Positions 1 through 64,000 of a stretch of DNA of 64,000 nt are shown piece by piece. The stretch lies in assembly GCA_943331105.2 (NCBI GenBank), contig CALQKH020000010.1, positions 62,001 to 126,000 of the forward strand, in the 5' to 3' direction. Source of the DNA: Akkermansia muciniphila. Its GTDB lineage: Bacteria > Pseudomonadota > Gammaproteobacteria > Burkholderiales > Burkholderiaceae_C. Numbering within the stretch: position 1 is the stretch's first letter; each line of letters starts with the position of its first letter. A model generated the notes under the pieces. That model saw nothing but the letters and a program-made list of their open reading frames with translations. It made no database searches and was not told the origin of the DNA. Both the position numbers and the translations under genes were made by a program.

Positions 1-424
1 CAATACCATCTTGTTGCAGGCGAGTGCGCAATGCTTCAACCGTCAGCTGGTTGTTGTTGGCAACCCCAGATTCAGCTTGGTTAATGGCCGCATCGTCCAC
101 CACGATGCCCGAAGACAGCGCTTGTTGAATTTGAGCTTTTTCGTTGATCAGCTGCTCGAGTGCCAGCCCTTTGGACTCGGCATTGTTCGTCGGCTTGCCT
201 TGTGTGCGAGCCTCACGTTGTAAACGAAGGCTCAATGCCTGAACTTCTTGGTTGGTGATGGGCTCGGAATTGACCACTGCCACCACGTAGTCAACAGAGC
301 GCACAGGCGCAGAGCTGGGCTGAGCGCTTGCTGTCAAGGAGAGCGCCATCCACCCGATAAATGCGACAAAAGGCGATAAACACTTGAGCCAATACAAGCT
401 GCGGCAATTGAAAGGTTTATTCAT
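1..424 (-). CDS. surA: Peptidyl-prolyl isomerase SurA, N-terminal part (runs off the window start)
   Basis: Reverse-strand reading from ATG at 424 gives MNKPFNCRSLYWLKC...ASAQPSSAPVRSVDYVVAVVNSEPITNQEVQ; signal peptide plus SurA-like N-terminus; overlaps the end of lptD. Confidence 0.85.
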   Translation of the reverse strand, partial: MNKPFNCRSLYWLKCLSPFVAFIGWMALSLTASAQPSSAPVRSVDYVVAVVNSEPITNQEVQALSLRLQREARTQGKPTNNAESKGLALEQLINEKAQIQQALSSGIVVDDAAINQAESGVANNNQLTVEALRTRLQQDGI

Positions 425-2834
425 AATTCTGAAAACGGCTCGGTTGCAAAGGGTTGTCGCGCAAATCTTGGTAACGAGGAATGTTGTTCCGAAGTGCTGC
501 CAGTGGACTGGAGCCAACGCGGGCCAGGCCAATCAATTCCAATTGGAACAGTAAACGCGTGTTGGATGTCTCGATAGACCGTTGGTTTCGTTCAAAAACG
601 ATGCGGCCAATCCAACAACCAGCATCATATTCAAGGCCCATCAGGCTTTCCACCATACGGCCTTCACTCATGCTGAAATTCATACGGCCCACGGTAAACC
701 AGCGATCAGGCCCCAAGCCTTGGCCAGGGGATCGAGTCCATGCAGATTCAGCTTCTGTATTTCTACGGCCGATCAAATCGCTCAAGGGCCACTGCCACCC
801 CAAATCCAGCTGTTCGCTGATGCCGCGATTCAATCGGTAAGCTGCGTTCAATACTCGATAAGGGCTGGGGTAGTAGCGAAGCTGAAGGGTGTTGCGGCTG
901 ATGTCATTGGTTTGGTTGTTGATCTGGACTGTGTTGTCCAAAGCCCAACGATTGTCCCAACGAACGCCAGCACCCACCAAAAGGTCACTCAGGCCAGTTT
1001 TAGCCGCAAGCTGGTTGTTCAAGAGTGTGTTGTCCAACACAACCCGTTGATCGGAAAAGCGAATGCGTTGAGCCACACCCAAGCGCAGCAACTCGGCGCC
1101 GTTGACCGAATCGAAAAACCGACTGGTGACGCCAAGGGTCAGTGCGTCGTTGTCAATCAACCTGTCGTTGCCGACAAAAGTGTTCTCACTGTAAATAGTG
1201 GACAAGTTGAAATCGGTGATGCCCGTGTCGTACAGAGGCAGCATGCTTTGATCCCTGAATGGGCTTTTGGCATAAAAAGCACGGGGTTCTAATGTTTGCG
1301 CCACCGACCGACCAAACCACTGTGCAGCCCGCTCAAACACCAATCCGGTGTCCAACGAATAGGTTGGTAATACGCGGTTGGCAGAGCTGGAGCCGTTGTC
1401 CATGGGCTGATCGAGTTGATAACGTGTTGCGTGCAGTTGAAGTTTGGGTGTGAAAAAGCCCCAAGGGCGAATCCAGGGACGGCTGACCTGGGTATGCACA
1501 AAGCTGCGTTCACCATTTTGTGCCACCCTGCCAGGATTACGGCTGAAGTCGGCTTCGAAACGGGTTGTATCGCCCCGCACAGACCAATCAAAACCATTGG
1601 CTTGCCATTGACCGTAAGACATCCCGATTTGGGGGGTGCGGTCGTAGGGAGGCAAAATCGTGGAATTGATGTCCTGCAATGTCTGCCAGCGCTGAACCTG
1701 AGCCGTCATGTTGAAGGCACCACGCCCCCAACTGAGAACGCCTGTGGACGGTAACAAGCGCTGCGTCAAAACCAATCCTGTGCGGCGAAAATCGCGCCAA
1801 TAGTTGTCGTCACTGACGCGGTTCAAGTTCAGGCCAAGGCCCAAAGCACCGATGCGGTCAATGCCTGTGTCAATGCTGCCACTGTGTTGACTGGACAAGC
1901 CCCAGCGGGCTTGATCACTCAAGGTATCGGAGGGCATCAAATTCAAACGGGTTTGGCCTTTGTAGTCTTTTTCCAGGTATCGAAATTCGGTGTCCACCGC
2001 CACACCGCGTTTGCTCATGACATGTGTGGTCACCGTGGCATCCCGATTGGGTGCAATGTCAAAGTAATAAGGCTGTGCGATTTCAGCGCCATTGCGTGTC
2101 GTGACGCCCACAATGGGCGGCAAAAAGCCGGAGCGTCGATCTGTGGTCAGAGGAAAGCTGAGGGAGGGAATTGATACTTCGGGAAAGTTTTGAAAGCGAA
2201 CCTTGACCCCTTCAGCTTTAACGGTCGACTCTTCGTCGTCGATGCTCATGCGCGTGGCTTTGAGCAACCATGCCGGCAGCCAGTCTGGGCCGGGTGTGCG
2301 GCGGCAAGTGGTGTAGTTGGCCTGGTGAACGATGGCACGAGTCGGATCGATGAATTCAAGCTGCGAGGCTGAACCATGCGCACCGTTGCCAAAAATTTCA
2401 AAAGTAGGTTGATCAAGAGTTCCCTGAAAGCTGTCAACTTGAAGCTTCAGCTCGGACCCCTTAAATTGACTCCCAGCCCGGTTGATTTGAATGCCGCCAG
2501 ACGCCGCTACAACATCTTGGCTTTGTTCATAAACCATGCGGTCAGCCCGCAAGCTCAAGCCTGGCTTTCTTAAATTGGCCGCCCCATCAACCACTGTTCT
2601 GAGGTCTGGCTGCACCACCAAACTTTGCCCTGTGACAAAGACAGCGCCTTCTTTGTCTTGGCGAGGCGAAATGTTTTCTTCCAACAAAGTGCTGCTGCGC
2701 AAAACAAGCGGGGCTGATTGAGAATGCGCCACCCCTTGCAGGAGCAAGGCCACACCCACGGCTATGCCCCCAAGTCTTAAGGTCAACAAGAACTGTACAA
2801 GTCTCAAAATGGGGGAGCAGTTCACAAGGATCAA
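417..2834 (-). CDS. lptD: LPS-assembly protein LptD (OstA/Imp)
   Basis: 805 aa, signal peptide, OstA-like N-terminal domain and long beta-barrel; next to surA. Confidence 0.92.
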   Translation of the reverse strand: MILVNCSPILRLVQFLLTLRLGGIAVGVALLLQGVAHSQSAPLVLRSSTLLEENISPRQDKEGAVFVTGQSLVVQPDLRTVVDGAANLRKPGLSLRADRMVYEQSQDVVAASGGIQINRAGSQFKGSELKLQVDSFQGTLDQPTFEIFGNGAHGSASQLEFIDPTRAIVHQANYTTCRRTPGPDWLPAWLLKATRMSIDDEESTVKAEGVKVRFQNFPEVSIPSLSFPLTTDRRSGFLPPIVGVTTRNGAEIAQPYYFDIAPNRDATVTTHVMSKRGVAVDTEFRYLEKDYKGQTRLNLMPSDTLSDQARWGLSSQHSGSIDTGIDRIGALGLGLNLNRVSDDNYWRDFRRTGLVLTQRLLPSTGVLSWGRGAFNMTAQVQRWQTLQDINSTILPPYDRTPQIGMSYGQWQANGFDWSVRGDTTRFEADFSRNPGRVAQNGERSFVHTQVSRPWIRPWGFFTPKLQLHATRYQLDQPMDNGSSSANRVLPTYSLDTGLVFERAAQWFGRSVAQTLEPRAFYAKSPFRDQSMLPLYDTGITDFNLSTIYSENTFVGNDRLIDNDALTLGVTSRFFDSVNGAELLRLGVAQRIRFSDQRVVLDNTLLNNQLAAKTGLSDLLVGAGVRWDNRWALDNTVQINNQTNDISRNTLQLRYYPSPYRVLNAAYRLNRGISEQLDLGWQWPLSDLIGRRNTEAESAWTRSPGQGLGPDRWFTVGRMNFSMSEGRMVESLMGLEYDAGCWIGRIVFERNQRSIETSNTRLLFQLELIGLARVGSSPLAALRNNIPRYQDLRDNPLQPSRFQNYE

Positions 2835-2902
2835 CTGGATTGGGCAAGGCGCACTGGGTGAACAAAGCGGTGAGATTTTGACTTTGTAAAATGGGATTAT
2901 CC

Positions 2903-4000
2903 ATGAGCCACCCTACACCCCCCACAACTGCCGATTCTCAAGTCACTTGGGCCGATCCGATGCGGCAAGCAGCATGTGCTGCATGGTTGTCAGAAAGGGC
3001 AAACGACCAGGGTCTTTTGCCTCATAGCTTGCGGATTGCCTCGGCCGATGCTAGTTTTCGCCGCTACCTGCGGGTCGACACCGTGCAGGGCGGCAGCCGC
3101 ATCGTCATGGACGCGCCACCCGATAAGGAAAACTCCGAGCCCTTTGTGCGCATTGCCGCCTTGATGAAGGCCGCTGGTCTGAATGCCCCCGAGGTGCTGG
3201 ATTGGCACGAAGCCCACGGCTTCATGTTGCTGAGTGATCTGGGTGACGCCACCATGATGTCAGCCATCGATACCGAGCGCCCCCAGGCCAACCACGGGCT
3301 GTACATGCAGGCGGTCGACACGCTGGTGCAGTGGCAGCTGGCGTCGCGCCCCGGTGTGCTGCCGCCGTACGACGCCGCACTCCTTAACCGAGAGCTGAGC
3401 CTGTTCCCCGATTGGTATTTGGCCCAACATCGGGGCGTGCAACTGCAAGGCGCGCAGCGCGAGGTGTTCGACAAGGCCTTTGCCCTCATCGTGCAGCGCA
3501 ACCTGGCCGCGCCCAGCGTGTATGTGCACCGCGACTTCATGCCCCGCAATCTGATGATGCCTTTTGGCAGCAGTGCACAACTGGGTGTGCTGGACTTCCA
3601 AGACGCGGTCTACGGCCCCATCAGCTACGACATCGCCAGCTTGATGCGCGACGCCTTTTTGACCTGGGACGAAGACTTTGTGCTCGACATCACCATCCGT
3701 TATTGGGAAAAGGCCCGAAAAGCAGGTTTGATGGACTTTGAAGACTGGTACAGCGACTTTGGTGCTTTTTACCGAGCCGTGGAGTGGATGGGCCTGCAAC
3801 GCCACCTGAAAGTGGCCGGTATTTTTGCCCGTTTGACTTTGCGAGATGGCAAGCCCAAATATTTGGCCGATGCGCCTCGCTTCATACATTACATTCGCAG
3901 CACCTGCGACCGTTACCGCGAATTGGGCCCGCTGCTCAAGTTGATCGACGAAATCGAAGGCACCACGCCCCAGGTTGGCTTTGCCTACGGGCGCATGTGA
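2903..4000 (+). CDS. amgK: Aminoglycoside phosphotransferase-family kinase, AmgK-like (N-acetylmuramate/N-acetylglucosamine kinase)
   Basis: Kinase motifs VYVHRDFMPRNLM and LGVLDFQDAVYGPISYDIASL; divergent from lptD-surA. Confidence 0.8.
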   Translation: MSHPTPPTTADSQVTWADPMRQAACAAWLSERANDQGLLPHSLRIASADASFRRYLRVDTVQGGSRIVMDAPPDKENSEPFVRIAALMKAAGLNAPEVLDWHEAHGFMLLSDLGDATMMSAIDTERPQANHGLYMQAVDTLVQWQLASRPGVLPPYDAALLNRELSLFPDWYLAQHRGVQLQGAQREVFDKAFALIVQRNLAAPSVYVHRDFMPRNLMMPFGSSAQLGVLDFQDAVYGPISYDIASLMRDAFLTWDEDFVLDITIRYWEKARKAGLMDFEDWYSDFGAFYRAVEWMGLQRHLKVAGIFARLTLRDGKPKYLADAPRFIHYIRSTCDRYRELGPLLKLIDEIEGTTPQVGFAYGRM

Positions 4001-4002
4001 GC

Positions 4003-4704
4003 ATGCCGCGCTTTTACTGTCCCACGCCTTTGGCCACAGGCCATGCGCTCAGTCTGCCTGCGGGTGCCGCCCGTCATGTGCAGGTGCTGCGCTTGCAGCC
4101 GGGCGAGGTCATCACTTTGTTCAACGGCGAAGGTGGCGAGTTTGACGCCACCGTCATCCGCATGGGCCGCAGCGATGTGGAGGTGGCGGTGGGCGCTCAC
4201 CACCCGGTGGAGCGCGAAACCGTCCGTGCTGTGCACTTGTTGGCAGGCATCACCGCCAACGACCGCATGGACTGGCTGGTTGAAAAAGCCACCGAACTGG
4301 GCGTGGCCAGCATCACCCCATTGGTGGCGGAGCGCAGCGTGCTGAAGCTCAAGGGTGAACGGGCCGATAAAAAATTGGCGCATTGGCAGGGTATTGCGGT
4401 CGCTTCTGCCGAGCAGTGCGGTCGCAACCGCGTGCCCATGCTGCACGCCGCCGTCACCCTCAAAGAGTGGTTGGTGCGGGCCGAAGCAGGACAGCGCTGG
4501 GTGTTGTCTTTGTCAGAAGGCACGCAAGCCTTGTCGGCCATGAGCGGCAGCGCCCCCGTCACCGTGCTCAGCGGCCCCGAAGGGGGCCTCAGCCCCAGCG
4601 AAGAAGCCAGCGCACTGGCTGCAGGCTTTGTGCCTGTGACACTTGGCCCTCGCGTTTTGCGGGCCGAGACCGCGCCTTTGGCCGTCCTGGCCATTTGCGC
4701 CTGA
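4003..4704 (+). CDS. rsmE: 16S rRNA m3U1498 methyltransferase RsmE
   Basis: MPRFYCPTPL...; LSGPEGGLSPSEEASA and LGPRVLRAETAPLAVL motifs. Confidence 0.9.
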   Translation: MPRFYCPTPLATGHALSLPAGAARHVQVLRLQPGEVITLFNGEGGEFDATVIRMGRSDVEVAVGAHHPVERETVRAVHLLAGITANDRMDWLVEKATELGVASITPLVAERSVLKLKGERADKKLAHWQGIAVASAEQCGRNRVPMLHAAVTLKEWLVRAEAGQRWVLSLSEGTQALSAMSGSAPVTVLSGPEGGLSPSEEASALAAGFVPVTLGPRVLRAETAPLAVLAICA

Positions 4705-4733
4705 CCTGAACATCTGACAACTCGCTGATTTTT

Positions 4734-4795
4734 GTGGGAGCCCCGACACCGGGTCGGTGGATCATGGATCGCGAAGGCTCTTTCGCGACGAGGGC
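4734..4795. repeat. REP-like extragenic palindromic element (candidate)
   Basis: GTGGGAGC head followed by two hairpins: CCGAC-accgg-GTCGG and TCGCGAA-ggctct-TTCGCGA. Confidence 0.4.
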
Positions 4796-4842
4796 GCCGA
4801 GGCGACAGGGTTTTATAAGTACCCAGCGATACACTGCCCTTC

Positions 4843-6033
4843 ATGAACCCCAATTTGATTCTTCTCACCCTCTGCCAGGGCCTGTTTTTCACCAACAACG
4901 TCACTTTCATCGCCATCAATGGTTTGGTGGGTTTGTCTATGGCGCCGCTGGGCTGGATGGCGACTTTGCCCGTGATGGGCTATGTGGTGGGCGGTGCATT
5001 GTCGACTGGGCTGGTGGCCAAGAGCCAGTCGCGCTGGGGGCGCAAGGTGTCTTTCCAGCTGGGGCTGGTGGTGGCTTTGTTTTCGGCGTTACTGGCCGCT
5101 TATGCCGCCTGGAGCCACAACTTCTGGCTGCTGGTGTCGGCCACGGTGATTGCGGGTTACTACAGCGCCAATGGCCAGCTGTACCGTTTCGCGGCGGCCG
5201 AGTTGGCCGCAGACGGTTTCAAGGAAAAAGCGGTCTCACTGGTTTTGGCTGGTGGCTTGATCGGCGCCATCGTGGGCCCCAATTTGGCTTCGCGCACACG
5301 CACCTTGTACGAGGTGCCGTTTTTGGGCGCTTACATGGCGCTGGGCATCGTGGCCATTTTGGCCATGGTGTGCATGAGCTTCATCCGCTTTCCGGTCGTG
5401 CCCGCCAAAAAACCGGGCGACAGCGCGGGGCGCCCTTTGCGCGAGATCATGCGCCAGCCGGTGTTCATTGTGGCGGCGGCTGCAGCGGCCCTGAGTTATG
5501 GCGTGATGAACCTGCTGATGGCGGCCACCCCTTTGGCCATGCAGGTGTGCGGTTTCAGTTTTGACGATGCGGCGCTGGTGCTGGAGTGGCATGTGATCGC
5601 GATGTTCGCGCCGGGCTTTTTCACAGGCCACCTGATCAAAAAATTCGGCACGCTGCAGATCATGGCGGTCGGCGTGGTCATCAACTTCGCGTGCATCGCC
5701 ATTGCACTCACAGGGGTTGAGCTCCACCAGTTCCTGATCTCACTGTTCTTGCTGGGCTTGGGCTGGAACTTCCTGTTCACCGGCAGCACCACGCTTGCCA
5801 TGCAGGCTTGGACTCCCGCTGAAAAAGACAGGGGTCAGGCTGCCATCAATTTCTTTGTTTTTGCCACCATGGCCATCACCTCTTTCGCATCAGGCGCGCT
5901 GGTCACCACACAGGGCTGGACTTGGCTGAATCTCGGATCTCTCTTGCCCGTGACTTTGACCGGGCTGGCGCTGATATGGATGGTATTCAAGCAGAGGGAT
6001 GCGCAGAAAAACGCGCCAGCAGCCAGCGCTTGA
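4843..6033 (+). CDS. MFS transporter
   Basis: 396 aa, about 12 hydrophobic segments, MFS-type loops. Confidence 0.85.
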   Translation: MNPNLILLTLCQGLFFTNNVTFIAINGLVGLSMAPLGWMATLPVMGYVVGGALSTGLVAKSQSRWGRKVSFQLGLVVALFSALLAAYAAWSHNFWLLVSATVIAGYYSANGQLYRFAAAELAADGFKEKAVSLVLAGGLIGAIVGPNLASRTRTLYEVPFLGAYMALGIVAILAMVCMSFIRFPVVPAKKPGDSAGRPLREIMRQPVFIVAAAAAALSYGVMNLLMAATPLAMQVCGFSFDDAALVLEWHVIAMFAPGFFTGHLIKKFGTLQIMAVGVVINFACIAIALTGVELHQFLISLFLLGLGWNFLFTGSTTLAMQAWTPAEKDRGQAAINFFVFATMAITSFASGALVTTQGWTWLNLGSLLPVTLTGLALIWMVFKQRDAQKNAPAASA

Positions 6034-6868
6034 GGGATGTGAACACTTGGGCGCGGTAAAGGTCGTTGAAGATCTCGTGGTACATGGCTTCAAAGCATTC
6101 GGCCTGCACCACAGCCTTGGGGGCTGACCGGGCAAAGTCTGCGCTGGCTTGCGCATTGACCAAACGGTCTTGCCCTGCATACAGCAGCAAGGTGGGCACC
6201 TGCCATTTCGCTGCCTCGTCTAGTGTTTTTTCGCCATTCTTCAAAATCCAGGCAGCCAGCCCGGTGGCGATGCGCCGGTGCACCATCGCGTCGGCTTGGT
6301 AGGCCTTCACCACATCCGGGTCGCGTGACACAAAATCGGCTTTCAAGCCGTTGTCCACGCACAAGTGAGGTGCCAGACGCGGCAAGAAGGCGAGCAGTAT
6401 TTTTTGGAAAATGTTGGGAAACCCACCCAACGCAGGGGACGACAAGACAGCCGCATCCACGGTACGCAAACCCTCGGCCAGCGTGCGCGCCACCACCAAG
6501 CCACCCATGCTGTGGCCCAGCAAAATCAGGGGCAGCTCTGACAAGTGGGGGCGCTGCCTGGTGTCGTCGATCACTCGGCACAAATCGGCCTGCAAGCTGC
6601 CGGGGCGCAACATGTCACCGCGTGCGCCTTCGGATTGGCCATGGCCTTGATGGTCGTAGGCCCGCACCGCAAAACCCCATTGGTGCAAGTGCGCCGCCAC
6701 CTCGCCGTAGCGCCCGGCGTGTTCGCCCAGGCCGTGCACCAAGATCACCGTGCCCAGGGGTTGGCCTGCAGGCAGGGCCCAGTCGTAAACGGCCAGTTGG
6801 CCGGCTTCGCCCTGCAAGGCGGTAACTTTCGGGCGCGCGATGGCGGGACGCGATGTCACGTTCATCAA
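5987..6868 (-). CDS. Alpha/beta hydrolase, lysophospholipase/monoacylglycerol lipase-like
   Basis: VHGLGEHAGRYGEVAAHL, LLGHSMGGLVV, YHEIFND. Confidence 0.85.
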   Translation of the reverse strand: MMNVTSRPAIARPKVTALQGEAGQLAVYDWALPAGQPLGTVILVHGLGEHAGRYGEVAAHLHQWGFAVRAYDHQGHGQSEGARGDMLRPGSLQADLCRVIDDTRQRPHLSELPLILLGHSMGGLVVARTLAEGLRTVDAAVLSSPALGGFPNIFQKILLAFLPRLAPHLCVDNGLKADFVSRDPDVVKAYQADAMVHRRIATGLAAWILKNGEKTLDEAAKWQVPTLLLYAGQDRLVNAQASADFARSAPKAVVQAECFEAMYHEIFNDLYRAQVFTSLKRWLLARFSAHPSA

Positions 6869-8346
6869 GGCATCCGCGCCATGACTTCGGCCACCGCAGC
6901 CGTGAGCTTTTTGGCATAAGGCACATGCAAAAACTCGTTGGGTCCATGCGCGTTGCTCTTGGGACCGAGCACGCCGCAGACCATCATTTGCGCCTTGGGA
7001 AAGCCAGCGCTCAGCATGTTCATGAGCGGGATGGTGCCGCCTTGGCCGATGTAGCCGACGCCGGCACCAAAGTGCGCTTGGCTCGCGCTGTTCAGGGCTT
7101 GCTCGAACCAGGGTGAGGTGTCAGGCGCGTTCCAGCCGGTGGCACCGCCGCCGCTTTCAAAGGTGACCTGGGCCTGGTAGGGCGCGTTGTCCTCCAGCAA
7201 TGCTTTCATCTCGGCCACGGCTTGTGCCGCATCCACCAGCGGGGGCAGGCGCAAGCTGAGCTTGAAGGCGGTGTAGGGCCTGAGCACATTGCCTGCGTCT
7301 TTCAGCGCCGGAAAGCCTTCCGCCCCCGTGACGCTCAAGGTCGGTGTCCAGGTGCGGTTGAGCAGGGCTTGCGTGGGGTCGGTCGTGGTGGGCAGGGCAA
7401 AGCTGGTGGAGCCGCCGCAGTCGTAGTGCGCCCAGGGGAAACGCTTGTACACCTCGTCGCCCAGTATGGCGGCTGTGGCCCGCGCTTGCGCCAGCCGCTC
7501 GGCAGGCACTTCGCAGTGGAAGCTCGCGGGCAACAGTCGGCCTGTGGCGCTGTCTTCGAGGCGGTCGAGCACCTGGCGCATGATCCGAAAGCTCGATGGC
7601 ACCAAGCCCGAGGCGTCCCCCGAATGGATGCCCTCGGTCAGCACCTGTACCTTGAGCGTGCCGCTGGCCATGCCGCGCAGGCTGGTGGTGAGCCACAGCT
7701 GGTCGTAGTTGCCCGCGCCGCTGTCAAGGCAAATCACCAAGCCCACATCGCCCATGCGGGTGCGCAGCGCGTCCACATAGGGCAGCAGGTCATACGAACC
7801 CGACTCTTCGCAGGTCTCGATCAGGCCGACGATGCGCGGGTGCGGAGTCTTTTGACTCTTGAGCGCCTGCACGGCGGCGATGCTGGCATAGACCGCATAA
7901 CCGTCGTCTGCGCCGCCCCGGCCATAAAGCTTGCCGTCTTCATACACAGGAGTCCAAGGCCCCAGGTCGCTCCTCCAGCCATTGAACTCGGGCTGCTTGT
8001 CCAGGTGGCCGTACATCAGCACCGTTTGGCCGGATCCCTCGCTGGCGGCGCGGGTGGCGGCGACTTCAAAAAACATGATGGGCGTGCGACCGGGCAACTG
8101 GATGACCTCAAGCGTCAGGCCTTCCACCTTTTGTGCCTCGACCCATTGCGCCGCGCGGCGCAGCACAGTCTCGATGTGGCCATGCGCCGCCCAGTTGGCG
8201 TCAAAGGAGGGTGATTTGGCGGGAATTTCGATGTAATTCTTCAGCTCTGGAAGGATGGTGCTGTCCCAGGCTTGGGTGACGTCGTTCAGGGCGCGGGCAC
8301 TGTCAAGATGACCGGCTGGCATTTCGCGGTGCAGGGGGGTGTTCAT
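6865..8346 (-). CDS. M20 family metallopeptidase (dipeptidase-like)
   Basis: MYGHLDKQPEF, YGRGGADDGYA, ETCEESGSYDL. Confidence 0.88.
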   Translation of the reverse strand: MNTPLHREMPAGHLDSARALNDVTQAWDSTILPELKNYIEIPAKSPSFDANWAAHGHIETVLRRAAQWVEAQKVEGLTLEVIQLPGRTPIMFFEVAATRAASEGSGQTVLMYGHLDKQPEFNGWRSDLGPWTPVYEDGKLYGRGGADDGYAVYASIAAVQALKSQKTPHPRIVGLIETCEESGSYDLLPYVDALRTRMGDVGLVICLDSGAGNYDQLWLTTSLRGMASGTLKVQVLTEGIHSGDASGLVPSSFRIMRQVLDRLEDSATGRLLPASFHCEVPAERLAQARATAAILGDEVYKRFPWAHYDCGGSTSFALPTTTDPTQALLNRTWTPTLSVTGAEGFPALKDAGNVLRPYTAFKLSLRLPPLVDAAQAVAEMKALLEDNAPYQAQVTFESGGGATGWNAPDTSPWFEQALNSASQAHFGAGVGYIGQGGTIPLMNMLSAGFPKAQMMVCGVLGPKSNAHGPNEFLHVPYAKKLTAAVAEVMARMP

Positions 8347-8568
8347 GGCGTGGCTCCTGATGGCTGCATAAAAAATGACTGTAACGCTATTGGACCCAGT
8401 CGACCACTGCCGTGCTTCGCAGTGGGGACAGCCGGTGATTTACTGCCCTGGTTTGGCGCAAAATAGCTGTGCAACATTCCCTTTGGCCTGCCCCGATTTG
8501 CCTCAAGTCCACCAATCCAAGTGACCCCGTTCGCCCTCAACACGCCTCCCAATGTTGGCTTACCACGC

Positions 8569-9219
8569 ATGGGCGCCATTGTCTTGGCTGCTGGCGCAGG
8601 CAGCCGCATGGGGCATCGCCCCAAGTGCCTGTTGCAGCTCAGTGGCAGGAGTTTGCTTGAGCGTCAATTGGAGGCCTTGTCAGAAGCCAAACTTGCTCCT
8701 CTGCTGGTGGTTTTGGGGCACTATGCTGAACGCATTCAACAAGAGATTGCGCTGCAGCATTGGGGAGCCCGCGTGGTGCTCAATCACCAACCGGATGACG
8801 GTCATGTCAGTTCTTTGCGTGCTGGACTTTTGGCCTTGCCCCTTGATTTGGATGCGGTCATGGTGCTGCTCGCCGACCAGCCCATGATCGATGCGCAAGC
8901 TGTCCATGCCCTGATCCAAGCTTATGCCGCGCGTCCTGTGGGCACGCAACTGCTTCAACCGACGGTGCAGGATTTGCCCGGCAATCCGGTGATTTTTTCA
9001 TCTGTGGTGGTCTCACAAATTATGGCGGGGGACGTTCAGATGGGCGCGCGCCAATGGCAAAAAGCTCACCCCAATGAGTCTTACCGATGGAAAACCCCTG
9101 ATGCGCGTTACTGTCTGGATGTGGACAATGAAGAAGACCGTCAGACAGTGGAGACCTTGACAGGGCAAAGCCTGATTTGGCCCCACGACTTGAGCCAATC
9201 CAACACAAAGCAGACATGA
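8569..9219 (+). CDS. Nucleotidyltransferase, MobA/MocA-like (molybdenum cofactor cytidylyltransferase family)
   Basis: GAIVLAAGAGSRMGHRPK and LLADQPMIDAQ motifs; overlaps XdhC gene. Confidence 0.8.
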   Translation: MGAIVLAAGAGSRMGHRPKCLLQLSGRSLLERQLEALSEAKLAPLLVVLGHYAERIQQEIALQHWGARVVLNHQPDDGHVSSLRAGLLALPLDLDAVMVLLADQPMIDAQAVHALIQAYAARPVGTQLLQPTVQDLPGNPVIFSSVVVSQIMAGDVQMGARQWQKAHPNESYRWKTPDARYCLDVDNEEDRQTVETLTGQSLIWPHDLSQSNTKQT

Positions 9220-10217
9220 ACAGCATCGACATTGATGTCATCCGCACCGCCCTTGATTGGCAAAGCCGTGGTCACCGCGTGGTGATGGGCACGGTCGTGC
9301 GCACTTGGGGCTCGGCCCCGCGTCCACCCGGCTCACTCATGATCATTCGGGACGATGGCCAAGTGGCCGGGTCGGTGTCGGGTGGTTGCATCGAAGACGA
9401 CTTGATTCGCCGTGTGGCCGCGGGTGAGCTGGCCATGCGCATGCCCGACACCACCACCTATGGCCAAACCGCCGAAGAGGTGCGACGCTTTGGCCTGCCT
9501 TGTGGCGGTTCGGTGCAGGTGGTGCTGGAGCCTTTGAGTCCCCAATCGCAATTGCGCGAATTGCTGGTGCTGATCGAGCAGCATCAGCGCGTGGAGCGCC
9601 GCTTGGATATGGCCACTGGCATGGTGCGCATGGGAGCCGCCACCGAAGGCGACAAGCTGCAGTTTGATGGTCAGAGCCTGACCACGGTACACGGTCCTCG
9701 TCTGCGCTTGCTCATCATTGGAGGCGGGCAACTGTCGCGTTATCTGGCCGCGATGGCCGTCATGCTCGACTACCAAGTCACGGTGTGCGAGCCGCGTGTG
9801 GAATACCACGAAGGCTGGGAAGCCATGAGCGGTGTGACCCTGTCCACCCAAATGCCCGACGATTTGGTCTTGGCCATGCGCCTGGACCACAACAGCGCCG
9901 TGGTCGCCGTCACGCACGACCCCAAGCTGGACGACTTGGCCTTGATGGAGGCGCTGCGTACCCCCGCGTTTTATGTGGGCGCATTGGGCTCGCTGCACAA
10001 CAACGCCCAGCGCCGCAAACGGCTCCTTGACTTTGATGTGAGTGAGGCCGAAGTGCAGCAATTGCATGGCCCTGTGGGCCTGAATATTGGTGCACTCACT
10101 CCGCCAGAGATAGCCATGAGCATCGTGGCCGAGATGACCGCCATGCGCCGGGGCACCGATTTGAGTCAAGCGCTCAGCAACTGGGAAGGCTCAAAGACGG
10201 TGTGCGGGTTGGTTTGA
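9216..10217 (+). CDS. XdhC family protein (molybdoenzyme maturation)
   Basis: GSAPRPPGSLMII, GSVSGGCIE, YVGALGSLHNNAQRRKRL. Confidence 0.88.
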   Translation: MNSIDIDVIRTALDWQSRGHRVVMGTVVRTWGSAPRPPGSLMIIRDDGQVAGSVSGGCIEDDLIRRVAAGELAMRMPDTTTYGQTAEEVRRFGLPCGGSVQVVLEPLSPQSQLRELLVLIEQHQRVERRLDMATGMVRMGAATEGDKLQFDGQSLTTVHGPRLRLLIIGGGQLSRYLAAMAVMLDYQVTVCEPRVEYHEGWEAMSGVTLSTQMPDDLVLAMRLDHNSAVVAVTHDPKLDDLALMEALRTPAFYVGALGSLHNNAQRRKRLLDFDVSEAEVQQLHGPVGLNIGALTPPEIAMSIVAEMTAMRRGTDLSQALSNWEGSKTVCGLV

Positions 10218-10223
10218 TGGCGC

Positions 10224-10970
10224 TCAAGCCCTGACGACGTCCAGGATCAACTTCAGTGAGATCAGCAGCAAGCCCAGTTGCACCCATTTGAAGAACCAGT
10301 CGTCGGCTATTTTGCGTGTCAGGTAAGCCCCCACCACGGTACCCACCAAGGCAAACGGGATCAGCACCAGTGCACCTGTCAGTTCAGCGGGGCCATACGG
10401 CTGCAGCTGGTGGTAGGGCCCCAGTTTGGCCAAGTTGATGAATGCAAAAAACAAAGTTGAGGTGCCAGCAAACACCAACTTGGAAAGTTTCTGGGGTAAC
10501 AGGTAAACCTGAAATGGGGGGCCACCCGCGTGTGAGATGAAGCTGGTAAAACCCGACAAACCACCCCAAAAAAGTCCTTTGTCCCAGCGGGCTGGGCTGG
10601 GTGCCTGTTCGGTGTTGCGCTGGCGCCAGGCGTTGAGCACAAAGCCCACGCCCATCAGGCCGATCATCATTTTCACGGCTGTGTCAGACACCAGCGCTGC
10701 GGTGAGCCAGCCCACCAACACGCCGCCCACACCAGCTGGAACGAGAATTTTCAGATTGATGGCGCTGAAGTTTTTACGGTACAACCACAGCCCCACCATG
10801 TCAGAGATGATGTAGATGGGCAGCAGCATGACGACCGCTTTGACCGGAGACATGAACAGCGAAAGAATAGGCACTGAAAGCATGCCCACTGTGGGCAAGC
10901 CACCTTTGGACAAGCCCACCATGGCCGCGGCCACGCCCGCCCAAATCAGGTAATGCAAATCATCCATCAC
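10224..10970 (-). CDS. TauE/SafE family sulfite/anion exporter-like membrane protein
   Basis: Multi-TM protein with GLSKGGLPTVGMLSVPIL and HAGGPPFQVYLLP motifs. Confidence 0.85.
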   Translation of the reverse strand: MMDDLHYLIWAGVAAAMVGLSKGGLPTVGMLSVPILSLFMSPVKAVVMLLPIYIISDMVGLWLYRKNFSAINLKILVPAGVGGVLVGWLTAALVSDTAVKMMIGLMGVGFVLNAWRQRNTEQAPSPARWDKGLFWGGLSGFTSFISHAGGPPFQVYLLPQKLSKLVFAGTSTLFFAFINLAKLGPYHQLQPYGPAELTGALVLIPFALVGTVVGAYLTRKIADDWFFKWVQLGLLLISLKLILDVVRA

Positions 10971-10994
10971 AACGCAGGTCAGAACGTCTTTGAA

Positions 10995-11828
10995 TCACAA
11001 ATAAGGACGCACCCATTCCAAACCCCGTGAAGTCCCCCCCGCCGAAGCATCGGCCGGGTTGTATTCACAACCGATCCAGCCGTTCCAGCCGCATTCGGCC
11101 GAAACCTTGTCGATGATTTTGAAGATGTGTGGCCAGTTCACCTCGCCTGTGCCGGGCTCGTGTCGGTGGGGCACCTCAGCGATCTGAAAGTGGCCTACCT
11201 GGCCTGTAGGCAGGTATTGGGCAATCTTGGCGCTCAAATCGCCCTCGACGATCTGGCAGTGGAACAAGTCCATCTGCACCTTCAGGTTGGCCGCACCCAC
11301 CGCCTGCACGATGCGGTGCGCGTGGTCTTGGCGGTTCAGGTGAAAGCCCGGCACGCTGCGGGTGTTGATCGGCTCAATCAGCACATCACGGCCGGCTTTG
11401 GCCGCTTCAGCAGCAGCCCACTGCAGGTTTTTCACCAGTGTTGCGTCAGCAGCTTCAGGGCTGTCACCCGAGGCGCGCAAACCGACCATGGCATGGATGC
11501 GGGGACATTGCAGCGCCTCTGCATAGACCAGCGCGGCTTCGAAGCCAGTGCGAAATTCGGCTTCACGCCCCGGCACGCTGGCCGTGCCCCGGCTGCCGCC
11601 TTCCCAGGCCTGCATGAAGTTGCCGATTGCATTGCCCCCGGAAGGGGTGTTGAACAAAACCTGCTGCAAACCATGGCCCTGCAATCGGGCCGCCAATTCA
11701 GCCGCTGGGTAGGCATAGGGAAACAAATACTCCACGGCCTTGAAGCCGTCTTGGGCAGCCGCTGCAAAGCGGTCCAAGAACGGCAGGTCGGGGTACATCA
11801 TGGACAAGTTGGCGGCAAATTGAGGCAT
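10995..11828 (-). CDS. hyi: Hydroxypyruvate isomerase family protein (TIM barrel)
   Basis: FAANLSMMYPDLPFLDRFAAAAQDGFKAVEYLFPY, QVGHFQIAEVPHRHEPGTGEVNW, WIGCEYNPA. Confidence 0.85.
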   Translation of the reverse strand: MPQFAANLSMMYPDLPFLDRFAAAAQDGFKAVEYLFPYAYPAAELAARLQGHGLQQVLFNTPSGGNAIGNFMQAWEGGSRGTASVPGREAEFRTGFEAALVYAEALQCPRIHAMVGLRASGDSPEAADATLVKNLQWAAAEAAKAGRDVLIEPINTRSVPGFHLNRQDHAHRIVQAVGAANLKVQMDLFHCQIVEGDLSAKIAQYLPTGQVGHFQIAEVPHRHEPGTGEVNWPHIFKIIDKVSAECGWNGWIGCEYNPADASAGGTSRGLEWVRPYL

Positions 11829-11944
11829 GTTGGAAGGTTTGAAAAGAAGTCATGAAGTCGACGAGCAATCGATACCGTCGCTCCACTTTGAAGCAATGAC
11901 GCCGTTTTGCTCGACTCAGAATGCAAAGATAACAGCATTTCCAG

Positions 11945-13309
11945 TCAACAAAGCCGGGCGCTTTGGTGCAATTGCCAGATGCGCGCCAGCACATCGCGGG
12001 CTTGCTTCTCGCCAATCACCGGCGTCGCCAGTTCCATGAGCTTGCCTTCCAGGTCGGCATCGGACAGGGGCAGCTCAGGATCACCCTTGCGGTCAGACTG
12101 CAGCAGGTTCAGCTGCCGACCATCGCGCAAGGTGATATCCACCCGCGCACCGCGACGACCGGGAAACGCAGCATCCACGGCCGGATCTAGCGCTTTGTCG
12201 ATGCGTTGCATGAGCGCACGGGTGTGTGGGTCGTTCAAACGCTCGGGCTCGAAGGCCGACAGGCGCACACTGCCGTGGACCAGCGCTGTAGCCACCATGT
12301 AGTGCAGGCTAAACCGCGCTTGGTCGGCGTTTTGTGGGTCCACATGCGGCGCGATGTCGAGCGTGGGCTGGTACACGCCCAGCTGCACCCGCTTGATGTC
12401 GGCATGGCCAAAGCCGTGCATTTGTTGCAGTGCCAAAGCGCCGTCGATGGCGGCAAAAGTGTGGCCGCAGCCAACGTGGTTTTTGAAGGTGAGGCGGGTG
12501 ATGTGGAAGTCTGTGCCCAGTGTGGCGCCGACCTTTGACCAATCTGGTCCTTGGCTCATGGCCTGACCCAGACCCGATTCGCCTTCGAGCACATCGAGCG
12601 AGCTGCGCATGCCGCCTGCGGCCAGTTGGGCCGCCAGCACACCGGCTTCGGCTGCGCGGCCTGCGTGCAGTGGTTTGGCCATCGCCTCTGAGCGAAAGGC
12701 CTGCTGCAGTCCGGCGGTGAAGGTGGCGGCGACGGCCAAAGCGTTGGCAAAAGCCACTTCGTCCAACTGCAACAAACTGGCGGCTGCTGCAGCGGCCCCA
12801 AAGCTGCCCATGGTGCCCGTGTTGTGCCAGTACTGGTAGTGCGGCCGCCCCATGACCACGCCGATGCGGGTAGAGACTTCGTAACCCAGCACCACGGCGC
12901 GCAAAAATTCAGGGCCACTGGCCCTCACCGACTGGGCAACAGCCAGTGCCGCGGCAATCGTGGCTGCACCGGGGTGGAGCATGGCGTCGCGAAAACTGTC
13001 GTCCACCTCAGCCGCGTGGGCGGCCGTACCCTGAATCAGGGCCGCGGCACGCGGGGTGGCCGCGCGCCCTTGTACCAGTTGTGCGGCGCCCCGGTCCAAG
13101 TCATCGGCCAGGGTGTGGGTCAGCACCTGCACCGCAGGCGTGTTCAGGCCGGGGTAGATGGAGGCATACCAATCGATCACGGCACGCTGCGCGTGGTGCG
13201 CCACTTCGGGCGGCAGCGGAGCCCGGGCAAAGCACATGGCAAAGCGAGCGAAAGTTGCGACCGCCAAGGGCTTGGGTGCTGGTTCGGATGCGGGTTCGGT
13301 GTGGGCCAT
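11945..13309 (-). CDS. MmgE/PrpD family protein
   Basis: AALIQGTAAHAAEVDD and FKNHVGCGHTFAAIDGAL motifs. Confidence 0.85.
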   Translation of the reverse strand: MAHTEPASEPAPKPLAVATFARFAMCFARAPLPPEVAHHAQRAVIDWYASIYPGLNTPAVQVLTHTLADDLDRGAAQLVQGRAATPRAAALIQGTAAHAAEVDDSFRDAMLHPGAATIAAALAVAQSVRASGPEFLRAVVLGYEVSTRIGVVMGRPHYQYWHNTGTMGSFGAAAAAASLLQLDEVAFANALAVAATFTAGLQQAFRSEAMAKPLHAGRAAEAGVLAAQLAAGGMRSSLDVLEGESGLGQAMSQGPDWSKVGATLGTDFHITRLTFKNHVGCGHTFAAIDGALALQQMHGFGHADIKRVQLGVYQPTLDIAPHVDPQNADQARFSLHYMVATALVHGSVRLSAFEPERLNDPHTRALMQRIDKALDPAVDAAFPGRRGARVDITLRDGRQLNLLQSDRKGDPELPLSDADLEGKLMELATPVIGEKQARDVLARIWQLHQSARLC

Positions 13310-13319
13310 GAAACAGCCT

Positions 13320-15467
13320 TTAAGTCAGCACCAGCACGCCATCGGCAGCGCTCACGCCTTGGCCTTGCGCGCGCACAAACACCGGGTTGATTTCTGCCTC
13401 CAGCAGGCGGTCGCCCAACTGCGCGGCCATGCCCGAAAAAGCCACGACGGCGTCCACCAGCGCGTCCACATCGGCTTTCGGGCGGCCACGAAAGCCGTCG
13501 AGCAAGGGCCAGGTTTTGAGGTCCTGGGCCATGGCCAGCGCATCAGCGCGGCTGAGGCTTTTGAGGCCTTGCGCGTCTTGCGGCAAAAGGCGCAGCGTGG
13601 TGTCTTGGAACAACTCGGCTGTGACGCCGCCCATGCCCAGCAGCACGGCCGTGCCCAGCGCATCGCGGTGCAGACCCAAAATCAATTCGGTGCCGCCATA
13701 GACCATTTCTTGTACCAAAAAGCGCTCAGGGCGCACGCCTGCCTTGGCCAGTACTTCGTCTCGCATGCTGGCCATGCGCTCGCCCACCGTTTCGGGGTTC
13801 AGGCCGATGGCCACACCGCCCACATCGCTCTTGTGCGTGATCTGCGAGGAGAGGATTTTGAGCACCACACGGCCACCGAGTTCGCGCGCAGCGGCCTCGG
13901 CCTCGGTTGGCGTGGTGACGATGCGCTCGGCCGCACACGGCAACTTGAAGCGCGCAAACACTTGTTTGGCCTGCGCTTCGTCGAGCGAACCAGAAGGCAA
14001 GTCGTCGATGGCGATTGCGGCTGGGCTGCTGTTCGTTACTTCTTCGATGGGAGCCACAAATCGGCCGACTTTCAGCATGGCGGCCAGCGCGGCTGTGCAG
14101 CTCTCGGCAGCGGCAAAGGCGGGCACACCGCTGCGGGTGAGCAGTGCGCCTACCTCCGGGGCGTGCGGGCTGACATAGGCCATCACGGGTTTGTCCGATT
14201 CAGGCAAACAGTCGCGAATGGCATGGGCCATCAGCTCGGGCATCGCCAAGCTGGACGAACCCACGATGATCACCAGCGCGTCGTAGCTGGGGCTGGCCAA
14301 CAAGGCGCGTATCGCGCCGCGCAGCAGGTCGGGGCGCAGGCCTGCCAAGGTCACGTCAATTGGGTTGCGGTCGAGCACGGCTTCGCTGCCAGTTTGCAGC
14401 GCACGCAGCGCCCCGGCCGTGGCGGCGTCGGGTGCGGGGGTTTCAAAACCGGCCACGCCCAAGTCGTCGGACACCAGCGTGCCCGCACCGCCGGTGCTGG
14501 TGAGGATGGCCACGCGCTGGCCGCGCAAATGGCGTCCGGTGGCCAAGGCCACTGGAATGTCCAGCAGGTCATTGAAGGTCTGTGCGCGGATCACGCCCAC
14601 TTGTTTGAAGAGCGCGTCGTACATGCGGTCGGTACCCGCCATCGCACCTGTATGCGACACAGCGGCTTGTGCGCCGGCTTCAGAGCGGCCGATCTTGAAG
14701 GCCACCACGGGCTTACCCAAGCCTGCGGCTTTCAGGCAAGCGGCGCGGAACTTGGCTGGATCGCGCACAGTCTCAATGTAGAGCGCGATCACCTGCGTGG
14801 CCGGGTCGTCGGCCAAGTGGTCAATGAAATCGGCCAATTCCAAGTCCACCTCGTTGCTGGTGGATATCAGCTTGGACAGACCAATGCCGCGTGCTGTAGC
14901 CCTTGACAACAAAGAACCCAAAATGCCACCACTTTGCGACACCACGCCAATACGCCCCACCGGGAAATGGTCCATTTCCAGTGCGCCGGTGGCCGAAAGC
15001 ACGATGCTGTTGGTCAGGTTCACCAAGCCGATGGTGTTGGGGCCCAAGATGCGCATGGCACCCGCCGCTTCCATCAGTTGTTGTTGGCGGCGTGCGCCGT
15101 CTTCGCCGGTCTCGGTGTAACCACTGGCCAGCACGATGGCCGCCGCGCAGCCACGCACCGAGAGCTCTTTGACCGCCAAGTGGGCGCGTTCGGCGCCCAA
15201 CAAGACGATGGCTACATCGGGTGTCTCGGGCAGCGAGGCGATGTCGGCATAACAAGGCAGATCACCAATGCGGTCCACCTTGGGATTGACCGGCAGGATG
15301 CGCCCAGTAAAGCCATGTTTTTGCAGGTAGGCCACTGGGCGGCCGGCGGTTTTGCTGGCGTCGGCCGATGCGCCGATGACGGCGACGCTGCGGGGTTGTA
15401 GCAAGCGGGTGATCGCATCGATGGGGGAATTCATGGGCGCACTCATGGGGACATTCACGATGTTCAC
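13320..15467 (-). CDS. Acetate--CoA ligase (NDP-forming)-type acyl-CoA synthetase
   Basis: 715 aa; CoA-binding N-domain (SVAVIGASADASKTAGRPV), GVVSQSGG, C-terminal ATP-grasp region. Confidence 0.88.
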   Translation of the reverse strand: MNIVNVPMSAPMNSPIDAITRLLQPRSVAVIGASADASKTAGRPVAYLQKHGFTGRILPVNPKVDRIGDLPCYADIASLPETPDVAIVLLGAERAHLAVKELSVRGCAAAIVLASGYTETGEDGARRQQQLMEAAGAMRILGPNTIGLVNLTNSIVLSATGALEMDHFPVGRIGVVSQSGGILGSLLSRATARGIGLSKLISTSNEVDLELADFIDHLADDPATQVIALYIETVRDPAKFRAACLKAAGLGKPVVAFKIGRSEAGAQAAVSHTGAMAGTDRMYDALFKQVGVIRAQTFNDLLDIPVALATGRHLRGQRVAILTSTGGAGTLVSDDLGVAGFETPAPDAATAGALRALQTGSEAVLDRNPIDVTLAGLRPDLLRGAIRALLASPSYDALVIIVGSSSLAMPELMAHAIRDCLPESDKPVMAYVSPHAPEVGALLTRSGVPAFAAAESCTAALAAMLKVGRFVAPIEEVTNSSPAAIAIDDLPSGSLDEAQAKQVFARFKLPCAAERIVTTPTEAEAAARELGGRVVLKILSSQITHKSDVGGVAIGLNPETVGERMASMRDEVLAKAGVRPERFLVQEMVYGGTELILGLHRDALGTAVLLGMGGVTAELFQDTTLRLLPQDAQGLKSLSRADALAMAQDLKTWPLLDGFRGRPKADVDALVDAVVAFSGMAAQLGDRLLEAEINPVFVRAQGQGVSAADGVLVLT

Positions 15468-16255
15468 TCTTGGCCAGAGGTTTTGGCCAAAAAGGCTTCG
15501 ACCGAGGCGCGGTGCTCGCTGCTGGTGTAGCAGATGCCTTGCGCTTGGCTGCCTTGTGCAAACACGTCGTGGGAGCTCATTTCAAAGCTTTGGTTCAAGA
15601 TGGTTTTGGTCAAAGCCATGGCGGTGCTGGAGTTTTGACTCAGCTCTTTGGCCCAAGCTTGTGCGTCAGCCAACAGCGTGTCGGCGCTGGTCTTGCGGTC
15701 CACGATGCCCAAGGCAAGGGCTTCGTCCACCTTGACTTGGCGGCCGGTGAAGATCAGTTCTTTGGCCTTGGCCAAGCCCACGCGGCGGGGCAAAAAGTAC
15801 ATGCCGCCGCCATCAGGAATGATGCCGCGCAGCATGTACGACCAAGCAAAACTGGCCCACTCGCTGGCGATGATGAAGTCGCAAGCCAGCGCCGTGTCTG
15901 CGCCCAAGCCCGATGCGGCGCCGTTCACGGCAGCGATCACTGGTTTGGGGCAGGTGTGCAGCAGCGACTGCGCGGTGTGCACCCGCTGCTGACGGTGCCA
16001 GCCATTGAAGCCGACTTCGCCAGCCGGAGCGTTCATGCGCTTTTGCATGCCGCTGATGTCACCGCCTGCGCAAAAGCCCTTGCCCGCGCCGGTCAGCACC
16101 AAGGCGCGAATGGCTTTGTCGGCCGTCACCGACTCCAGCGCAGAGATGAATTCCGTGCGCATGTCGTCGCTCATGGCGTTGCGCTTGTCGGGACGGTTGA
16201 GTGTGAGCGTGGCGATGCCGTTGTTCACGGCCAATTCAAGAAGTTGGTAGTCCAT
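15464..16255 (-). CDS. Enoyl-CoA hydratase/isomerase family protein
   Basis: NRPDKRNAMSDDM, GAGKGFCAGGDISGM, NGAASGLGADTALACDF. Confidence 0.88.
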   Translation of the reverse strand: MDYQLLELAVNNGIATLTLNRPDKRNAMSDDMRTEFISALESVTADKAIRALVLTGAGKGFCAGGDISGMQKRMNAPAGEVGFNGWHRQQRVHTAQSLLHTCPKPVIAAVNGAASGLGADTALACDFIIASEWASFAWSYMLRGIIPDGGGMYFLPRRVGLAKAKELIFTGRQVKVDEALALGIVDRKTSADTLLADAQAWAKELSQNSSTAMALTKTILNQSFEMSSHDVFAQGSQAQGICYTSSEHRASVEAFLAKTSGQE

Positions 16256-16281
16256 GGTGATTTGGGTGTCGTTGTCAGTGT

Positions 16282-17256
16282 TCAGTCGGCCTTGATGTTG
16301 TTTTCTTTCACGATCTTTCTCCAGCGCGCTTCTTCTGCCTTCACATAGCGATCGAACTCTGCGGGTTCAGACGCGGTGACGATCAAGCCTTCTTGCTCGA
16401 CCTTTTTCACAAACTCGGGGTTTTGAGCCGCTTTTTTGACGGCTGCGTTCAGCTTGGCGATCACCGGAGCGGGCGTGCCTGCACGAACAAAAAATCCATA
16501 CCAGCTTTCCACCGCATAGCCAGGAACCGAGGCGGCCACGGTGGGTACGCCCTTGAACGCGGGCGAAGGTTCGGGCGTCGTCACAGCAAGCGCGCGCAAC
16601 TTGCCTTGGTCGACCAAGTTGCCCACGGCCGCCGCTGTGCCAAAGAACATGTCAATCTGACCGCCGAGTACATCCACCATGGCGGGCCCTGCGCCGCGGT
16701 AGGGAATGTGCAAGAAATCAAGCTTGGTCAAGTTGGCGAACATTTCGCCAGCCAGGTGGGCCGAGGTGCCATTGCCTTGAGAGGCATAGGTCAGTTTCCT
16801 GCCCGACCTTGCTGCATCCAACACGTCTTTGACCGTTTTGAACGGGCTTTCGGCGCGCACCACCAACACATTCGGACCACGGCCGATCAGACTGACCGGC
16901 GCGAAGGCCGTGTCGTTGTTGTAAGGCAGTTTGCTCAACAAACTGGGGTTCACGGCGTGTGCCAGTGTGGCGATGACCAGGTTGTAGCCATCGGGGGCAC
17001 TTTTGGCCACCAAGTCGGTGCCGATCACCGTGCCCGCGCCGGGTTTGTTGTCAATGATGACCGATTGGCCCAGTGCTTGAGACATGCCTTGACCCAAGGT
17101 GCGTGCAATCAGGTCGGTGCCGCCGCCTGGGGCAAAGGGCACGACGATGCGCACAGGTTTGTCAGGGAACTCAGCGTGGGCCAGGTTGGCCAAGAGGGCC
17201 AAGCCCAGCCCCAAACCTGTGGCCACGCGGCGCAGGCCAGAAGAAAAAATGGTCAT
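16282..17256 (-). CDS. Bug-family (TctC-like) periplasmic solute-binding protein; internal start at MTIFSSGL assumed
   Basis: Signal peptide; FPDKPVRIVVPFAPGGGTDLIARTL and LDFLHIPYRGAGPAMVDVLGGQIDMFF. Confidence 0.88.
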   Translation of the reverse strand: MTIFSSGLRRVATGLGLGLALLANLAHAEFPDKPVRIVVPFAPGGGTDLIARTLGQGMSQALGQSVIIDNKPGAGTVIGTDLVAKSAPDGYNLVIATLAHAVNPSLLSKLPYNNDTAFAPVSLIGRGPNVLVVRAESPFKTVKDVLDAARSGRKLTYASQGNGTSAHLAGEMFANLTKLDFLHIPYRGAGPAMVDVLGGQIDMFFGTAAAVGNLVDQGKLRALAVTTPEPSPAFKGVPTVAASVPGYAVESWYGFFVRAGTPAPVIAKLNAAVKKAAQNPEFVKKVEQEGLIVTASEPAEFDRYVKAEEARWRKIVKENNIKAD

Positions 17257-17448
17257 GTGATGTCTCCGTGATGGGTGAGCTCGGGTGCGGTATTTTGTGG
17301 GCCGCGACAACGAACAATGGATTGCACCTAAAGCTTAGAGGTCTTCAGACTTTTTAGAACCTGTATATTTCCATCTGATGGAAATAAAATGGCAAAAACC
17401 TGTTCGCAACTGACCCAGCTCATTGGGTAAACCCTGACCCATCTTGCA

Positions 17449-18225
17449 GTGAGTGCTTTCGAAGAAAACCCAGGCCGTTCCACCATCAACCGTTCCTTGC
17501 TGCGCGGTGCCGACATCCTGCGCGCTTTCCGTCCGGGCTCTGATCTGTTGGGCAATGGCGAGATTGCAGAGCGCACGGGTTTGTCAGCATCCACGGTCAG
17601 TCGCCTCACGCAAAGCATGGTGGCTGCCGGTTTGCTGCAACAAGACCGAGCCCGCAGGGCTTATCGGTTGGCCCCCTTGGTGCTCAGCTTGGGGCATGCG
17701 ATGCGTTCAGGCTCGCAAGTGTTGGCCGTTGCAGCGCCTTTGATGCGTGCTTTGGCTGAGCGAGAGCACATCAATGTGGGCTTGGCATGCCCCGATCGCG
17801 ACGAGATGGTTTACCTCGAATCCATCCGCTACAACCGCCGATTGGCGCTGCGCAGTGTGGTCTCTGGCCAGCGTGTGCCGATGGAGCTGACCTCGTTGGG
17901 GCAAGCTTATTTGGCCACGGTGCCAATGGAGCGATACCAACTGCTCGAGCCCATCTTCAAGCGTCGCAATGGTCGGCACTGGAAAGAGATCAAGTTGGCT
18001 ATAGAGGCCTCAGAACTTTGCATGAAAGAAAAAGGCTATTGCTGGGCCAGTTGGCAACCTGAAGTGTTGGCCCTGTCCACCGCTCTGCAGTCAGCAGAGG
18101 GTGTTTGCATCATCAATGTCAGCGTGTCTACACCCGGAAAAATCGAGCCTTGGATCGAGACGCTGGCACCCCAACTTCTCGCTTTGAAGGCAGACATCGA
18201 TCTGGCGCTGGCCAAATGGCCATGA
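17449..18225 (+). CDS. IclR family transcriptional regulator (GTG start)
   Basis: wHTH (LLGNGEIAERTGLSASTVSRLTQSMVAAGLL) plus IclR effector domain; divergent from the Bug/ECH/ligase cluster. Confidence 0.87.
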   Translation: MSAFEENPGRSTINRSLLRGADILRAFRPGSDLLGNGEIAERTGLSASTVSRLTQSMVAAGLLQQDRARRAYRLAPLVLSLGHAMRSGSQVLAVAAPLMRALAEREHINVGLACPDRDEMVYLESIRYNRRLALRSVVSGQRVPMELTSLGQAYLATVPMERYQLLEPIFKRRNGRHWKEIKLAIEASELCMKEKGYCWASWQPEVLALSTALQSAEGVCIINVSVSTPGKIEPWIETLAPQLLALKADIDLALAKWP

Positions 18226-18409
18226 GATCGTGGTCTTTCAAAATTTGAGCGTTGAGTCTATGCGCGGTGCTGGGGTCCACTTCGCGGTGTTATGGCGGCT
18301 CTGTATGCGAGCGGACAGACGCTGAATTTGAGGGGCTCAAAATGGGTTGGTAACTCAGGTGCACATGATTTACACCTTTGCAACTTCACTCATTTTGAAA
18401 GCTAATCAC

Positions 18410-18652
18410 ATGACATTCGAAACTCAGAAATCCACGTCACCGGCTTTGGCGACACTCAAGCCGGAGCAGCACCACCAGAAGGCAGCAGAGCATTTGGAGT
18501 TGGCGGCCAAATCACACAAAGAAGTCGCCAAATGCATCGGTACCAACGACCATGCCGCGGCTCAGACCCACAGCAAAGCAGCGCATGAGCACATGACCCA
18601 AGCCCATGAGCATGCTGATGCGGCTAAAAAAGCGATGCCAACACCCAAGTAA
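18410..18652 (+). CDS. Small His/Ala-rich helical protein of unknown function
   Basis: MTFETQKSTSPALATLKPEQHHQKAAEHLELAAKSHKEVAKCIG...; regular heptad-like His/Ala pattern. Confidence 0.6.
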   Translation: MTFETQKSTSPALATLKPEQHHQKAAEHLELAAKSHKEVAKCIGTNDHAAAQTHSKAAHEHMTQAHEHADAAKKAMPTPK

Positions 18653-18670
18653 TCCAGCCAGGATTTGCCA

Positions 18671-18700
18671 AGCCGTCTGCCCTGATGAGGACAGACGGCT
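18671..18700. terminator. Rho-independent-type hairpin between the small ORF and the 3' end of the BMC operon
   Basis: AGCCGTCTG-N12-CAGACGGCT followed by TTTAT. Confidence 0.65.
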
Positions 18701-18773
18701 TTATCTTGGCGATTTGACGCCAGAAGACCCAAAACCACCGTTGCCAATGCGCATACGGCGTGCTTCTGCTGAC

Positions 18774-19451
18774 TTAGCCCCTGCCAGGAATCTTGGCGAG
18801 CAGTTGCTCCACATGGACTTTGGCTTTTTCGAGAGAAGCCATGCTGCCTGTGAGGTACATGCGGCCGCTGGCACCGATCATGCTGCACTCGACCAAGGTC
18901 AGGTCGGGGGCGACTTTTTCGGCTTCGTTGGCCATGTGGGCACCGAACAGTGCCGGAGCCACTTCCATCAGCAACATGTTCTGGCCCGGGAGCACCATGC
19001 TGGCTTGGCGTGTGCGGTTCATCAGCACGGCGTGCTGATCGGTCACGTTTTCCAGAATGTCGCTGTACAGCAGGTGTGGGCGCAGCTGGTCTTCGGCTTT
19101 CGCGCCCATCCAGTCCAAAATGACTTGTCCTGCACGCTGAAGCGCTGCGCTGTCGTTGCTGTGCAACTCCAGGACGCCGAACTGCCGCTCCACAGCCAGG
19201 ATGCCCGGTTCCAGCGTAGGTTCAGCCTTGAGGGCCAGATCGATCACCCGTTGAATGGAAAGTCCGGGCGCGATCTCGACCAGCAGCGCGTTGGTGCCTT
19301 GCATCGCCACGTAGCCACGAGCGCCCAAAGGCGAACTCATCCACGAGGAGAACTGGGGCTGCAAGTCGTTGAGCGTCAGGTAGACCCGAAGCTCAGCTGC
19401 CGGCTTGGTCGGCGGTTTGGCGGGCGCGGTGGCTTTTTTGCTTGTGGCCAT
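18774..19451 (-). CDS. BMC shell protein, tandem-domain BMC-T type (paralogue 1) with K/A/P-rich N-terminal tail
   Basis: Two BMC-like repeats: LLVEIAPGLSIQRVIDLAL...VERQFGVLELHS and LLMEVAPALFGAHMANEAEKVAPDLTLVECSMIGASGRMYLTGS. Confidence 0.85.
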   Translation of the reverse strand: MATSKKATAPAKPPTKPAAELRVYLTLNDLQPQFSSWMSSPLGARGYVAMQGTNALLVEIAPGLSIQRVIDLALKAEPTLEPGILAVERQFGVLELHSNDSAALQRAGQVILDWMGAKAEDQLRPHLLYSDILENVTDQHAVLMNRTRQASMVLPGQNMLLMEVAPALFGAHMANEAEKVAPDLTLVECSMIGASGRMYLTGSMASLEKAKVHVEQLLAKIPGRG

Positions 19452-19480
19452 TCGGCCTCCTTATCTGCAACAGCCGTCGA

Positions 19481-19753
19481 TCATTTGCCGTCGAAGGCTT
19501 TGGACACGTCAGCGTGTGGACGTGGGATGACGTGGCAAGACACCACTTCACCGATTGCGCCTGCGGCTTCTGCACCGGCTTCGGTGGCGGCTTTAACGGC
19601 ACCTACGTCGCCCGAAACGATGATGGCGACGAGACCGCCACCGACTTCTTTTTTGCCAACGATGTTGACGTTGGCGGCTTTGACCATGGCGTCAGCGGCA
19701 GCGAAGGCAGCAACATAACCTTTGGTTTCGATCATTCCGATAGCTTGTGACAT
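19481..19753 (-). CDS. BMC shell hexamer protein (BMC-H; PduA/EutM/CcmK family)
   Basis: [60 protein letters not shown]..., a textbook BMC domain. Confidence 0.97.
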
Positions 19754-19835
19754 GTGAGTCTCCTTGAGGGGTTAAAAAAGAAAGGGTTGAGGAAAGAAGT
19801 TGAAGGAAGGGGTGAGGGGAACAAGTGCCGCTGCG

Positions 19836-20105
19836 TCAACGCATCGGTGTGGGGGTGTCGTAGTTGTCGAGTGAAGCAATGATCAAGGCATCGGCCACCA
19901 CACGAGGATGCGCTGGGGCGAACCACCACGCGGCGGGTGCGCCGATGGTGATCATCACGCGCTCGCCAATGCCGCAACCCATGGGGTCGTAGCAGACGAC
20001 CACGTCCTTGGGGTAGTCCAGTTGTACCTCCAGCAATGCGCCAGCGGGCAATTCGGGCAGGCGCTTGCTGGCGACAATGCGGCCGATCACGGTTCCTGTT
20101 TTCAT
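19836..20105 (-). CDS. BMC vertex pentamer protein (BMC-P; EutN/CcmL family)
   Basis: MKTGTVIGRIVASKRLPELPAGALLEVQLD...VVCYDPMGCGIGERVMITIG. Confidence 0.93.
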   Translation of the reverse strand: MKTGTVIGRIVASKRLPELPAGALLEVQLDYPKDVVVCYDPMGCGIGERVMITIGAPAAWWFAPAHPRVVADALIIASLDNYDTPTPMR

Positions 20106-21064
20106 GTTTTGCTTCCTCGGTCAATGGTGATGCCGCGCTTGCGCAGGGCCTCTTTGCCCAAAGGGGTCAAGACCGCCTTGGGGTGGATGCGAACGGTTTT
20201 GACGCTGGCTGGCAAGGTTTTGAGCAGCTTCTCGCCAATCACGCCTTTGAGCTCAGGTACGGATTCGCTCGCCTTGTGCGCCTGCAGGTCGCAACGCTCG
20301 TCTTTGCATTCACAGGCTTTGCCTTCTTTGCAAGACGGGCAGCAAGCGGCCGGGTCGATGGCGGTGGTGGCGGCCATGGCCGAGGCACCGCCGGATGAAC
20401 CACCAGTAGCACCACCTGATGCCGCCACGGCTTTCACCGCCGCTTCGTCCACACGCATGTCAAAACGCAGCAAACCCGATTGCGCCGCTTGCAACAAGGC
20501 CGGGCTGGCGGCCAGGCGCTTGAACAGGTCGGTCAGCGCGGCGGCTTGCGCGGCCGTGCCCACACGCAAGGGCACCACCACGCCGATGGGACTGGCAGTG
20601 GCCTTGTTGGGTGTTGTTGGCTTGGGCATGCCCACTTGCTTCCAGTAAGCGTCTTTGCGGGCGATCAGGCCATTGCGAATTTGGTAGACATCGGTGCCGT
20701 CATAGGTGCCGGTCTGGCCACCGGGCAGCGGCACGGACACTTTGTAGTTTTGCACCACGGTCTGGCCCAGCACGTTCATGTGCGAGTCCGAAAACTTGGG
20801 GCCAGTGGGGCTGGCAAAGCGTTCTTTCAAAAATGCCAAGCAGGCTTCGCGGCCGTTGAGCACGCGCGAATCGGGCAGGATCCAGACCACATCGGGCGCA
20901 AAGCAGGCCACGATGGCCTCGGCGCTCATGGTCTCGTAACCGGCTTCAAAGCGGCGCATCAAAGCAGCCACAGACGCGTCAGCCGCCGGGGCTGGGCTGG
21001 ACGCAGCGCCCAAAGCTTTTCGCACCTGCATGCGAATTTGCTCGCGCAAGGCGTCTGTGCTCAT
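20102..21064 (-). CDS. BMC-associated multidomain protein: N-terminal encapsulation-peptide-like helix, SnoaL-like (NTF2-fold) domain, Cys-rich segment, C-terminal EutT-like LTPxxxExLxxRGI tail
   Basis: MSTDALREQIRMQVRKALGAASSPAPAA + RRFEAGYETMSAEAIVACFAPDVVWILPDSRVLNGREAC... + CCPSCKEGKACECKDERC + VLTPLGKEALRKRGITI; 4-nt overlaps with both neighbours. Confidence 0.75.
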   Translation of the reverse strand: MSTDALREQIRMQVRKALGAASSPAPAADASVAALMRRFEAGYETMSAEAIVACFAPDVVWILPDSRVLNGREACLAFLKERFASPTGPKFSDSHMNVLGQTVVQNYKVSVPLPGGQTGTYDGTDVYQIRNGLIARKDAYWKQVGMPKPTTPNKATASPIGVVVPLRVGTAAQAAALTDLFKRLAASPALLQAAQSGLLRFDMRVDEAAVKAVAASGGATGGSSGGASAMAATTAIDPAACCPSCKEGKACECKDERCDLQAHKASESVPELKGVIGEKLLKTLPASVKTVRIHPKAVLTPLGKEALRKRGITIDRGSKT

Positions 21065-21675
21065 GCAGCACCTCCTGCGTCGCGGATCACAGCCTCGGCC
21101 ACTGCCGCTGCAGCACGCACGTCCGACGCATTGCCCGACAGGTACAAGCGACCAGCTGGGCCCATGAAGCGGCAGTCGATCAGTTTCACGTTGGCGGCCT
21201 TCTCGGCCTCGTTGGCCACCAGCAGCGCATACGACGAGGTGGTCATCTCCATGATGTAGAGCGACTCACCGGGCAAGAGCATGCTGCCGGCCTTGCTGCG
21301 GTTGATCAAAAACGCGTGGTAGCCATCGACCCGGTCGATCACCTTGGAGGCCAGGATCTCGGGCTTGAGCACGCTTTTCTCGCTCACACCCATGGCATCC
21401 AGCACAGCAGCCCCGGCCGACTTGACCGATGAGGAGGACTGGCCGTGGAACTCCAGGTAACCAAACTGCCGCTCAACCACCAGGTTGCCGGGTTTGACAT
21501 CGTCGTGCTTCAAAGCGATGTCGGTCAACCACTCGATGTCCATGCCGGGGGCGACTTCGATCACCATGGCGGCGTCGTTGTGGCGCGGCAAGAAGCCACG
21601 GGCCGTCGAGCCCAGCAAACACATCAACTGTGGCTGCAAGCGGTCCAGAAAAATGTAACTGCGCAAAGTGGACAT
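21061..21675 (-). CDS. BMC shell protein, tandem-domain BMC-T type (paralogue 2)
   Basis: Shares LxxLQPQ...VIEVAPG...VERQFGYLEFHG and VANEAEKAANVKLIDCRFMGPAGRLYLSG with 18774-19451. Confidence 0.87.
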   Translation of the reverse strand: MSTLRSYIFLDRLQPQLMCLLGSTARGFLPRHNDAAMVIEVAPGMDIEWLTDIALKHDDVKPGNLVVERQFGYLEFHGQSSSSVKSAGAAVLDAMGVSEKSVLKPEILASKVIDRVDGYHAFLINRSKAGSMLLPGESLYIMEMTTSSYALLVANEAEKAANVKLIDCRFMGPAGRLYLSGNASDVRAAAAVAEAVIRDAGGAA

Positions 21676-21684
21676 GAGGGGCTT

Positions 21685-23178
21685 TCAGCGAAGGTGTTCG
21701 AGTTCTTCCTGCACGATGCGCAGGACGGTGGCCTGAAGTTCAGGCGTGAGGGAGGACAACTGGCCCGGTGCCGCTTGCAAGGCCGCGCCCGAAGCCATGG
21801 CTCCGGCCCAGCCGCCCGGCAGAGGAAAGGCCACGCGTTTCCAGTTGACCAGAAGCTCGGGGCCGACGTTGCAGTCCACCGAGCTTTTGCCCGCGTAACC
21901 CGTACCAATGGTGAAGGTGTAAGGCAAGCCGGTGTTGGCACCGGTGCTGTCGTGCACCGTGCTGCCATTGACGACCACACGGTAATAGTCGAGCGCCGCG
22001 CCCCAGTACACCGCCTGCTCGGCCGATGCGGAGTGGATACCTGTGGTGTGGCCTGCGCCGCTGTGCTCCAGCATGAGCCGCGCCACGCCAATGCCCTGGT
22101 CAACGTCTTGGACCACCACGCAACCCAAAATGGGCGAGAGCTTTTCCTTGAGCATCACATGGCCAGACTGCGGGTTGGCGATGGGGCAGATCAGCGCCTG
22201 ACAGTCGCGCGGCACTTGCACGCCTGCGGCCTGTGCGATCTCAAACGCGGGGCGACCGACCACTTTGCCATTGAACTTGCCACCAGGAAAGGCGTGGTTC
22301 TGGATTTTCTGCGCCTCTTCTTCGGTGCACACATGCGCACCCTGTCGGGCCAGGGCTTGTTGCATGGGCCCGGCAATTGTTGCGTGCAACAAGAGTACAG
22401 AGGGGGCCTGGCAGGGGCTGCCGTGGTCAAAATTCTTGGCGGTCACAATGGTCTGCGCAGCGGCTTCGATGTCAGCACTGGCATCCACATAAATCGGCAC
22501 ATTGCCCGAACCCACGCCAATGGCGGGGTTGCCCGAGCCGTAAGCCGCACGCACCATGGGCGTGCCACCGGTGGCCAAAATCACGTTGGTGCGGGCGTCG
22601 CGCATCAGCGCCCCTGTCGCCTCGACCGTGGGGCGGGTCAGGATTTGCAGCGCATGGGCCGGGCCACCGGCCTTTTCAATGGCCGCTTGCAGCTCGTTTG
22701 TCACGGCGGTGCAGCAGCCCAAAGCCACCGGGTGCGGCGAGATGACCAGCGCGTTGCGCGTCATCAGGCAAAGAATAGCCTTGAACATGATGGTGGCCAC
22801 CGGCGAGGTGGAGTTGGACAAACCCACCACCACCCCAGCAGGGCGGCCGATCTCAACGATGCGCAGCGCATCGTTGCGGCGCACGCCGCCCAGCGCCACG
22901 TTGTCCCAGGCCGTGGGGGTGAGCGTGCAAGCAATCTGGTTTTTGGCAATCTTGTCGGCCACTTTGCCGATGCGGCTTTCGCGCACGGCCCACTCGGCAT
23001 AAAACTCGGCACGCGGCAGCAAGGCTGCAGCCACTTCTTTGGCCACGCGCTTGGCTTCTTCGGGCGTCCACAGCGCCAGCGTGGCAGCGGCTTGCTGGGC
23101 ACGGCCCAGCAAGTCACGGGCCTCCTGCAAGGCGGCCAGGTCGTGGTCGGCCAGGTCGATCGGGTTGCTGGAACTCAT
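21685..23178 (-). CDS. CoA-acylating-type aldehyde dehydrogenase (AdhE/sulfoacetaldehyde-dehydrogenase-like clade suggested)
   Basis: KNFDHGSPCQAPSV catalytic-Cys region, GAGHTTGIHSAS, NVGPELLVNWKRVAF; 497 aa. Confidence 0.85.
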   Translation of the reverse strand: MSSSNPIDLADHDLAALQEARDLLGRAQQAAATLALWTPEEAKRVAKEVAAALLPRAEFYAEWAVRESRIGKVADKIAKNQIACTLTPTAWDNVALGGVRRNDALRIVEIGRPAGVVVGLSNSTSPVATIMFKAILCLMTRNALVISPHPVALGCCTAVTNELQAAIEKAGGPAHALQILTRPTVEATGALMRDARTNVILATGGTPMVRAAYGSGNPAIGVGSGNVPIYVDASADIEAAAQTIVTAKNFDHGSPCQAPSVLLLHATIAGPMQQALARQGAHVCTEEEAQKIQNHAFPGGKFNGKVVGRPAFEIAQAAGVQVPRDCQALICPIANPQSGHVMLKEKLSPILGCVVVQDVDQGIGVARLMLEHSGAGHTTGIHSASAEQAVYWGAALDYYRVVVNGSTVHDSTGANTGLPYTFTIGTGYAGKSSVDCNVGPELLVNWKRVAFPLPGGWAGAMASGAALQAAPGQLSSLTPELQATVLRIVQEELEHLR

Positions 23179-23197
23179 GGTGGAGAGCAGCCCGGGT

Positions 23198-24256
23198 TTA
23201 ACGGCGCGCCGCAGCCGAAGCCACGGCGTTCAGGTCCACGTTTTCCAGCGCGCTGAAGATGGCTTCCACCGCTTGCTGTTCACGCGGGCTGGCCGCTTGC
23301 ATGCGGGTGGTGTCGAGCAACTGGCGCATCACCGAAGGCTGGCCACCTGAAGCTGTACCCGCGGCTGCGCCAGGGTTCAGGGTGGGCACAAAGCTGCCGC
23401 AGGTCATGCGCTGACCGGCGCGGTAGTGCGGCGCGTAGTCAAACACGGCGTAGTGCTGCGTAGCGCAGTTATCCCACATGGCCAAGGAGTCTTTTTCCCA
23501 ACGGAAACGCACCATGAATTCGGGTTTTTTCACCCACTCATAGAGCATGTTCAGTACGGCCTCGGACAGGTCCATGTGCATGCCCAGCAAGCGCTTGGTC
23601 CAGATCGAATTCACAAACAAAATCTTGCGGCCGTTGAAGGGGTGGGTGATCACGGCAGGGTGCGACACCGTGGGCGTGTTTTCGATCATCTTGCACTCTT
23701 GCTCGCTGGCCGTGACCAGCATGCCGCTCTTGATAGAAGCACGTTTGGCAAAGCGCTCGCTGGCGTTGATGCGGCGAAAGTGCCAAGGCAGGTCGTGGTC
23801 GGCCTGCAGGCCTTCAAGCATTTGCTGCATGCCAGGATTGAGCGCATCGTAGGCTGCACCTGCGTGCATCCACATGGTGTCGCCGCCCGATGGGGGCAAG
23901 TCGGTGATGCGCAAAATCGACACCATATTGGGCTTCTTGCGGAAGGTCACGTCGGTGTGCCAGCGGTCGGTCTCGGGTGCTTCGTTGCCCTGGTTGGAAA
24001 TCAGTTGGATTTGGGGGTGACCCTCGATGTGCGGGAAGAATTCGTGCTGTTCCATTTCGCCAAAGTTCTGCCCCAGACGGATGTAGGCTTCGGGCTTCAA
24101 GGCCTGCTTGCGAAAGAACACGACGCCGTGTTGCCACAGCGCTTTTTTGATTTCTTCGTAGACGTCCTCTGAGCGGGTGTTGTTCAAGTCAACGCCGCTG
24201 ATCATGCCGCCGATGGTGGGCGTCATGGGGTCAACTTGAATGTGACGGAAGTTCAT
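23198..24256 (-). CDS. TauD/TfdA family Fe(II)/2-oxoglutarate-dependent dioxygenase with about 57-aa C-terminal extension
   Basis: WHTDVTF (HxD) and CATQHYAVFDYAPHYRAGQRMT (distal His and Arg); GGMISGVDL N-terminus. Confidence 0.93.
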   Translation of the reverse strand: MNFRHIQVDPMTPTIGGMISGVDLNNTRSEDVYEEIKKALWQHGVVFFRKQALKPEAYIRLGQNFGEMEQHEFFPHIEGHPQIQLISNQGNEAPETDRWHTDVTFRKKPNMVSILRITDLPPSGGDTMWMHAGAAYDALNPGMQQMLEGLQADHDLPWHFRRINASERFAKRASIKSGMLVTASEQECKMIENTPTVSHPAVITHPFNGRKILFVNSIWTKRLLGMHMDLSEAVLNMLYEWVKKPEFMVRFRWEKDSLAMWDNCATQHYAVFDYAPHYRAGQRMTCGSFVPTLNPGAAAGTASGGQPSVMRQLLDTTRMQAASPREQQAVEAIFSALENVDLNAVASAAARR

Positions 24257-24289
24257 TTTTATCTCCTAAATGTGATCAAACTGCCTGGC

Positions 24290-25045
24290 TCATTGCCAGT
24301 GCAGCAAACGGCGTTCAACCCAGTTCATCAGCTTCATGATCAGCACCCCAATGAGCGCCAAATCAAACAGCAGCGACCAGACGCCGTTGACGTTGAATGT
24401 GGATCCCAGATAAGCGAGTTGTTGCCCGAGGCCACGCTCAGAAGCAATGACCTCTGCGCCCACCACGCCCAGCAAGGCGTAGATCACACCGAGGCGCAAT
24501 CCTGAGAAAAGCACCGGCACAGCGCCCGGCAATGTGACCGAGAAAAACATCTGCCGACTGCTGGCCCCCAAAGTGCGCGTGAGCGTCACATGGTCTTGGC
24601 TGACGCCCCGAATACCGGCGACGGTGCTGGACAGCACGATGAAAAACGTCAGCGAAACGCCCAGAGCGATCTTGGATCCGATGCCCAAACCAAACCACAA
24701 AATGAACAACGGGACCAGCGCAATGCGCGGCAGTACATTGAAGGCAGAGATGTAGGGGTCGCAAAAGGCCTCGAACTTGGGCCAAGTGACAAAGGCCAAG
24801 CCCGTGATCATGGCAGCGACCGAGCCAATGGCGAAAGACGCGAACACGGCCAACAGCGTGTAGCCCAGATCGCCCCACAAGCGGGCGTTGGTCAGGTTGT
24901 CTAGGGTGAAAAGGATGATACCGAGTGGACTGCCCATGAAACTCGGATCAACCCACCCGATTCGTGCAGCCCACTCCCACAGCCCCAACACGAAGCACAG
25001 GAACAGCGCATGCAGTGACAGCGTACGAAGTGTTTCACCCCTCAT
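24290..25045 (-). CDS. ABC transporter permease, SsuC/TauC-like
   Basis: BPD_transp_1-type permease; EAA-like region GVSQDHVTLTRTLGASSRQMFFSVTLPGAVPVLFSGLRLG; start MRGETLRT. Confidence 0.88.
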   Translation of the reverse strand: MRGETLRTLSLHALFLCFVLGLWEWAARIGWVDPSFMGSPLGIILFTLDNLTNARLWGDLGYTLLAVFASFAIGSVAAMITGLAFVTWPKFEAFCDPYISAFNVLPRIALVPLFILWFGLGIGSKIALGVSLTFFIVLSSTVAGIRGVSQDHVTLTRTLGASSRQMFFSVTLPGAVPVLFSGLRLGVIYALLGVVGAEVIASERGLGQQLAYLGSTFNVNGVWSLLFDLALIGVLIMKLMNWVERRLLHWQ

Positions 25046-25799
25046 GGTGCACCCACCCTTCTTCGAGATGTTTCCAGACTTGAGCGTAGGTGCGGTGGAA
25101 GTCATCGCTGGTCTGCAGCTCACGGATGGAGCGCGGACGTGCCAGCGGCACCTGCACATCGGCCACGATGCGACCTGGCCTGGAGGACATCACCATCACC
25201 CGGTCGGCCAGCGCGACCGCCTCTGACAAATCGTGCGTCACGAAAAGCACCGTTCGGTTACCGTCCTGACACAGCTGCAGCAACAGGTCCTGCAGCTGCA
25301 GCTTGGTTTGCGCGTCCAGTGCACCAAAGGGCTCATCCATCAGCAGCAAGGGTGAGGGCATGGCAAAGGTGCGGGCCAGGGCCACGCGCTGGCGCATGCC
25401 ATGCGACAACGCCTTGGGCAGGCGGTTTTCGGACCCACTGAGCCCGACCTTCTTGAGCATCAATGCGGCAAGCTCCCGGGCATCCGCGATGGGCATGCCG
25501 CGCACTTTCAGTCCAAAGGCTGCGTTGTCCAGTGCATTGAGCCAGGGAAACAGACTGTCGCGTGCCAACATGTAAGCCACGTTGTGGCTGCCGAGCGCAG
25601 GCTTTTCGCCCGCCACCAGCAGACGTTGACCTGCAGGCAAATCCACCAGCCCCGCGCAAAGGTTGAGCAAGGTGGTCTTGCCACAGCCACTGGGGCCAGC
25701 GAGCGCGACAAACTCCCCGGCCTTGACGTGCAGGTCCACGCCTTGCAATACCAAATGGTTGCCGTCAAAGCTCAGGTCGATGCGCTGTGCGTCGATCAT
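25035..25799 (-). CDS. ABC transporter ATPase, SsuB/TauB-like
   Basis: Walker A GPSGCGKTTLL, Walker B LLLMDEPFGALD, H-loop VTHDLSEA. Confidence 0.92.
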   Translation of the reverse strand: MIDAQRIDLSFDGNHLVLQGVDLHVKAGEFVALAGPSGCGKTTLLNLCAGLVDLPAGQRLLVAGEKPALGSHNVAYMLARDSLFPWLNALDNAAFGLKVRGMPIADARELAALMLKKVGLSGSENRLPKALSHGMRQRVALARTFAMPSPLLLMDEPFGALDAQTKLQLQDLLLQLCQDGNRTVLFVTHDLSEAVALADRVMVMSSRPGRIVADVQVPLARPRSIRELQTSDDFHRTYAQVWKHLEEGWVHHEG

Positions 25800-25833
25800 G
25801 AATGCGCCCTGGAAAAATCGCTGCTGTGGAGCT

Positions 25834-26832
25834 TCAGGGCAGGACTGCAGGCGCCATCTCTACTCTGCCCGGCAAGAGCTTGTTTTCGCTCATGGCATTG
25901 GCCACCGCTTGCATGGCGGGCACGGTGCCACGGGCCTTGAAGTTGCCGATGGAGTTGCGCAGGCTCACCTCAGCGATCTGGTCTGCGTTGGGCAATTGCA
26001 GGGCAAATGTCTTGCGCAGGACCTCCAGTGTCTTGCCGAAGTTGGCCGGGTTGGCAATGAAAGCCTCCGACAATTCCAGCATCCTGCGAATGGCGGCCAC
26101 CGTTTGCGGATTAGCTGCCGCCCATTCGGTCTTCACCGCCATGGCGCCGGCGCCTCCCCGGGTCGCCAGCATGCTCTTGGGACCTTGTCCTTTGCGGGGG
26201 TCTACCACCAGGCGGCAGGCCTTCAGTACTTCGCACATGCCGTCGGCGGGTGGGAAGGTCATGATCAGATCGACTTGGCCGCGCGTGAGCGCAGGAAAGG
26301 CGGTGTCGGGCGCACCCACGGCCACAAAGGTCACGTCGTTCGCGGTCAGGCCCACATCGGCCAGCATGTCGATCACCTGAAATTCAGCGCCGGAGCCGCG
26401 TTGGGTCACGCCGATTTTTTTACCTTTGAATGACTTGACCACACCGGGGTAGCCTTCTTTTTCTGTTTCCAATTCGGTTTTTGCACCTGCAGCCATGAAA
26501 AACACTGGATCGACGAAGCCCGCGGCGATGATGGAAATGGGGGCCTTGCGGGCAACGGCTGCAACCGCCACTTCGGTCGGGCCAAAAAACACTTCGATGT
26601 CACCCGAGAGCATGGTCTGCATGCCCAGTGGCCCACCCGCTATGGTGCGCAGTTCGCAGCGAATGCCCGCTTGCTGGCAAAAGCCTTGCTCTTGGGCCAC
26701 GCGCACCAACAGATTGCCAGTGCCAGGATAGTCTTGGAAACGCACCACGGACTGCGCCATGGCGCTGGCACCGAGGGTCAAGGCGATGGCACCCAGGGTG
26801 GTGCGTACAAGAGTAGGGGCAGAAAATTTCAT
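25834..26832 (-). CDS. ABC transporter substrate-binding protein, SsuA/TauA/NMT1-like
   Basis: Signal peptide MKFSAPTLVRTTLGAIALTLGASAMAQ; GKKIGVTQRGSGAEFQVIDML. Confidence 0.87.
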   Translation of the reverse strand: MKFSAPTLVRTTLGAIALTLGASAMAQSVVRFQDYPGTGNLLVRVAQEQGFCQQAGIRCELRTIAGGPLGMQTMLSGDIEVFFGPTEVAVAAVARKAPISIIAAGFVDPVFFMAAGAKTELETEKEGYPGVVKSFKGKKIGVTQRGSGAEFQVIDMLADVGLTANDVTFVAVGAPDTAFPALTRGQVDLIMTFPPADGMCEVLKACRLVVDPRKGQGPKSMLATRGGAGAMAVKTEWAAANPQTVAAIRRMLELSEAFIANPANFGKTLEVLRKTFALQLPNADQIAEVSLRNSIGNFKARGTVPAMQAVANAMSENKLLPGRVEMAPAVLP

Positions 26833-26857
26833 GTCGTCTCCAATGTGGTTCTTTGAC

Positions 26858-26871
26858 TTGATCACCGTCAA
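26858..26871. promoter_or_regulatory. Candidate Crp/Fnr-family operator TTGATCACCGTCAA
   Basis: One mismatch to the FNR consensus TTGAT-N4-ATCAA; embedded CTTGA-N6-TCAAG perfect inverted repeat; lies in the divergent intergenic region. Confidence 0.4.
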
Positions 26872-26908
26872 GCTCGGTGGACACGATTTAAGTCCCCCCA
26901 GATGTCGC

Positions 26909-26932
26909 AAATTGTTTCTGATGTGACAATTT
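26909..26932. promoter_or_regulatory. Perfect inverted repeat AAATTGT-N10-ACAATTT in divergent promoter region
   Basis: 7-bp perfect palindromic arms between the ABC/BMC operon and the Crp/Fnr regulator. Confidence 0.45.
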
Positions 26933-26975
26933 AGGGGAAAGCACTCAAGATAAACCCATTTCAGCCCGACCAAAC

Positions 26976-27704
26976 ATGCCATCGCCACCCCCGAAAACAC
27001 CGACTAAAGGCCGTACCAACAGCAAGCGCGCTGCTGTTTTCAAAGCGCTGGATGTAGATGAACTGAAGAAAGACTGGGCGCAGAATTCAGGCCTGACAAC
27101 ACGCTCGACCCAAGCCCTTCAAAGTGTGGGCGTGCTGCGTACTTGGAACGATGGCCAGGTCTTGCTCAGCCGGGGCCAACCCACCTCGGCGGCATGGCTG
27201 GTTGTCAGTGGCCGCGTGCGCATCAGCGTGATCACCTCGGAGGGCGAGGAGCAATTGCTGCGCTGGATGTTGCCGGGTGAAATCGCGGGCTTGAGCTCGG
27301 TGTTTGCCCAAGCCACCAATCCGGCTGACATGGTTTCCCATGGCTTGACGCAGGTCTTACACATCGAACGTGCCCGATTGATGGAACTGATTGGGCGCGA
27401 TCCGGTGGTTGCGCTGGACCTTCTTCGCATCCTGGGCCTGCGCATCAACCAACTGTTTGACACCCTTGCTGATCGCGGTATACACAGCCTAGAGCAACGC
27501 GTGTGGGCCACACTGGAGCGAATTGCCAAATTCAACAGCGTGACCGTACCCGACGGTGTGATGCTGCGCGTGAGCCAGTCCGACCTGGCCCAAGCCGCCT
27601 CCGCATCACGCCAGCGCGTCAACCAGCAGCTGAGGCACTTTCAAGATCAGGGCTTGATCCGGCTGGGTTACCGCAACATTGTTTTGCTGCGGCGTAGTTT
27701 TTAG
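26976..27704 (+). CDS. Crp/Fnr family transcriptional regulator, without FNR-type cysteines
   Basis: cNMP-binding fold followed by HTH VSQSDLAQAASASRQRVNQQLRHFQDQGLI; no Cys in the protein. Confidence 0.88.
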   Translation: MPSPPPKTPTKGRTNSKRAAVFKALDVDELKKDWAQNSGLTTRSTQALQSVGVLRTWNDGQVLLSRGQPTSAAWLVVSGRVRISVITSEGEEQLLRWMLPGEIAGLSSVFAQATNPADMVSHGLTQVLHIERARLMELIGRDPVVALDLLRILGLRINQLFDTLADRGIHSLEQRVWATLERIAKFNSVTVPDGVMLRVSQSDLAQAASASRQRVNQQLRHFQDQGLIRLGYRNIVLLRRSF

Positions 27705-27715
27705 AAACCAAGATC

Positions 27716-27758
27716 ACGATCCGATGGGGCGCATTTGTTGGCGCCACGTTCGGATCGT
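27716..27758 (+). terminator. Hairpin after Crp/Fnr regulator
   Basis: ACGATCCGA...TCGGATCGT with inner GGCGC/GCGCC, then TGTATTTTT. Confidence 0.65.
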
Positions 27759-27840
27759 TGTATTTTTAGGCGCGCCTTAGGTGACAGAGTACGTTGAAAA
27801 CCAAGCCGAGAATTCAGACCAACAACAAGAGGAATGCTTG

Positions 27841-29040
27841 ATGACCGGTGCACTGAATGGGCTGCGCATCCTGGACTTGACCAGTGTGTTGATGGGGCCT
27901 TTTGCCACACAGCTCATGGCCGACATGGGTGCAGATGTGGTCAAAATCGAATCGCCTGCGGGCGACACTGTGCGTGGGATTGGGCCGATGCGACATGCCG
28001 GCATGGGCGCTATCTTTTTGCATGTCAATCGCAACAAACGGAGTTTGGTGCTGGATCTCAAAAAGCCAGAGGGCTTGAGCGCTTTTTTTGAACTGGTGAA
28101 GACCGCCGATGTGGTGGTCTACAACATTCGTCCACAAGCCATGCAACGCTTGGGCATCGGGTATGAGCAGGTTCGGGCCATCAACCCGCGCATTATCTTT
28201 GCAGGTCTTTATGGTTACGGAGAAAAAGGGCCTTATGCAGGCAAACCCGCCTATGACGATTTGATCCAAGGCGCTGCAGCTGTACCCAGCCTCATGGGGC
28301 AGGCCAGTGGCTCGGCACCACGCTATGTGCCACTCACACTGGCCGACCGCACCGTGGGACTCATGGCCTCCAATACGATTTTGGCGGCGGTCATCGCCCG
28401 CTACCAAACGGGCCTGGGACAGGCGGTTGAGGTGCCCATGTTCGAAACGATGGCGCAATATGTGTTGGGCGAGCACATGGCCGGCGCCACGTTTGAGCCT
28501 GCCTTGGGTCCAACGGGCTACCCGCGCCTGCTGGTGCAAGAGCGTCGGCCTTATCCCACCAGCGATGGCCACCTGTGCGTGCTGATTTACACCGATCGGC
28601 ACTGGGAAACTTTTATGGGTTTGATCGGTCAAGCCGACGCGTTCCTGCAAGATCCACGTTTTGCCAGCATTGGGACGCGCACGCTGCACATCCATGACCT
28701 TTACCGGATGGTGGCCAAAGCCATGGTCACCGAAAGCACCGAGGTCTGGATGACCCGACTCACCGCGGCAGACATCCCATGCATGCCCATGCACGATGTC
28801 GACAGCTTGCTGAAGGATCCGCACCTTCTGGCGGTGGGCATGCTTCAACAAGTGACGCATCCCAGTGAGGGCCTTGTGAGCGAGATCGGTGTGCCCGTCA
28901 GTTTTTCGGGCACCCCGACATTGCCAGTGCAAAAGCCAGCGCCTCGTCTAGGTCAACACAGCATCGAGATTTTGCGAGAGGCAGGCTTGAGCGACGCGGC
29001 CATTGCCAAGCTGCAGCGGCTGGGTGCGACCAACCGCTGA
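27841..29040 (+). CDS. CaiB/BaiF family CoA-transferase
   Basis: LNGLRILDLTSVLMGPFATQLMADMGADVVKIESPAGD. Confidence 0.92.
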   Translation: MTGALNGLRILDLTSVLMGPFATQLMADMGADVVKIESPAGDTVRGIGPMRHAGMGAIFLHVNRNKRSLVLDLKKPEGLSAFFELVKTADVVVYNIRPQAMQRLGIGYEQVRAINPRIIFAGLYGYGEKGPYAGKPAYDDLIQGAAAVPSLMGQASGSAPRYVPLTLADRTVGLMASNTILAAVIARYQTGLGQAVEVPMFETMAQYVLGEHMAGATFEPALGPTGYPRLLVQERRPYPTSDGHLCVLIYTDRHWETFMGLIGQADAFLQDPRFASIGTRTLHIHDLYRMVAKAMVTESTEVWMTRLTAADIPCMPMHDVDSLLKDPHLLAVGMLQQVTHPSEGLVSEIGVPVSFSGTPTLPVQKPAPRLGQHSIEILREAGLSDAAIAKLQRLGATNR

Positions 29041-29046
29041 GTGCGT

Positions 29047-30012
29047 TTACTCGGCTTTGGCGCCAGAGTCTTTGACCGCCTTGGCCCAGCGCGGCATTTC
29101 GGTGCGCAGGTGGGCCGCGTACTCGGCGGGCGTGCCGCCCAAAATTTCAGCGCCTTGTGCCGCCAGGCGGGCGCGCAGATCGGGGTGAGCCAGCGCCTTG
29201 TTCACTTCGGTGTTGAGCTTTTGAATGATGTCGGCCGGAGTGCCGGTGGGCACCACGATGCCTTGCCAAGCGGCGGCATCAAAGCCGGGCATGCCCGATT
29301 CGGCCAGTGTGGGCAGGTCTGGCAAGAGGCTGGAGCGCTTGATGCTGGTCACGGCCAGACCGCGTAGGCGGTTGTCGCGCACATAAGGCAAGACCGTGTT
29401 GATGGTGTCAATCATGAATTGCGTTTGACCCGCTGCCAGATCCACCAAGCCCGGGGCGCTGCCTTTGTAGGGAATGTGCTGGGTCTGCACGCCGGTTTGC
29501 GTGGACATCATGGCGCTGGCCAAATGCGTGATGGTGCCGGTGCCCGAGGAGCTGTAGTTCAGTGCGCCTGGGCGCGACTTGGCCAAATCTAAAAATTCCT
29601 TGACGCTGCGCGCGGGCAGTTGCGGGTTGACCACCAGCACCATGGGCACGCTGGCTGTCAGGGCCACGGGCGCGAAGTCTTTCAAGGTGTCGTAGTTCAC
29701 CTTGCCGTAGAGTGCCGGGCCAATCACGATGGCCGATGTGTTGTAAAAAATCGTGTAGCCGTCGGGTGTGGCTCTGGCGGCCAGTTCAGCGGCCAGGTTG
29801 CCACCCGCGCCGGGTTTGTTGTCGACGATGACTTGTTGGCCCAACTGCTCGGACAGTCGTTGTGCCAGCACCCGTGAGACCAGATCGGTGGGGCCGCCGG
29901 GCGGGAAGGCGATGATCATGCGCACTGGCTTGTTGGGCCAGCTTTGGGCCCAGATGCTGCTTGCCATGAGTGCCAGAAAAAGACCCGTCAAGAATCGAAG
30001 AAAAGTGGTCAT
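29047..30012 (-). CDS. Bug-family (TctC-like) solute-binding protein
   Basis: WPNKPVRMIIAFPPGGPTDLVSRVLAQRLSEQLGQQVIVDNKPGAGGNLAAE. Confidence 0.92.
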   Translation of the reverse strand: MTTFLRFLTGLFLALMASSIWAQSWPNKPVRMIIAFPPGGPTDLVSRVLAQRLSEQLGQQVIVDNKPGAGGNLAAELAARATPDGYTIFYNTSAIVIGPALYGKVNYDTLKDFAPVALTASVPMVLVVNPQLPARSVKEFLDLAKSRPGALNYSSSGTGTITHLASAMMSTQTGVQTQHIPYKGSAPGLVDLAAGQTQFMIDTINTVLPYVRDNRLRGLAVTSIKRSSLLPDLPTLAESGMPGFDAAAWQGIVVPTGTPADIIQKLNTEVNKALAHPDLRARLAAQGAEILGGTPAEYAAHLRTEMPRWAKAVKDSGAKAE

Positions 30013-30023
30013 GTCAATACTCC

Positions 30024-31712
30024 TCAGGAATTGAATTGGTCCAGCACTTGGCCGGGCCCATGGGGGTGGTCAATGTAGTCTTGACCGTCGTGAACTTTCA
30101 CGCCATTGACCCAGACACCATGCACGCCTGTGGCCTCGCGCACCATGCGCGTGCCGCCGCCGGGCAAGTCCTGGCGTGGCAAGGGTTTGGAGATGCCCAC
30201 GGTGGCTGGGTCGAACAGCAGCAGGTCGGCGGGCAGGCCCACCTGCAAGCGGCCACGGTGAGGGATGCGAAAGCGGTCAGCAGGCTCGCTGGTCAGGCGG
30301 CGCACGCCTTCGGCCAGGGTGAAGTGCCCGGTGTCACGCACCCAGTGCGCGAGAAAAAACAGGCCAAAACCTGCATCGCACATGTAGGTCAGGTGGGCGC
30401 CTGCGTCAGACAAGGTGATCACGCTGGCTGGGTGCTTGAGCGAGGGGGCCACACCGTCGTCGTTGTTGTTAAAAAATTTGCCCACAAAATGCGTGTCCAG
30501 GTCTTCAGACAGGGCCAAGTCAAAGAACACATCCACCGGGTCTAGGCCGCGCTGATCGGCCAGTGCCTGAATGCTCACGCCCTCGAGCGCTTGGTTTGCC
30601 GGGTGCAGGGTGGCGCCCACTTCGATGTGCCGCCAGTTGCCCAGAAACAAGATGCCTGCCTTGGGCTGGCGCAGGTTCTGACGGAAGGCTTCGCGAAACG
30701 CAGCCGAGCGGTACAAGCCGGGCAGTGCGTCCACTGTGGCGGCCTTGACCGCATCGAAGGCCGCATGGCTGAGTAGCACATAGGGGTCTTTCAAGGTGAA
30801 GTCAAACGACAGCGGCTGGCAGCTGGTCAGCACATACAGCTCGTTGCCCCGCGCCAGGGCTTGGGCGCAACGATCGTAATAGGTGGCCCCCAAGCCCGGG
30901 TTGCCCTCGTTGTACATGGTGAGCACGGTAGAGATGTAACCGGGCCGTCCGGTGTCTTGCACGATCGACTCCATCACGTCGGGGCTAGCGCGGGTGCCGG
31001 TGGCCATCATGAAGACGCCTTTATTTTTTTCGCCCAGCACCCCGGCCAAAGCCCGCAACTCGCCTTCAGAGGCAATGGTTGACGGCATAGGGATACCGCC
31101 AAAACCGCTGTGGTTCGGAGAAAACGAGGACGCAAACCCTATCGCGCCGTGGTCCATGGCCTCGCTCACCAGGGCCTTCATGGTTTGCAGTTGTTCGGGG
31201 GTGGGGTCGACCTGGGCCGAGCCGTCAGCACCCATCACGGCCGTGCGGATGACCGAGTGCCCTGCGAACACGGCTGTGTTGACATAGGGGCCAATGCGGC
31301 GCAGTTGGTCCATGTATTGGCCAAAGGACTCAAACTGCCAGTCCACACCGGTGAGCAAGGATTGCAAATCCATGCCTTCGACCACCGACAGGTTTTTCAG
31401 CATGGTCTCGCGCAGCGGCGCTGGGCAAGGCGCAATGCCAAAGCCGCAATTGCCGATCACCGCCGTGGTCACACCCAAAGCGGGCGAGGGCGATAGGGTG
31501 CGGTCCCAGGTGACCTGGGCGTCGTAGTGGGTGTGCAGGTCCACGATGCCGGGCATCAGCGCCAGGCCCTGGGCATCGATGCTGTCGCGGGCAGGGCCAT
31601 CCACCTGGCCGATGTGGGTGATGTGGCCTTGCGAGACTGCCACATCGGCCCGCTGTGGTGGGCTGCCCAAGCCGTCGTGAACCTGCGCATTGCGAATGAT
31701 CAAGTCATGCAT
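30024..31712 (-). CDS. Amidohydrolase, N-acyl-D-amino-acid deacylase-like
   Basis: MPGIVDLHTHYDAQVTWD, GVTTAVIGNCGFGIAP, LSDAGAHLTYMCDA. Confidence 0.88.
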   Translation of the reverse strand: MHDLIIRNAQVHDGLGSPPQRADVAVSQGHITHIGQVDGPARDSIDAQGLALMPGIVDLHTHYDAQVTWDRTLSPSPALGVTTAVIGNCGFGIAPCPAPLRETMLKNLSVVEGMDLQSLLTGVDWQFESFGQYMDQLRRIGPYVNTAVFAGHSVIRTAVMGADGSAQVDPTPEQLQTMKALVSEAMDHGAIGFASSFSPNHSGFGGIPMPSTIASEGELRALAGVLGEKNKGVFMMATGTRASPDVMESIVQDTGRPGYISTVLTMYNEGNPGLGATYYDRCAQALARGNELYVLTSCQPLSFDFTLKDPYVLLSHAAFDAVKAATVDALPGLYRSAAFREAFRQNLRQPKAGILFLGNWRHIEVGATLHPANQALEGVSIQALADQRGLDPVDVFFDLALSEDLDTHFVGKFFNNNDDGVAPSLKHPASVITLSDAGAHLTYMCDAGFGLFFLAHWVRDTGHFTLAEGVRRLTSEPADRFRIPHRGRLQVGLPADLLLFDPATVGISKPLPRQDLPGGGTRMVREATGVHGVWVNGVKVHDGQDYIDHPHGPGQVLDQFNS

Positions 31713-32055
31713 CTGTCAAAAACCTTGCTGCGGTGAAAGTCTCACGCGGGTACGTGCCCCTCGTTTTTTTGGACTATAGGCAGTTGCATGCTTCAGGCTG
31801 TCGCGCACCGGATATCAGGGTTTTCCAGATCCGTCAGGGTGGGCATGCCTCTGTATCGCAAGGCTTGCCAATGACTGCAGCAGGTGCTTGACCATGGACA
31901 ACCCGCGGGTGTCGCGCAAAGCAAATCAAGCATTAGGTGAAAACGCAAACCGTCGAAATAATGCGCTGCAACAGGGACCGCGATGGGTGGCTGGGCGGTC
32001 TGTTGGCCTTGGATGGAGAGAGCATGAAGACTTTGTTTGAAAAAGGGGTGTTGGC

Positions 32056-33213
32056 ATGAGCCAGCTCGATTCGCTGAACCCGTCGGCCATTCCTGCGCAA
32101 GACGAAGCGCTGCGCCAGGCGGTGCGGGCATTTTTGACCGAAGCCATGCGCGGTGTGCCCGCGCATGTGCGGGCACGCTCTTGGATGGGTTATGACCCGG
32201 CTTTCAGCCGCGAGTTGGGGCGCAGGGGCTGGCTGGGTATCACTTTTCCGCCAGCCTATGGCGGCGCGGGCCGCAGCGCCTTTGCGCGCTATGTGCTGGT
32301 CGAGGAGTTCCTCAACTTTGGCGCCCCCGTGGGCTCGCACTGGATCGCCGACCGTCAAAGCGGGCCTTTGTTGCTCAAGTACGGCACCGAAGCGCAAAAA
32401 CAGCGCTACCTGCCCCCGATTTGCCGGGGTGAGGCTTTTTATTGCATCGGCATGAGCGAGCCCGGCGCAGGCTCGGACCTGGCCAGCGTGCGCACCCGAG
32501 CGGTGCAGAGCGATGCGGGCTGGTTGCTGAACGGCCAGAAAATCTGGACCACCAATGCCCACAACTGCCACTTCATGATCGCGCTGGTGCGCACCAGCGG
32601 CGAGGCGATGGATCGCCACAAGGGCTTGTCGCAGGTGATCGTGGACTTGTCTTTGCCAGGGGTCACGGTGCGGCCCATCGTGGATCAGTCCGGCGACAGC
32701 CATTTCTGTGAAGTCTTTTTCGAGAACGTGCAGCTGGGGCCGGAGGCCTTGGTGGGCGACGAAGGCGGCGGCTGGGAGCAGGTCACGGCCGAGCTGGCGT
32801 TCGAGCGCAGTGGTCCCGAACGTCTGTACTCCAGCATCGCCTTGTTCGACGAATGGCTGGCCTATGTGCGCACGCCGCAAGGCCGTACACCACAGGCCCA
32901 GCGCCTGGCGGGTAAGATCCTGAGCCAGCTGGCGCCGCTGCGGGCCATGTCGGTGGCCATCACCGAAAAACTCACACGGGGTGAAAGCCCGGTGGTCGAA
33001 GCCGCTCTGGTGAAAGACCTGGGCACGGGAGTGGAACAGCTGATTCCGGCGGCGATTGCGGACGACTTGTTCTCGCGCGATGCATCTGATGTGCCCGCAG
33101 AGCTGCTCAACACGCTCAACTACATCACGCAAGTGGCGCCCAGCTACTCGCTGCGCGGGGGCACACGCGACATTCTGCGCGGCATGATCGCCCGTGGTCT
33201 GGGCCTGCGCTGA
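32056..33213 (+). CDS. Acyl-CoA dehydrogenase
   Basis: CIGMSEPGAGSDLASVRTRA, NGQKIWTTNAH. Confidence 0.92.
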   Translation: MSQLDSLNPSAIPAQDEALRQAVRAFLTEAMRGVPAHVRARSWMGYDPAFSRELGRRGWLGITFPPAYGGAGRSAFARYVLVEEFLNFGAPVGSHWIADRQSGPLLLKYGTEAQKQRYLPPICRGEAFYCIGMSEPGAGSDLASVRTRAVQSDAGWLLNGQKIWTTNAHNCHFMIALVRTSGEAMDRHKGLSQVIVDLSLPGVTVRPIVDQSGDSHFCEVFFENVQLGPEALVGDEGGGWEQVTAELAFERSGPERLYSSIALFDEWLAYVRTPQGRTPQAQRLAGKILSQLAPLRAMSVAITEKLTRGESPVVEAALVKDLGTGVEQLIPAAIADDLFSRDASDVPAELLNTLNYITQVAPSYSLRGGTRDILRGMIARGLGLR

Positions 33214-33225
33214 AAAGGAAACACC

Positions 33226-34227
33226 ATGGATGATCTTTTTTCTGACGCGGTCAAGGTGCTGCTGACAGACCACTGCACACCTGCGGTGGTGCGCGCCATC
33301 GAAGCGGGCCAACCGCGTGCTGCGTTGTGGCAAGCGCTAGAAGATTCGGGCTTTGCAGATGCACTGGTGCCCGAATCTGCTGGGGGCGCGGGCCTGAATT
33401 TGGCAGATGTGTACCCGGTGCTGGCGCTGTGCGGCAGCTTTGCCGTGCCGGTGCCTTTGGGTGAGACCTTGCTGGCCCGCGGCTTGATGGCTCAAGTGGG
33501 TATTCCCGTGCCGGTGGGCAGCGTGGTGTTGGCCACGGGCCAGGTGGCGCCTGATGGTCGACTGCATTGCGCGCAAGTGCGCTGCGGCACCCAAGCTGAC
33601 TGGGTATTGGTTTCGAGCCAGGGCGCTTGTCGCCTGTTGTCTGCGGCAGATGCCCAAGTTCAGGTGGCCGGATTTTGTTTGGACGCCCAGTTGAGCTGGC
33701 CTCAGTCTGCTTGGGACGCCGCCCAGGCGGTGCCCGGAACGCATGACCTCGTGACGCTGCAAGCTGCGCTGTATGCCGCCCAGTTGGCCGGGGCGCTGAT
33801 GACGGTGTTCAGCCGTACCTTGCAATACGCCAATGACCGCCAGCAGTTCGGCAAGCCGATTGGCAAATTTCAGGCGATCCAGCACCAGCTGAGCGTCATG
33901 TCCGAGCATGCATTTGCCGCGCGCATGGCCGCGCAACTGGGCTTGCGCACCGAGGGCCATGTGCCCGACCGCCTGCGCGTGGCCATGGCCAAGGCCCGCA
34001 CCAGCGAGGCGGCGCTCGAAGTCGCGGGGCTGAGCCACTCCATTCATGGTGCGATCGGTTTCACGCGCGAGTTTGACCTGCAGCTGTACACCCGCCGGCT
34101 GCACGCTTGGCGACAGGCGGCCGGCTCAGAGTCTTATTGGCACGATGTGCTGGGGCAGGCCCTGTTGGACAGCCCTGAGCCGATGAGCTTAGATTTGATG
34201 CGCTCACTCACCGATGCGGTCGCTTGA
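33226..34227 (+). CDS. Acyl-CoA dehydrogenase-like protein
   Basis: YANDRQQFGKPIGKFQAIQHQLSVM, SHSIHGAIGFTREFDLQLYTRRL. Confidence 0.9.
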   Translation: MDDLFSDAVKVLLTDHCTPAVVRAIEAGQPRAALWQALEDSGFADALVPESAGGAGLNLADVYPVLALCGSFAVPVPLGETLLARGLMAQVGIPVPVGSVVLATGQVAPDGRLHCAQVRCGTQADWVLVSSQGACRLLSAADAQVQVAGFCLDAQLSWPQSAWDAAQAVPGTHDLVTLQAALYAAQLAGALMTVFSRTLQYANDRQQFGKPIGKFQAIQHQLSVMSEHAFAARMAAQLGLRTEGHVPDRLRVAMAKARTSEAALEVAGLSHSIHGAIGFTREFDLQLYTRRLHAWRQAAGSESYWHDVLGQALLDSPEPMSLDLMRSLTDAVA

Positions 34228-34246
34228 TTTTTAAACAGGACATTTC

Positions 34247-35041
34247 ATGAGCACTTTTCTCAACATCACCCGTGAGGGCAACATTGCCATCCTCACCATG
34301 AGCCAGCCCGAGACCCGCAACGCCCTCACGGGCAACACGGCGGTCGAAGAGTTTGTACAAGCCTGTGCCGGCATTGGCAAGGACACCAGCATCCGAGCGG
34401 TGATCCTCACCGCCGAAGGCCCGGTCTTCAGCTCGGGTGGCAACGTCAAGGACATGCTGCGTTATCAGACGCAGCAGCTCAAGCCCGATGTCATCCGCGA
34501 GGAGTACCGCAACGGCATTCAGCGGTTGCCCAAGGCGCTGTACAACCTGGACGTGCCCGTGATCGCCGCCATCAACGGCCCGGCCATTGGCGCGGGGCTT
34601 GATTTGACTTGCATGTGCGACATCCGCATCGCCTCTGACAAGGCCACATTTGCCGAAAGTTTTGTGAAAGTGGGCATCGTGCCGGGTGATGGTGGTGCCT
34701 GGCTGTTGCCGCGCGCGGTGGGCGCGTCCAAGGCGGCCGAGATGGCCTTCACGGGGGAGGCCCTGACGGCCGAGCAGGCGCTGGCCTGCGGGCTGGTCTC
34801 ACGGGTGGTGGCGCCCGATCAATTGATGCCCGAGGCGCTGGCGCTGGCACGCAAGATTGCGGCCAACCCTGGCGCGGTGCTGCGCATGACCAAGCGCTTG
34901 CTGCGCGAGGGTGAACGCAGCTCGCTCGAATCCTTGCTGGAGTTGTCGGCGGGCTACCAGGCCATCGCCCACATGACCGATGACCACCACGAGGCGGTCA
35001 ACGCCTTCATTGAAAAGCGACCGCCCAAGTTCTTGACTTGA
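34247..35041 (+). CDS. Enoyl-CoA hydratase/isomerase family protein
   Basis: SQPETRNALTG, AEGPVFSSGGNVKDM, AAINGPAIGAGLDLTCMCDIRIAS. Confidence 0.92.
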   Translation: MSTFLNITREGNIAILTMSQPETRNALTGNTAVEEFVQACAGIGKDTSIRAVILTAEGPVFSSGGNVKDMLRYQTQQLKPDVIREEYRNGIQRLPKALYNLDVPVIAAINGPAIGAGLDLTCMCDIRIASDKATFAESFVKVGIVPGDGGAWLLPRAVGASKAAEMAFTGEALTAEQALACGLVSRVVAPDQLMPEALALARKIAANPGAVLRMTKRLLREGERSSLESLLELSAGYQAIAHMTDDHHEAVNAFIEKRPPKFLT

Positions 35042-35138
35042 GGACTTGGCCGTCCTCAAACGACAGACAGACTGGCGGGGTGGTTGCACGTCAACAATGG
35101 TTCAAGAACACACCATGACATTGCAAACCTCAGCGCCT

Positions 35139-36296
35139 TCATTTCTTTTTCGCCAAGGCACACGTCCTTTGCAGAGCCGATGCCTGCACATTGACCCGGC
35201 CCAAATCCCCACCATAGTGCGTCATCACCCGGTGGTCCATCCACGCAAACCACAGGGGCGGGCAATAGGCCACCGAGATCATGGTGGCGTAACCTGCGGG
35301 CAGTTGCGGCGCTGACTCGAAATGCCGCAGTGCTTGGTAGCGCCGGCTGGGGTGGGCGTGGTGGTCAGAGTGCCTTTGCAACTGGTAAAGCAGCAGGTTG
35401 CCCACCAAGTGGTTGCTGTTCCATGAGTGTTCAGGCTCGCAGCGCACATAGCGGCCGTTGGTGTCTTGTTGTCGCAGCAAACCGTAGTGCTCCACGTAGT
35501 TCACCACTTCCAGCATCGAGGCGGCGTACAAGGCCTGCAGCACCAAGAAGGGCAACGCCAACCAGCCCAGCCACGTCACCAGCGCGCCAAATATAACCAG
35601 CGTCATGCCCCAAGCCTGCAGGATGTGGTTTTGGGGGTGCCAAGGGCTGTGGCCTTGAAGTTTCAAACGCTCTTGCTCCAGCGCCCAAGCCGATTGCAGG
35701 CTGCCCCAGACTGAGCGCGGCAAAAAAGCCCAGAAGCTTTCGCCCATGCGAGCACTGGCCGGATCTTCTGGGGTGGCCACGCGTTTGTGGTGGCCCCGGT
35801 TGTGCTCCACAAAAAAGTGGCCATAGGCACTGGGCGCCAAAGCGATCTTGGACAGCCACCGGTCCAGGGCCTCTTTTTTGTGGCCCAGCTCGTGTGCGGT
35901 GCCAATGCCAATGCCGTTGATGGCCCCCACCGTGAGCACCAAGGCGCCATAGCCCCACCAAGGCAGAGACTGAGTGACTGCGATCCAGGCGCCCAAAACC
36001 GTACCGACGAATTGAACAGGCACATAGGCCCACACCAAGACGCGGTAAAACATGTCCTGATCGAGTTGCGTCACCGCCGACTGGGGTGGGTTGCTGAAGT
36101 CTTCGCCAAACACGCGGTCGAGCAATGGCAAAAAGACATGGATGACTGCAGGGGCCAAGAGCATGCACCACCATTGCCCACTCCAGACGAAGGCCAGCAA
36201 GGAGGCCGTGAACACCAGCGGAATGGCAGGGCTCAGTAGCCACCACCAACGCTTGTCTTGCCAAGCCTCATCGCGTGGGATGCTTGGGCTGTTCAT
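35139..36296 (-). CDS. alkB: Alkane 1-monooxygenase (AlkB-type membrane diiron hydroxylase)
   Basis: Histidine boxes [29 protein letters not shown] and multiple TM segments. Confidence 0.9.
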
Positions 36297-36476
36297 GGCT
36301 CAGGCCTGCTGCGCATAACTTGTCTCCACATGTGGTGCCATTGTGAGGTGTGTTGGGGCCAACAAGTTGTCACCATGGCGAGGGGTTCGCTGGGAAAAAC
36401 CCTGATGCATAAAAGACACGCCGCGACACGCTTGGGCCCTTATATTGGGCGCAACAAGCATTTGGGGAGGTGCTGC

Positions 36477-38069
36477 ATGGAATTTGACTACGTGATCGTG
36501 GGCGGTGGCTCGGCCGGTTGTGTGCTGGCCAGCCGCCTGAGCGAAGACCCGGCCGTGCATGTGGCGTTGATCGAAGCCGGGCCGCCCGACACCAGCGCAC
36601 TGATCCATTGCCCGGCGGGCATTGCGCTCATGGCCCGCACCGAAATCGTCTCGCAAGGCCTGAACACCGTGCCGCAGCCCGGCTTGAACGGCCGCATCGG
36701 TTTTCAGCCGCGTGGCCGCACGTTAGGCGGCTCCAGCTCGACCAATGCGATGGCCTACATCCGTGGCCAAGCCGTGGATTACGACACTTGGGCGCAGATG
36801 GGTTGCGCGGGTTGGTCATGGGCCGAGGTCTTTCCCTACTTTCTCAAGGCCGAACACAACGAGCGCATCGACAACGAATGGCATGCCCAAAACGGCCCCT
36901 TGAACGTGGCCGACCTGCAAAGCCCCAATGTGTTTTCCAAGCGCTTTGTCGAGGCCGGCATACAAGCAGGTTTGGCGCACACCACCGACTTCAATGGCCC
37001 CACCCAAGAAGGCGTTGGCCTTTACCAAGTCACACAAAAGGCGGGCGAGCGTTTCAGCGCGGCCAAGGCCTATCTCACGCCCAACCTGGACAGACCCAAT
37101 TTGCATGTGATGGCGGGCGTGACGGTGGACCGCATTGGTTTGGTGGATGGCATGGCGCGGCAGGTGCACACCTTGCAGGGTGGCCAGGCGCAGACCTTGA
37201 CTGCCCGGCGCGAGATCATTTTGAGCGCCGGCGCTTTCCAGTCGCCAGCCATCCTCATGCGCTCCGGCATTGGTCCCGCAGCCCATCTCCAAAGCCTGGG
37301 TATAGAAGTGCTGCGCGACTTGCCCGGTGTGGGCGAGAACCTGCACGACCACCCGGATGCGGTGCTGGTGGCCGACGCGCCGGGGCAGACCGATTTGATC
37401 GGCGTGTCACCCAAAGGCATGTGGCACACCCTGCAGGCCCTGTGGGCCTGGCGGAAACACCGCACCGGGCGCCTGACCACCAACTTTGCCGAGGGTGGCG
37501 CGTTTTACAAAAGCCGACCCGATGAGGCGCACCCGGACATCCAGCTGCACTTTGTCGTGGCCAAGCTGGTGGACCACGGCCGCCAACTGACGCTCGGGCA
37601 TGGCTTCTCTTTGCATGTGTGTTTGCTGCAACCCGACAGCCGTGGCCGTGTGCAGTTGACCGACCGCGACCCCAACAGCGCCCCGCTGATCGACCCGCAG
37701 TTTTTGAGCGACCCGCGTGACCTGCAGCGCTTGCGCGACGGGGTGCGCCAAGCCCAAAAAATTCTGGCCCAGCCTGCACTGGCCGCTTATGGCAAAGAGT
37801 GGGCTGAGTCTGCTGACGCCCATACCGATGAACAGCTGGAGCACTGGATTCGCCAAAACGCCGACACGGTCTACCACCCGGTGGGCACCTGCCGCATGGG
37901 GCAGGACAGCATGGCGGTGGTCGATGCGCAGTTGCGCGTGCACGGCGTGCCGGGCCTTCGCGTGGTCGACGCGTCCATCATGCCGCGCATCGTGAGCGGC
38001 AACACCAACGCGCCGACGATCATGATCGCCGAAAAGGCCGCAGATTGGATTCGGGCTTCAAGGCCTTGA
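36477..38069 (+). CDS. GMC family oxidoreductase (choline/alcohol dehydrogenase type, AlkJ-like)
   Basis: [50 protein letters not shown]...[15 protein letters not shown]. Confidence 0.92.
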
Positions 38070-38233
38070 TGTCACTTGGGTTGTGAGCCCAAAGAAAAAG
38101 CGCCAGAAGGCGGTTTTAGCGATGCCCTATGGCAGCGCCGGGGCACCCCGAAGGGGCGATGTGGCAAAGCGAAGCGCCTCTGAGCCCTGGCGGGGCAGCG
38201 GCATCTGAGTCTGCCGCAGCCACCTGCTAAAGG

Positions 38234-39274
<1,041 letters not shown>

Positions 39275-39343
39275 TTACGTCACCGGATTGGAAATCAGGA
39301 TCCTTGCGAGAACCTGATCCCCTTTGCCGGTCAGTGGGCCTTG

Positions 39344-41371
<2,028 letters not shown>

Positions 41372-41473
41372 GTGGGCAGCTCCGGGAAGGTGTTCTGGAA
41401 AACCCGTGATTTTAGCGGTTGTCCATCGGCTGACCCGGCTCACGCAGTCCGCCATCGGCCCTGCAAGCAGTGA

Positions 41474-42568
41474 TCAGGACTGGCTTTCTTTTTGCTGCCG
41501 GGCCAGCACATACCGACGCATGGCCACTGCCGGCGCATCGGCAGCCACTGAAAATTCGTACAAATCCTCGGCGGGCGTGCTGGCCAGGGCCTGTTCTTGC
41601 AAGGCCAAGCCGTCCACATCTTCCTGAAAAGCCACGAAGAGTTGATCGTGCATGAAGCGCGTGGTGCCTGGATCGTCCAGCGCAAAGTCTCGTCCGTGCA
41701 CGATGAAGTAGTGCGTCGTAGTGGCGGTCTCGGGCGTGGGCATGTGCGCGGTGCGGATGCGGAACTGCGGGCGGTCTGTGTCGGGCAGATGGCAGTCGTA
41801 AAACAGCACCGACACTTCGTGCAGGCCCAGACTGCGGAACTCGGAGCGCACGATGCGGGCGGCCTGGCCTGATTCTGTCAGGCCAGTGGGCACACCCCAC
41901 ACCGGGGGCAGCGTGGTTGGCACCACCTGGCGCAGCAAGGCGAACTGGCCATCGCCGATTTCGGTTTCAAATGCGGCTTTGGCGTAATCGGGCGTGCCAA
42001 AGCTTTTGGCGTGCAAAAAGCTCAAATGGGTCAAGTCCAGCAGGTTCTCGTGGAGGCGCACATAACTGGCTTGCAAACTCAAATAACCCTGTGAGCGTTC
42101 CCATTCTGTGTTCTCCATCCAGTCTTGCGCGGGCAGCTTGCTCAGGTCTGCTTGGCTCTCCTCGCCCATCCAGATCCAGACCACCGCACCGCGTTCTTGG
42201 GTCCGGTAAGCCCTGATGCCCATGTTGTGGGGGCAATTGGCTTGCGAGGGGACTTCGATGCAGTCGCCTTCGCTGTTGAAGCGCAGGCCGTGGTAGCCAC
42301 ACACGATGGTGTCTTGTTGAAGGGTGCCGGCCGACAGGGGCATGGAGCGGTGGGGGCAGCGATCTTCCAATGCCACCACGCGGCCGTCGCTGGTTCTGTA
42401 AAAAACCAATCGGCGGCCCAGCAAGGTGCGGGCCAAAAGCTGGTCTTTGATTTCCTCGCCAAATGCGGCCACGTACCAGTCGTTCATGACAAAAGGGGTG
42501 TGGCGGTCGGCCATGCGTTGAGAGGCGTTCTGTGCGGCGGCAATCACGGCGGGCAGGGGGCGTGTCAT
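41474..42568 (-). CDS. Rieske [2Fe-2S] aromatic ring-hydroxylating/O-demethylase oxygenase (VanA-like)
   Basis: Rieske CPHRSMPLSAG...CGYHGLRF; mononuclear iron region ENLLDLTHLSFLHAKSFG. Confidence 0.9.
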   Translation of the reverse strand: MTRPLPAVIAAAQNASQRMADRHTPFVMNDWYVAAFGEEIKDQLLARTLLGRRLVFYRTSDGRVVALEDRCPHRSMPLSAGTLQQDTIVCGYHGLRFNSEGDCIEVPSQANCPHNMGIRAYRTQERGAVVWIWMGEESQADLSKLPAQDWMENTEWERSQGYLSLQASYVRLHENLLDLTHLSFLHAKSFGTPDYAKAAFETEIGDGQFALLRQVVPTTLPPVWGVPTGLTESGQAARIVRSEFRSLGLHEVSVLFYDCHLPDTDRPQFRIRTAHMPTPETATTTHYFIVHGRDFALDDPGTTRFMHDQLFVAFQEDVDGLALQEQALASTPAEDLYEFSVAADAPAVAMRRYVLARQQKESQS

Positions 42569-42703
42569 GGCTGTGCTCTTTCGGGTCCAACTTATTTGGC
42601 ATTGAACGGGTTGTACAAAAGAGTGTAGAACGCGGGGGCGATGGGCGGATGTCCCATGAGCGCCTTTAGCCATCAGCATCTGAGGCATGGCAATATCCGG
42701 GGC

Positions 42704-43462
42704 ATGTTTTCAACCTTTGATGCTCAAGCCATGGTGCTGGCCGCTGGACGTGGCGAGCGCATGCGCCCCTTGACCGACCATATTCCTAAACCTATGTTGC
42801 AGGTGCGCGGACAGCCACTCATGCAGTGGCCCATGCAGGCGCTGGCCCGGGGTGGCTTTGTCCGCCAGTTGGTCAATACCGCGTGGTTGGGCGAAAAGAT
42901 ACCGGCGCACTTTGGTGAACGCATCACTTGGGCGGGCTTGCCCGAAGTAGAGATCGCCTATTCGCACGAAGGGCAAGATTTTGGCCATGCGCTTGAAACT
43001 GCGGGTGGGATTGTGCGCGCCTTGCCGCACTTGGCTGAGGTGTTTTGGGTGGTGGCAGGCGATGTCTTCGCGCCGGATTTTGTCTTCGCCCCAGGGTCTG
43101 TTCGGCGTTTTGCCGCCAGCACGGCTTTGGCCCACCTGTGGCTGGTGCCCAACCCTGCACACAACCCGAGCGGCGATTTTGGCTTGTCGGCGTCGGGCCA
43201 AATTCTGAATTTGGCCAAAGGCTCAGTGGGCTGCGATCACACCTTCAGCACCATTGCCTTGTACAAAAGATCATTTTTTGCAGGATGTGGCCTGCTGCCC
43301 GGCAACCCGGATGGCGTCGCCCTGGCCCTGGCCCCCTTGCTGCGGGCCGCGATGGACAGAGGTTTGGTGACGGGTGAGGTTTATGCCGGCGACTGGACCG
43401 ATGTGGGTACGCCGGAGCGTTTGGCGCAGCTCAACAGGGATCTGCCTAGAATTACAGCATGA
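42704..43462 (+). CDS. murU: Nucleotidyltransferase, MurU-like (N-acetylmuramate-1-P uridylyltransferase)
   Basis: AMVLAAGRGERMRPLTDHIPKPMLQVRGQPLMQW; adjacent to pepP. Confidence 0.82.
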   Translation: MFSTFDAQAMVLAAGRGERMRPLTDHIPKPMLQVRGQPLMQWPMQALARGGFVRQLVNTAWLGEKIPAHFGERITWAGLPEVEIAYSHEGQDFGHALETAGGIVRALPHLAEVFWVVAGDVFAPDFVFAPGSVRRFAASTALAHLWLVPNPAHNPSGDFGLSASGQILNLAKGSVGCDHTFSTIALYKRSFFAGCGLLPGNPDGVALALAPLLRAAMDRGLVTGEVYAGDWTDVGTPERLAQLNRDLPRITA

Positions 43463-44847
43463 CCACCCAGACGATTTACACCCAACGCCGTGCCCGCCTT
43501 GCTGCCCAACTGGGCTCGGGCGGTATCGCCATCATCCCCACCGCGCCCGAGCGCCAGCGCAACCGCGACAGCGATTACCTGTACCGGCACGACAGCTACT
43601 TTTATTACCTGACCGGTTTCACCGAGCCCCATGCCAGTCTGGTCATCACTGCTGAGGGAGAAACCACGCTGTTTTGCCAGCCCAAAGACCTGGAGCGTGA
43701 AATCTGGGACGGTATCCGCTTGGGGCCAGACGCGGCACCCGCAGCTTTGGGCGTGGACAGGGCTTTGCCGATCAGCGAGATGGCCGCGCACATGCCCAAG
43801 TTGCTCGAAAACCGCAGCACCGTTTGGTATCCGTTTGCCATCCACGCTGGGCTGGAAGGTTTGGTGGCCGGTTGGTTGCAGTCGGTGCGCGCACGGGTGC
43901 GCTATGGCGCAATGTGTCCCGAGCAGCAGCGCGATTTGTGCAGCTTGCTGGATGAAATGCGCTTGGTCAAAGACGCGCACGAGCAGGACATCATGCGCCG
44001 GGCCAGTGCCATCAGCGCCCGCGCCCACATCCGCGCCATGCAGCGCAGCGCGGCCATGCTGCGTGCGGGTCAAGAGGTGCGCGAATACCACTTGGATGCC
44101 GAGTTGCTGCACGAATTTCGCCAAAACGGCTCTCAATACCCGGCCTATGGCTCCATCGTCGCAGGCGGCGCCAATGCCTGCGTGCTGCACTACCGCGCCG
44201 ATGCGGCTTTGATCAAAGACGGCGACATGGTGCTGATCGACGCGGGTTGCGAGTTGGACGGCTACGCCAGCGACATCACACGCACCTTTCCGGCCAACGG
44301 CCAATTCACCGGCCCACAACGCGCTTTGTACGACCTGGTGCTGGCCTCACAAGATGCGGCCGTGGCTGCCACCAAGGCGGGTGCCCGTTTTGTGGATCCG
44401 CACGAGGCCACCGTGGCCGTGCTGGCGCAGGGCCTCTTGGATGTTGGCTTGCTCGACAAGAACAAGGTCGGCAACGCGCAGGACGTGATCGCCAACCGCA
44501 GTTATTTTCAGTTTTACATGCACCGCACTGGCCACTGGCTGGGCATGGATGTGCACGACTGCGGCAGCTATGTCGAACCGTCGCAGGTGGGCCAGGTCAG
44601 TGAGCGCAAAGACCCGCTGAGCGGAGAATTGATCAAGGACCGCCCCAGCCGCATCTTGCAGCCGGGTATGGTTTTGACCATCGAGCCGGGCTTGTATGTG
44701 CGTCCCGCCCCGGGCGTGCCTGAGAAGTTCTACCACATCGGCATCCGCATCGAAGACGACGCCATCGTGACCGCCACGGGTTGTGAGCTGATCACCCGCG
44801 GCGTGCCGGTCAAGGCCGACGAGATTGAAGCCTTGATGCGGGGCTGA
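43459..44847 (+). CDS. pepP: Xaa-Pro aminopeptidase P
   Basis: IDAGCELDGYASDITRTFP, HRTGHWLGMDVHD, MVLTIEPGLYV. Confidence 0.92.
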   Translation: MTTQTIYTQRRARLAAQLGSGGIAIIPTAPERQRNRDSDYLYRHDSYFYYLTGFTEPHASLVITAEGETTLFCQPKDLEREIWDGIRLGPDAAPAALGVDRALPISEMAAHMPKLLENRSTVWYPFAIHAGLEGLVAGWLQSVRARVRYGAMCPEQQRDLCSLLDEMRLVKDAHEQDIMRRASAISARAHIRAMQRSAAMLRAGQEVREYHLDAELLHEFRQNGSQYPAYGSIVAGGANACVLHYRADAALIKDGDMVLIDAGCELDGYASDITRTFPANGQFTGPQRALYDLVLASQDAAVAATKAGARFVDPHEATVAVLAQGLLDVGLLDKNKVGNAQDVIANRSYFQFYMHRTGHWLGMDVHDCGSYVEPSQVGQVSERKDPLSGELIKDRPSRILQPGMVLTIEPGLYVRPAPGVPEKFYHIGIRIEDDAIVTATGCELITRGVPVKADEIEALMRG

Positions 44848-44854
44848 AGGGCCC

Positions 44855-45460
44855 ATGCCATCCAGTTTTCGGCATGTGGTGTCGGGCACACTGATCTCCA
44901 TCCAGACCGGCCAGGTTCGTCCCCTGATGGTGGGCGGGCGCAAAATGGTCTCGGCCATTGGCAAAACGGCTGTCGCTGGTCCCATCGAAGTGGGGGTTCT
45001 GGGCCTTGCCGGTGACGATCAGGCCGACTTGTCGGTACATGGCGGCTTGAGCAAAGCCGTGTATGCCCTCCCGTCCGAGCACCTGGCCTGGTGGCAGGTG
45101 CAGCGCCAAACCCGGGGTGCGACGATGTTTGAAGAAGCCCTAACGCCTGGCTACTTGGGCGAAAACCTGAGCCTGCAAGGCGTGCTTGAGCAAGACCTCT
45201 TTGTGGGCGACTGCCTGAACTTTGGCGATGTGGTTTTGCGCGTGACACAGCCTCGCGAGCCTTGCGGCAAGTTCAACGCGGTCATGGGCTACGCCGGAGC
45301 CGCCAAAGACATGGTGGACAGTGGGCGTTGCGGGTTTTATTTGGCGGTGGACAAGCCGGGAACGCTGAGGGCAGGCGCTTCATTTCATGTGGTGCAGGGC
45401 CACAGATCGGTCAGTATCCTCCAAGCTTTGCAGTACAAAGCCTGGAAACACAGGCGTTAA
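44855..45460 (+). CDS. MOSC domain protein (YiiM-like)
   Basis: GDDQADLSVHGGLSKAVYALPSEHLAWW, NLSLQGV, QPREPCGKFN. Confidence 0.88.
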   Translation: MPSSFRHVVSGTLISIQTGQVRPLMVGGRKMVSAIGKTAVAGPIEVGVLGLAGDDQADLSVHGGLSKAVYALPSEHLAWWQVQRQTRGATMFEEALTPGYLGENLSLQGVLEQDLFVGDCLNFGDVVLRVTQPREPCGKFNAVMGYAGAAKDMVDSGRCGFYLAVDKPGTLRAGASFHVVQGHRSVSILQALQYKAWKHRR

Positions 45461-45654
45461 AGCGCTCTATTTGTGCCAAAAAGTCAAAAGCCAACTCACT
45501 TGCTACGCAGATTTACGCAGTCTTGACCCCCTAATCCGGGGCCTACAATGAAAAGACCGCCATTCAAGCACGCACACCAATGTGTTCGAACGGACAGACG
45601 AAGACGGCTGAACCCCAGCAGTCCACAGGCAAATTATCAAAGCGGAGTACATCC

Positions 45655-47958
45655 ATGACCAACAAGGTTCAAGCCGAAGAAAAGCGCGCACAACTGCGCA
45701 AAGCGGCGCTCGAATACCATGAGTTTCCGACCCCCGGCAAGGTGGCCATTGCAGCCACCAAACAACTGGTCAACCAGCACGATTTGGCTTTGGCCTATTC
45801 GCCAGGCGTTGCTGCGCCTTGTGAAGAAATCGTCAAAGACCCGGCCAACGCTTTCAAATACACCAGCCGTGGCAACTTGGTGGGTGTGGTGACCAATGGC
45901 ACGGCGGTGCTCGGTCTGGGCGACATCGGCCCGCTGGCCAGCAAGCCGGTCATGGAGGGCAAAGGCGTTTTGTTCAAGAAGTTCTCGGGCATTGACGTGT
46001 TTGACATCGAAATCAATGAAAAAGACCCGGACAAGTTGGTCGAGATCATCGCCTCGCTGGAGCCCACCTTTGGTGGCATCAACCTCGAAGACATCAAGGC
46101 GCCAGACTGCTTCTACATTGAGCGCAAATTGCGTGAGCGCATGAAAATCCCGGTCTTTCACGACGACCAGCACGGCACTGCCATTGTGGTGGGTGCCGCC
46201 ATTTTGAACGGCCTCAAAGTCGTGGGCAAAGACCCCAAACAGATCAAGCTGGTCACCTCGGGCGCGGGCGCTGCGGCGCTGGCTTGCTTGGGCTTGTTGG
46301 TCAAGCTGGGCATTCCACGCGAAAACATTTGGGTCACCGATTTGGCTGGCGTGGTCTATGAAGGGCGCACCGAGCTGATGGACGAAGACAAGATTCAGTT
46401 TGTGCAAAAGACCGAGCACCGCACTTTGGCGCAAGTCATTGCTGGGGCCGACGTGTTCTTGGGTTTGTCGGCGGGCGGCGTCCTCAAGCAAGACATGGTC
46501 AAGTCCATGGCCGCCAAGCCCCTAATTTTTGCGCTGGCCAACCCCAACCCCGAAATCAACCCCGAAGACGTCAAAGCTGTGCGCGACGACGCGATCATGG
46601 CAACGGGTCGCACCGACTACCCGAACCAGGTCAACAACGTCCTGTGTTTCCCCTATATTTTCAGGGGCGCTTTGGATGCGGGTGCTTCGACCATCACTTT
46701 GGAGATGGAGATTGCCGCTGTTCATGCGATCGCCGAATTGGCCCAAGCCGAGCAAAGCGAAGTGGTGGCAGCTGCTTACGTGGGCGAGCCTTTGGCCTTT
46801 GGCCCTGAGTACTTGATCCCCAAGCCCTTTGATCCGCGTTTGATGATCAAAATTGCGCCTGCGGTTGCCCAAGCGGCGGCCGAAAGTGGTGTGGCTTTGA
46901 GGCCCATCAAGGACATGGACGCTTACCGCGAAAGTCTGCAAGGTTTTGTCTATGCCTCTGGCACCATGATGAAGCCCATTTTCACGGCCGCCAAACGCGC
47001 CCTGAAAAAACGCATCGCCTACAGTGAAGGTGAAGAAGAGCGGGTGTTGCGCGCCTCGCAAATCGTGGTGGACGAGGGCATTGCCCGCCCCACCTTGATT
47101 GGTCGCCCTGCTGTGATTGCCGAGCGCATCGAGAAGTTCGGTCTGCGCCTGAAAGAAGAGCTCGATTACGACGTGGTCAACGTTGAAGACGACCACCGTT
47201 ACCGGGATTTTTGGCAGACTTACCACCGCATGACTGAGCGCAAGGGCATTACCCAGCAAATGGCCAAGATCGAGATGCGCCGCCGTTTGTCGCTCATTGG
47301 TGCCATGTTGCTGCAAAAAGGTGATGTGGACGGCATGATTTGTGGCACATGGGGCACCAACCCGATGCACCTGAATTACATCGACCAAGTCATCGGCAAG
47401 CGTGCGGGCGTCAATACGTTTGCTTGCATGAACGGTTTGATGTTGCCGGGACGCCAGGTTTTCATGGTCGACACCCATGTCAATTACGACCCAACAGCCG
47501 AGCAATTGACCGAATTCACCATCATGGCGGCTGAAGAAATGCGCCGATTTGGCATTCAACCCAAAGCGGCGTTGTTGTCGCACTCCAATTTTGGTTCGTC
47601 TAACCAACCCAGCGCCGTCAAAATGCGCGATGTGTTGGAGCTGTTGCGCCAGAAGGCCCCGTGGCTTGAAGTGGACGGCGAAATGCACGGGGATGTGGCT
47701 TTGGACGCCGCCGCACGCCACGCCATCATGCCCAACAGCACTTTGATTGGCGATGCCAACTTGCTGGTTTTGCCCAATATCGATGCGGCCAATATCGCCT
47801 ACAACTTGCTCAAAACCGCTGCGGGCGGCAACATTGCGGTGGGTCCAGTTTTGCTGGGCGCTGCCAAACCCGTTCATATTTTGACGCCCAGCACGACTGT
47901 GCGCCGGATTGTGAACATGACGGCTTTGACCGTGGCAGACGCCAACGCGGCCAGATAA
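45655..47958 (+). CDS. maeB: NADP-dependent malic enzyme with C-terminal phosphotransacetylase-like domain
   Basis: Malic-enzyme N-half ([32 protein letters not shown]) fused to PTA-like C-half. Confidence 0.95.
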
Positions 47959-48112
47959 GAGCCCAAATGGGAGTGTGTCCTCACATGCGGTAAAAATGCC
48001 CCAAATACATTGGCCTGTTTATTGGGCATTCGCTTGCATTTTTATCGCATTTGTCGCACACTAGCGCCTTCAAGTTTTCGGGTAAACCCGGAGGCTCCTG
48101 AAAGGTGTACTC

Positions 48113-48526
48113 ATGAAGGTGGCCCAGCAATTGGTGTCCCGCCAGCACTGGTTTGCAGTGTTGTTGGGCCTTGTTTGGATGGCTTGCACGGTTTTGGTGC
48201 ATGCCAAGCAGCCCGTTGAGGTGACGAGCTTGGCCACCGTGTTGGTGGCCGATTTGCCCCGCGAAGCGCAAGAAACGTACCAAACCATTCGAAAGGGTGG
48301 TCCTTTTCCTTACGAAAAGGACGGGACTGTTTTTGGCAACCGTGAACGGCTTTTGCCTCGTCAAGACCGCGGGTTTTACCGCGAATACACCGTCAGGACC
48401 CCTGGAGAGCGCAGCCGTGGGGCCCGCCGCATTGTTTGCGGTGGTCCAGTCCCTGCGGAGCCTAAAGCCTGTTACTACACACAAGACCATTACGCGAGTT
48501 TTCGCATGATGGTTGACCGACCTTGA
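48113..48526 (+). CDS. Secreted guanyl-specific ribonuclease (N1/T1/barnase-like)
   Basis: Signal peptide; GGPFPYEKDGTVFGNRERLLPRQDRGFYREYTVRTPGERSRGARRIV; followed by barstar. Confidence 0.9.
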   Translation: MKVAQQLVSRQHWFAVLLGLVWMACTVLVHAKQPVEVTSLATVLVADLPREAQETYQTIRKGGPFPYEKDGTVFGNRERLLPRQDRGFYREYTVRTPGERSRGARRIVCGGPVPAEPKACYYTQDHYASFRMMVDRP

Positions 48527-48551
48527 TTTTTGTTTGAGAAAGACCACGGAG

Positions 48552-48977
48552 ATGGACACGCTGACACGCCATGACCAAGAGGCGCCCCTGAAGGGTGTGC
48601 GGTCAAACATCGTGCAGTCGATTCGCGCTTACCGCGTGAGCGACCTGCAGGAAGCCGCCCAAGGATTGGGGCATCACTTTTTGTACGCCAACTTGGCGGA
48701 AGCCCAGAGCAAACAGGATGTGCTGGATTTGATTGGTGCGCAATTCACTTTGCCATCGCACTTCGGCAAAAATTTTGATGCGCTCTACGACTGCATGACA
48801 GACCCTTTGCACAAATCGGGCCCACAGCCCGGCTTCATTGTGGTGTTGGAGCAGATTCCGGCCCACGTGAAATTCGACAAAGAGGCCCGCGAGCAATTGC
48901 TGGACATCTTCCGTGACACGGCCGATTTCTGGGGAGACAGGAAGGTACCCTTCCGATGCTTCTATTCTTTTCTGTAG
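48552..48977 (+). CDS. Barstar-family ribonuclease inhibitor
   Basis: LPSHFGKNFDALYDCMTD motif plus barstar fold-like spacing; directly downstream of RNase. Confidence 0.88.
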   Translation: MDTLTRHDQEAPLKGVRSNIVQSIRAYRVSDLQEAAQGLGHHFLYANLAEAQSKQDVLDLIGAQFTLPSHFGKNFDALYDCMTDPLHKSGPQPGFIVVLEQIPAHVKFDKEAREQLLDIFRDTADFWGDRKVPFRCFYSFL

Positions 48978-49188
48978 CCCGTTCTGCGCAAAACAGCCAA
49001 GCAGGACGGGCGATTGAGGCACAAACCGAGGATGCCATCATGGCCGAGTCGGTCGAGGAAGGCGAAAAAATGCCCACCGACAAGTTGGTGGATGTCTCGC
49101 CTTTGGCGCTGCGCATGAGCAGCCCTTTCAATGCAGGGTACTGGCTCGCTGCAGCTTGATTCCTTGAGCAGCCCTAGGGGCTGCGCCA

Positions 49189-49226
49189 CCATCAAAAAAC
49201 CCGCTTTGCAGCGGGTTTTTTGATGG
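49189..49226. terminator. Bidirectional Rho-independent terminator
   Basis: CCATCAAAAAACCCGCTTTGCAGCGGGTTTTTTGATGG near-perfect palindrome with A/T tracts. Confidence 0.93.
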
Positions 49227-49249
49227 TTTTTTCCTTGCATTGGGCGCCG

Positions 49250-49771
49250 TCAGGTGGCGGTTTGGGGCAATCTTTTCATCAATCCCTCCAAAGCCCAAGC
49301 CACAGTGGCTTGCCGCACCTTATGCCGGTCGCCCCCAAATGTTTGCCGCTCAGCGTGAAGCTGACCGTCGATGCACCAAGCCAGCCAGACAGTGCCTATG
49401 GGCTTGTCGGCGCTTCCTCCGTCGGGGCCGGCAATGCCCGTGACCGCTAACGAGACTCGGGCGGGTGTTCTGTAAAAAGCGCCCAAGGCCATGGCGCGGG
49501 CTACATCCTCGCTGACAGCACCTTCGGCGGCGATGACTTCCGGGCGAACACCCAGCAAATCGGTTTTGGCCGCATTCGAATAGGTCACAAAACCGCGTTC
49601 AAACCACCGGCTGGACCCTGGCAAGTCGGTGCAATGGGCGGCAATCAAACCGCCAGTGCAGCTTTCGGCGGTGGCCATCATCCAGCCTAATGAGGTCAGG
49701 CGGTCCGCTAAAAGAGAGGTGACATCAGTCATACAAATGACCTCCAAAGTGCGATGACGAAAAGGGTGCAA
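49250..49771 (-). CDS. pncC: CinA C-terminal family nicotinamide-nucleotide amidase (PncC)
   Basis: LGWMMATAESCTGGLIAAHCTDLPGSSRWFERGFVTYSNAAK; TGIAGPDGGSADKPIGTVW. Confidence 0.93.
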   Translation of the reverse strand: MHPFRHRTLEVICMTDVTSLLADRLTSLGWMMATAESCTGGLIAAHCTDLPGSSRWFERGFVTYSNAAKTDLLGVRPEVIAAEGAVSEDVARAMALGAFYRTPARVSLAVTGIAGPDGGSADKPIGTVWLAWCIDGQLHAERQTFGGDRHKVRQATVAWALEGLMKRLPQTAT

Positions 49772-50277
49772 AAGGCGGCGATCAGATCGTCAAAGACGAT
49801 GCCCCAACCGCCTCGCCATCCAAAACCCTTGAACAAACGATCGGCCCAAGCCACAGGACCTGGCTTGACAGCGTCGAAAAAACGAAACAGGCCAAACGCC
49901 ACCAACTGTCCAGTGAAGTCGGTGGGCATAAGGACGAAAAAAATCAGCCACATGGCCAAAATCTCATCCCAAACAATGGCGCCGGGGTCGCTCACGCGGA
50001 GGTTGCGCGCGGTGACCGTGCAAGCCCACCAACCTAAAAGCAAGCCCGTCACGATCAAAGCAGCTTGAAGTGGCAACGACAAGTTGTGTTGGATCAGCAA
50101 CCAAGACGCCCACCCCCACAAGCTACCGACGGTGCCTGGGGCTTTGGGCGAAAGGCCCGAACCAAAACCCAAAGCGATCGCGTGTGCCGGGTGTTTGAAC
50201 ATGAATGCCGCCGTCGCACGCACTGGCCCCAGCTGGGCGGTGTTGTCAGAGGTGGTCGTTGGCCCGCTCATTGTCAT
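49729..50277 (-). CDS. pgpA: Phosphatidylglycerophosphatase A
   Basis: GFGSGLSPKAPGTVGSLWGW, DPGAIVWDEILAMW, FDDLIAA. Confidence 0.93.
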   Translation of the reverse strand: MTMSGPTTTSDNTAQLGPVRATAAFMFKHPAHAIALGFGSGLSPKAPGTVGSLWGWASWLLIQHNLSLPLQAALIVTGLLLGWWACTVTARNLRVSDPGAIVWDEILAMWLIFFVLMPTDFTGQLVAFGLFRFFDAVKPGPVAWADRLFKGFGWRGGWGIVFDDLIAAFCTLFVIALWRSFV

Positions 50278-51233
50278 GCGAAATGGTCAAAAGAACGGAA
50301 GTCGTGGTGTACAACATCCCCGTTGTCATCCATCACCACCAAGCCTCTGCCTGGCGTGATGCGGCCGATGCGGGTGATGGGTGTTCCGCTGCTCAAAGCG
50401 GCCGCTTCAACCGATTGCTGCGATGCTGGCGGGGCGGTGAACACCAGTTCGTAGTCGTCACCGCCAGACAATACGCAGCGCAGCAGCCATTCACAGGGGC
50501 AGTCCCAGGCTTGGCGGGTGAGCATCAGCTGCGACAGGACGGACAAGTTCAACTGGGCGCCGACGCCGCTGGCCTTGAGGATATGCCCCAAGTCACCCAG
50601 CAAGCCATCGCTGACATCGGCCATTGCACTGGCAATGCCGCGCAAAGAAGTGCCCAACGCCATGCGCGGTGTCGGGGTTTCCATGCGTGCCCTGGCCAGG
50701 TCAAAAACAGCTTGCGGTACGCTCAAGTTGCCTCTAAAAACCTCCAAGGCCAGTCGCGCATCGCCCAAATGACCGCTCACATAAATGTCGTCCCCTGTTT
50801 GCGCTGTGCTGCGCAAAATGGCTTGCCCATGGGGGGTTTCGCCCATCACGGTGATGGCGATGTTCAAAGGACCTTGGGTGGTGTCACCACCGATCAACTC
50901 ACAGGCGTGCGAATCGGCCAAAGTCAACAGGCCCTGAGAGAAACCCGATAGCCACTCTTCGTCAGAGCGGGGCAATGACAAGGACAGCAAAAAAGCACGA
51001 GGGGTTGCACCACACGCAGCCAAATCACTCAGGTTCACAGCCAAGGCTTTGTGGCCCAAAGACCGGGGAGATACCGTGGACAAAAAGTGACGCCCTTCGA
51101 CCAGCATGTCGGCCGAAAAAGCCAACTGGTGACCGGGGTGGGGTGTCCACACAGCGCAGTCGTCGCCAATGCCAACAGCCGCTTGCCGTGCAGGCCGTTT
51201 GAAGTAGCGCTCGATCAGCTCAAATTCACCCAT
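50274..51233 (-). CDS. thiL: Thiamine-monophosphate kinase
   Basis: GEFELIERYF...GIGDDCAVW, NLSDLAACGATPRAFLLSLSLP, ADVSDGLLGDLGHI. Confidence 0.94.
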   Translation of the reverse strand: MGEFELIERYFKRPARQAAVGIGDDCAVWTPHPGHQLAFSADMLVEGRHFLSTVSPRSLGHKALAVNLSDLAACGATPRAFLLSLSLPRSDEEWLSGFSQGLLTLADSHACELIGGDTTQGPLNIAITVMGETPHGQAILRSTAQTGDDIYVSGHLGDARLALEVFRGNLSVPQAVFDLARARMETPTPRMALGTSLRGIASAMADVSDGLLGDLGHILKASGVGAQLNLSVLSQLMLTRQAWDCPCEWLLRCVLSGGDDYELVFTAPPASQQSVEAAALSSGTPITRIGRITPGRGLVVMDDNGDVVHHDFRSFDHFA

Positions 51234-51267
51234 GGCCTGAGCTTAACCGCAACTTCGCTGGAGAGGC

Positions 51268-51660
51268 TCAGTGCAGAGTGCGGCCCGCTGGTATCGTGTT
51301 GGACGATTCCAATACGAAGGTGCCGATGGCCGCGTCGAAGCGGTGACCATCTTCTGCCACAAAGAAATAACTGCCGCCCATGGTTCCACTTGGGGCCCGC
51401 AAACGGCAGCCGCTGCTGTATTGGAAGGATTCACCTGGCCGCAAAAGAGGCTGTTGACCGACAACGCCCAAACCTTTGACCTCTTCAGAATGCCCGCGCT
51501 CGTCTTGAATGACCCAATGACGGGAAATCAATTGCACTGGCACCTTGCCGGTATTGGTCACCGTGACGGTGTAAGCAAAGGCAAAAACCTCTTGCAAGGG
51601 CTTGCTTTGGTCGGCCACGTATTGGGGCACGACATCGATTTGAACGTTGTAAGCAGACAT
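51268..51660 (-). CDS. apaG: ApaG protein
   Basis: [56 protein letters not shown]. Confidence 0.94.
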
Positions 51661-51689
51661 GGGCCGATGTTAACTGCGACAATTCTGGG

Positions 51690-52370
51690 ATGACGAAGAC
51701 CTACCGCATTGCCCCTTCCATTCTCTCGGCTGATTTCGCTCGCTTGGGTGACGAAGTCAAAAGCGTCATCGACGCTGGCGCCGACTGGATCCATTTCGAC
51801 GTGATGGACAACCATTACGTCCCCAACCTGACCTTTGGGCCCATGATCTGCCAAGCTCTGAAGCCGCACGCCATAACAGCGGCAGGCGTGGCGGTGCCAA
51901 TCGATGTCCATTTGATGGTCTCGCCCGTGGACGCCTTGGCCGCGTCTTTTGCCGATGCCGGAGCGGACCTCGTCAGCTTCCATCCTGATGCCAGTGGGCA
52001 TGTACACCGCAGCATTCAGGCCATCAAAGCCAAGGGCGTGAAGGCGGGTTTGGTGTTCAACCCGGCAGAACCGCTCGATGTGCTGGAGTGGACCATCGAT
52101 GAGATCGACCTGATCCTCATCATGAGCGTCAACCCGGGCTTTGGCGGTCAAAGTTTCATTGACTCAGCGCTGCGCAAGATCGAGCAAGCGCGCAAACTGA
52201 TCGATGCCAGCGGCCGTGACATTCGCCTAGAGGTCGATGGCGGTATCAAAACCGACAACATTCGACGCGTGGCCGATGCCGGGGCCGACACCTTTGTGGC
52301 CGGCAGTGCGATTTTCGGCAAGCCCGATTACAAAGCCGTGATCGACCAGATGCGCGTGGCTTTGGGCTAA
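51690..52370 (+). CDS. rpe: Ribulose-phosphate 3-epimerase
   Basis: [47 protein letters not shown]. Confidence 0.95.
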
Positions 52371-52385
52371 GTGGGCTTGAGTACG

Positions 52386-53108
52386 ATGCAAAATTTGCAA
52401 GATCTGACGCAGATCGAAGCTGTTATTTTTGATCTGGACGGCACTTTGGTGCACACCTTGGGCGATTTCCAGGTGGCCCTGCACCGCACCATGGTCGATC
52501 TGGACTTGCCCCCGGTATCGGACGCGCTGATTGCGCAAGCCATTGGCAAAGGCTCGGAGCACCTGATCCGCAGCCTGCTGGCGCACCAAATCGCCAGACC
52601 CGAAGTCAAAGGGGTGGGGCAAGCGTGTGCAGCCTTGACGGTGGACGCCTTGTTTGACCGCGCTTGGCAGCGCTACCAGCACCACTATTTGGCCATCAAC
52701 GGCCAATTCGCTGACGTCTACCCCGGCGTGCTGGACGTCCTGAAACACTTGGCGGCCAACAACGTGCCCATGGCGTGTCTGACCAACAAGCCCTTGGCCT
52801 TTGCTCAAGCCTTGCTCAAAGACAAGGCCTTGACGCACTTCTTTGGCCCTGTGTTTGGTGGGGACAGTTTCGAGCGCAAAAAGCCCGATCCTTTGCCCAT
52901 CTTAAAAACCTGCGAAGCTTTGGGCACTTCTGTGGCGCGCACCTTGATGGTGGGCGACTCCAGCAACGATGCCCAAGCCGCTCACGCTGCAGGGTGCCCG
53001 GTGGTGCTGGTGACTTATGGCTACAACCATGGCCAACCCGTGCAAGACACGCCTGCTGCTGCCTGGTTAGACAGCCTTGCCGACCTGCCTGCACGCTTGA
53101 ACGCTTGA
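52386..53108 (+). CDS. gph: Phosphoglycolate phosphatase
   Basis: AVIFDLDGTLVHTLGDF, CLTNKP, MVGDSSNDAQAAHAAG. Confidence 0.9.
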   Translation: MQNLQDLTQIEAVIFDLDGTLVHTLGDFQVALHRTMVDLDLPPVSDALIAQAIGKGSEHLIRSLLAHQIARPEVKGVGQACAALTVDALFDRAWQRYQHHYLAINGQFADVYPGVLDVLKHLAANNVPMACLTNKPLAFAQALLKDKALTHFFGPVFGGDSFERKKPDPLPILKTCEALGTSVARTLMVGDSSNDAQAAHAAGCPVVLVTYGYNHGQPVQDTPAAAWLDSLADLPARLNA

Positions 53109-53215
53109 ATACGCCTGCGAAGCGTTGAGCAAGGAGGGCAGTTTGACCAAGCTCCCAAAGTGCTTGCTTGGGTCTCAACCAAAGCGTCTCGGGCCTTTGC
53201 TACACTCTCAACACC

Positions 53216-53311
53216 ATGTTCACCCTCCATCACCATTCCAGCGCAGCCTGCCTGCCGAGCCATTCCCTTTCGGAAGGCCGGGGAGCCTGGCCCTGGCGTC
53301 AGCCAGCCTGA
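53216..53311 (+). CDS. Candidate trp operon leader peptide MFTLHHHSSAACLPSHSLSEGRGAWPWRQPA
   Basis: 31-aa ORF 120 nt upstream of trpE with two Trp codons (WPW) close to the stop; not in the supplied ORF list because of length. Confidence 0.5.
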   Translation: MFTLHHHSSAACLPSHSLSEGRGAWPWRQPA

Positions 53312-53433
53312 CCCCATCGACTCTGCGGCTTGCCCGCCACCCGCGCCCGGATTCCTTTACACCATGACCGGGCACCTGGAAGAATGAAAAGCAGCTTGCA
53401 CAAGCTTGCTGAGCGCTTTGGAGGCATTAGCCT

Positions 53434-54933
53434 GTGATCACTGAACTTGAATTCAAAAGCCTGGCCAGCCAAGGCTACAACCGCATTCCCCTCATGATCG
53501 AGGCCTTTGCGGACCTGGAAACACCCCTGTCGCTTTACCTGAAACTGGCGCACACCAAAGACAACGGCCAATACAGCTTCTTGCTCGAATCGGTGGTGGG
53601 TGGCGAGCGTTTTGGGCGCTACAGTTTTATTGGCTTGCCTGCGCGCACCTTGCTCAGGGCCAGTGGTTTTGGGGCCGAGGCCAAGACCGAGGTGGTGCGA
53701 GAGGGGAAGGTCATCGAGTCCGCTACGGGCAATCCACTGGATTTCATCGAGCAGTACCAAAAGCGTTTCAAGGTGGCCTTGCGCCCGGGTTTGCCCCGCT
53801 TTTGTGGTGGTCTGGCAGGCTATTTCGGTTATGACGCGGTGCGCTACATCGAGAAAAAGCTTGAAAAAACCTGCCCGCCGGATACCTTGGGCACGCCCGA
53901 CATTCTGTTGTTGCAATGCGAAGAACTGGCCGTGATCGACAACTTGTCGGGCAAGCTCTACCTCATTGTCTATGCCGACCCGGCCACGCCAGAGGCCTAT
54001 GTGGGCGCGAAAAAGCGCCTGCGCGATCTGAAAGAGCAGCTCAAATACTCGGTCAGTGCCCCGGTGGTCAAGCCCACTCAGTCTTACCCGGCTGAGCGCG
54101 ATTTTTCCAAGGCCGATTACATCGCCGCCGTCGAAAAAGCCAAGGAATTGATCGCCGGCGGCGACTTCATGCAGGTGCAGGTGGGTCAGCGCATCAAAAA
54201 GCGCTACACGGAGAGTCCACTATCCCTGTACCGTGCGCTGCGCTCGCTCAACCCCAGCCCTTACATGTATTTCTACAACTTCGGCGACTTCCATGTCGTC
54301 GGGGCCAGCCCCGAAATTTTGGTGCGCCAGGAGCAAACCGAAGAAGGCGCCAAAGTCATCATCCGTCCTCTGGCGGGCACACGCCCTCGTGGCGCCACGC
54401 CCGAAAAAGACAAGGCCGCCGAGCAAGAACTGATCAATGACCCCAAAGAGCGCGCCGAGCATGTGATGCTGATCGATCTGGCCCGTAACGACATTGGGCG
54501 CATCGCCCAGATTGGCTCGGTCAAGGTGACCGAGGCCTTTGTGGTTGAGCGCTACAGCCACGTCATGCACATCGTGAGCAACGTCGAGGGAATGCTCAAC
54601 GACGGCATGAGCAACATGGACGTGCTCAAAGCCACTTTTCCTGCAGGCACTCTTACGGGCGCACCCAAAGTTCACGCGATGGAGTTGATTGATCAGTTCG
54701 AACCCGTCAAGCGCGGCATCTACGGCGGCGCGTGTGGCTACATCAGCTATGCGGGCGACATGGATGTGGCGATTGCGATACGCACTGCCGTCATCAAGGA
54801 CCAGATGCTCTACGTGCAGGCCGCGGCCGGTGTGGTAGCCGATTCGGTGCCCGAGATGGAGTGGCGCGAAACCGAGCACAAGGCGCGTGCCTTGTTGCGG
54901 GCCAGCGAGTTGGTTGAAGAAGGGCTGGAGTGA
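53434..54933 (+). CDS. trpE: Anthranilate synthase component I
   Basis: [61 protein letters not shown]. Confidence 0.96.
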
Positions 54934-54935
54934 TC

Positions 54936-55517
54936 ATGTCGAAAAAAATCAAACTCCTGATGGTCGACAACTACGACTCCTTCACTTTCAACATCGTGCA
55001 GTATTTTGGCGAGTTGGGCGCGGAGGTTGAGGTTTTTCGCAACGACGAGATCACGCTGGAAGGCATTGCGGCACGCCAGCCTGACCGGTTGGTGATTTCG
55101 CCTGGCCCGTGTTCACCCGCCGAGGCGGGTATTTCGGTGGCGGCCATTCAACATTTCGCAGGCCAGTTGCCCATTTTGGGTGTGTGCCTCGGGCACCAGA
55201 GCATTGGCGCAGCCTTTGGCGGCAAGATCGTTCGTGCTCAGGAGTTGATGCATGGTAAGACCAGTGTCATCACCACCACGCAAGACGGCGTTTTCGCAGG
55301 CTTGCCCCCGCAGTTCACCGTTAACCGTTACCACTCTTTGGCCATTCAGCGGGCCACGTGTCCGCCTTGCCTGAAAGTCACCGCTTGGACCGACGACGGC
55401 GAGATCATGGGCGTGCGCCACACCGAGCTGGACATCGAAGGCGTGCAGTTCCACCCCGAATCCATCCTGACCGAGCATGGTCACGCCATGCTCAAGAACT
55501 TTTTGGTGCGACCATGA
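54936..55517 (+). CDS. trpG: Anthranilate synthase component II (glutamine amidotransferase)
   Basis: [49 protein letters not shown]. Confidence 0.96.
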
Positions 55518-56590
55518 AAATGCCCATTGACCTGCGCAGCGACACCGTCACCCAGCCCACCGCAGCCATGCGGGAAGCCATGTTGCGCGCCCCCTTGGGA
55601 GACGATGTGTTTGGTGACGACCCCAGCGTCAACGCCTTGCAAGAACGCATCGCCCAACTCACGGGCAAAGAGGCCGCGCTGTTCATGCCCACCGGAACGC
55701 AGAGCAACCTGTGTGCTTTGATGGCGCACTGCGAGCGGGGCGACGAGTACATCGTGGGGCAAAACGCCCACACCTACCGCTACGAAGGCGGCGGTGCGGC
55801 GGTGCTGGGCAGCATCCAGCCGCAGCCGCTGGCGCAAAACGCTGCGGGTGAAATGTCTCTGGCCGATATTGCAGCAGCCATCAAGCCGATCGATTGCCAC
55901 TTTGCCCGTACACGCTTGCTGGCGCTGGAAAACACTTGGAACGGTCACCCCATGTCGCAGGACTATTTGGCGCAAGCCACAGGTTTGGCCAAACGGCATG
56001 GCTTGGCCACGCATCTGGATGGCGCCCGCTTGTTCAATGCCGCCGTGGCGCAGGCAGACGGCGGATCGGTCACGGCCAGCGTACGCCGAATCGTTGACCA
56101 TTTCGACAGCGTGTCCGTGTGTTTCAGCAAGGGCTTGGGCGCGCCGGTGGGCTCGGCCTTGTGCGGTTCTCGTGAATTGATCGCCTGTGCACTTCGCTGG
56201 CGCAAGGTGCTGGGCGGCGGTATGCGCCAGTCCGGCATTTTGGCCGCTGGAGCTTTGCATGCCCTGGCTCACCATGTGGACCGCCTGGCCGATGACCATG
56301 CTCTAGCTCAGCGCTTGGCCCAAGGCCTGCAGGGCTTGCCCGGTCTGAGCGTGCGTTCTGCGCAAACCAATATCGTGTTTGTGGACGTGGCCGATGGCCG
56401 TGGCCCCGCCTTGTTGGCCGAACTCAAGGCCCAAGGTGTTTTGGCCACAGGTTTGATCGGCCTGCGTTTTGTGACGCACCTGGATGTGGACGCTGCACGT
56501 GTCGACTTCGCCATCGCTTGCATTCGCCGTTTCATGGTCCAGCCTTTGGCGACCAACGGCACGGGATCATCCCCGTCTGGTATTTACTGA
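55514..56590 (+). CDS. ltaE: Low-specificity L-threonine aldolase
   Basis: [46 protein letters not shown] overlaps trpG stop. Confidence 0.92.
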
Positions 56591-56616
56591 ACACCCATTC
56601 CCATCAGGACGACGCC

Positions 56617-57645
56617 ATGCCCATCACCCCCCAAGAAGCACTGCAACGCACCATTGAGCACCGCGAAATTTTCCATGACGAGATGCTGCACATCATGCGC
56701 ATGATCATGAATGGAGAGTTGTCACCCGTCATGATGGCTTCTTTGCTCACGGGTTTGCGCGTCAAAAAAGAAACCATTGGCGAGATCACCGCCGCTGCGC
56801 AGGTGATGCGCGAGTTTTCCACCAAGGTCCATGTGGCCGACCCCACTCATTTGGTTGACATTGTGGGCACAGGCGGAGACGGTGCGCACACTTTCAACAT
56901 CTCGACTTGCGCCATGTTTGTGGCTGCCGCGGCAGGGGCCAAAACGGCCAAACACGGTGGCCGCAGCGTGAGCAGCAAGTCCGGCAGCGCCGATGTGGTT
57001 GAGGCTTTGGGTGGCAACATCCATTTGTCGCCTGAGCAAATTGCCCGATCGATCGAAGAGGTCGGCATCGGTTTCATGTTCGCGCCCAATCACCATCCGG
57101 CCATGAAAAACGTGGCCCCTGTGCGCAAGGAGCTCGGCGTGCGCACGATGTTCAACATCCTCGGGCCTTTGACCAATCCTGCCAGTGCCCCCAATATTCT
57201 GATGGGTGTATTTCACTCTGACTTGGTGGGTATCCAGGTGCGTGCCTTGCAGCGTTTGGGCGCTGAGCACGCGGTGGTGGTCTATGGGCGCGATGGCATG
57301 GACGAGATCAGCTTGGGCGCCACCACTTTGGTGGGTGAATTGAAAAATGGCCAGATTACCGAATACGAAATTCACCCCGAAGACTTTGGGTTGACCATGG
57401 CCAGCAACCGTGCGCTGAAGGTCGATACACCGGAGCAGTCGATGGCCATGCTGCGCAGCGTGTTGGACAATCAGTCGGGTGCGGCGCGAGACATCGTCAT
57501 GATCAATGCCGGCGCAGCTTTGTACGCGGCCAATGTGGCCAGCAGCATCGCCGACGGGCTCTCACGCGCCAAGGCGGCCATTGAGTCGGGCGCCGCCAAA
57601 GCCAAGCTGGCGCAGTTTGTGGCCTTTGGCCAGAAGGCGGCTTGA
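56617..57645 (+). CDS. trpD: Anthranilate phosphoribosyltransferase
   Basis: [52 protein letters not shown]. Confidence 0.96.
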
Positions 57646-57698
57646 GCCATTTTGAATTTCCCCCCTCTGAGCCTCGGAGCTCGGACAGAAAGCAAATC

Positions 57699-58487
57699 AT
57701 GAGTGACATCTTGGACAAAATTGTGGCAGTCAAGCGCGAAGAAGTGGCTGCTGCGCTCAGGCACAAACCCTTGGATGTGGTCCGAGCCGACGCCGAAAGC
57801 CGTGTGCTGACCAGAGACTTTGAAGGCGCCATGCGTGCCAAAATCACCGTTGGCCAAGCGGCAGTCATCGCAGAAGTCAAGAAAGCCAGTCCCTCTAAAG
57901 GCGTTTTGCGGGCTGAGTTCATTCCAGCGGATATCGCCCAGAGCTATGCCGAATTCGGTGCAGCATGTTTGTCGGTGTTGACCGACAAGCGGTTTTTTCA
58001 GGGCAGCGTTGATTTCTTGAAGCAGGCCCGCGCCAGCTGCGACCTGCCTGTGTTGCGCAAAGACTTCATGATCGATGTGTATCAGATCTATGAAGCCCGG
58101 GCCATGGGTGCCGATGCGATTTTATTGATCGCGGCCTGCTTGGACGATGCCCAGATGGCCGACATGGAGGCCGTAGCCCGCAGCTTGGACATGGCGGTCT
58201 TGGTCGAAGTGCATGACCGCGCCGAACTTGAGCGAGCACTGAAACTCAAGACGCGCCTTGTTGGCATCAACAACCGCAACTTGAAAACATTTGAGGTGTC
58301 ATTGCAGACCACCTTGGACATGTTGTCCGACGTGCCTGCCGATCGTTTGCTGGTCACCGAAAGCGGAATCCAAACACCCGACGATGTTCGTCTCATGCGT
58401 GAGGCCAAGGTCCACGCCTTTTTGGTGGGTGAGGCTTTTATGCGCGCTGACGAGCCTGGTGAGGCCTTGGCCAAGCTCTTTGCCTGA
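57699..58487 (+). CDS. trpC: Indole-3-glycerol phosphate synthase
   Basis: [53 protein letters not shown]. Confidence 0.96.
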
Positions 58488-59248
58488 TGCCCTCTGGATT
58501 GGCGCAGCAGTCTCTTGATTTGGGCGATTCACCCATGGGTTGCGATCGCTTGGTGTGTTGGCCGCCAGATTTATCGGGGATGGATGAAGGCTGGGCCACT
58601 CTGGTACAAGGTTTTTTGAGCAGTGATGCGGGCCGTGCGCTGTCTTCGCGATTGTCCGATGCCCTGAGGGTTGGGCAAGTCGTTTTTCCGCCAGAGCCAT
58701 TCAAGGCGCTCAGCCTGACGCCTCTGAAAGACGTTCGCGTGGTGATTCTGGGCCAAGACCCCTACCATGGGCCCGGCCAAGCGCACGGGCTGGCGTTTTC
58801 GGTGCCACCGGGGGTGCGGATCCCGCCCAGTCTGCGAAATATTTTCAAAGAACTGCAAGAAAGTTTGGGTTTGCCTGTGCCGCCACATGGGTCGCTGGTG
58901 CACTGGGCTCAGCAGGGCGTGTTGCTGCTCAATACTTGTTTGACGGTTGAGGCGGGACAGGCTGGCAGCCATGCCCGCTGGGGATGGGAGGCGTTGACCG
59001 ATGCCTTGGTTGCCGCTGTGGCTGAAAGCCCCGGGCCCGTCGTGTTCATGTTGTGGGGTGCGCATGCGCAAGCCAAGAAGACAATACTGGATGCTGTGGC
59101 GGGCTCGTCCAGACATTTGATCCTTCAGGCCAATCACCCCTCACCGCTGTCTGCCTTGCGGCCCCCCCTGCCTTTTTTGGGGTGCGGCCATTTCGCCCGT
59201 GCCCAACTTTTTATGAGCCAAACGGGCAGGCAGCCCATCGCATGGTGA
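58487..59248 (+). CDS. ung: Uracil-DNA glycosylase
   Basis: VVILGQDPYHGPGQAHGLAFSV, GVLLLNTCLTVEAGQAGSH, LQANHPSPLSAL. Confidence 0.95.
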   Translation: MPSGLAQQSLDLGDSPMGCDRLVCWPPDLSGMDEGWATLVQGFLSSDAGRALSSRLSDALRVGQVVFPPEPFKALSLTPLKDVRVVILGQDPYHGPGQAHGLAFSVPPGVRIPPSLRNIFKELQESLGLPVPPHGSLVHWAQQGVLLLNTCLTVEAGQAGSHARWGWEALTDALVAAVAESPGPVVFMLWGAHAQAKKTILDAVAGSSRHLILQANHPSPLSALRPPLPFLGCGHFARAQLFMSQTGRQPIAW

Positions 59249-59309
59249 AAAGTTCCATGCTGACTTGCGCGTTGTCACAAAAAGATGGCATAATCTAAGA
59301 CTCGCTTCT

Positions 59310-59395
59310 GGAGGGGTGCCCGAGTGGCTAAAGGGGGCAGACTGTAAATCTGTTGGCTTACGCCTACACTGGTTCGAATCCAGTCTCCTCCACCA
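59310..59395 (+). tRNA. tRNA-Tyr (GTA)
   Basis: GGAGGGGTGCCCGAGTGG...ctGTAaa...GGTTCGAATCC...CCA; class II with variable arm. Confidence 0.95.
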
Positions 59396-59480
59396 GCAAA
59401 CTGGCGAAAGCCGGCTTGATTGAGCAATTGGAAATGGTTTCAAGCATTGGCGTCGCATCCACTCGTGCGGTGCAATCAGT

Positions 59481-59554
59481 GCGGGAGTAGTTTAATGGTA
59501 GAACCTTAGCCTTCCAAGCTAATGACACGGGTTCGATTCCCGTTTCCCGCTCCA
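59481..59554 (+). tRNA. tRNA-Gly (TCC)
   Basis: GCGGGAGTAGTTTAATGG...cTTCCaa...GGTTCGATTCC...TCCA. Confidence 0.95.
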
Positions 59555-59581
59555 ATTTGCCGGTGAGTTGTTAGATGTTTC

Positions 59582-59656
<75 letters not shown>

Positions 59657-59729
59657 GTTTTGAGGCGCGCAATGCAAGTTGTGCGCCTTCTGTCTTGGTT
59701 GTTGACCACTACTTTTCGGAGTTGAAGAT

Positions 59730-60920
<1,191 letters not shown>

Positions 60921-60936
60921 AGAGGTTTCTTCAAGT

Positions 60937-61012
60937 AGGGGTATAGCTCAATTGGCAGAGCGTCGGTCTCCAAAACCGAAGGTTGTAGGTTCGATTCCTA
61001 CTGCCCCTGCCA
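60937..61012 (+). tRNA. tRNA-Trp (CCA)
   Basis: AGGGGTATAGCTCAATTGG...TCTCCAAAA...GGTTCGATTCC...GCCA. Confidence 0.95.
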
Positions 61013-61032
61013 CCTGAACAGGTGGATTTTCC

Positions 61033-61057
61033 AAGCCCGCTAGACCCTAGCGGGCTT
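61033..61057 (+). terminator. Hairpin after tRNA-Trp (weak T tract)
   Basis: AAGCCCGCTA-GACCC-TAGCGGGCTT. Confidence 0.5.
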
Positions 61058-61111
61058 ACTTGTCTGATAAGAGTCATCTGTTGAAGAGGCTCAACAAAGG
61101 TTTCAAGCCGT

Positions 61112-61495
61112 ATGGCAACGTCCGAAGTTCAAACAGTGAATACTGCTGGCGATAAGATGCGATTGGCGTTGGCCGTTGCATTGGTTTTGGCAGGATTGGT
61201 TGCTTACTACATGCTCGCAGCCCAAGGCGCTTGGGTTCAGTGGGGTGGTTTGCTGGTGGCTGTGCTGGCGGCTGTGGTGGTCTTTTTCACCTCCGAAACC
61301 GGTCGCGAACTGGTGGCTTTTGGCCGGGATGCTGTTCGTGAAACCAAAAAAGTGGTTTGGCCTGAGCGCAAAGAGGCGCTTCAAATCACTTTGTACGTCT
61401 TTGCGTTTGTGGTGGTGATGGCACTTTTCCTGTGGCTCACCGACAAAACTCTCGAATGGGTTTTTTACGATCTGATTCTGGGGTGGAAAAAATAA
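61112..61495 (+). CDS. secE: Preprotein translocase subunit SecE
   Basis: [30 protein letters not shown]; between tRNA-Trp and nusG. Confidence 0.94.
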
Positions 61496-62076
61496 TGAAC
61501 GATGTCGTCGTGAACGCGCCAATGGCCGGATCCTCCACCAACCCTGACCTCAAGTGGTACGTGGTTCATGCCTATTCGGGCATGGAAAAAGCGGTTGAGC
61601 GCAACATCATCGAGCGCATCACGCGCTCTGGCATGGAAACCAAATTTGGTCGCATCTTGGTGCCCACTGAAGAAGTGGTTGAGATCAAGAACGGCCAGAA
61701 AAAAACCACCGAAAGAAAATTCTTTCCGGGTTATGTGTTGGTTGAGATGGTCATGGACGACGAAACATGGCATCTCGTCAAGCACACGAACAAAGTCACC
61801 GGCTTTGTGGGCGGCGCTAAAAATCGTCCGGCTCCGATCTCTGAGGCCGATGTCGCCAAGATCGTGAACCAGATGCAAGAGGGCACTGACAAACCGCGCC
61901 ACAAGGTCGAGTTTGAAGTAGGCGAGTACATCCGCGTTAAAGAAGGCCCGTTCACAGACTTCAATGGCACGGTTGAAGAAGTCAACTACGAGCGCAACAA
62001 AATGCGCGTCTCAGTCACCATTTTTGGTCGAGCGACACCCGTTGAGCTTGAATTTGGTCAAGTGGAGAAAACCTGA
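61495..62076 (+). CDS. nusG: Transcription antitermination protein NusG
   Basis: [52 protein letters not shown] overlap with secE. Confidence 0.96.
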
Positions 62077-62194
62077 CCTGTATTTTTCGGATGGGTGCTT
62101 CCCGACTCGGCACCCGTCTTTGATCTTGAGTCGTTAACCCCGGGGAGCTGAGGGCCTGAAGGCCTCAAGCGTTAAAACCCGCAAGGAGAAAAGC

Positions 62195-62626
62195 ATGGCG
62201 AAAAAAATCGTCGGCTTCATCAAGCTGCAAGTTCCAGCTGGTAAAGCCAATCCATCACCACCTATCGGTCCTGCACTGGGCCAGCGTGGTTTGAACATCA
62301 TGGAATTCTGCAAGGCGTTCAACGCCCAGACCCAAGGCGTTGAGCCAGGTTTGCCGTTGCCTGTGGTCATCACTGCGTTTGCAGACAAGTCCTTCACCTT
62401 CATCATCAAGACACCGCCCGCAGCGACCTTGATCAAGAAGTCCTTGAAAATCGACAAAGCTTCCACCAAGCCTGGCTTGGAAAAAGTGGGCAAGATCACC
62501 CGCGCTCAATTGGAAGACATCGCCAAAGCCAAGATGAAAGACTTGACCGCTGCCGATCTGGACGCAGCAGTTCGCACCATCGCTGGTACTGCCCGTTCCA
62601 TGGGCGTGAATGTGGAGGGCGTGTAA
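62195..62626 (+). CDS. rplK: 50S ribosomal protein L11
   Basis: [43 protein letters not shown]. Confidence 0.98.
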
Positions 62627-63322
62627 ATGTCCAAGCTCACTAAAAAACAAAAAGCCCTCGTGGGCAAAGTTGACAGCCTGAAGCTGTACGCCTTGGCCGA
62701 CGCTTTGACCATGGTCAAAGAGTGCGCCACAGCCAAGTTTGATGAATCCATCGACGTGGCCGTGCAACTCGGTATTGACGCCAAGAAGTCCGACCAAGTG
62801 GTTCGTGGCGCTGTGGTGTTGCCCAACGGTACAGGCAAAACTGCCCGCGTTGCTGTGTTTGCCCAAGGCGCCAAGGCTGAAGAGGCTCTGGCTGCTGGCG
62901 CAGACGTGGTTGGCATGGACGATCTGGCTGCCCGCGTCAAAGCGGGTGACATGCCTTTCGATGTGGTGATTGCTGCCCCTGACGCGATGCGCGTTGTGGG
63001 TACTTTGGGTCAAATCCTGGGCCCACGTGGCCTGATGCCTAACCCCAAAGTTGGCACCGTCACACCTGATGTGGCCACTGCTGTGCGCAATGCCAAAGCC
63101 GGTCAGGTCCAGTTCCGTGTCGACAAGGCCGGTATCGTGCATGGCACCATCGGTCGCCGTTCTTTCGATACCGACAAGTTGCAAGGCAACTTGGCTGCAT
63201 TGATCGAGGCTTTGGTCAAGGCCAAGCCTGCGACCAGCAAAGGCATTTACCTGCGCAAAGTGGCTGTTTCGTCGACCATGGGTGTGGGCGTTCGCGTCGA
63301 CACACAATCCATCTCGGCGTGA
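62627..63322 (+). CDS. rplA: 50S ribosomal protein L1
   Basis: [16 protein letters not shown]...[18 protein letters not shown]-like ([22 protein letters not shown]). Confidence 0.98.
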
Positions 63323-63399
63323 TGGCAAAGATTTGAGGGGTTCGAAAGAGCGCCTCAATGTGGTGGGTCGCTGTGCTTGAAAAAGTACAGCGAGCCATC

Positions 63400-63576
63400 C
63401 AAGACCGTTGGTGCACACCCTGTGTGCTTAATCAACAAAGTCTCAAGAGATCTTGAGGTTTTGGGCCAACGCAGATGGCGATCCCGCTGCAGATGGATGA
63501 AGATCCGAAACAGTTGGTCGCTGCAAATAGGCGTGTTTCAGGGGTGACCCGAAAAACACATACAAAGGAGTAGACC
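63400..63576 (+). promoter_or_regulatory. Probable L10 leader (rplJ autoregulatory 5' UTR)
   Basis: Long structured leader between rplA and rplJ; position matches the conserved L10 leader; boundaries approximate. Confidence 0.45.
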
Positions 63577-64000
63577 TTGAGTCTGAATCGCAGTGAGAAA
63601 GAAGCGGTCATTTCCGAAGTGACCGACCTCGCCGCTAAAGCTCAAACGCTTGTGATGGCGGAATACCGTGGTATCACGGTCGCTGACATGACCAACCTGC
63701 GTGTCAAAGCTCGCAGCCTCGGCGTTTCGCTGACGGTGTTGAAAAACACCTTGGCTCGCCGTGCTGTGGCAGGTACGCAGTTTGAAGTTGTCGCCGACCA
63801 GATGACCGGTCCGCTGATCTATGGCTTCTCTGAAGATGCAGTGGCTGCCGCGAAAGTGGTGGCTGACTTCGCGAAAACCAATGACAAGTTGGTCATTCGT
63901 GCAGGTGCATTCGCAGGCAAAGCTTTGGATGTGAACGGCGTTAAGCAATTGGCAAACATCCCTTCGAAAGAAGTTTTGTTGGCCCAGTTGTGTGGCTTGT
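63577..64000 (+). CDS. rplJ: 50S ribosomal protein L10 (TTG start; runs off window end)
   Basis: TTG-AGT-CTG-AAT... = (M)[63 protein letters not shown]. Confidence 0.95.

Follow-up and report, generated by a model that had tools for sequence, protein, structure and literature searches.

A SnoaL domain-bearing protein as a probable shell-cargo linker in a BMC operon with a TauD-like dioxygenase gene

For most BMC types, the question of how cargo is tethered to the shell is open. In the ethanolamine metabolosome of Salmonella, EutQ without residues 9-41 (H1/H2) stays with the cargo and the shell separates from the cargo, and EutQ without residues 62-99 (H3/H4) stays with the shell; H1/H2 bind the shell, H3/H4 binds the EutC encapsulation peptide in vitro, and the protein dimerises via its extra domain, the cupin (PMC12487888). 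PduM carries a signal helix at its N-terminus, and core and shell come partly apart when it is lost (PMC9132943, PMC12108088); according to a paper of 2025, no sequence homologues of it are known beyond Pdu compartments (PMC12108088). In addition, an RMM-type locus on pRHL2 of Rhodococcus jostii RHA1 has the order ALDH, BMC-T, a 145-aa "hypothetical protein" (WP_011600239.1), BMC-P, BMC-H and BMC-T.

The protein discussed here is encoded in a window of 64,000 nucleotides, the whole stretch of DNA that was analysed, and consists in order of an EP-like helix, a SnoaL/NTF2 domain, a small alpha/beta segment, a Cys cluster and an EutT-like tail. It resembles EutQ (N-terminal region 1-99) in that its tail module corresponds to EutQ ~1-46, H1/H2 included, a helix is proposed to engage cargo and an extra globular domain lies in the same chain; however, the order is permuted with the tail at the C-terminus, SnoaL stands in place of the cupin (the C-terminal cupin acetate kinase domain of EutQ gave no hit in the 320-aa protein), and a middle module and the Cys cluster are present. 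WP_011600239.1 has the same slot between BMC-T and BMC-P and likewise a helix, a middle and a tail, but it has neither SnoaL nor Cys cluster, the putative homology of its middle is by position only, and its locus contains an aminotransferase and no TauD. PduM is similar in its gene lying directly upstream of the BMC-P gene, its N-terminal signal helix, its partial requirement for linking core and shell (PMC9132943, PMC12108088) and, less surely, its C-terminal tail-like motif, whereas its middle is not detectably related and it lacks SnoaL and the Cys cluster. The EutT N-terminus has the tail module with a CCxxC nearby, although there the module is N-terminal and a cobalamin adenosyltransferase domain follows, none being found in the window protein. 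SnoaL_2/ketosteroid-isomerase (KSI)-like proteins share the fold and the family score, but their catalytic Tyr/Asp are not conserved here and the domain would be embedded in a BMC linker. The architecture is absent among the described BMC proteins found in the literature and databases searched, within which the earlier note's statement that it knew of no described BMC enzyme built in this way still stands, and the protein would belong to the known class of BMC shell-cargo linkers.

The operon runs from right to left as ABC importer, TauD-like dioxygenase, CoA-acylating ALDH, BMC-T, the 320-aa protein, BMC-P, BMC-H and second BMC-T (Table 1). The genes are tightly packed, and that of the 320-aa protein overlaps by 4 bp both the upstream BMC-T stop and the downstream BMC-P start. 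The 320-aa reading frame with at least four segments, as the earlier note had drawn it, proved exact in its start and stop; it lies on the minus strand, the note having named no strand.

Table 1. Features of the BMC operon and modules of the 320-aa protein (window coordinates)
Feature	Position	Strand	Evidence
320-aa protein gene (P0001), probable linker	20102..21064	-	ORF start and stop
N-terminal EP-like helix, aa 1-20 (MSTDALREQIRMQVRKALGA)	21005..21064	-	AF2 helix 3-17; kept in SnoaL-less orthologs; dN/dS 0.10
SnoaL/NTF2-like domain, aa 30-146	20627..20977	-	PF12680 E=7e-15; Foldseek KSI fold; dN/dS 0.139
Middle module, aa 160-212, predicted beta-alpha-alpha-beta	20429..20587	-	AF2; dN/dS 0.059
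Cys cluster, aa 237-263 (CCxSC-x5-CxC-x4-C-x4-H)	20276..20356	-	Core cysteines invariant in 21 orthologs
Tail module, aa 270-317; proposed shell anchor	20114..20257	-	Homologous to EutQ/EutT N-termini; PduM C-terminus less surely
BMC-T (CcmP-like)	21061..21675	-	NF053796 E=3e-64, under equivalog cut-off
BMC-P pentamer (EutN_CcmL)	19836..20105	-	PF03319 E=9e-13
BMC-H hexamer	19481..19753	-	PF00936 E=1.5e-26
Second BMC-T (CcmP-like)	18774..19451	-	NF053796 E=1e-49, under equivalog cut-off
CoA-acylating aldehyde dehydrogenase, EP-like C-terminal helix	21685..23178	-	PRK13805/EutH_ACDH E<1e-100, under equivalog cut-offs
TauD-like Fe(II)/2OG dioxygenase, ~70-aa C-terminal extension	23198..24256	-	PF02668 E=4e-59
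SsuABC/TauABC-like ABC importer	24290..26835	-	Permease 24290-25159, ATPase 25035-25799, SBP 25834-about 26835

Modules and relatives of the 320-aa protein

The SnoaL-like part named in the earlier note is borne out by SnoaL_2 (PF12680) at aa 37-136, with 55.9 bits against a curated cut-off of 27, and by Foldseek, which assigns the AF2 model to the ketosteroid-isomerase/NTF2 fold (prob 1.00) with hundreds of KSI-like structures, the lengths among the matches listed being about equal to the SnoaL part. Beyond this region the Pfam cut-off is reached nowhere in the 320-aa protein, and in the segmentwise check that had been proposed neither the middle module nor a PDB sequence and fold search of middle plus tail gave a significant match. 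AF2 models built with 21 orthologs, of modest confidence (pTM 0.30-0.38), place a helix at 3-17 and a small alpha/beta unit at 162-215; the NTF2-like domain and the tail are predicted with confidence, and confidence is low across most of aa 203-267. The first residues of the predicted helix are conserved in the 21 orthologs, and its amphipathicity is not above that of shuffles (p=0.21). C241, C242, C245, C251 and C253 are invariant in the 21 sequences, SnoaL-less forms included.

Purifying selection acts on all modules, the median dN/dS being 0.10 for the helix, 0.14 for SnoaL, 0.06 for the middle module, 0.08 for the Cys cluster and 0.10 for the tail, against 0.24 and 0.28 for the linkers between them. 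The middle module is thus the most conserved part, and the lowest values are those of middle module, Cys cluster and tail. Since the value of SnoaL is higher than these core values, SnoaL is maintained where present, yet held less tightly than the core.

Scanning 85,488 genomes for relatives yielded 39 loci. Besides the window, 28 loci (L002-L029) have the full architecture, with two more cut by contig ends, nearly all from Limnohabitans, Comamonadaceae or other Burkholderiales, and in the 28 the slot BMC-T / linker / BMC-P / BMC-H / BMC-T2 is kept where the contig permits; identity to the window is mostly 90-100% for shell proteins and 67-93% for the 320-aa protein. The 320-aa protein is rare in the sampled order, with one clear genome among 400 drawn, and in the family it occurs in 2 among 201. 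Apart from the genome itself, the middle plus tail profile gave chance-level matches only in the order-wide search, tblastn of plasmids with the linker core gave none, and surveys of related genomes with TIGR02536 and PF15953 gave zero positives.

SnoaL itself is optional. In L031, L032 and L033, three separate MAGs, the same operon encodes in an intact reading frame a product of about 185-202 aa, consisting of helix, short linker, middle, Cys cluster and tail without SnoaL. A diverged BMC of the same family (G573; TauD 45%, ALDH 49% and BMC-T 67% identity) has in the linker slot a 155-aa protein made of helix, middle and tail only, and the RHA1 protein likewise consists of helix, middle-like part and tail without SnoaL. 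The Cys cluster is missing from the G573 and RHA1 counterparts. The RHA1 middle was not found by a model built from the window and G573, and its putative homology is one of position and pattern and not of score. Because both outgroups are SnoaL-less, the probable history is a gain of SnoaL in the Limnohabitans-type clade, followed by loss or swapping out. The linker-core tree unites the three short forms with support 1.0, whereas the TauD plus ALDH tree places L033 apart from L031 and L032; this conflict suggests allele exchange at the linker gene, and loss of SnoaL along a single vertical lineage was dropped on the same ground.

Some further observations concern the related loci. In RHA1 (L077, 10001-15490) there are two copies each of the BMC-T, linker, BMC-P and BMC-H genes, their protein accessions being identical, and the same EP-like peptide ends ALDH and an aminotransferase.

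The tail module

Almost all proteins in which iterative HMM searching finds the tail module of about 45 aa belong to BMCs: it lies at the N-termini of EutT and EutQ, less surely at the C-terminus of PduM, in a PduL extension and in a malate-dehydrogenase-like fusion. The C-terminus of TIGR02536 (NCBIfam) matches the tail weakly (E=0.016 for the window protein and 0.0014 for G573), and the EutQ N-terminus matches G573 at 0.043. The HMM was seeded with window-type, G573 and RHA1 (RMM) tails only and searched against 8033 six-frame ORFs, drawn both from BMC loci and from other DNA. Among held-out sequences, the first pass gave a Rhodococcus oxybenzonivorans BMC protein (2e-5), an Acetoanaerobium EutT-like protein (0.0066), a malate-dehydrogenase-like protein beside a BMC-T (0.019), the C-terminal extension of an Acetoanaerobium PduL (0.022), and PduM of Klebsiella (0.038) and Listeria (0.063). 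The second pass reached the N-terminus of E. coli EutT, which was not among the seeds, at 4e-4, in agreement with the EutT-like tail of the earlier note, and the third reached held-out E. coli EutQ (0.0075) and Klebsiella PduM (0.0028). The above-noise matches sit in BMC operons, and as the ORF set is BMC-rich, the E-values and not the location carry weight. With seeds left out, window-only seeds gave G573 at 0.13 and window plus G573 gave RHA1 at 1.6e-5; the matches were nearly top-ranked with weaker scores.

In the alignment the module corresponds to EutQ residues ~1-46, and residues 9-41 (H1/H2) lie inside it. PduM belongs here less surely and is the least secure of the assignments, its match being confined to the tail and unstable (in late passes E stays at 0.09-0.7 for two of the three PduMs); the Pfam PduM model PF15953 had no hit in the 320-aa protein, and homology to PduM along the whole length was dropped, as the middle module yields nothing. 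Through the tail, EutT, the PduL extension, the RMM hypothetical protein, the SnoaL protein and, less surely, PduM are linked to EutQ, for which experiments have mapped the shell-binding helices; the module therefore predicts shell anchors across many BMCs which are testable with single fusions. As separate cases, a PduL phosphotransacylase in Acetoanaerobium (L094) carries the module as a C-terminal fusion, and a malate-dehydrogenase-like protein encoded beside BMC-T in L063-L066 carries it N-terminally.

The linker model and its alternatives

The 320-aa protein is probably a shell-cargo linker, or assembly factor, of an RMM-like aerobic metabolosome enclosing the TauD-like dioxygenase and the CoA-acylating ALDH, because the tail is homologous to the shell-binding helices of EutQ and SnoaL-less orthologs exist. 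The chain would be read as a cargo-side helix, an optional SnoaL, the middle module, an optional Cys cluster and a shell-side tail: the C-terminal module of about 45 aa, as a homologue of EutQ H1/H2, would dock on the shell from within, the N-terminal helix would co-assemble with the EP-like helices that end ALDH and TauD, and the middle module with flexible Ala/Gly/Pro linkers would span the gap. In the Limnohabitans clade SnoaL would have been inserted between helix and middle module, and it would be an optional functional domain that the linker takes into the compartment, comparable to the cupin acetate kinase of EutQ. Module boundaries, the optional nature of SnoaL, operon position, tail homology and selection were observed; binding of shell and cargo, encapsulation and any activity of SnoaL are predictions. 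The operon slot is constant in the 28 full-length loci as far as their contigs reach, the three SnoaL-less loci, G573 and RHA1 pRHL2, where ALDH is also upstream. A linker acquiring an optional enzyme-like domain is of interest in itself.

The earlier note had proposed a missing catalytic step or a scaffold. The scaffold fits SnoaL-less orthologs and the tail's homology to EutQ, but the catalytic step as a conserved function does not fit three orthologs, G573 and the RMM protein without SnoaL, nor the replaced KSI residues. That the protein is chiefly an enzyme, with SnoaL supplying a required hydrolase, cyclase or isomerase step on an activated intermediate, is accordingly unlikely, though SnoaL is under purifying selection (0.139) and shares the motifs FSD and KDAYWKQ, at 35-40% identity, with standalone Cupriavidus proteins encoded 3-4 kb from TauD-like dioxygenase genes (L035-L038), which makes a link of SnoaL to dioxygenase products possible. 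Against it, SnoaL is missing in the three same-operon orthologs, G573 and RHA1, and whole-genome searches of L031-L033 (MAGs) and G573 found no close SnoaL elsewhere in these Proteobacterial genomes (best 30% identity, E=0.002). Moreover, the catalytic residues Tyr16 and Asp40 of KSI align to Phe and Leu, and Asp122, presumably the counterpart of KSI Asp103, is only partly conserved. SnoaL as an essential step was rejected as a core function on account of the SnoaL-less orthologs; in the linker model it is an optional passenger, possibly catalytic. In L035 and L036 the standalone Cupriavidus gene directly follows an amidase gene.

Within the linker model, it is conceivable, if doubtful, that SnoaL is only a dimeriser or spacer cross-linking linkers without catalysis. 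NTF2-like domains usually pair, and its optional occurrence is in line with this, as is the dimerisation of EutQ through its extra domain (PMC12487888); however, specific motifs are kept down to 35-40% identity in standalone proteins, and the SnoaL-less form apparently functions with no dimeriser. Still less probable is a reading centred on the Cys cluster, in which the protein would bind a metal or act in redox chemistry (Zn, Fe or Fe-S) on behalf of the dioxygenase or of sulfite, or would be a remnant of an EutT-like adenosyltransferase: the five cysteines are invariant even in SnoaL-less forms, and EutT too has a CCxxC after the tail module (ACCELC in E. coli EutT), but the G573 and RHA1 counterparts lack the cluster, the 320-aa protein gave no hit for an adenosyltransferase domain, and the order of tail and cluster is reversed relative to EutT.

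Cargo enzymes and compartment chemistry

In the TauD-like dioxygenase, with residue roles as in E. coli TauD, the iron ligands H99, D101 and H255 and the 2-oxoglutarate arginine R266 are kept, as are R270 and His70, and three positions of the taurine site are changed (Y73F, N95T, F206W). Taurine as substrate was rejected, as the three changes argue against it. The substrate may reasonably be guessed to be some other sulfonate, the SBP of the importer being nearest to the SsuA family (E=2.5e-17, under the cut-off), and a carboxylate (TfdA-like) substrate is still conceivable. Neither a phosphotransacylase nor an alcohol dehydrogenase was seen in the operon. The ~70-aa C-terminal extension is absent from E. 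coli TauD, conserved in G573 (45% identical) and ends in an EP-like helix. Since the amphipathic moments of the ALDH and TauD C-terminal helices are not significant by shuffling (p 0.05-0.26), the presumed EP status of these helices rests on position and precedent.

The TauD-like dioxygenase is the proposed signature enzyme of the BMC and apparently O2-dependent, and a BMC with an apparent signature enzyme of this kind is the further interest of the locus. No paper describing a TauD-containing BMC was found, supplementary BMC catalogues lying outside that search, and earlier naming of the locus type is possible. Rather improbable as a whole is a reading as an O2-dependent organosulfonate metabolosome, in which TauD would hydroxylate a sulfonate to an aldehyde and sulfite inside the shell, SnoaL would act on the product, for example by splitting an aldehyde-sulfite adduct that would otherwise re-form in a closed space, and the tail would be a BMC-wide shell anchor common to EutQ, EutT, PduM and others.

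Finally, a divergent Crp-family regulator gene (26976-27704, +) adjoins the ABC importer, is kept in most related loci and likely regulates the BMC operon, and in L016 (16139-17103) second copies of BMC-H and BMC-T2 lie about 4 kb downstream of the operon.

Follow-up and report, generated by a model that had tools for sequence, protein, structure and literature searches.

Results

Gene order and domain layout at the locus

The window, the whole stretch of 64,000 nucleotides that was analysed, contains a minus-strand operon in the order sulfonate-type ABC transporter, TauD-family dioxygenase, aldehyde dehydrogenase (AldDH), BMC-T, SnoaL protein, BMC-P, BMC-H, and second BMC-T, where BMC denotes bacterial microcompartment and the SnoaL protein is a 320-aa protein with a SnoaL-like domain. 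The features are as follows.

24290-27000, minus strand: sulfonate-type ABC transporter
23198-24256, minus strand: TauD-family dioxygenase (PF02668), a candidate for the enzyme that produces the aldehyde, adjoining AldDH in every sufficiently long locus
23201-23404, minus strand: C-terminal extension of the TauD-like protein, a variable linker followed by a conserved helical segment (..EQQAVEAIFSALENVDLNAVA..)
21685-23178, minus strand: AldDH, CoA-acylating type
21688-21750, minus strand: encapsulation-peptide-like C-terminal helix of AldDH, LTPELQATVLRIVQEELEHLR, near-invariant after a variable Ala/Pro/Ser linker (31 sequences)
21061-21675, minus strand: BMC-T shell protein, CcmP-like (PF00936; NF053796 below cut-off)
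20102-21064, minus strand: SnoaL protein ORF, 320 aa, stop codon at 20102-20104
21008-21064, minus strand: encapsulation-peptide-like N-terminal helix of the SnoaL protein, MSTDALREQIRMQVRKALG, aa 1-19
20975-21007, minus strand: variable Ala/Ser/Pro linker, aa 20-30 (pLDDT <50 at aa 16-25)
20636-20974, minus strand: SnoaL_2/NTF2-like domain (PF12680), aa 31-143
20585-20629, minus strand: second variable Pro/Ala linker, aa 146-160
20450-20584, minus strand: middle segment, aa 161-205, common to SnoaL-less BMC proteins (X-family HMM, hhalign)
20276-20359, minus strand: Cys/His cluster in the third linker, CCxxCx5CxC...H, aa 236-263
20105-20263, minus strand: C-terminal TPLAR module, aa 268-320
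19836-20105, minus strand: BMC-P vertex protein (EutN/CcmL; PF03319)
19481-19753, minus strand: BMC-H shell protein (PF00936)
18774-19451, minus strand: second BMC-T shell protein, CcmP-like (NF053796 below cut-off)

The start of the SnoaL protein gene shares 4 bases with the end of the BMC-T gene upstream of it. This operon is the single BMC-domain locus found in the window genome, and the genes inspected near its shell genes included neither a phosphotransacylase nor an alcohol dehydrogenase. CcmP-like BMC-T proteins are known from the HO, MIC3, SPU2, and SPU3 types of BMC (PMC8217296).

The first 19 codons of the SnoaL protein ORF encode, letter for letter, the peptide MSTDALREQIRMQVRKALG to which the preliminary description had drawn attention; AASSPAPAADA and then the SnoaL_2 domain follow, as given there. 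AlphaFold2 predicts a helix at residues 3-17 (pLDDT about 65), a low-confidence stretch at 16-25 (pLDDT <50), and a well-folded NTF2-like domain at 26-143. After the domain come the Pro/Ala linker, a beta-alpha-alpha-beta middle segment of lower confidence, the Cys-rich stretch, which is disordered, and, at the C-terminus, a small unit. SnoaL_2 matches at aa 37-136 (PF12680; E 7e-15, 55.9 bits against a gathering threshold of 27), and the Foldseek matches listed for the domain are NTF2, ketosteroid isomerase, and limonene epoxide hydrolase folds. In the Cys cluster, C241, C242, C245, C251, C253, and H263 are invariant in the 30 sequences compared below amid an otherwise variable linker; the cluster is missing in three SnoaL-less relatives. 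It is a possible metal site.

The helix is conserved and the linker behind it drifts

A scan of 85,488 species genomes returned 38 relatives of the SnoaL protein, and 30 full-length sequences, including those from the window and a sister genome, were aligned. All 30 orthologues come from Limnohabitans, other Comamonadaceae/Burkholderiales, Hydrogenophaga, or a Rhodocyclaceae bin, with Limnohabitans/Comamonadaceae accounting for most of them. In 30/30 genomes, BMC-T and BMC-P are the immediate neighbors of the gene on either side, and the transporter-TauD-AldDH-BMC order is complete in every orthologue locus that is sufficiently long.

Mean identity among the orthologues is 86% in the helix, 44% in the linker, 89% in the SnoaL domain, 92% in the middle segment, and 89% in the C-terminal module. 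The helix and the SnoaL domain both have a dN/dS of 0.13. By contrast, the first linker is flexible and poorly conserved, with a dN/dS of 0.45, indels (7% gapped pair-sites over aa 20-30), and the pLDDT below 50 mentioned above. Because dS is similar in the helix (0.57) and the domain (0.54), the constraint acts on the protein and not on the DNA. Eight helix residues never vary (L6, R7, Q9, I10, R11, Q13, V14, and R15), and variation falls mainly on the polar face, opposite these invariant residues.

Homologues of the SnoaL domain outside BMC loci

According to the preliminary description, finding the same N-terminus on homologues outside BMC loci would refute its proposal. We found six stand-alone SnoaL homologues (Cupriavidus and one gammaproteobacterial bin); they begin 0-4 aa ahead of the domain without the helix, and BMC genes were not detected on either side of their genes. 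The proposal thus withstood this check. FSDS and KDAYWKQ residues are common to these proteins and to the SnoaL domain, which, together with the strong conservation of the domain, argues that the domain still has something to bind or convert. In one operon shared by four Cupriavidus species, about 3 kb separate the stand-alone homologue from a different TauD-family gene, a proximity that hints at, and does not prove, a shared pathway. The BMC-free cluster of Cupriavidus pinatubonensis (L050:5883-10393) contains a TauD-family gene, a tripartite-type receptor, and the stand-alone SnoaL homologue as well as a putative sulfite-exporter-like membrane protein and an amidase-like ORF.

These observations bear on an explanation that we regard as rather unlikely, namely that the SnoaL protein is primarily an encapsulated pathway enzyme of the isomerase, hydrolase, or lyase type and that the remainder of the protein is packaging. 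The strong constraint on the domain, the residues shared with the stand-alone homologues, and the TauD-family neighbor in Cupriavidus all speak for it. However, a related operon, L076, has the same TauD, AldDH, and shell genes and keeps the part outside the SnoaL domain that is described in the next section while lacking the SnoaL domain. The SnoaL domain is therefore an add-on that compartments of this kind can do without. Moreover, an enzyme with packaging leaves the conserved middle and C-terminal modules unexplained.

A family of SnoaL-less proteins encoded before BMC-P

A SnoaL-less counterpart is encoded in the same place by Rhodococcus jostii RHA1, by genome G672 (another class of the same phylum), and by genome G071 (another genus of the same family). 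These proteins, here called X, are 144-155 aa long, begin with a helix, and share the middle segment and the C-terminal ITPLAR module with the SnoaL protein, whereas its SnoaL domain is missing from them. An HMM built from these three proteins recovered every SnoaL protein among 5,913 ORFs, with the window protein matching at E 7e-7 and aligned at 157-317. The next matches were a Rhodococcus BMC-locus ORF, the two PduM proteins (E 0.011), and, in a Methylibium BMC locus, an ORF that overlaps a malate dehydrogenase gene; the first unrelated ORF followed these BMC-locus proteins only at E 1.4. In the window genome, the SnoaL protein was the single match (E=4e-4), and in a 349-genome sample of the phylum only three BMC loci matched at E <= 0.001. 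In hhalign, the probability is 97.9 for the SnoaL protein versus X, 52% for X versus PduM, and 5% for the SnoaL protein versus PduM. With the middle segment, the TPLAR module, and a gene directly between BMC-T and BMC-P, the SnoaL protein shares the features that characterize the X family, and its membership is well supported by these sequence comparisons. Kinship of the X family with PduM is only suggested by them.

PduM itself was considered as the family of the SnoaL protein and ruled out by the model scores and the hhalign value of 5%: none of the 30 orthologues matched the PduM models at E <= 1, and a PduM search of 249 Pseudomonadota genomes gave sub-threshold noise only.

TPLAR-like sequences were also seen at the N-terminus of a malate dehydrogenase-like protein (L082:358-1626, minus strand) and in ORFs of BMC operons that contain malate dehydrogenase (L015:10369-11898 and L061:9621-10004). 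The module looks like a mobile BMC-associated module.

According to the preliminary description, the SnoaL protein is not an incidental neighbor of the shell genes, and the constant position of its gene and the presence of a SnoaL-less counterpart in the same place in other BMC operons bear this out. That helix and gene position reflect coincidence or hitch-hiking in a conserved operon is hardly credible: no point in support of this idea was found, BMC genes flank the gene in all orthologue genomes, and X-family homology extends to BMC operons of other groups, Rhodococcus included.

Spacing and resemblance, rather than amphipathicity, set the helix apart

A BMC encapsulation peptide is an amphipathic helix of about 15-20 residues at a protein terminus, attached to a poorly conserved, flexible linker and missing from homologues that have no association with compartments. 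The predicted helix at residues 3-17 and its invariant apolar stripe (L6, I10, and V14) agree with this definition in length and position. Its hydrophobic moment is ordinary (muH 0.39; shuffle p=0.18), a value reached by 48/195 gene N-termini in a small convenience sample from the window and seven loci that is rich in BMC loci. Amphipathicity was discarded as sole proof of a targeting helix on the basis of the shuffle result. Spacing of the encapsulation-peptide type (h-x3-h-x3-h-x3-h, without Pro/Gly and not membrane-like) occurs in 9/195 termini of this BMC-rich sample, i.e., in PduP, PduD, PduM, PduB, the SnoaL protein, the X protein of L075, two BMC-T domain starts, and PocR. When the majority sequence of the helix was compared with 434 gene termini, the best non-self match was the N-terminus of Escherichia coli PduB (p 0.0006 in a single shuffle test, uncorrected for the 434 comparisons), and the second was the C-terminal helix of AldDH in L075.

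In metabolosome encapsulation peptides, residues of opposite charge are reported to be spaced by one helical repeat (i, i+4) (PMC12339742). The helix of the SnoaL protein does not have this pattern, as positions 7, 11, and 15 are invariantly Arg and E8 is variable; carboxysomal CcmN peptides likewise lack it. With Arg at all three positions, the helix was not assigned to the salt-bridge metabolosome subtype.

The N-terminus of PduE is similar to an encapsulation peptide, is nonfunctional, and packs on its own enzyme (PMC12108088). This precedent and the ordinary hydrophobic moment are consistent with a helix that packs on the SnoaL domain and has no targeting role. We nevertheless consider such packing improbable: the stand-alone SnoaL homologues do without the helix, length and sequence of the linker vary freely between orthologues, and SnoaL-less X proteins likewise begin with a helix of the encapsulation-peptide type.

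Other genes of the operon and of the Rhodococcus locus

The helix LTPELQATVLRIVQEELEHLR is likely the encapsulation peptide of AldDH itself. The extension of the TauD-like protein could be another, which would make TauD the aldehyde-producing core enzyme. It is also present in L076:6168-7331 and absent from the Cupriavidus TauD; the AlphaFold2 model of the TauD-like protein is of very low confidence (mean pLDDT 34) and says nothing on its C-terminal helix. A literature search on taurine dioxygenase and BMCs returned only work on anaerobic sulfonate metabolism.

Two versions of the ABC transporter (24290-27000) occur beside an unchanged BMC core; identity to the transporter in the window is about 46-69% for one and about 78-96% for the other (loci L012, L017, L025, L028, L033, L035, L036, L042, and L045). 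The uptake module appears to be exchanged next to a constant BMC core.

In R. jostii RHA1, an aldehyde dehydrogenase and an aminotransferase (L014, 8443-10005 and 12294-13898) share the C-terminal peptide GDGAVREELRRLIVEEL, and the tagged enzymes adjoin a duplicated set of BMC genes. It seems that this duplication gave the second enzyme the tag.

Discussion

Here, we describe a protein of a BMC operon in which an NTF2-like domain sits between a conserved N-terminal helix and modules shared with SnoaL-less BMC proteins. In the literature collection searched, we found no published description of this protein and no paper that contains both SnoaL and bacterial microcompartment; one review names Limnohabitans and microcompartment once each.

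The N-terminus is very probably a genuine BMC targeting peptide of the encapsulation type. Three lines of evidence lead to this reading. First, the helix is conserved. Second, the linker that follows it drifts. Third, the helix is absent in homologues outside BMC loci. On this basis, the encapsulation peptide proposed in the preliminary description holds by inference, whereas its amphipathicity as such is ordinary. We depart from the further proposal of plain lumenal cargo, comparable to PduP and PduD, for this protein, because outside the SnoaL domain it follows the plan of a BMC assembly/linker protein and because its peptide is closest to that of the structural protein PduB. Without the SnoaL domain, the protein consists of helix, middle segment, and TPLAR module, which matches the X proteins; we, therefore, infer that it belongs among the assembly/linker-type BMC proteins and carries an inserted SnoaL domain. 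In position and plan it resembles PduM without belonging to the PduM family. Altogether, we favor, with a probability of roughly 0.6, a model based on sequence comparison and analogy, in which a modular assembly protein bears these 19 residues as its BMC encapsulation-type peptide and tethers the core to the shell.

Encapsulation peptides can pack with each other (PMC12339742), and they can bind the groove between tiled hexamers (PMC11157265). In the model of a tethering assembly protein, the apolar face of the helix (L6, I10, V14, A17, and L18) would dock in bundles with other encapsulation peptides, e.g., the C-terminal helix of AldDH, or, alternatively, in the groove between tiled BMC-H hexamers. 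R7, R11, and R15, an invariant stripe of basic residues, would favor acidic partners, and the near-invariant, more acidic C-terminal helix of AldDH is a plausible one. The C-terminal module would make a second contact, so that the SnoaL protein would tether the enzyme core to the shell, as reported for PduM and the N-terminus of PduB. The SnoaL domain would thereby be carried inside the compartment, where it may act on an intermediate of the pathway or make the linker multivalent, given that NTF2-like folds often dimerize.

More tentatively, PduM and uncharacterized proteins of other BMC types might belong to a widespread, so far unrecognized class of BMC core-shell linkers that combine a targeting helix, a middle part, and a TPLAR module and are encoded directly ahead of the vertex protein; of this class, the Limnohabitans version would have absorbed an NTF2-like domain in an aerobic compartment supplied with aldehyde by an encapsulated TauD-family 2-oxoglutarate dioxygenase; we see this as possible and on balance doubtful. 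If position and HMM define a linker family in unrelated BMC types, core-shell coupling could be tested as a general property of BMCs. The SnoaL insert would be a naturally occurring case in which a BMC linker carries a foreign folded domain, and the pairing of a basic SnoaL protein helix with a more acidic AldDH helix would test for partner-specific encapsulation peptides.

The closest known systems include the R. jostii RHA1 protein WP_011600239 (145 aa) and its equivalents in L068 and L071, which share the BMC-T/X/BMC-P position, the encapsulation-peptide-like start, the middle segment, and the TPLAR C-terminus with the SnoaL protein but lack its SnoaL domain and Cys cluster. TIGR02536 (eut_hyp) aligns weakly with the C-terminal 62 residues (E 0.016, far below the family cut-off; 21/30 orthologues at E <= 1), and the rest of the SnoaL protein is unrelated to it. 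The encapsulation peptides of PduP and PduD are similar in length to the helix, and the PduP register of L6, I10, L14, and L18 corresponds to L6, I10, V14, and L18. However, PduP has Glu7 in place of the invariant Arg7, and the helix of the SnoaL protein is basic, lacks the PduP-type Glu7-Arg11 salt bridge, and is located on an assembly-type protein.

Functional signal sequences are present in PduM and in the N-terminus of PduB, which couple enzyme core and shell in Salmonella (PMC12108088, PMC9132943). PduM (NF011957/TIGR04493), which is reported to have no known sequence relatives outside Pdu compartments (PMC12108088), is encoded immediately before a vertex protein (pduM-pduN), as is the SnoaL protein, and also begins with a signal helix; its C-terminus (TALARE...NIQLIRQE) resembles the TPLAR...I of the SnoaL protein, but it has no SnoaL domain and its middle differs. 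PduB is a structural protein (PMC12108088), and its signal sequence (aa 1-22), STDALREQIRAQVRTAL, can be set against the helix of the SnoaL protein, SSNELVEQIMAQVIARV. While PduB is a BMC-domain shell protein and the SnoaL protein has no BMC domain, both carry a signal helix on an apparently structural protein.
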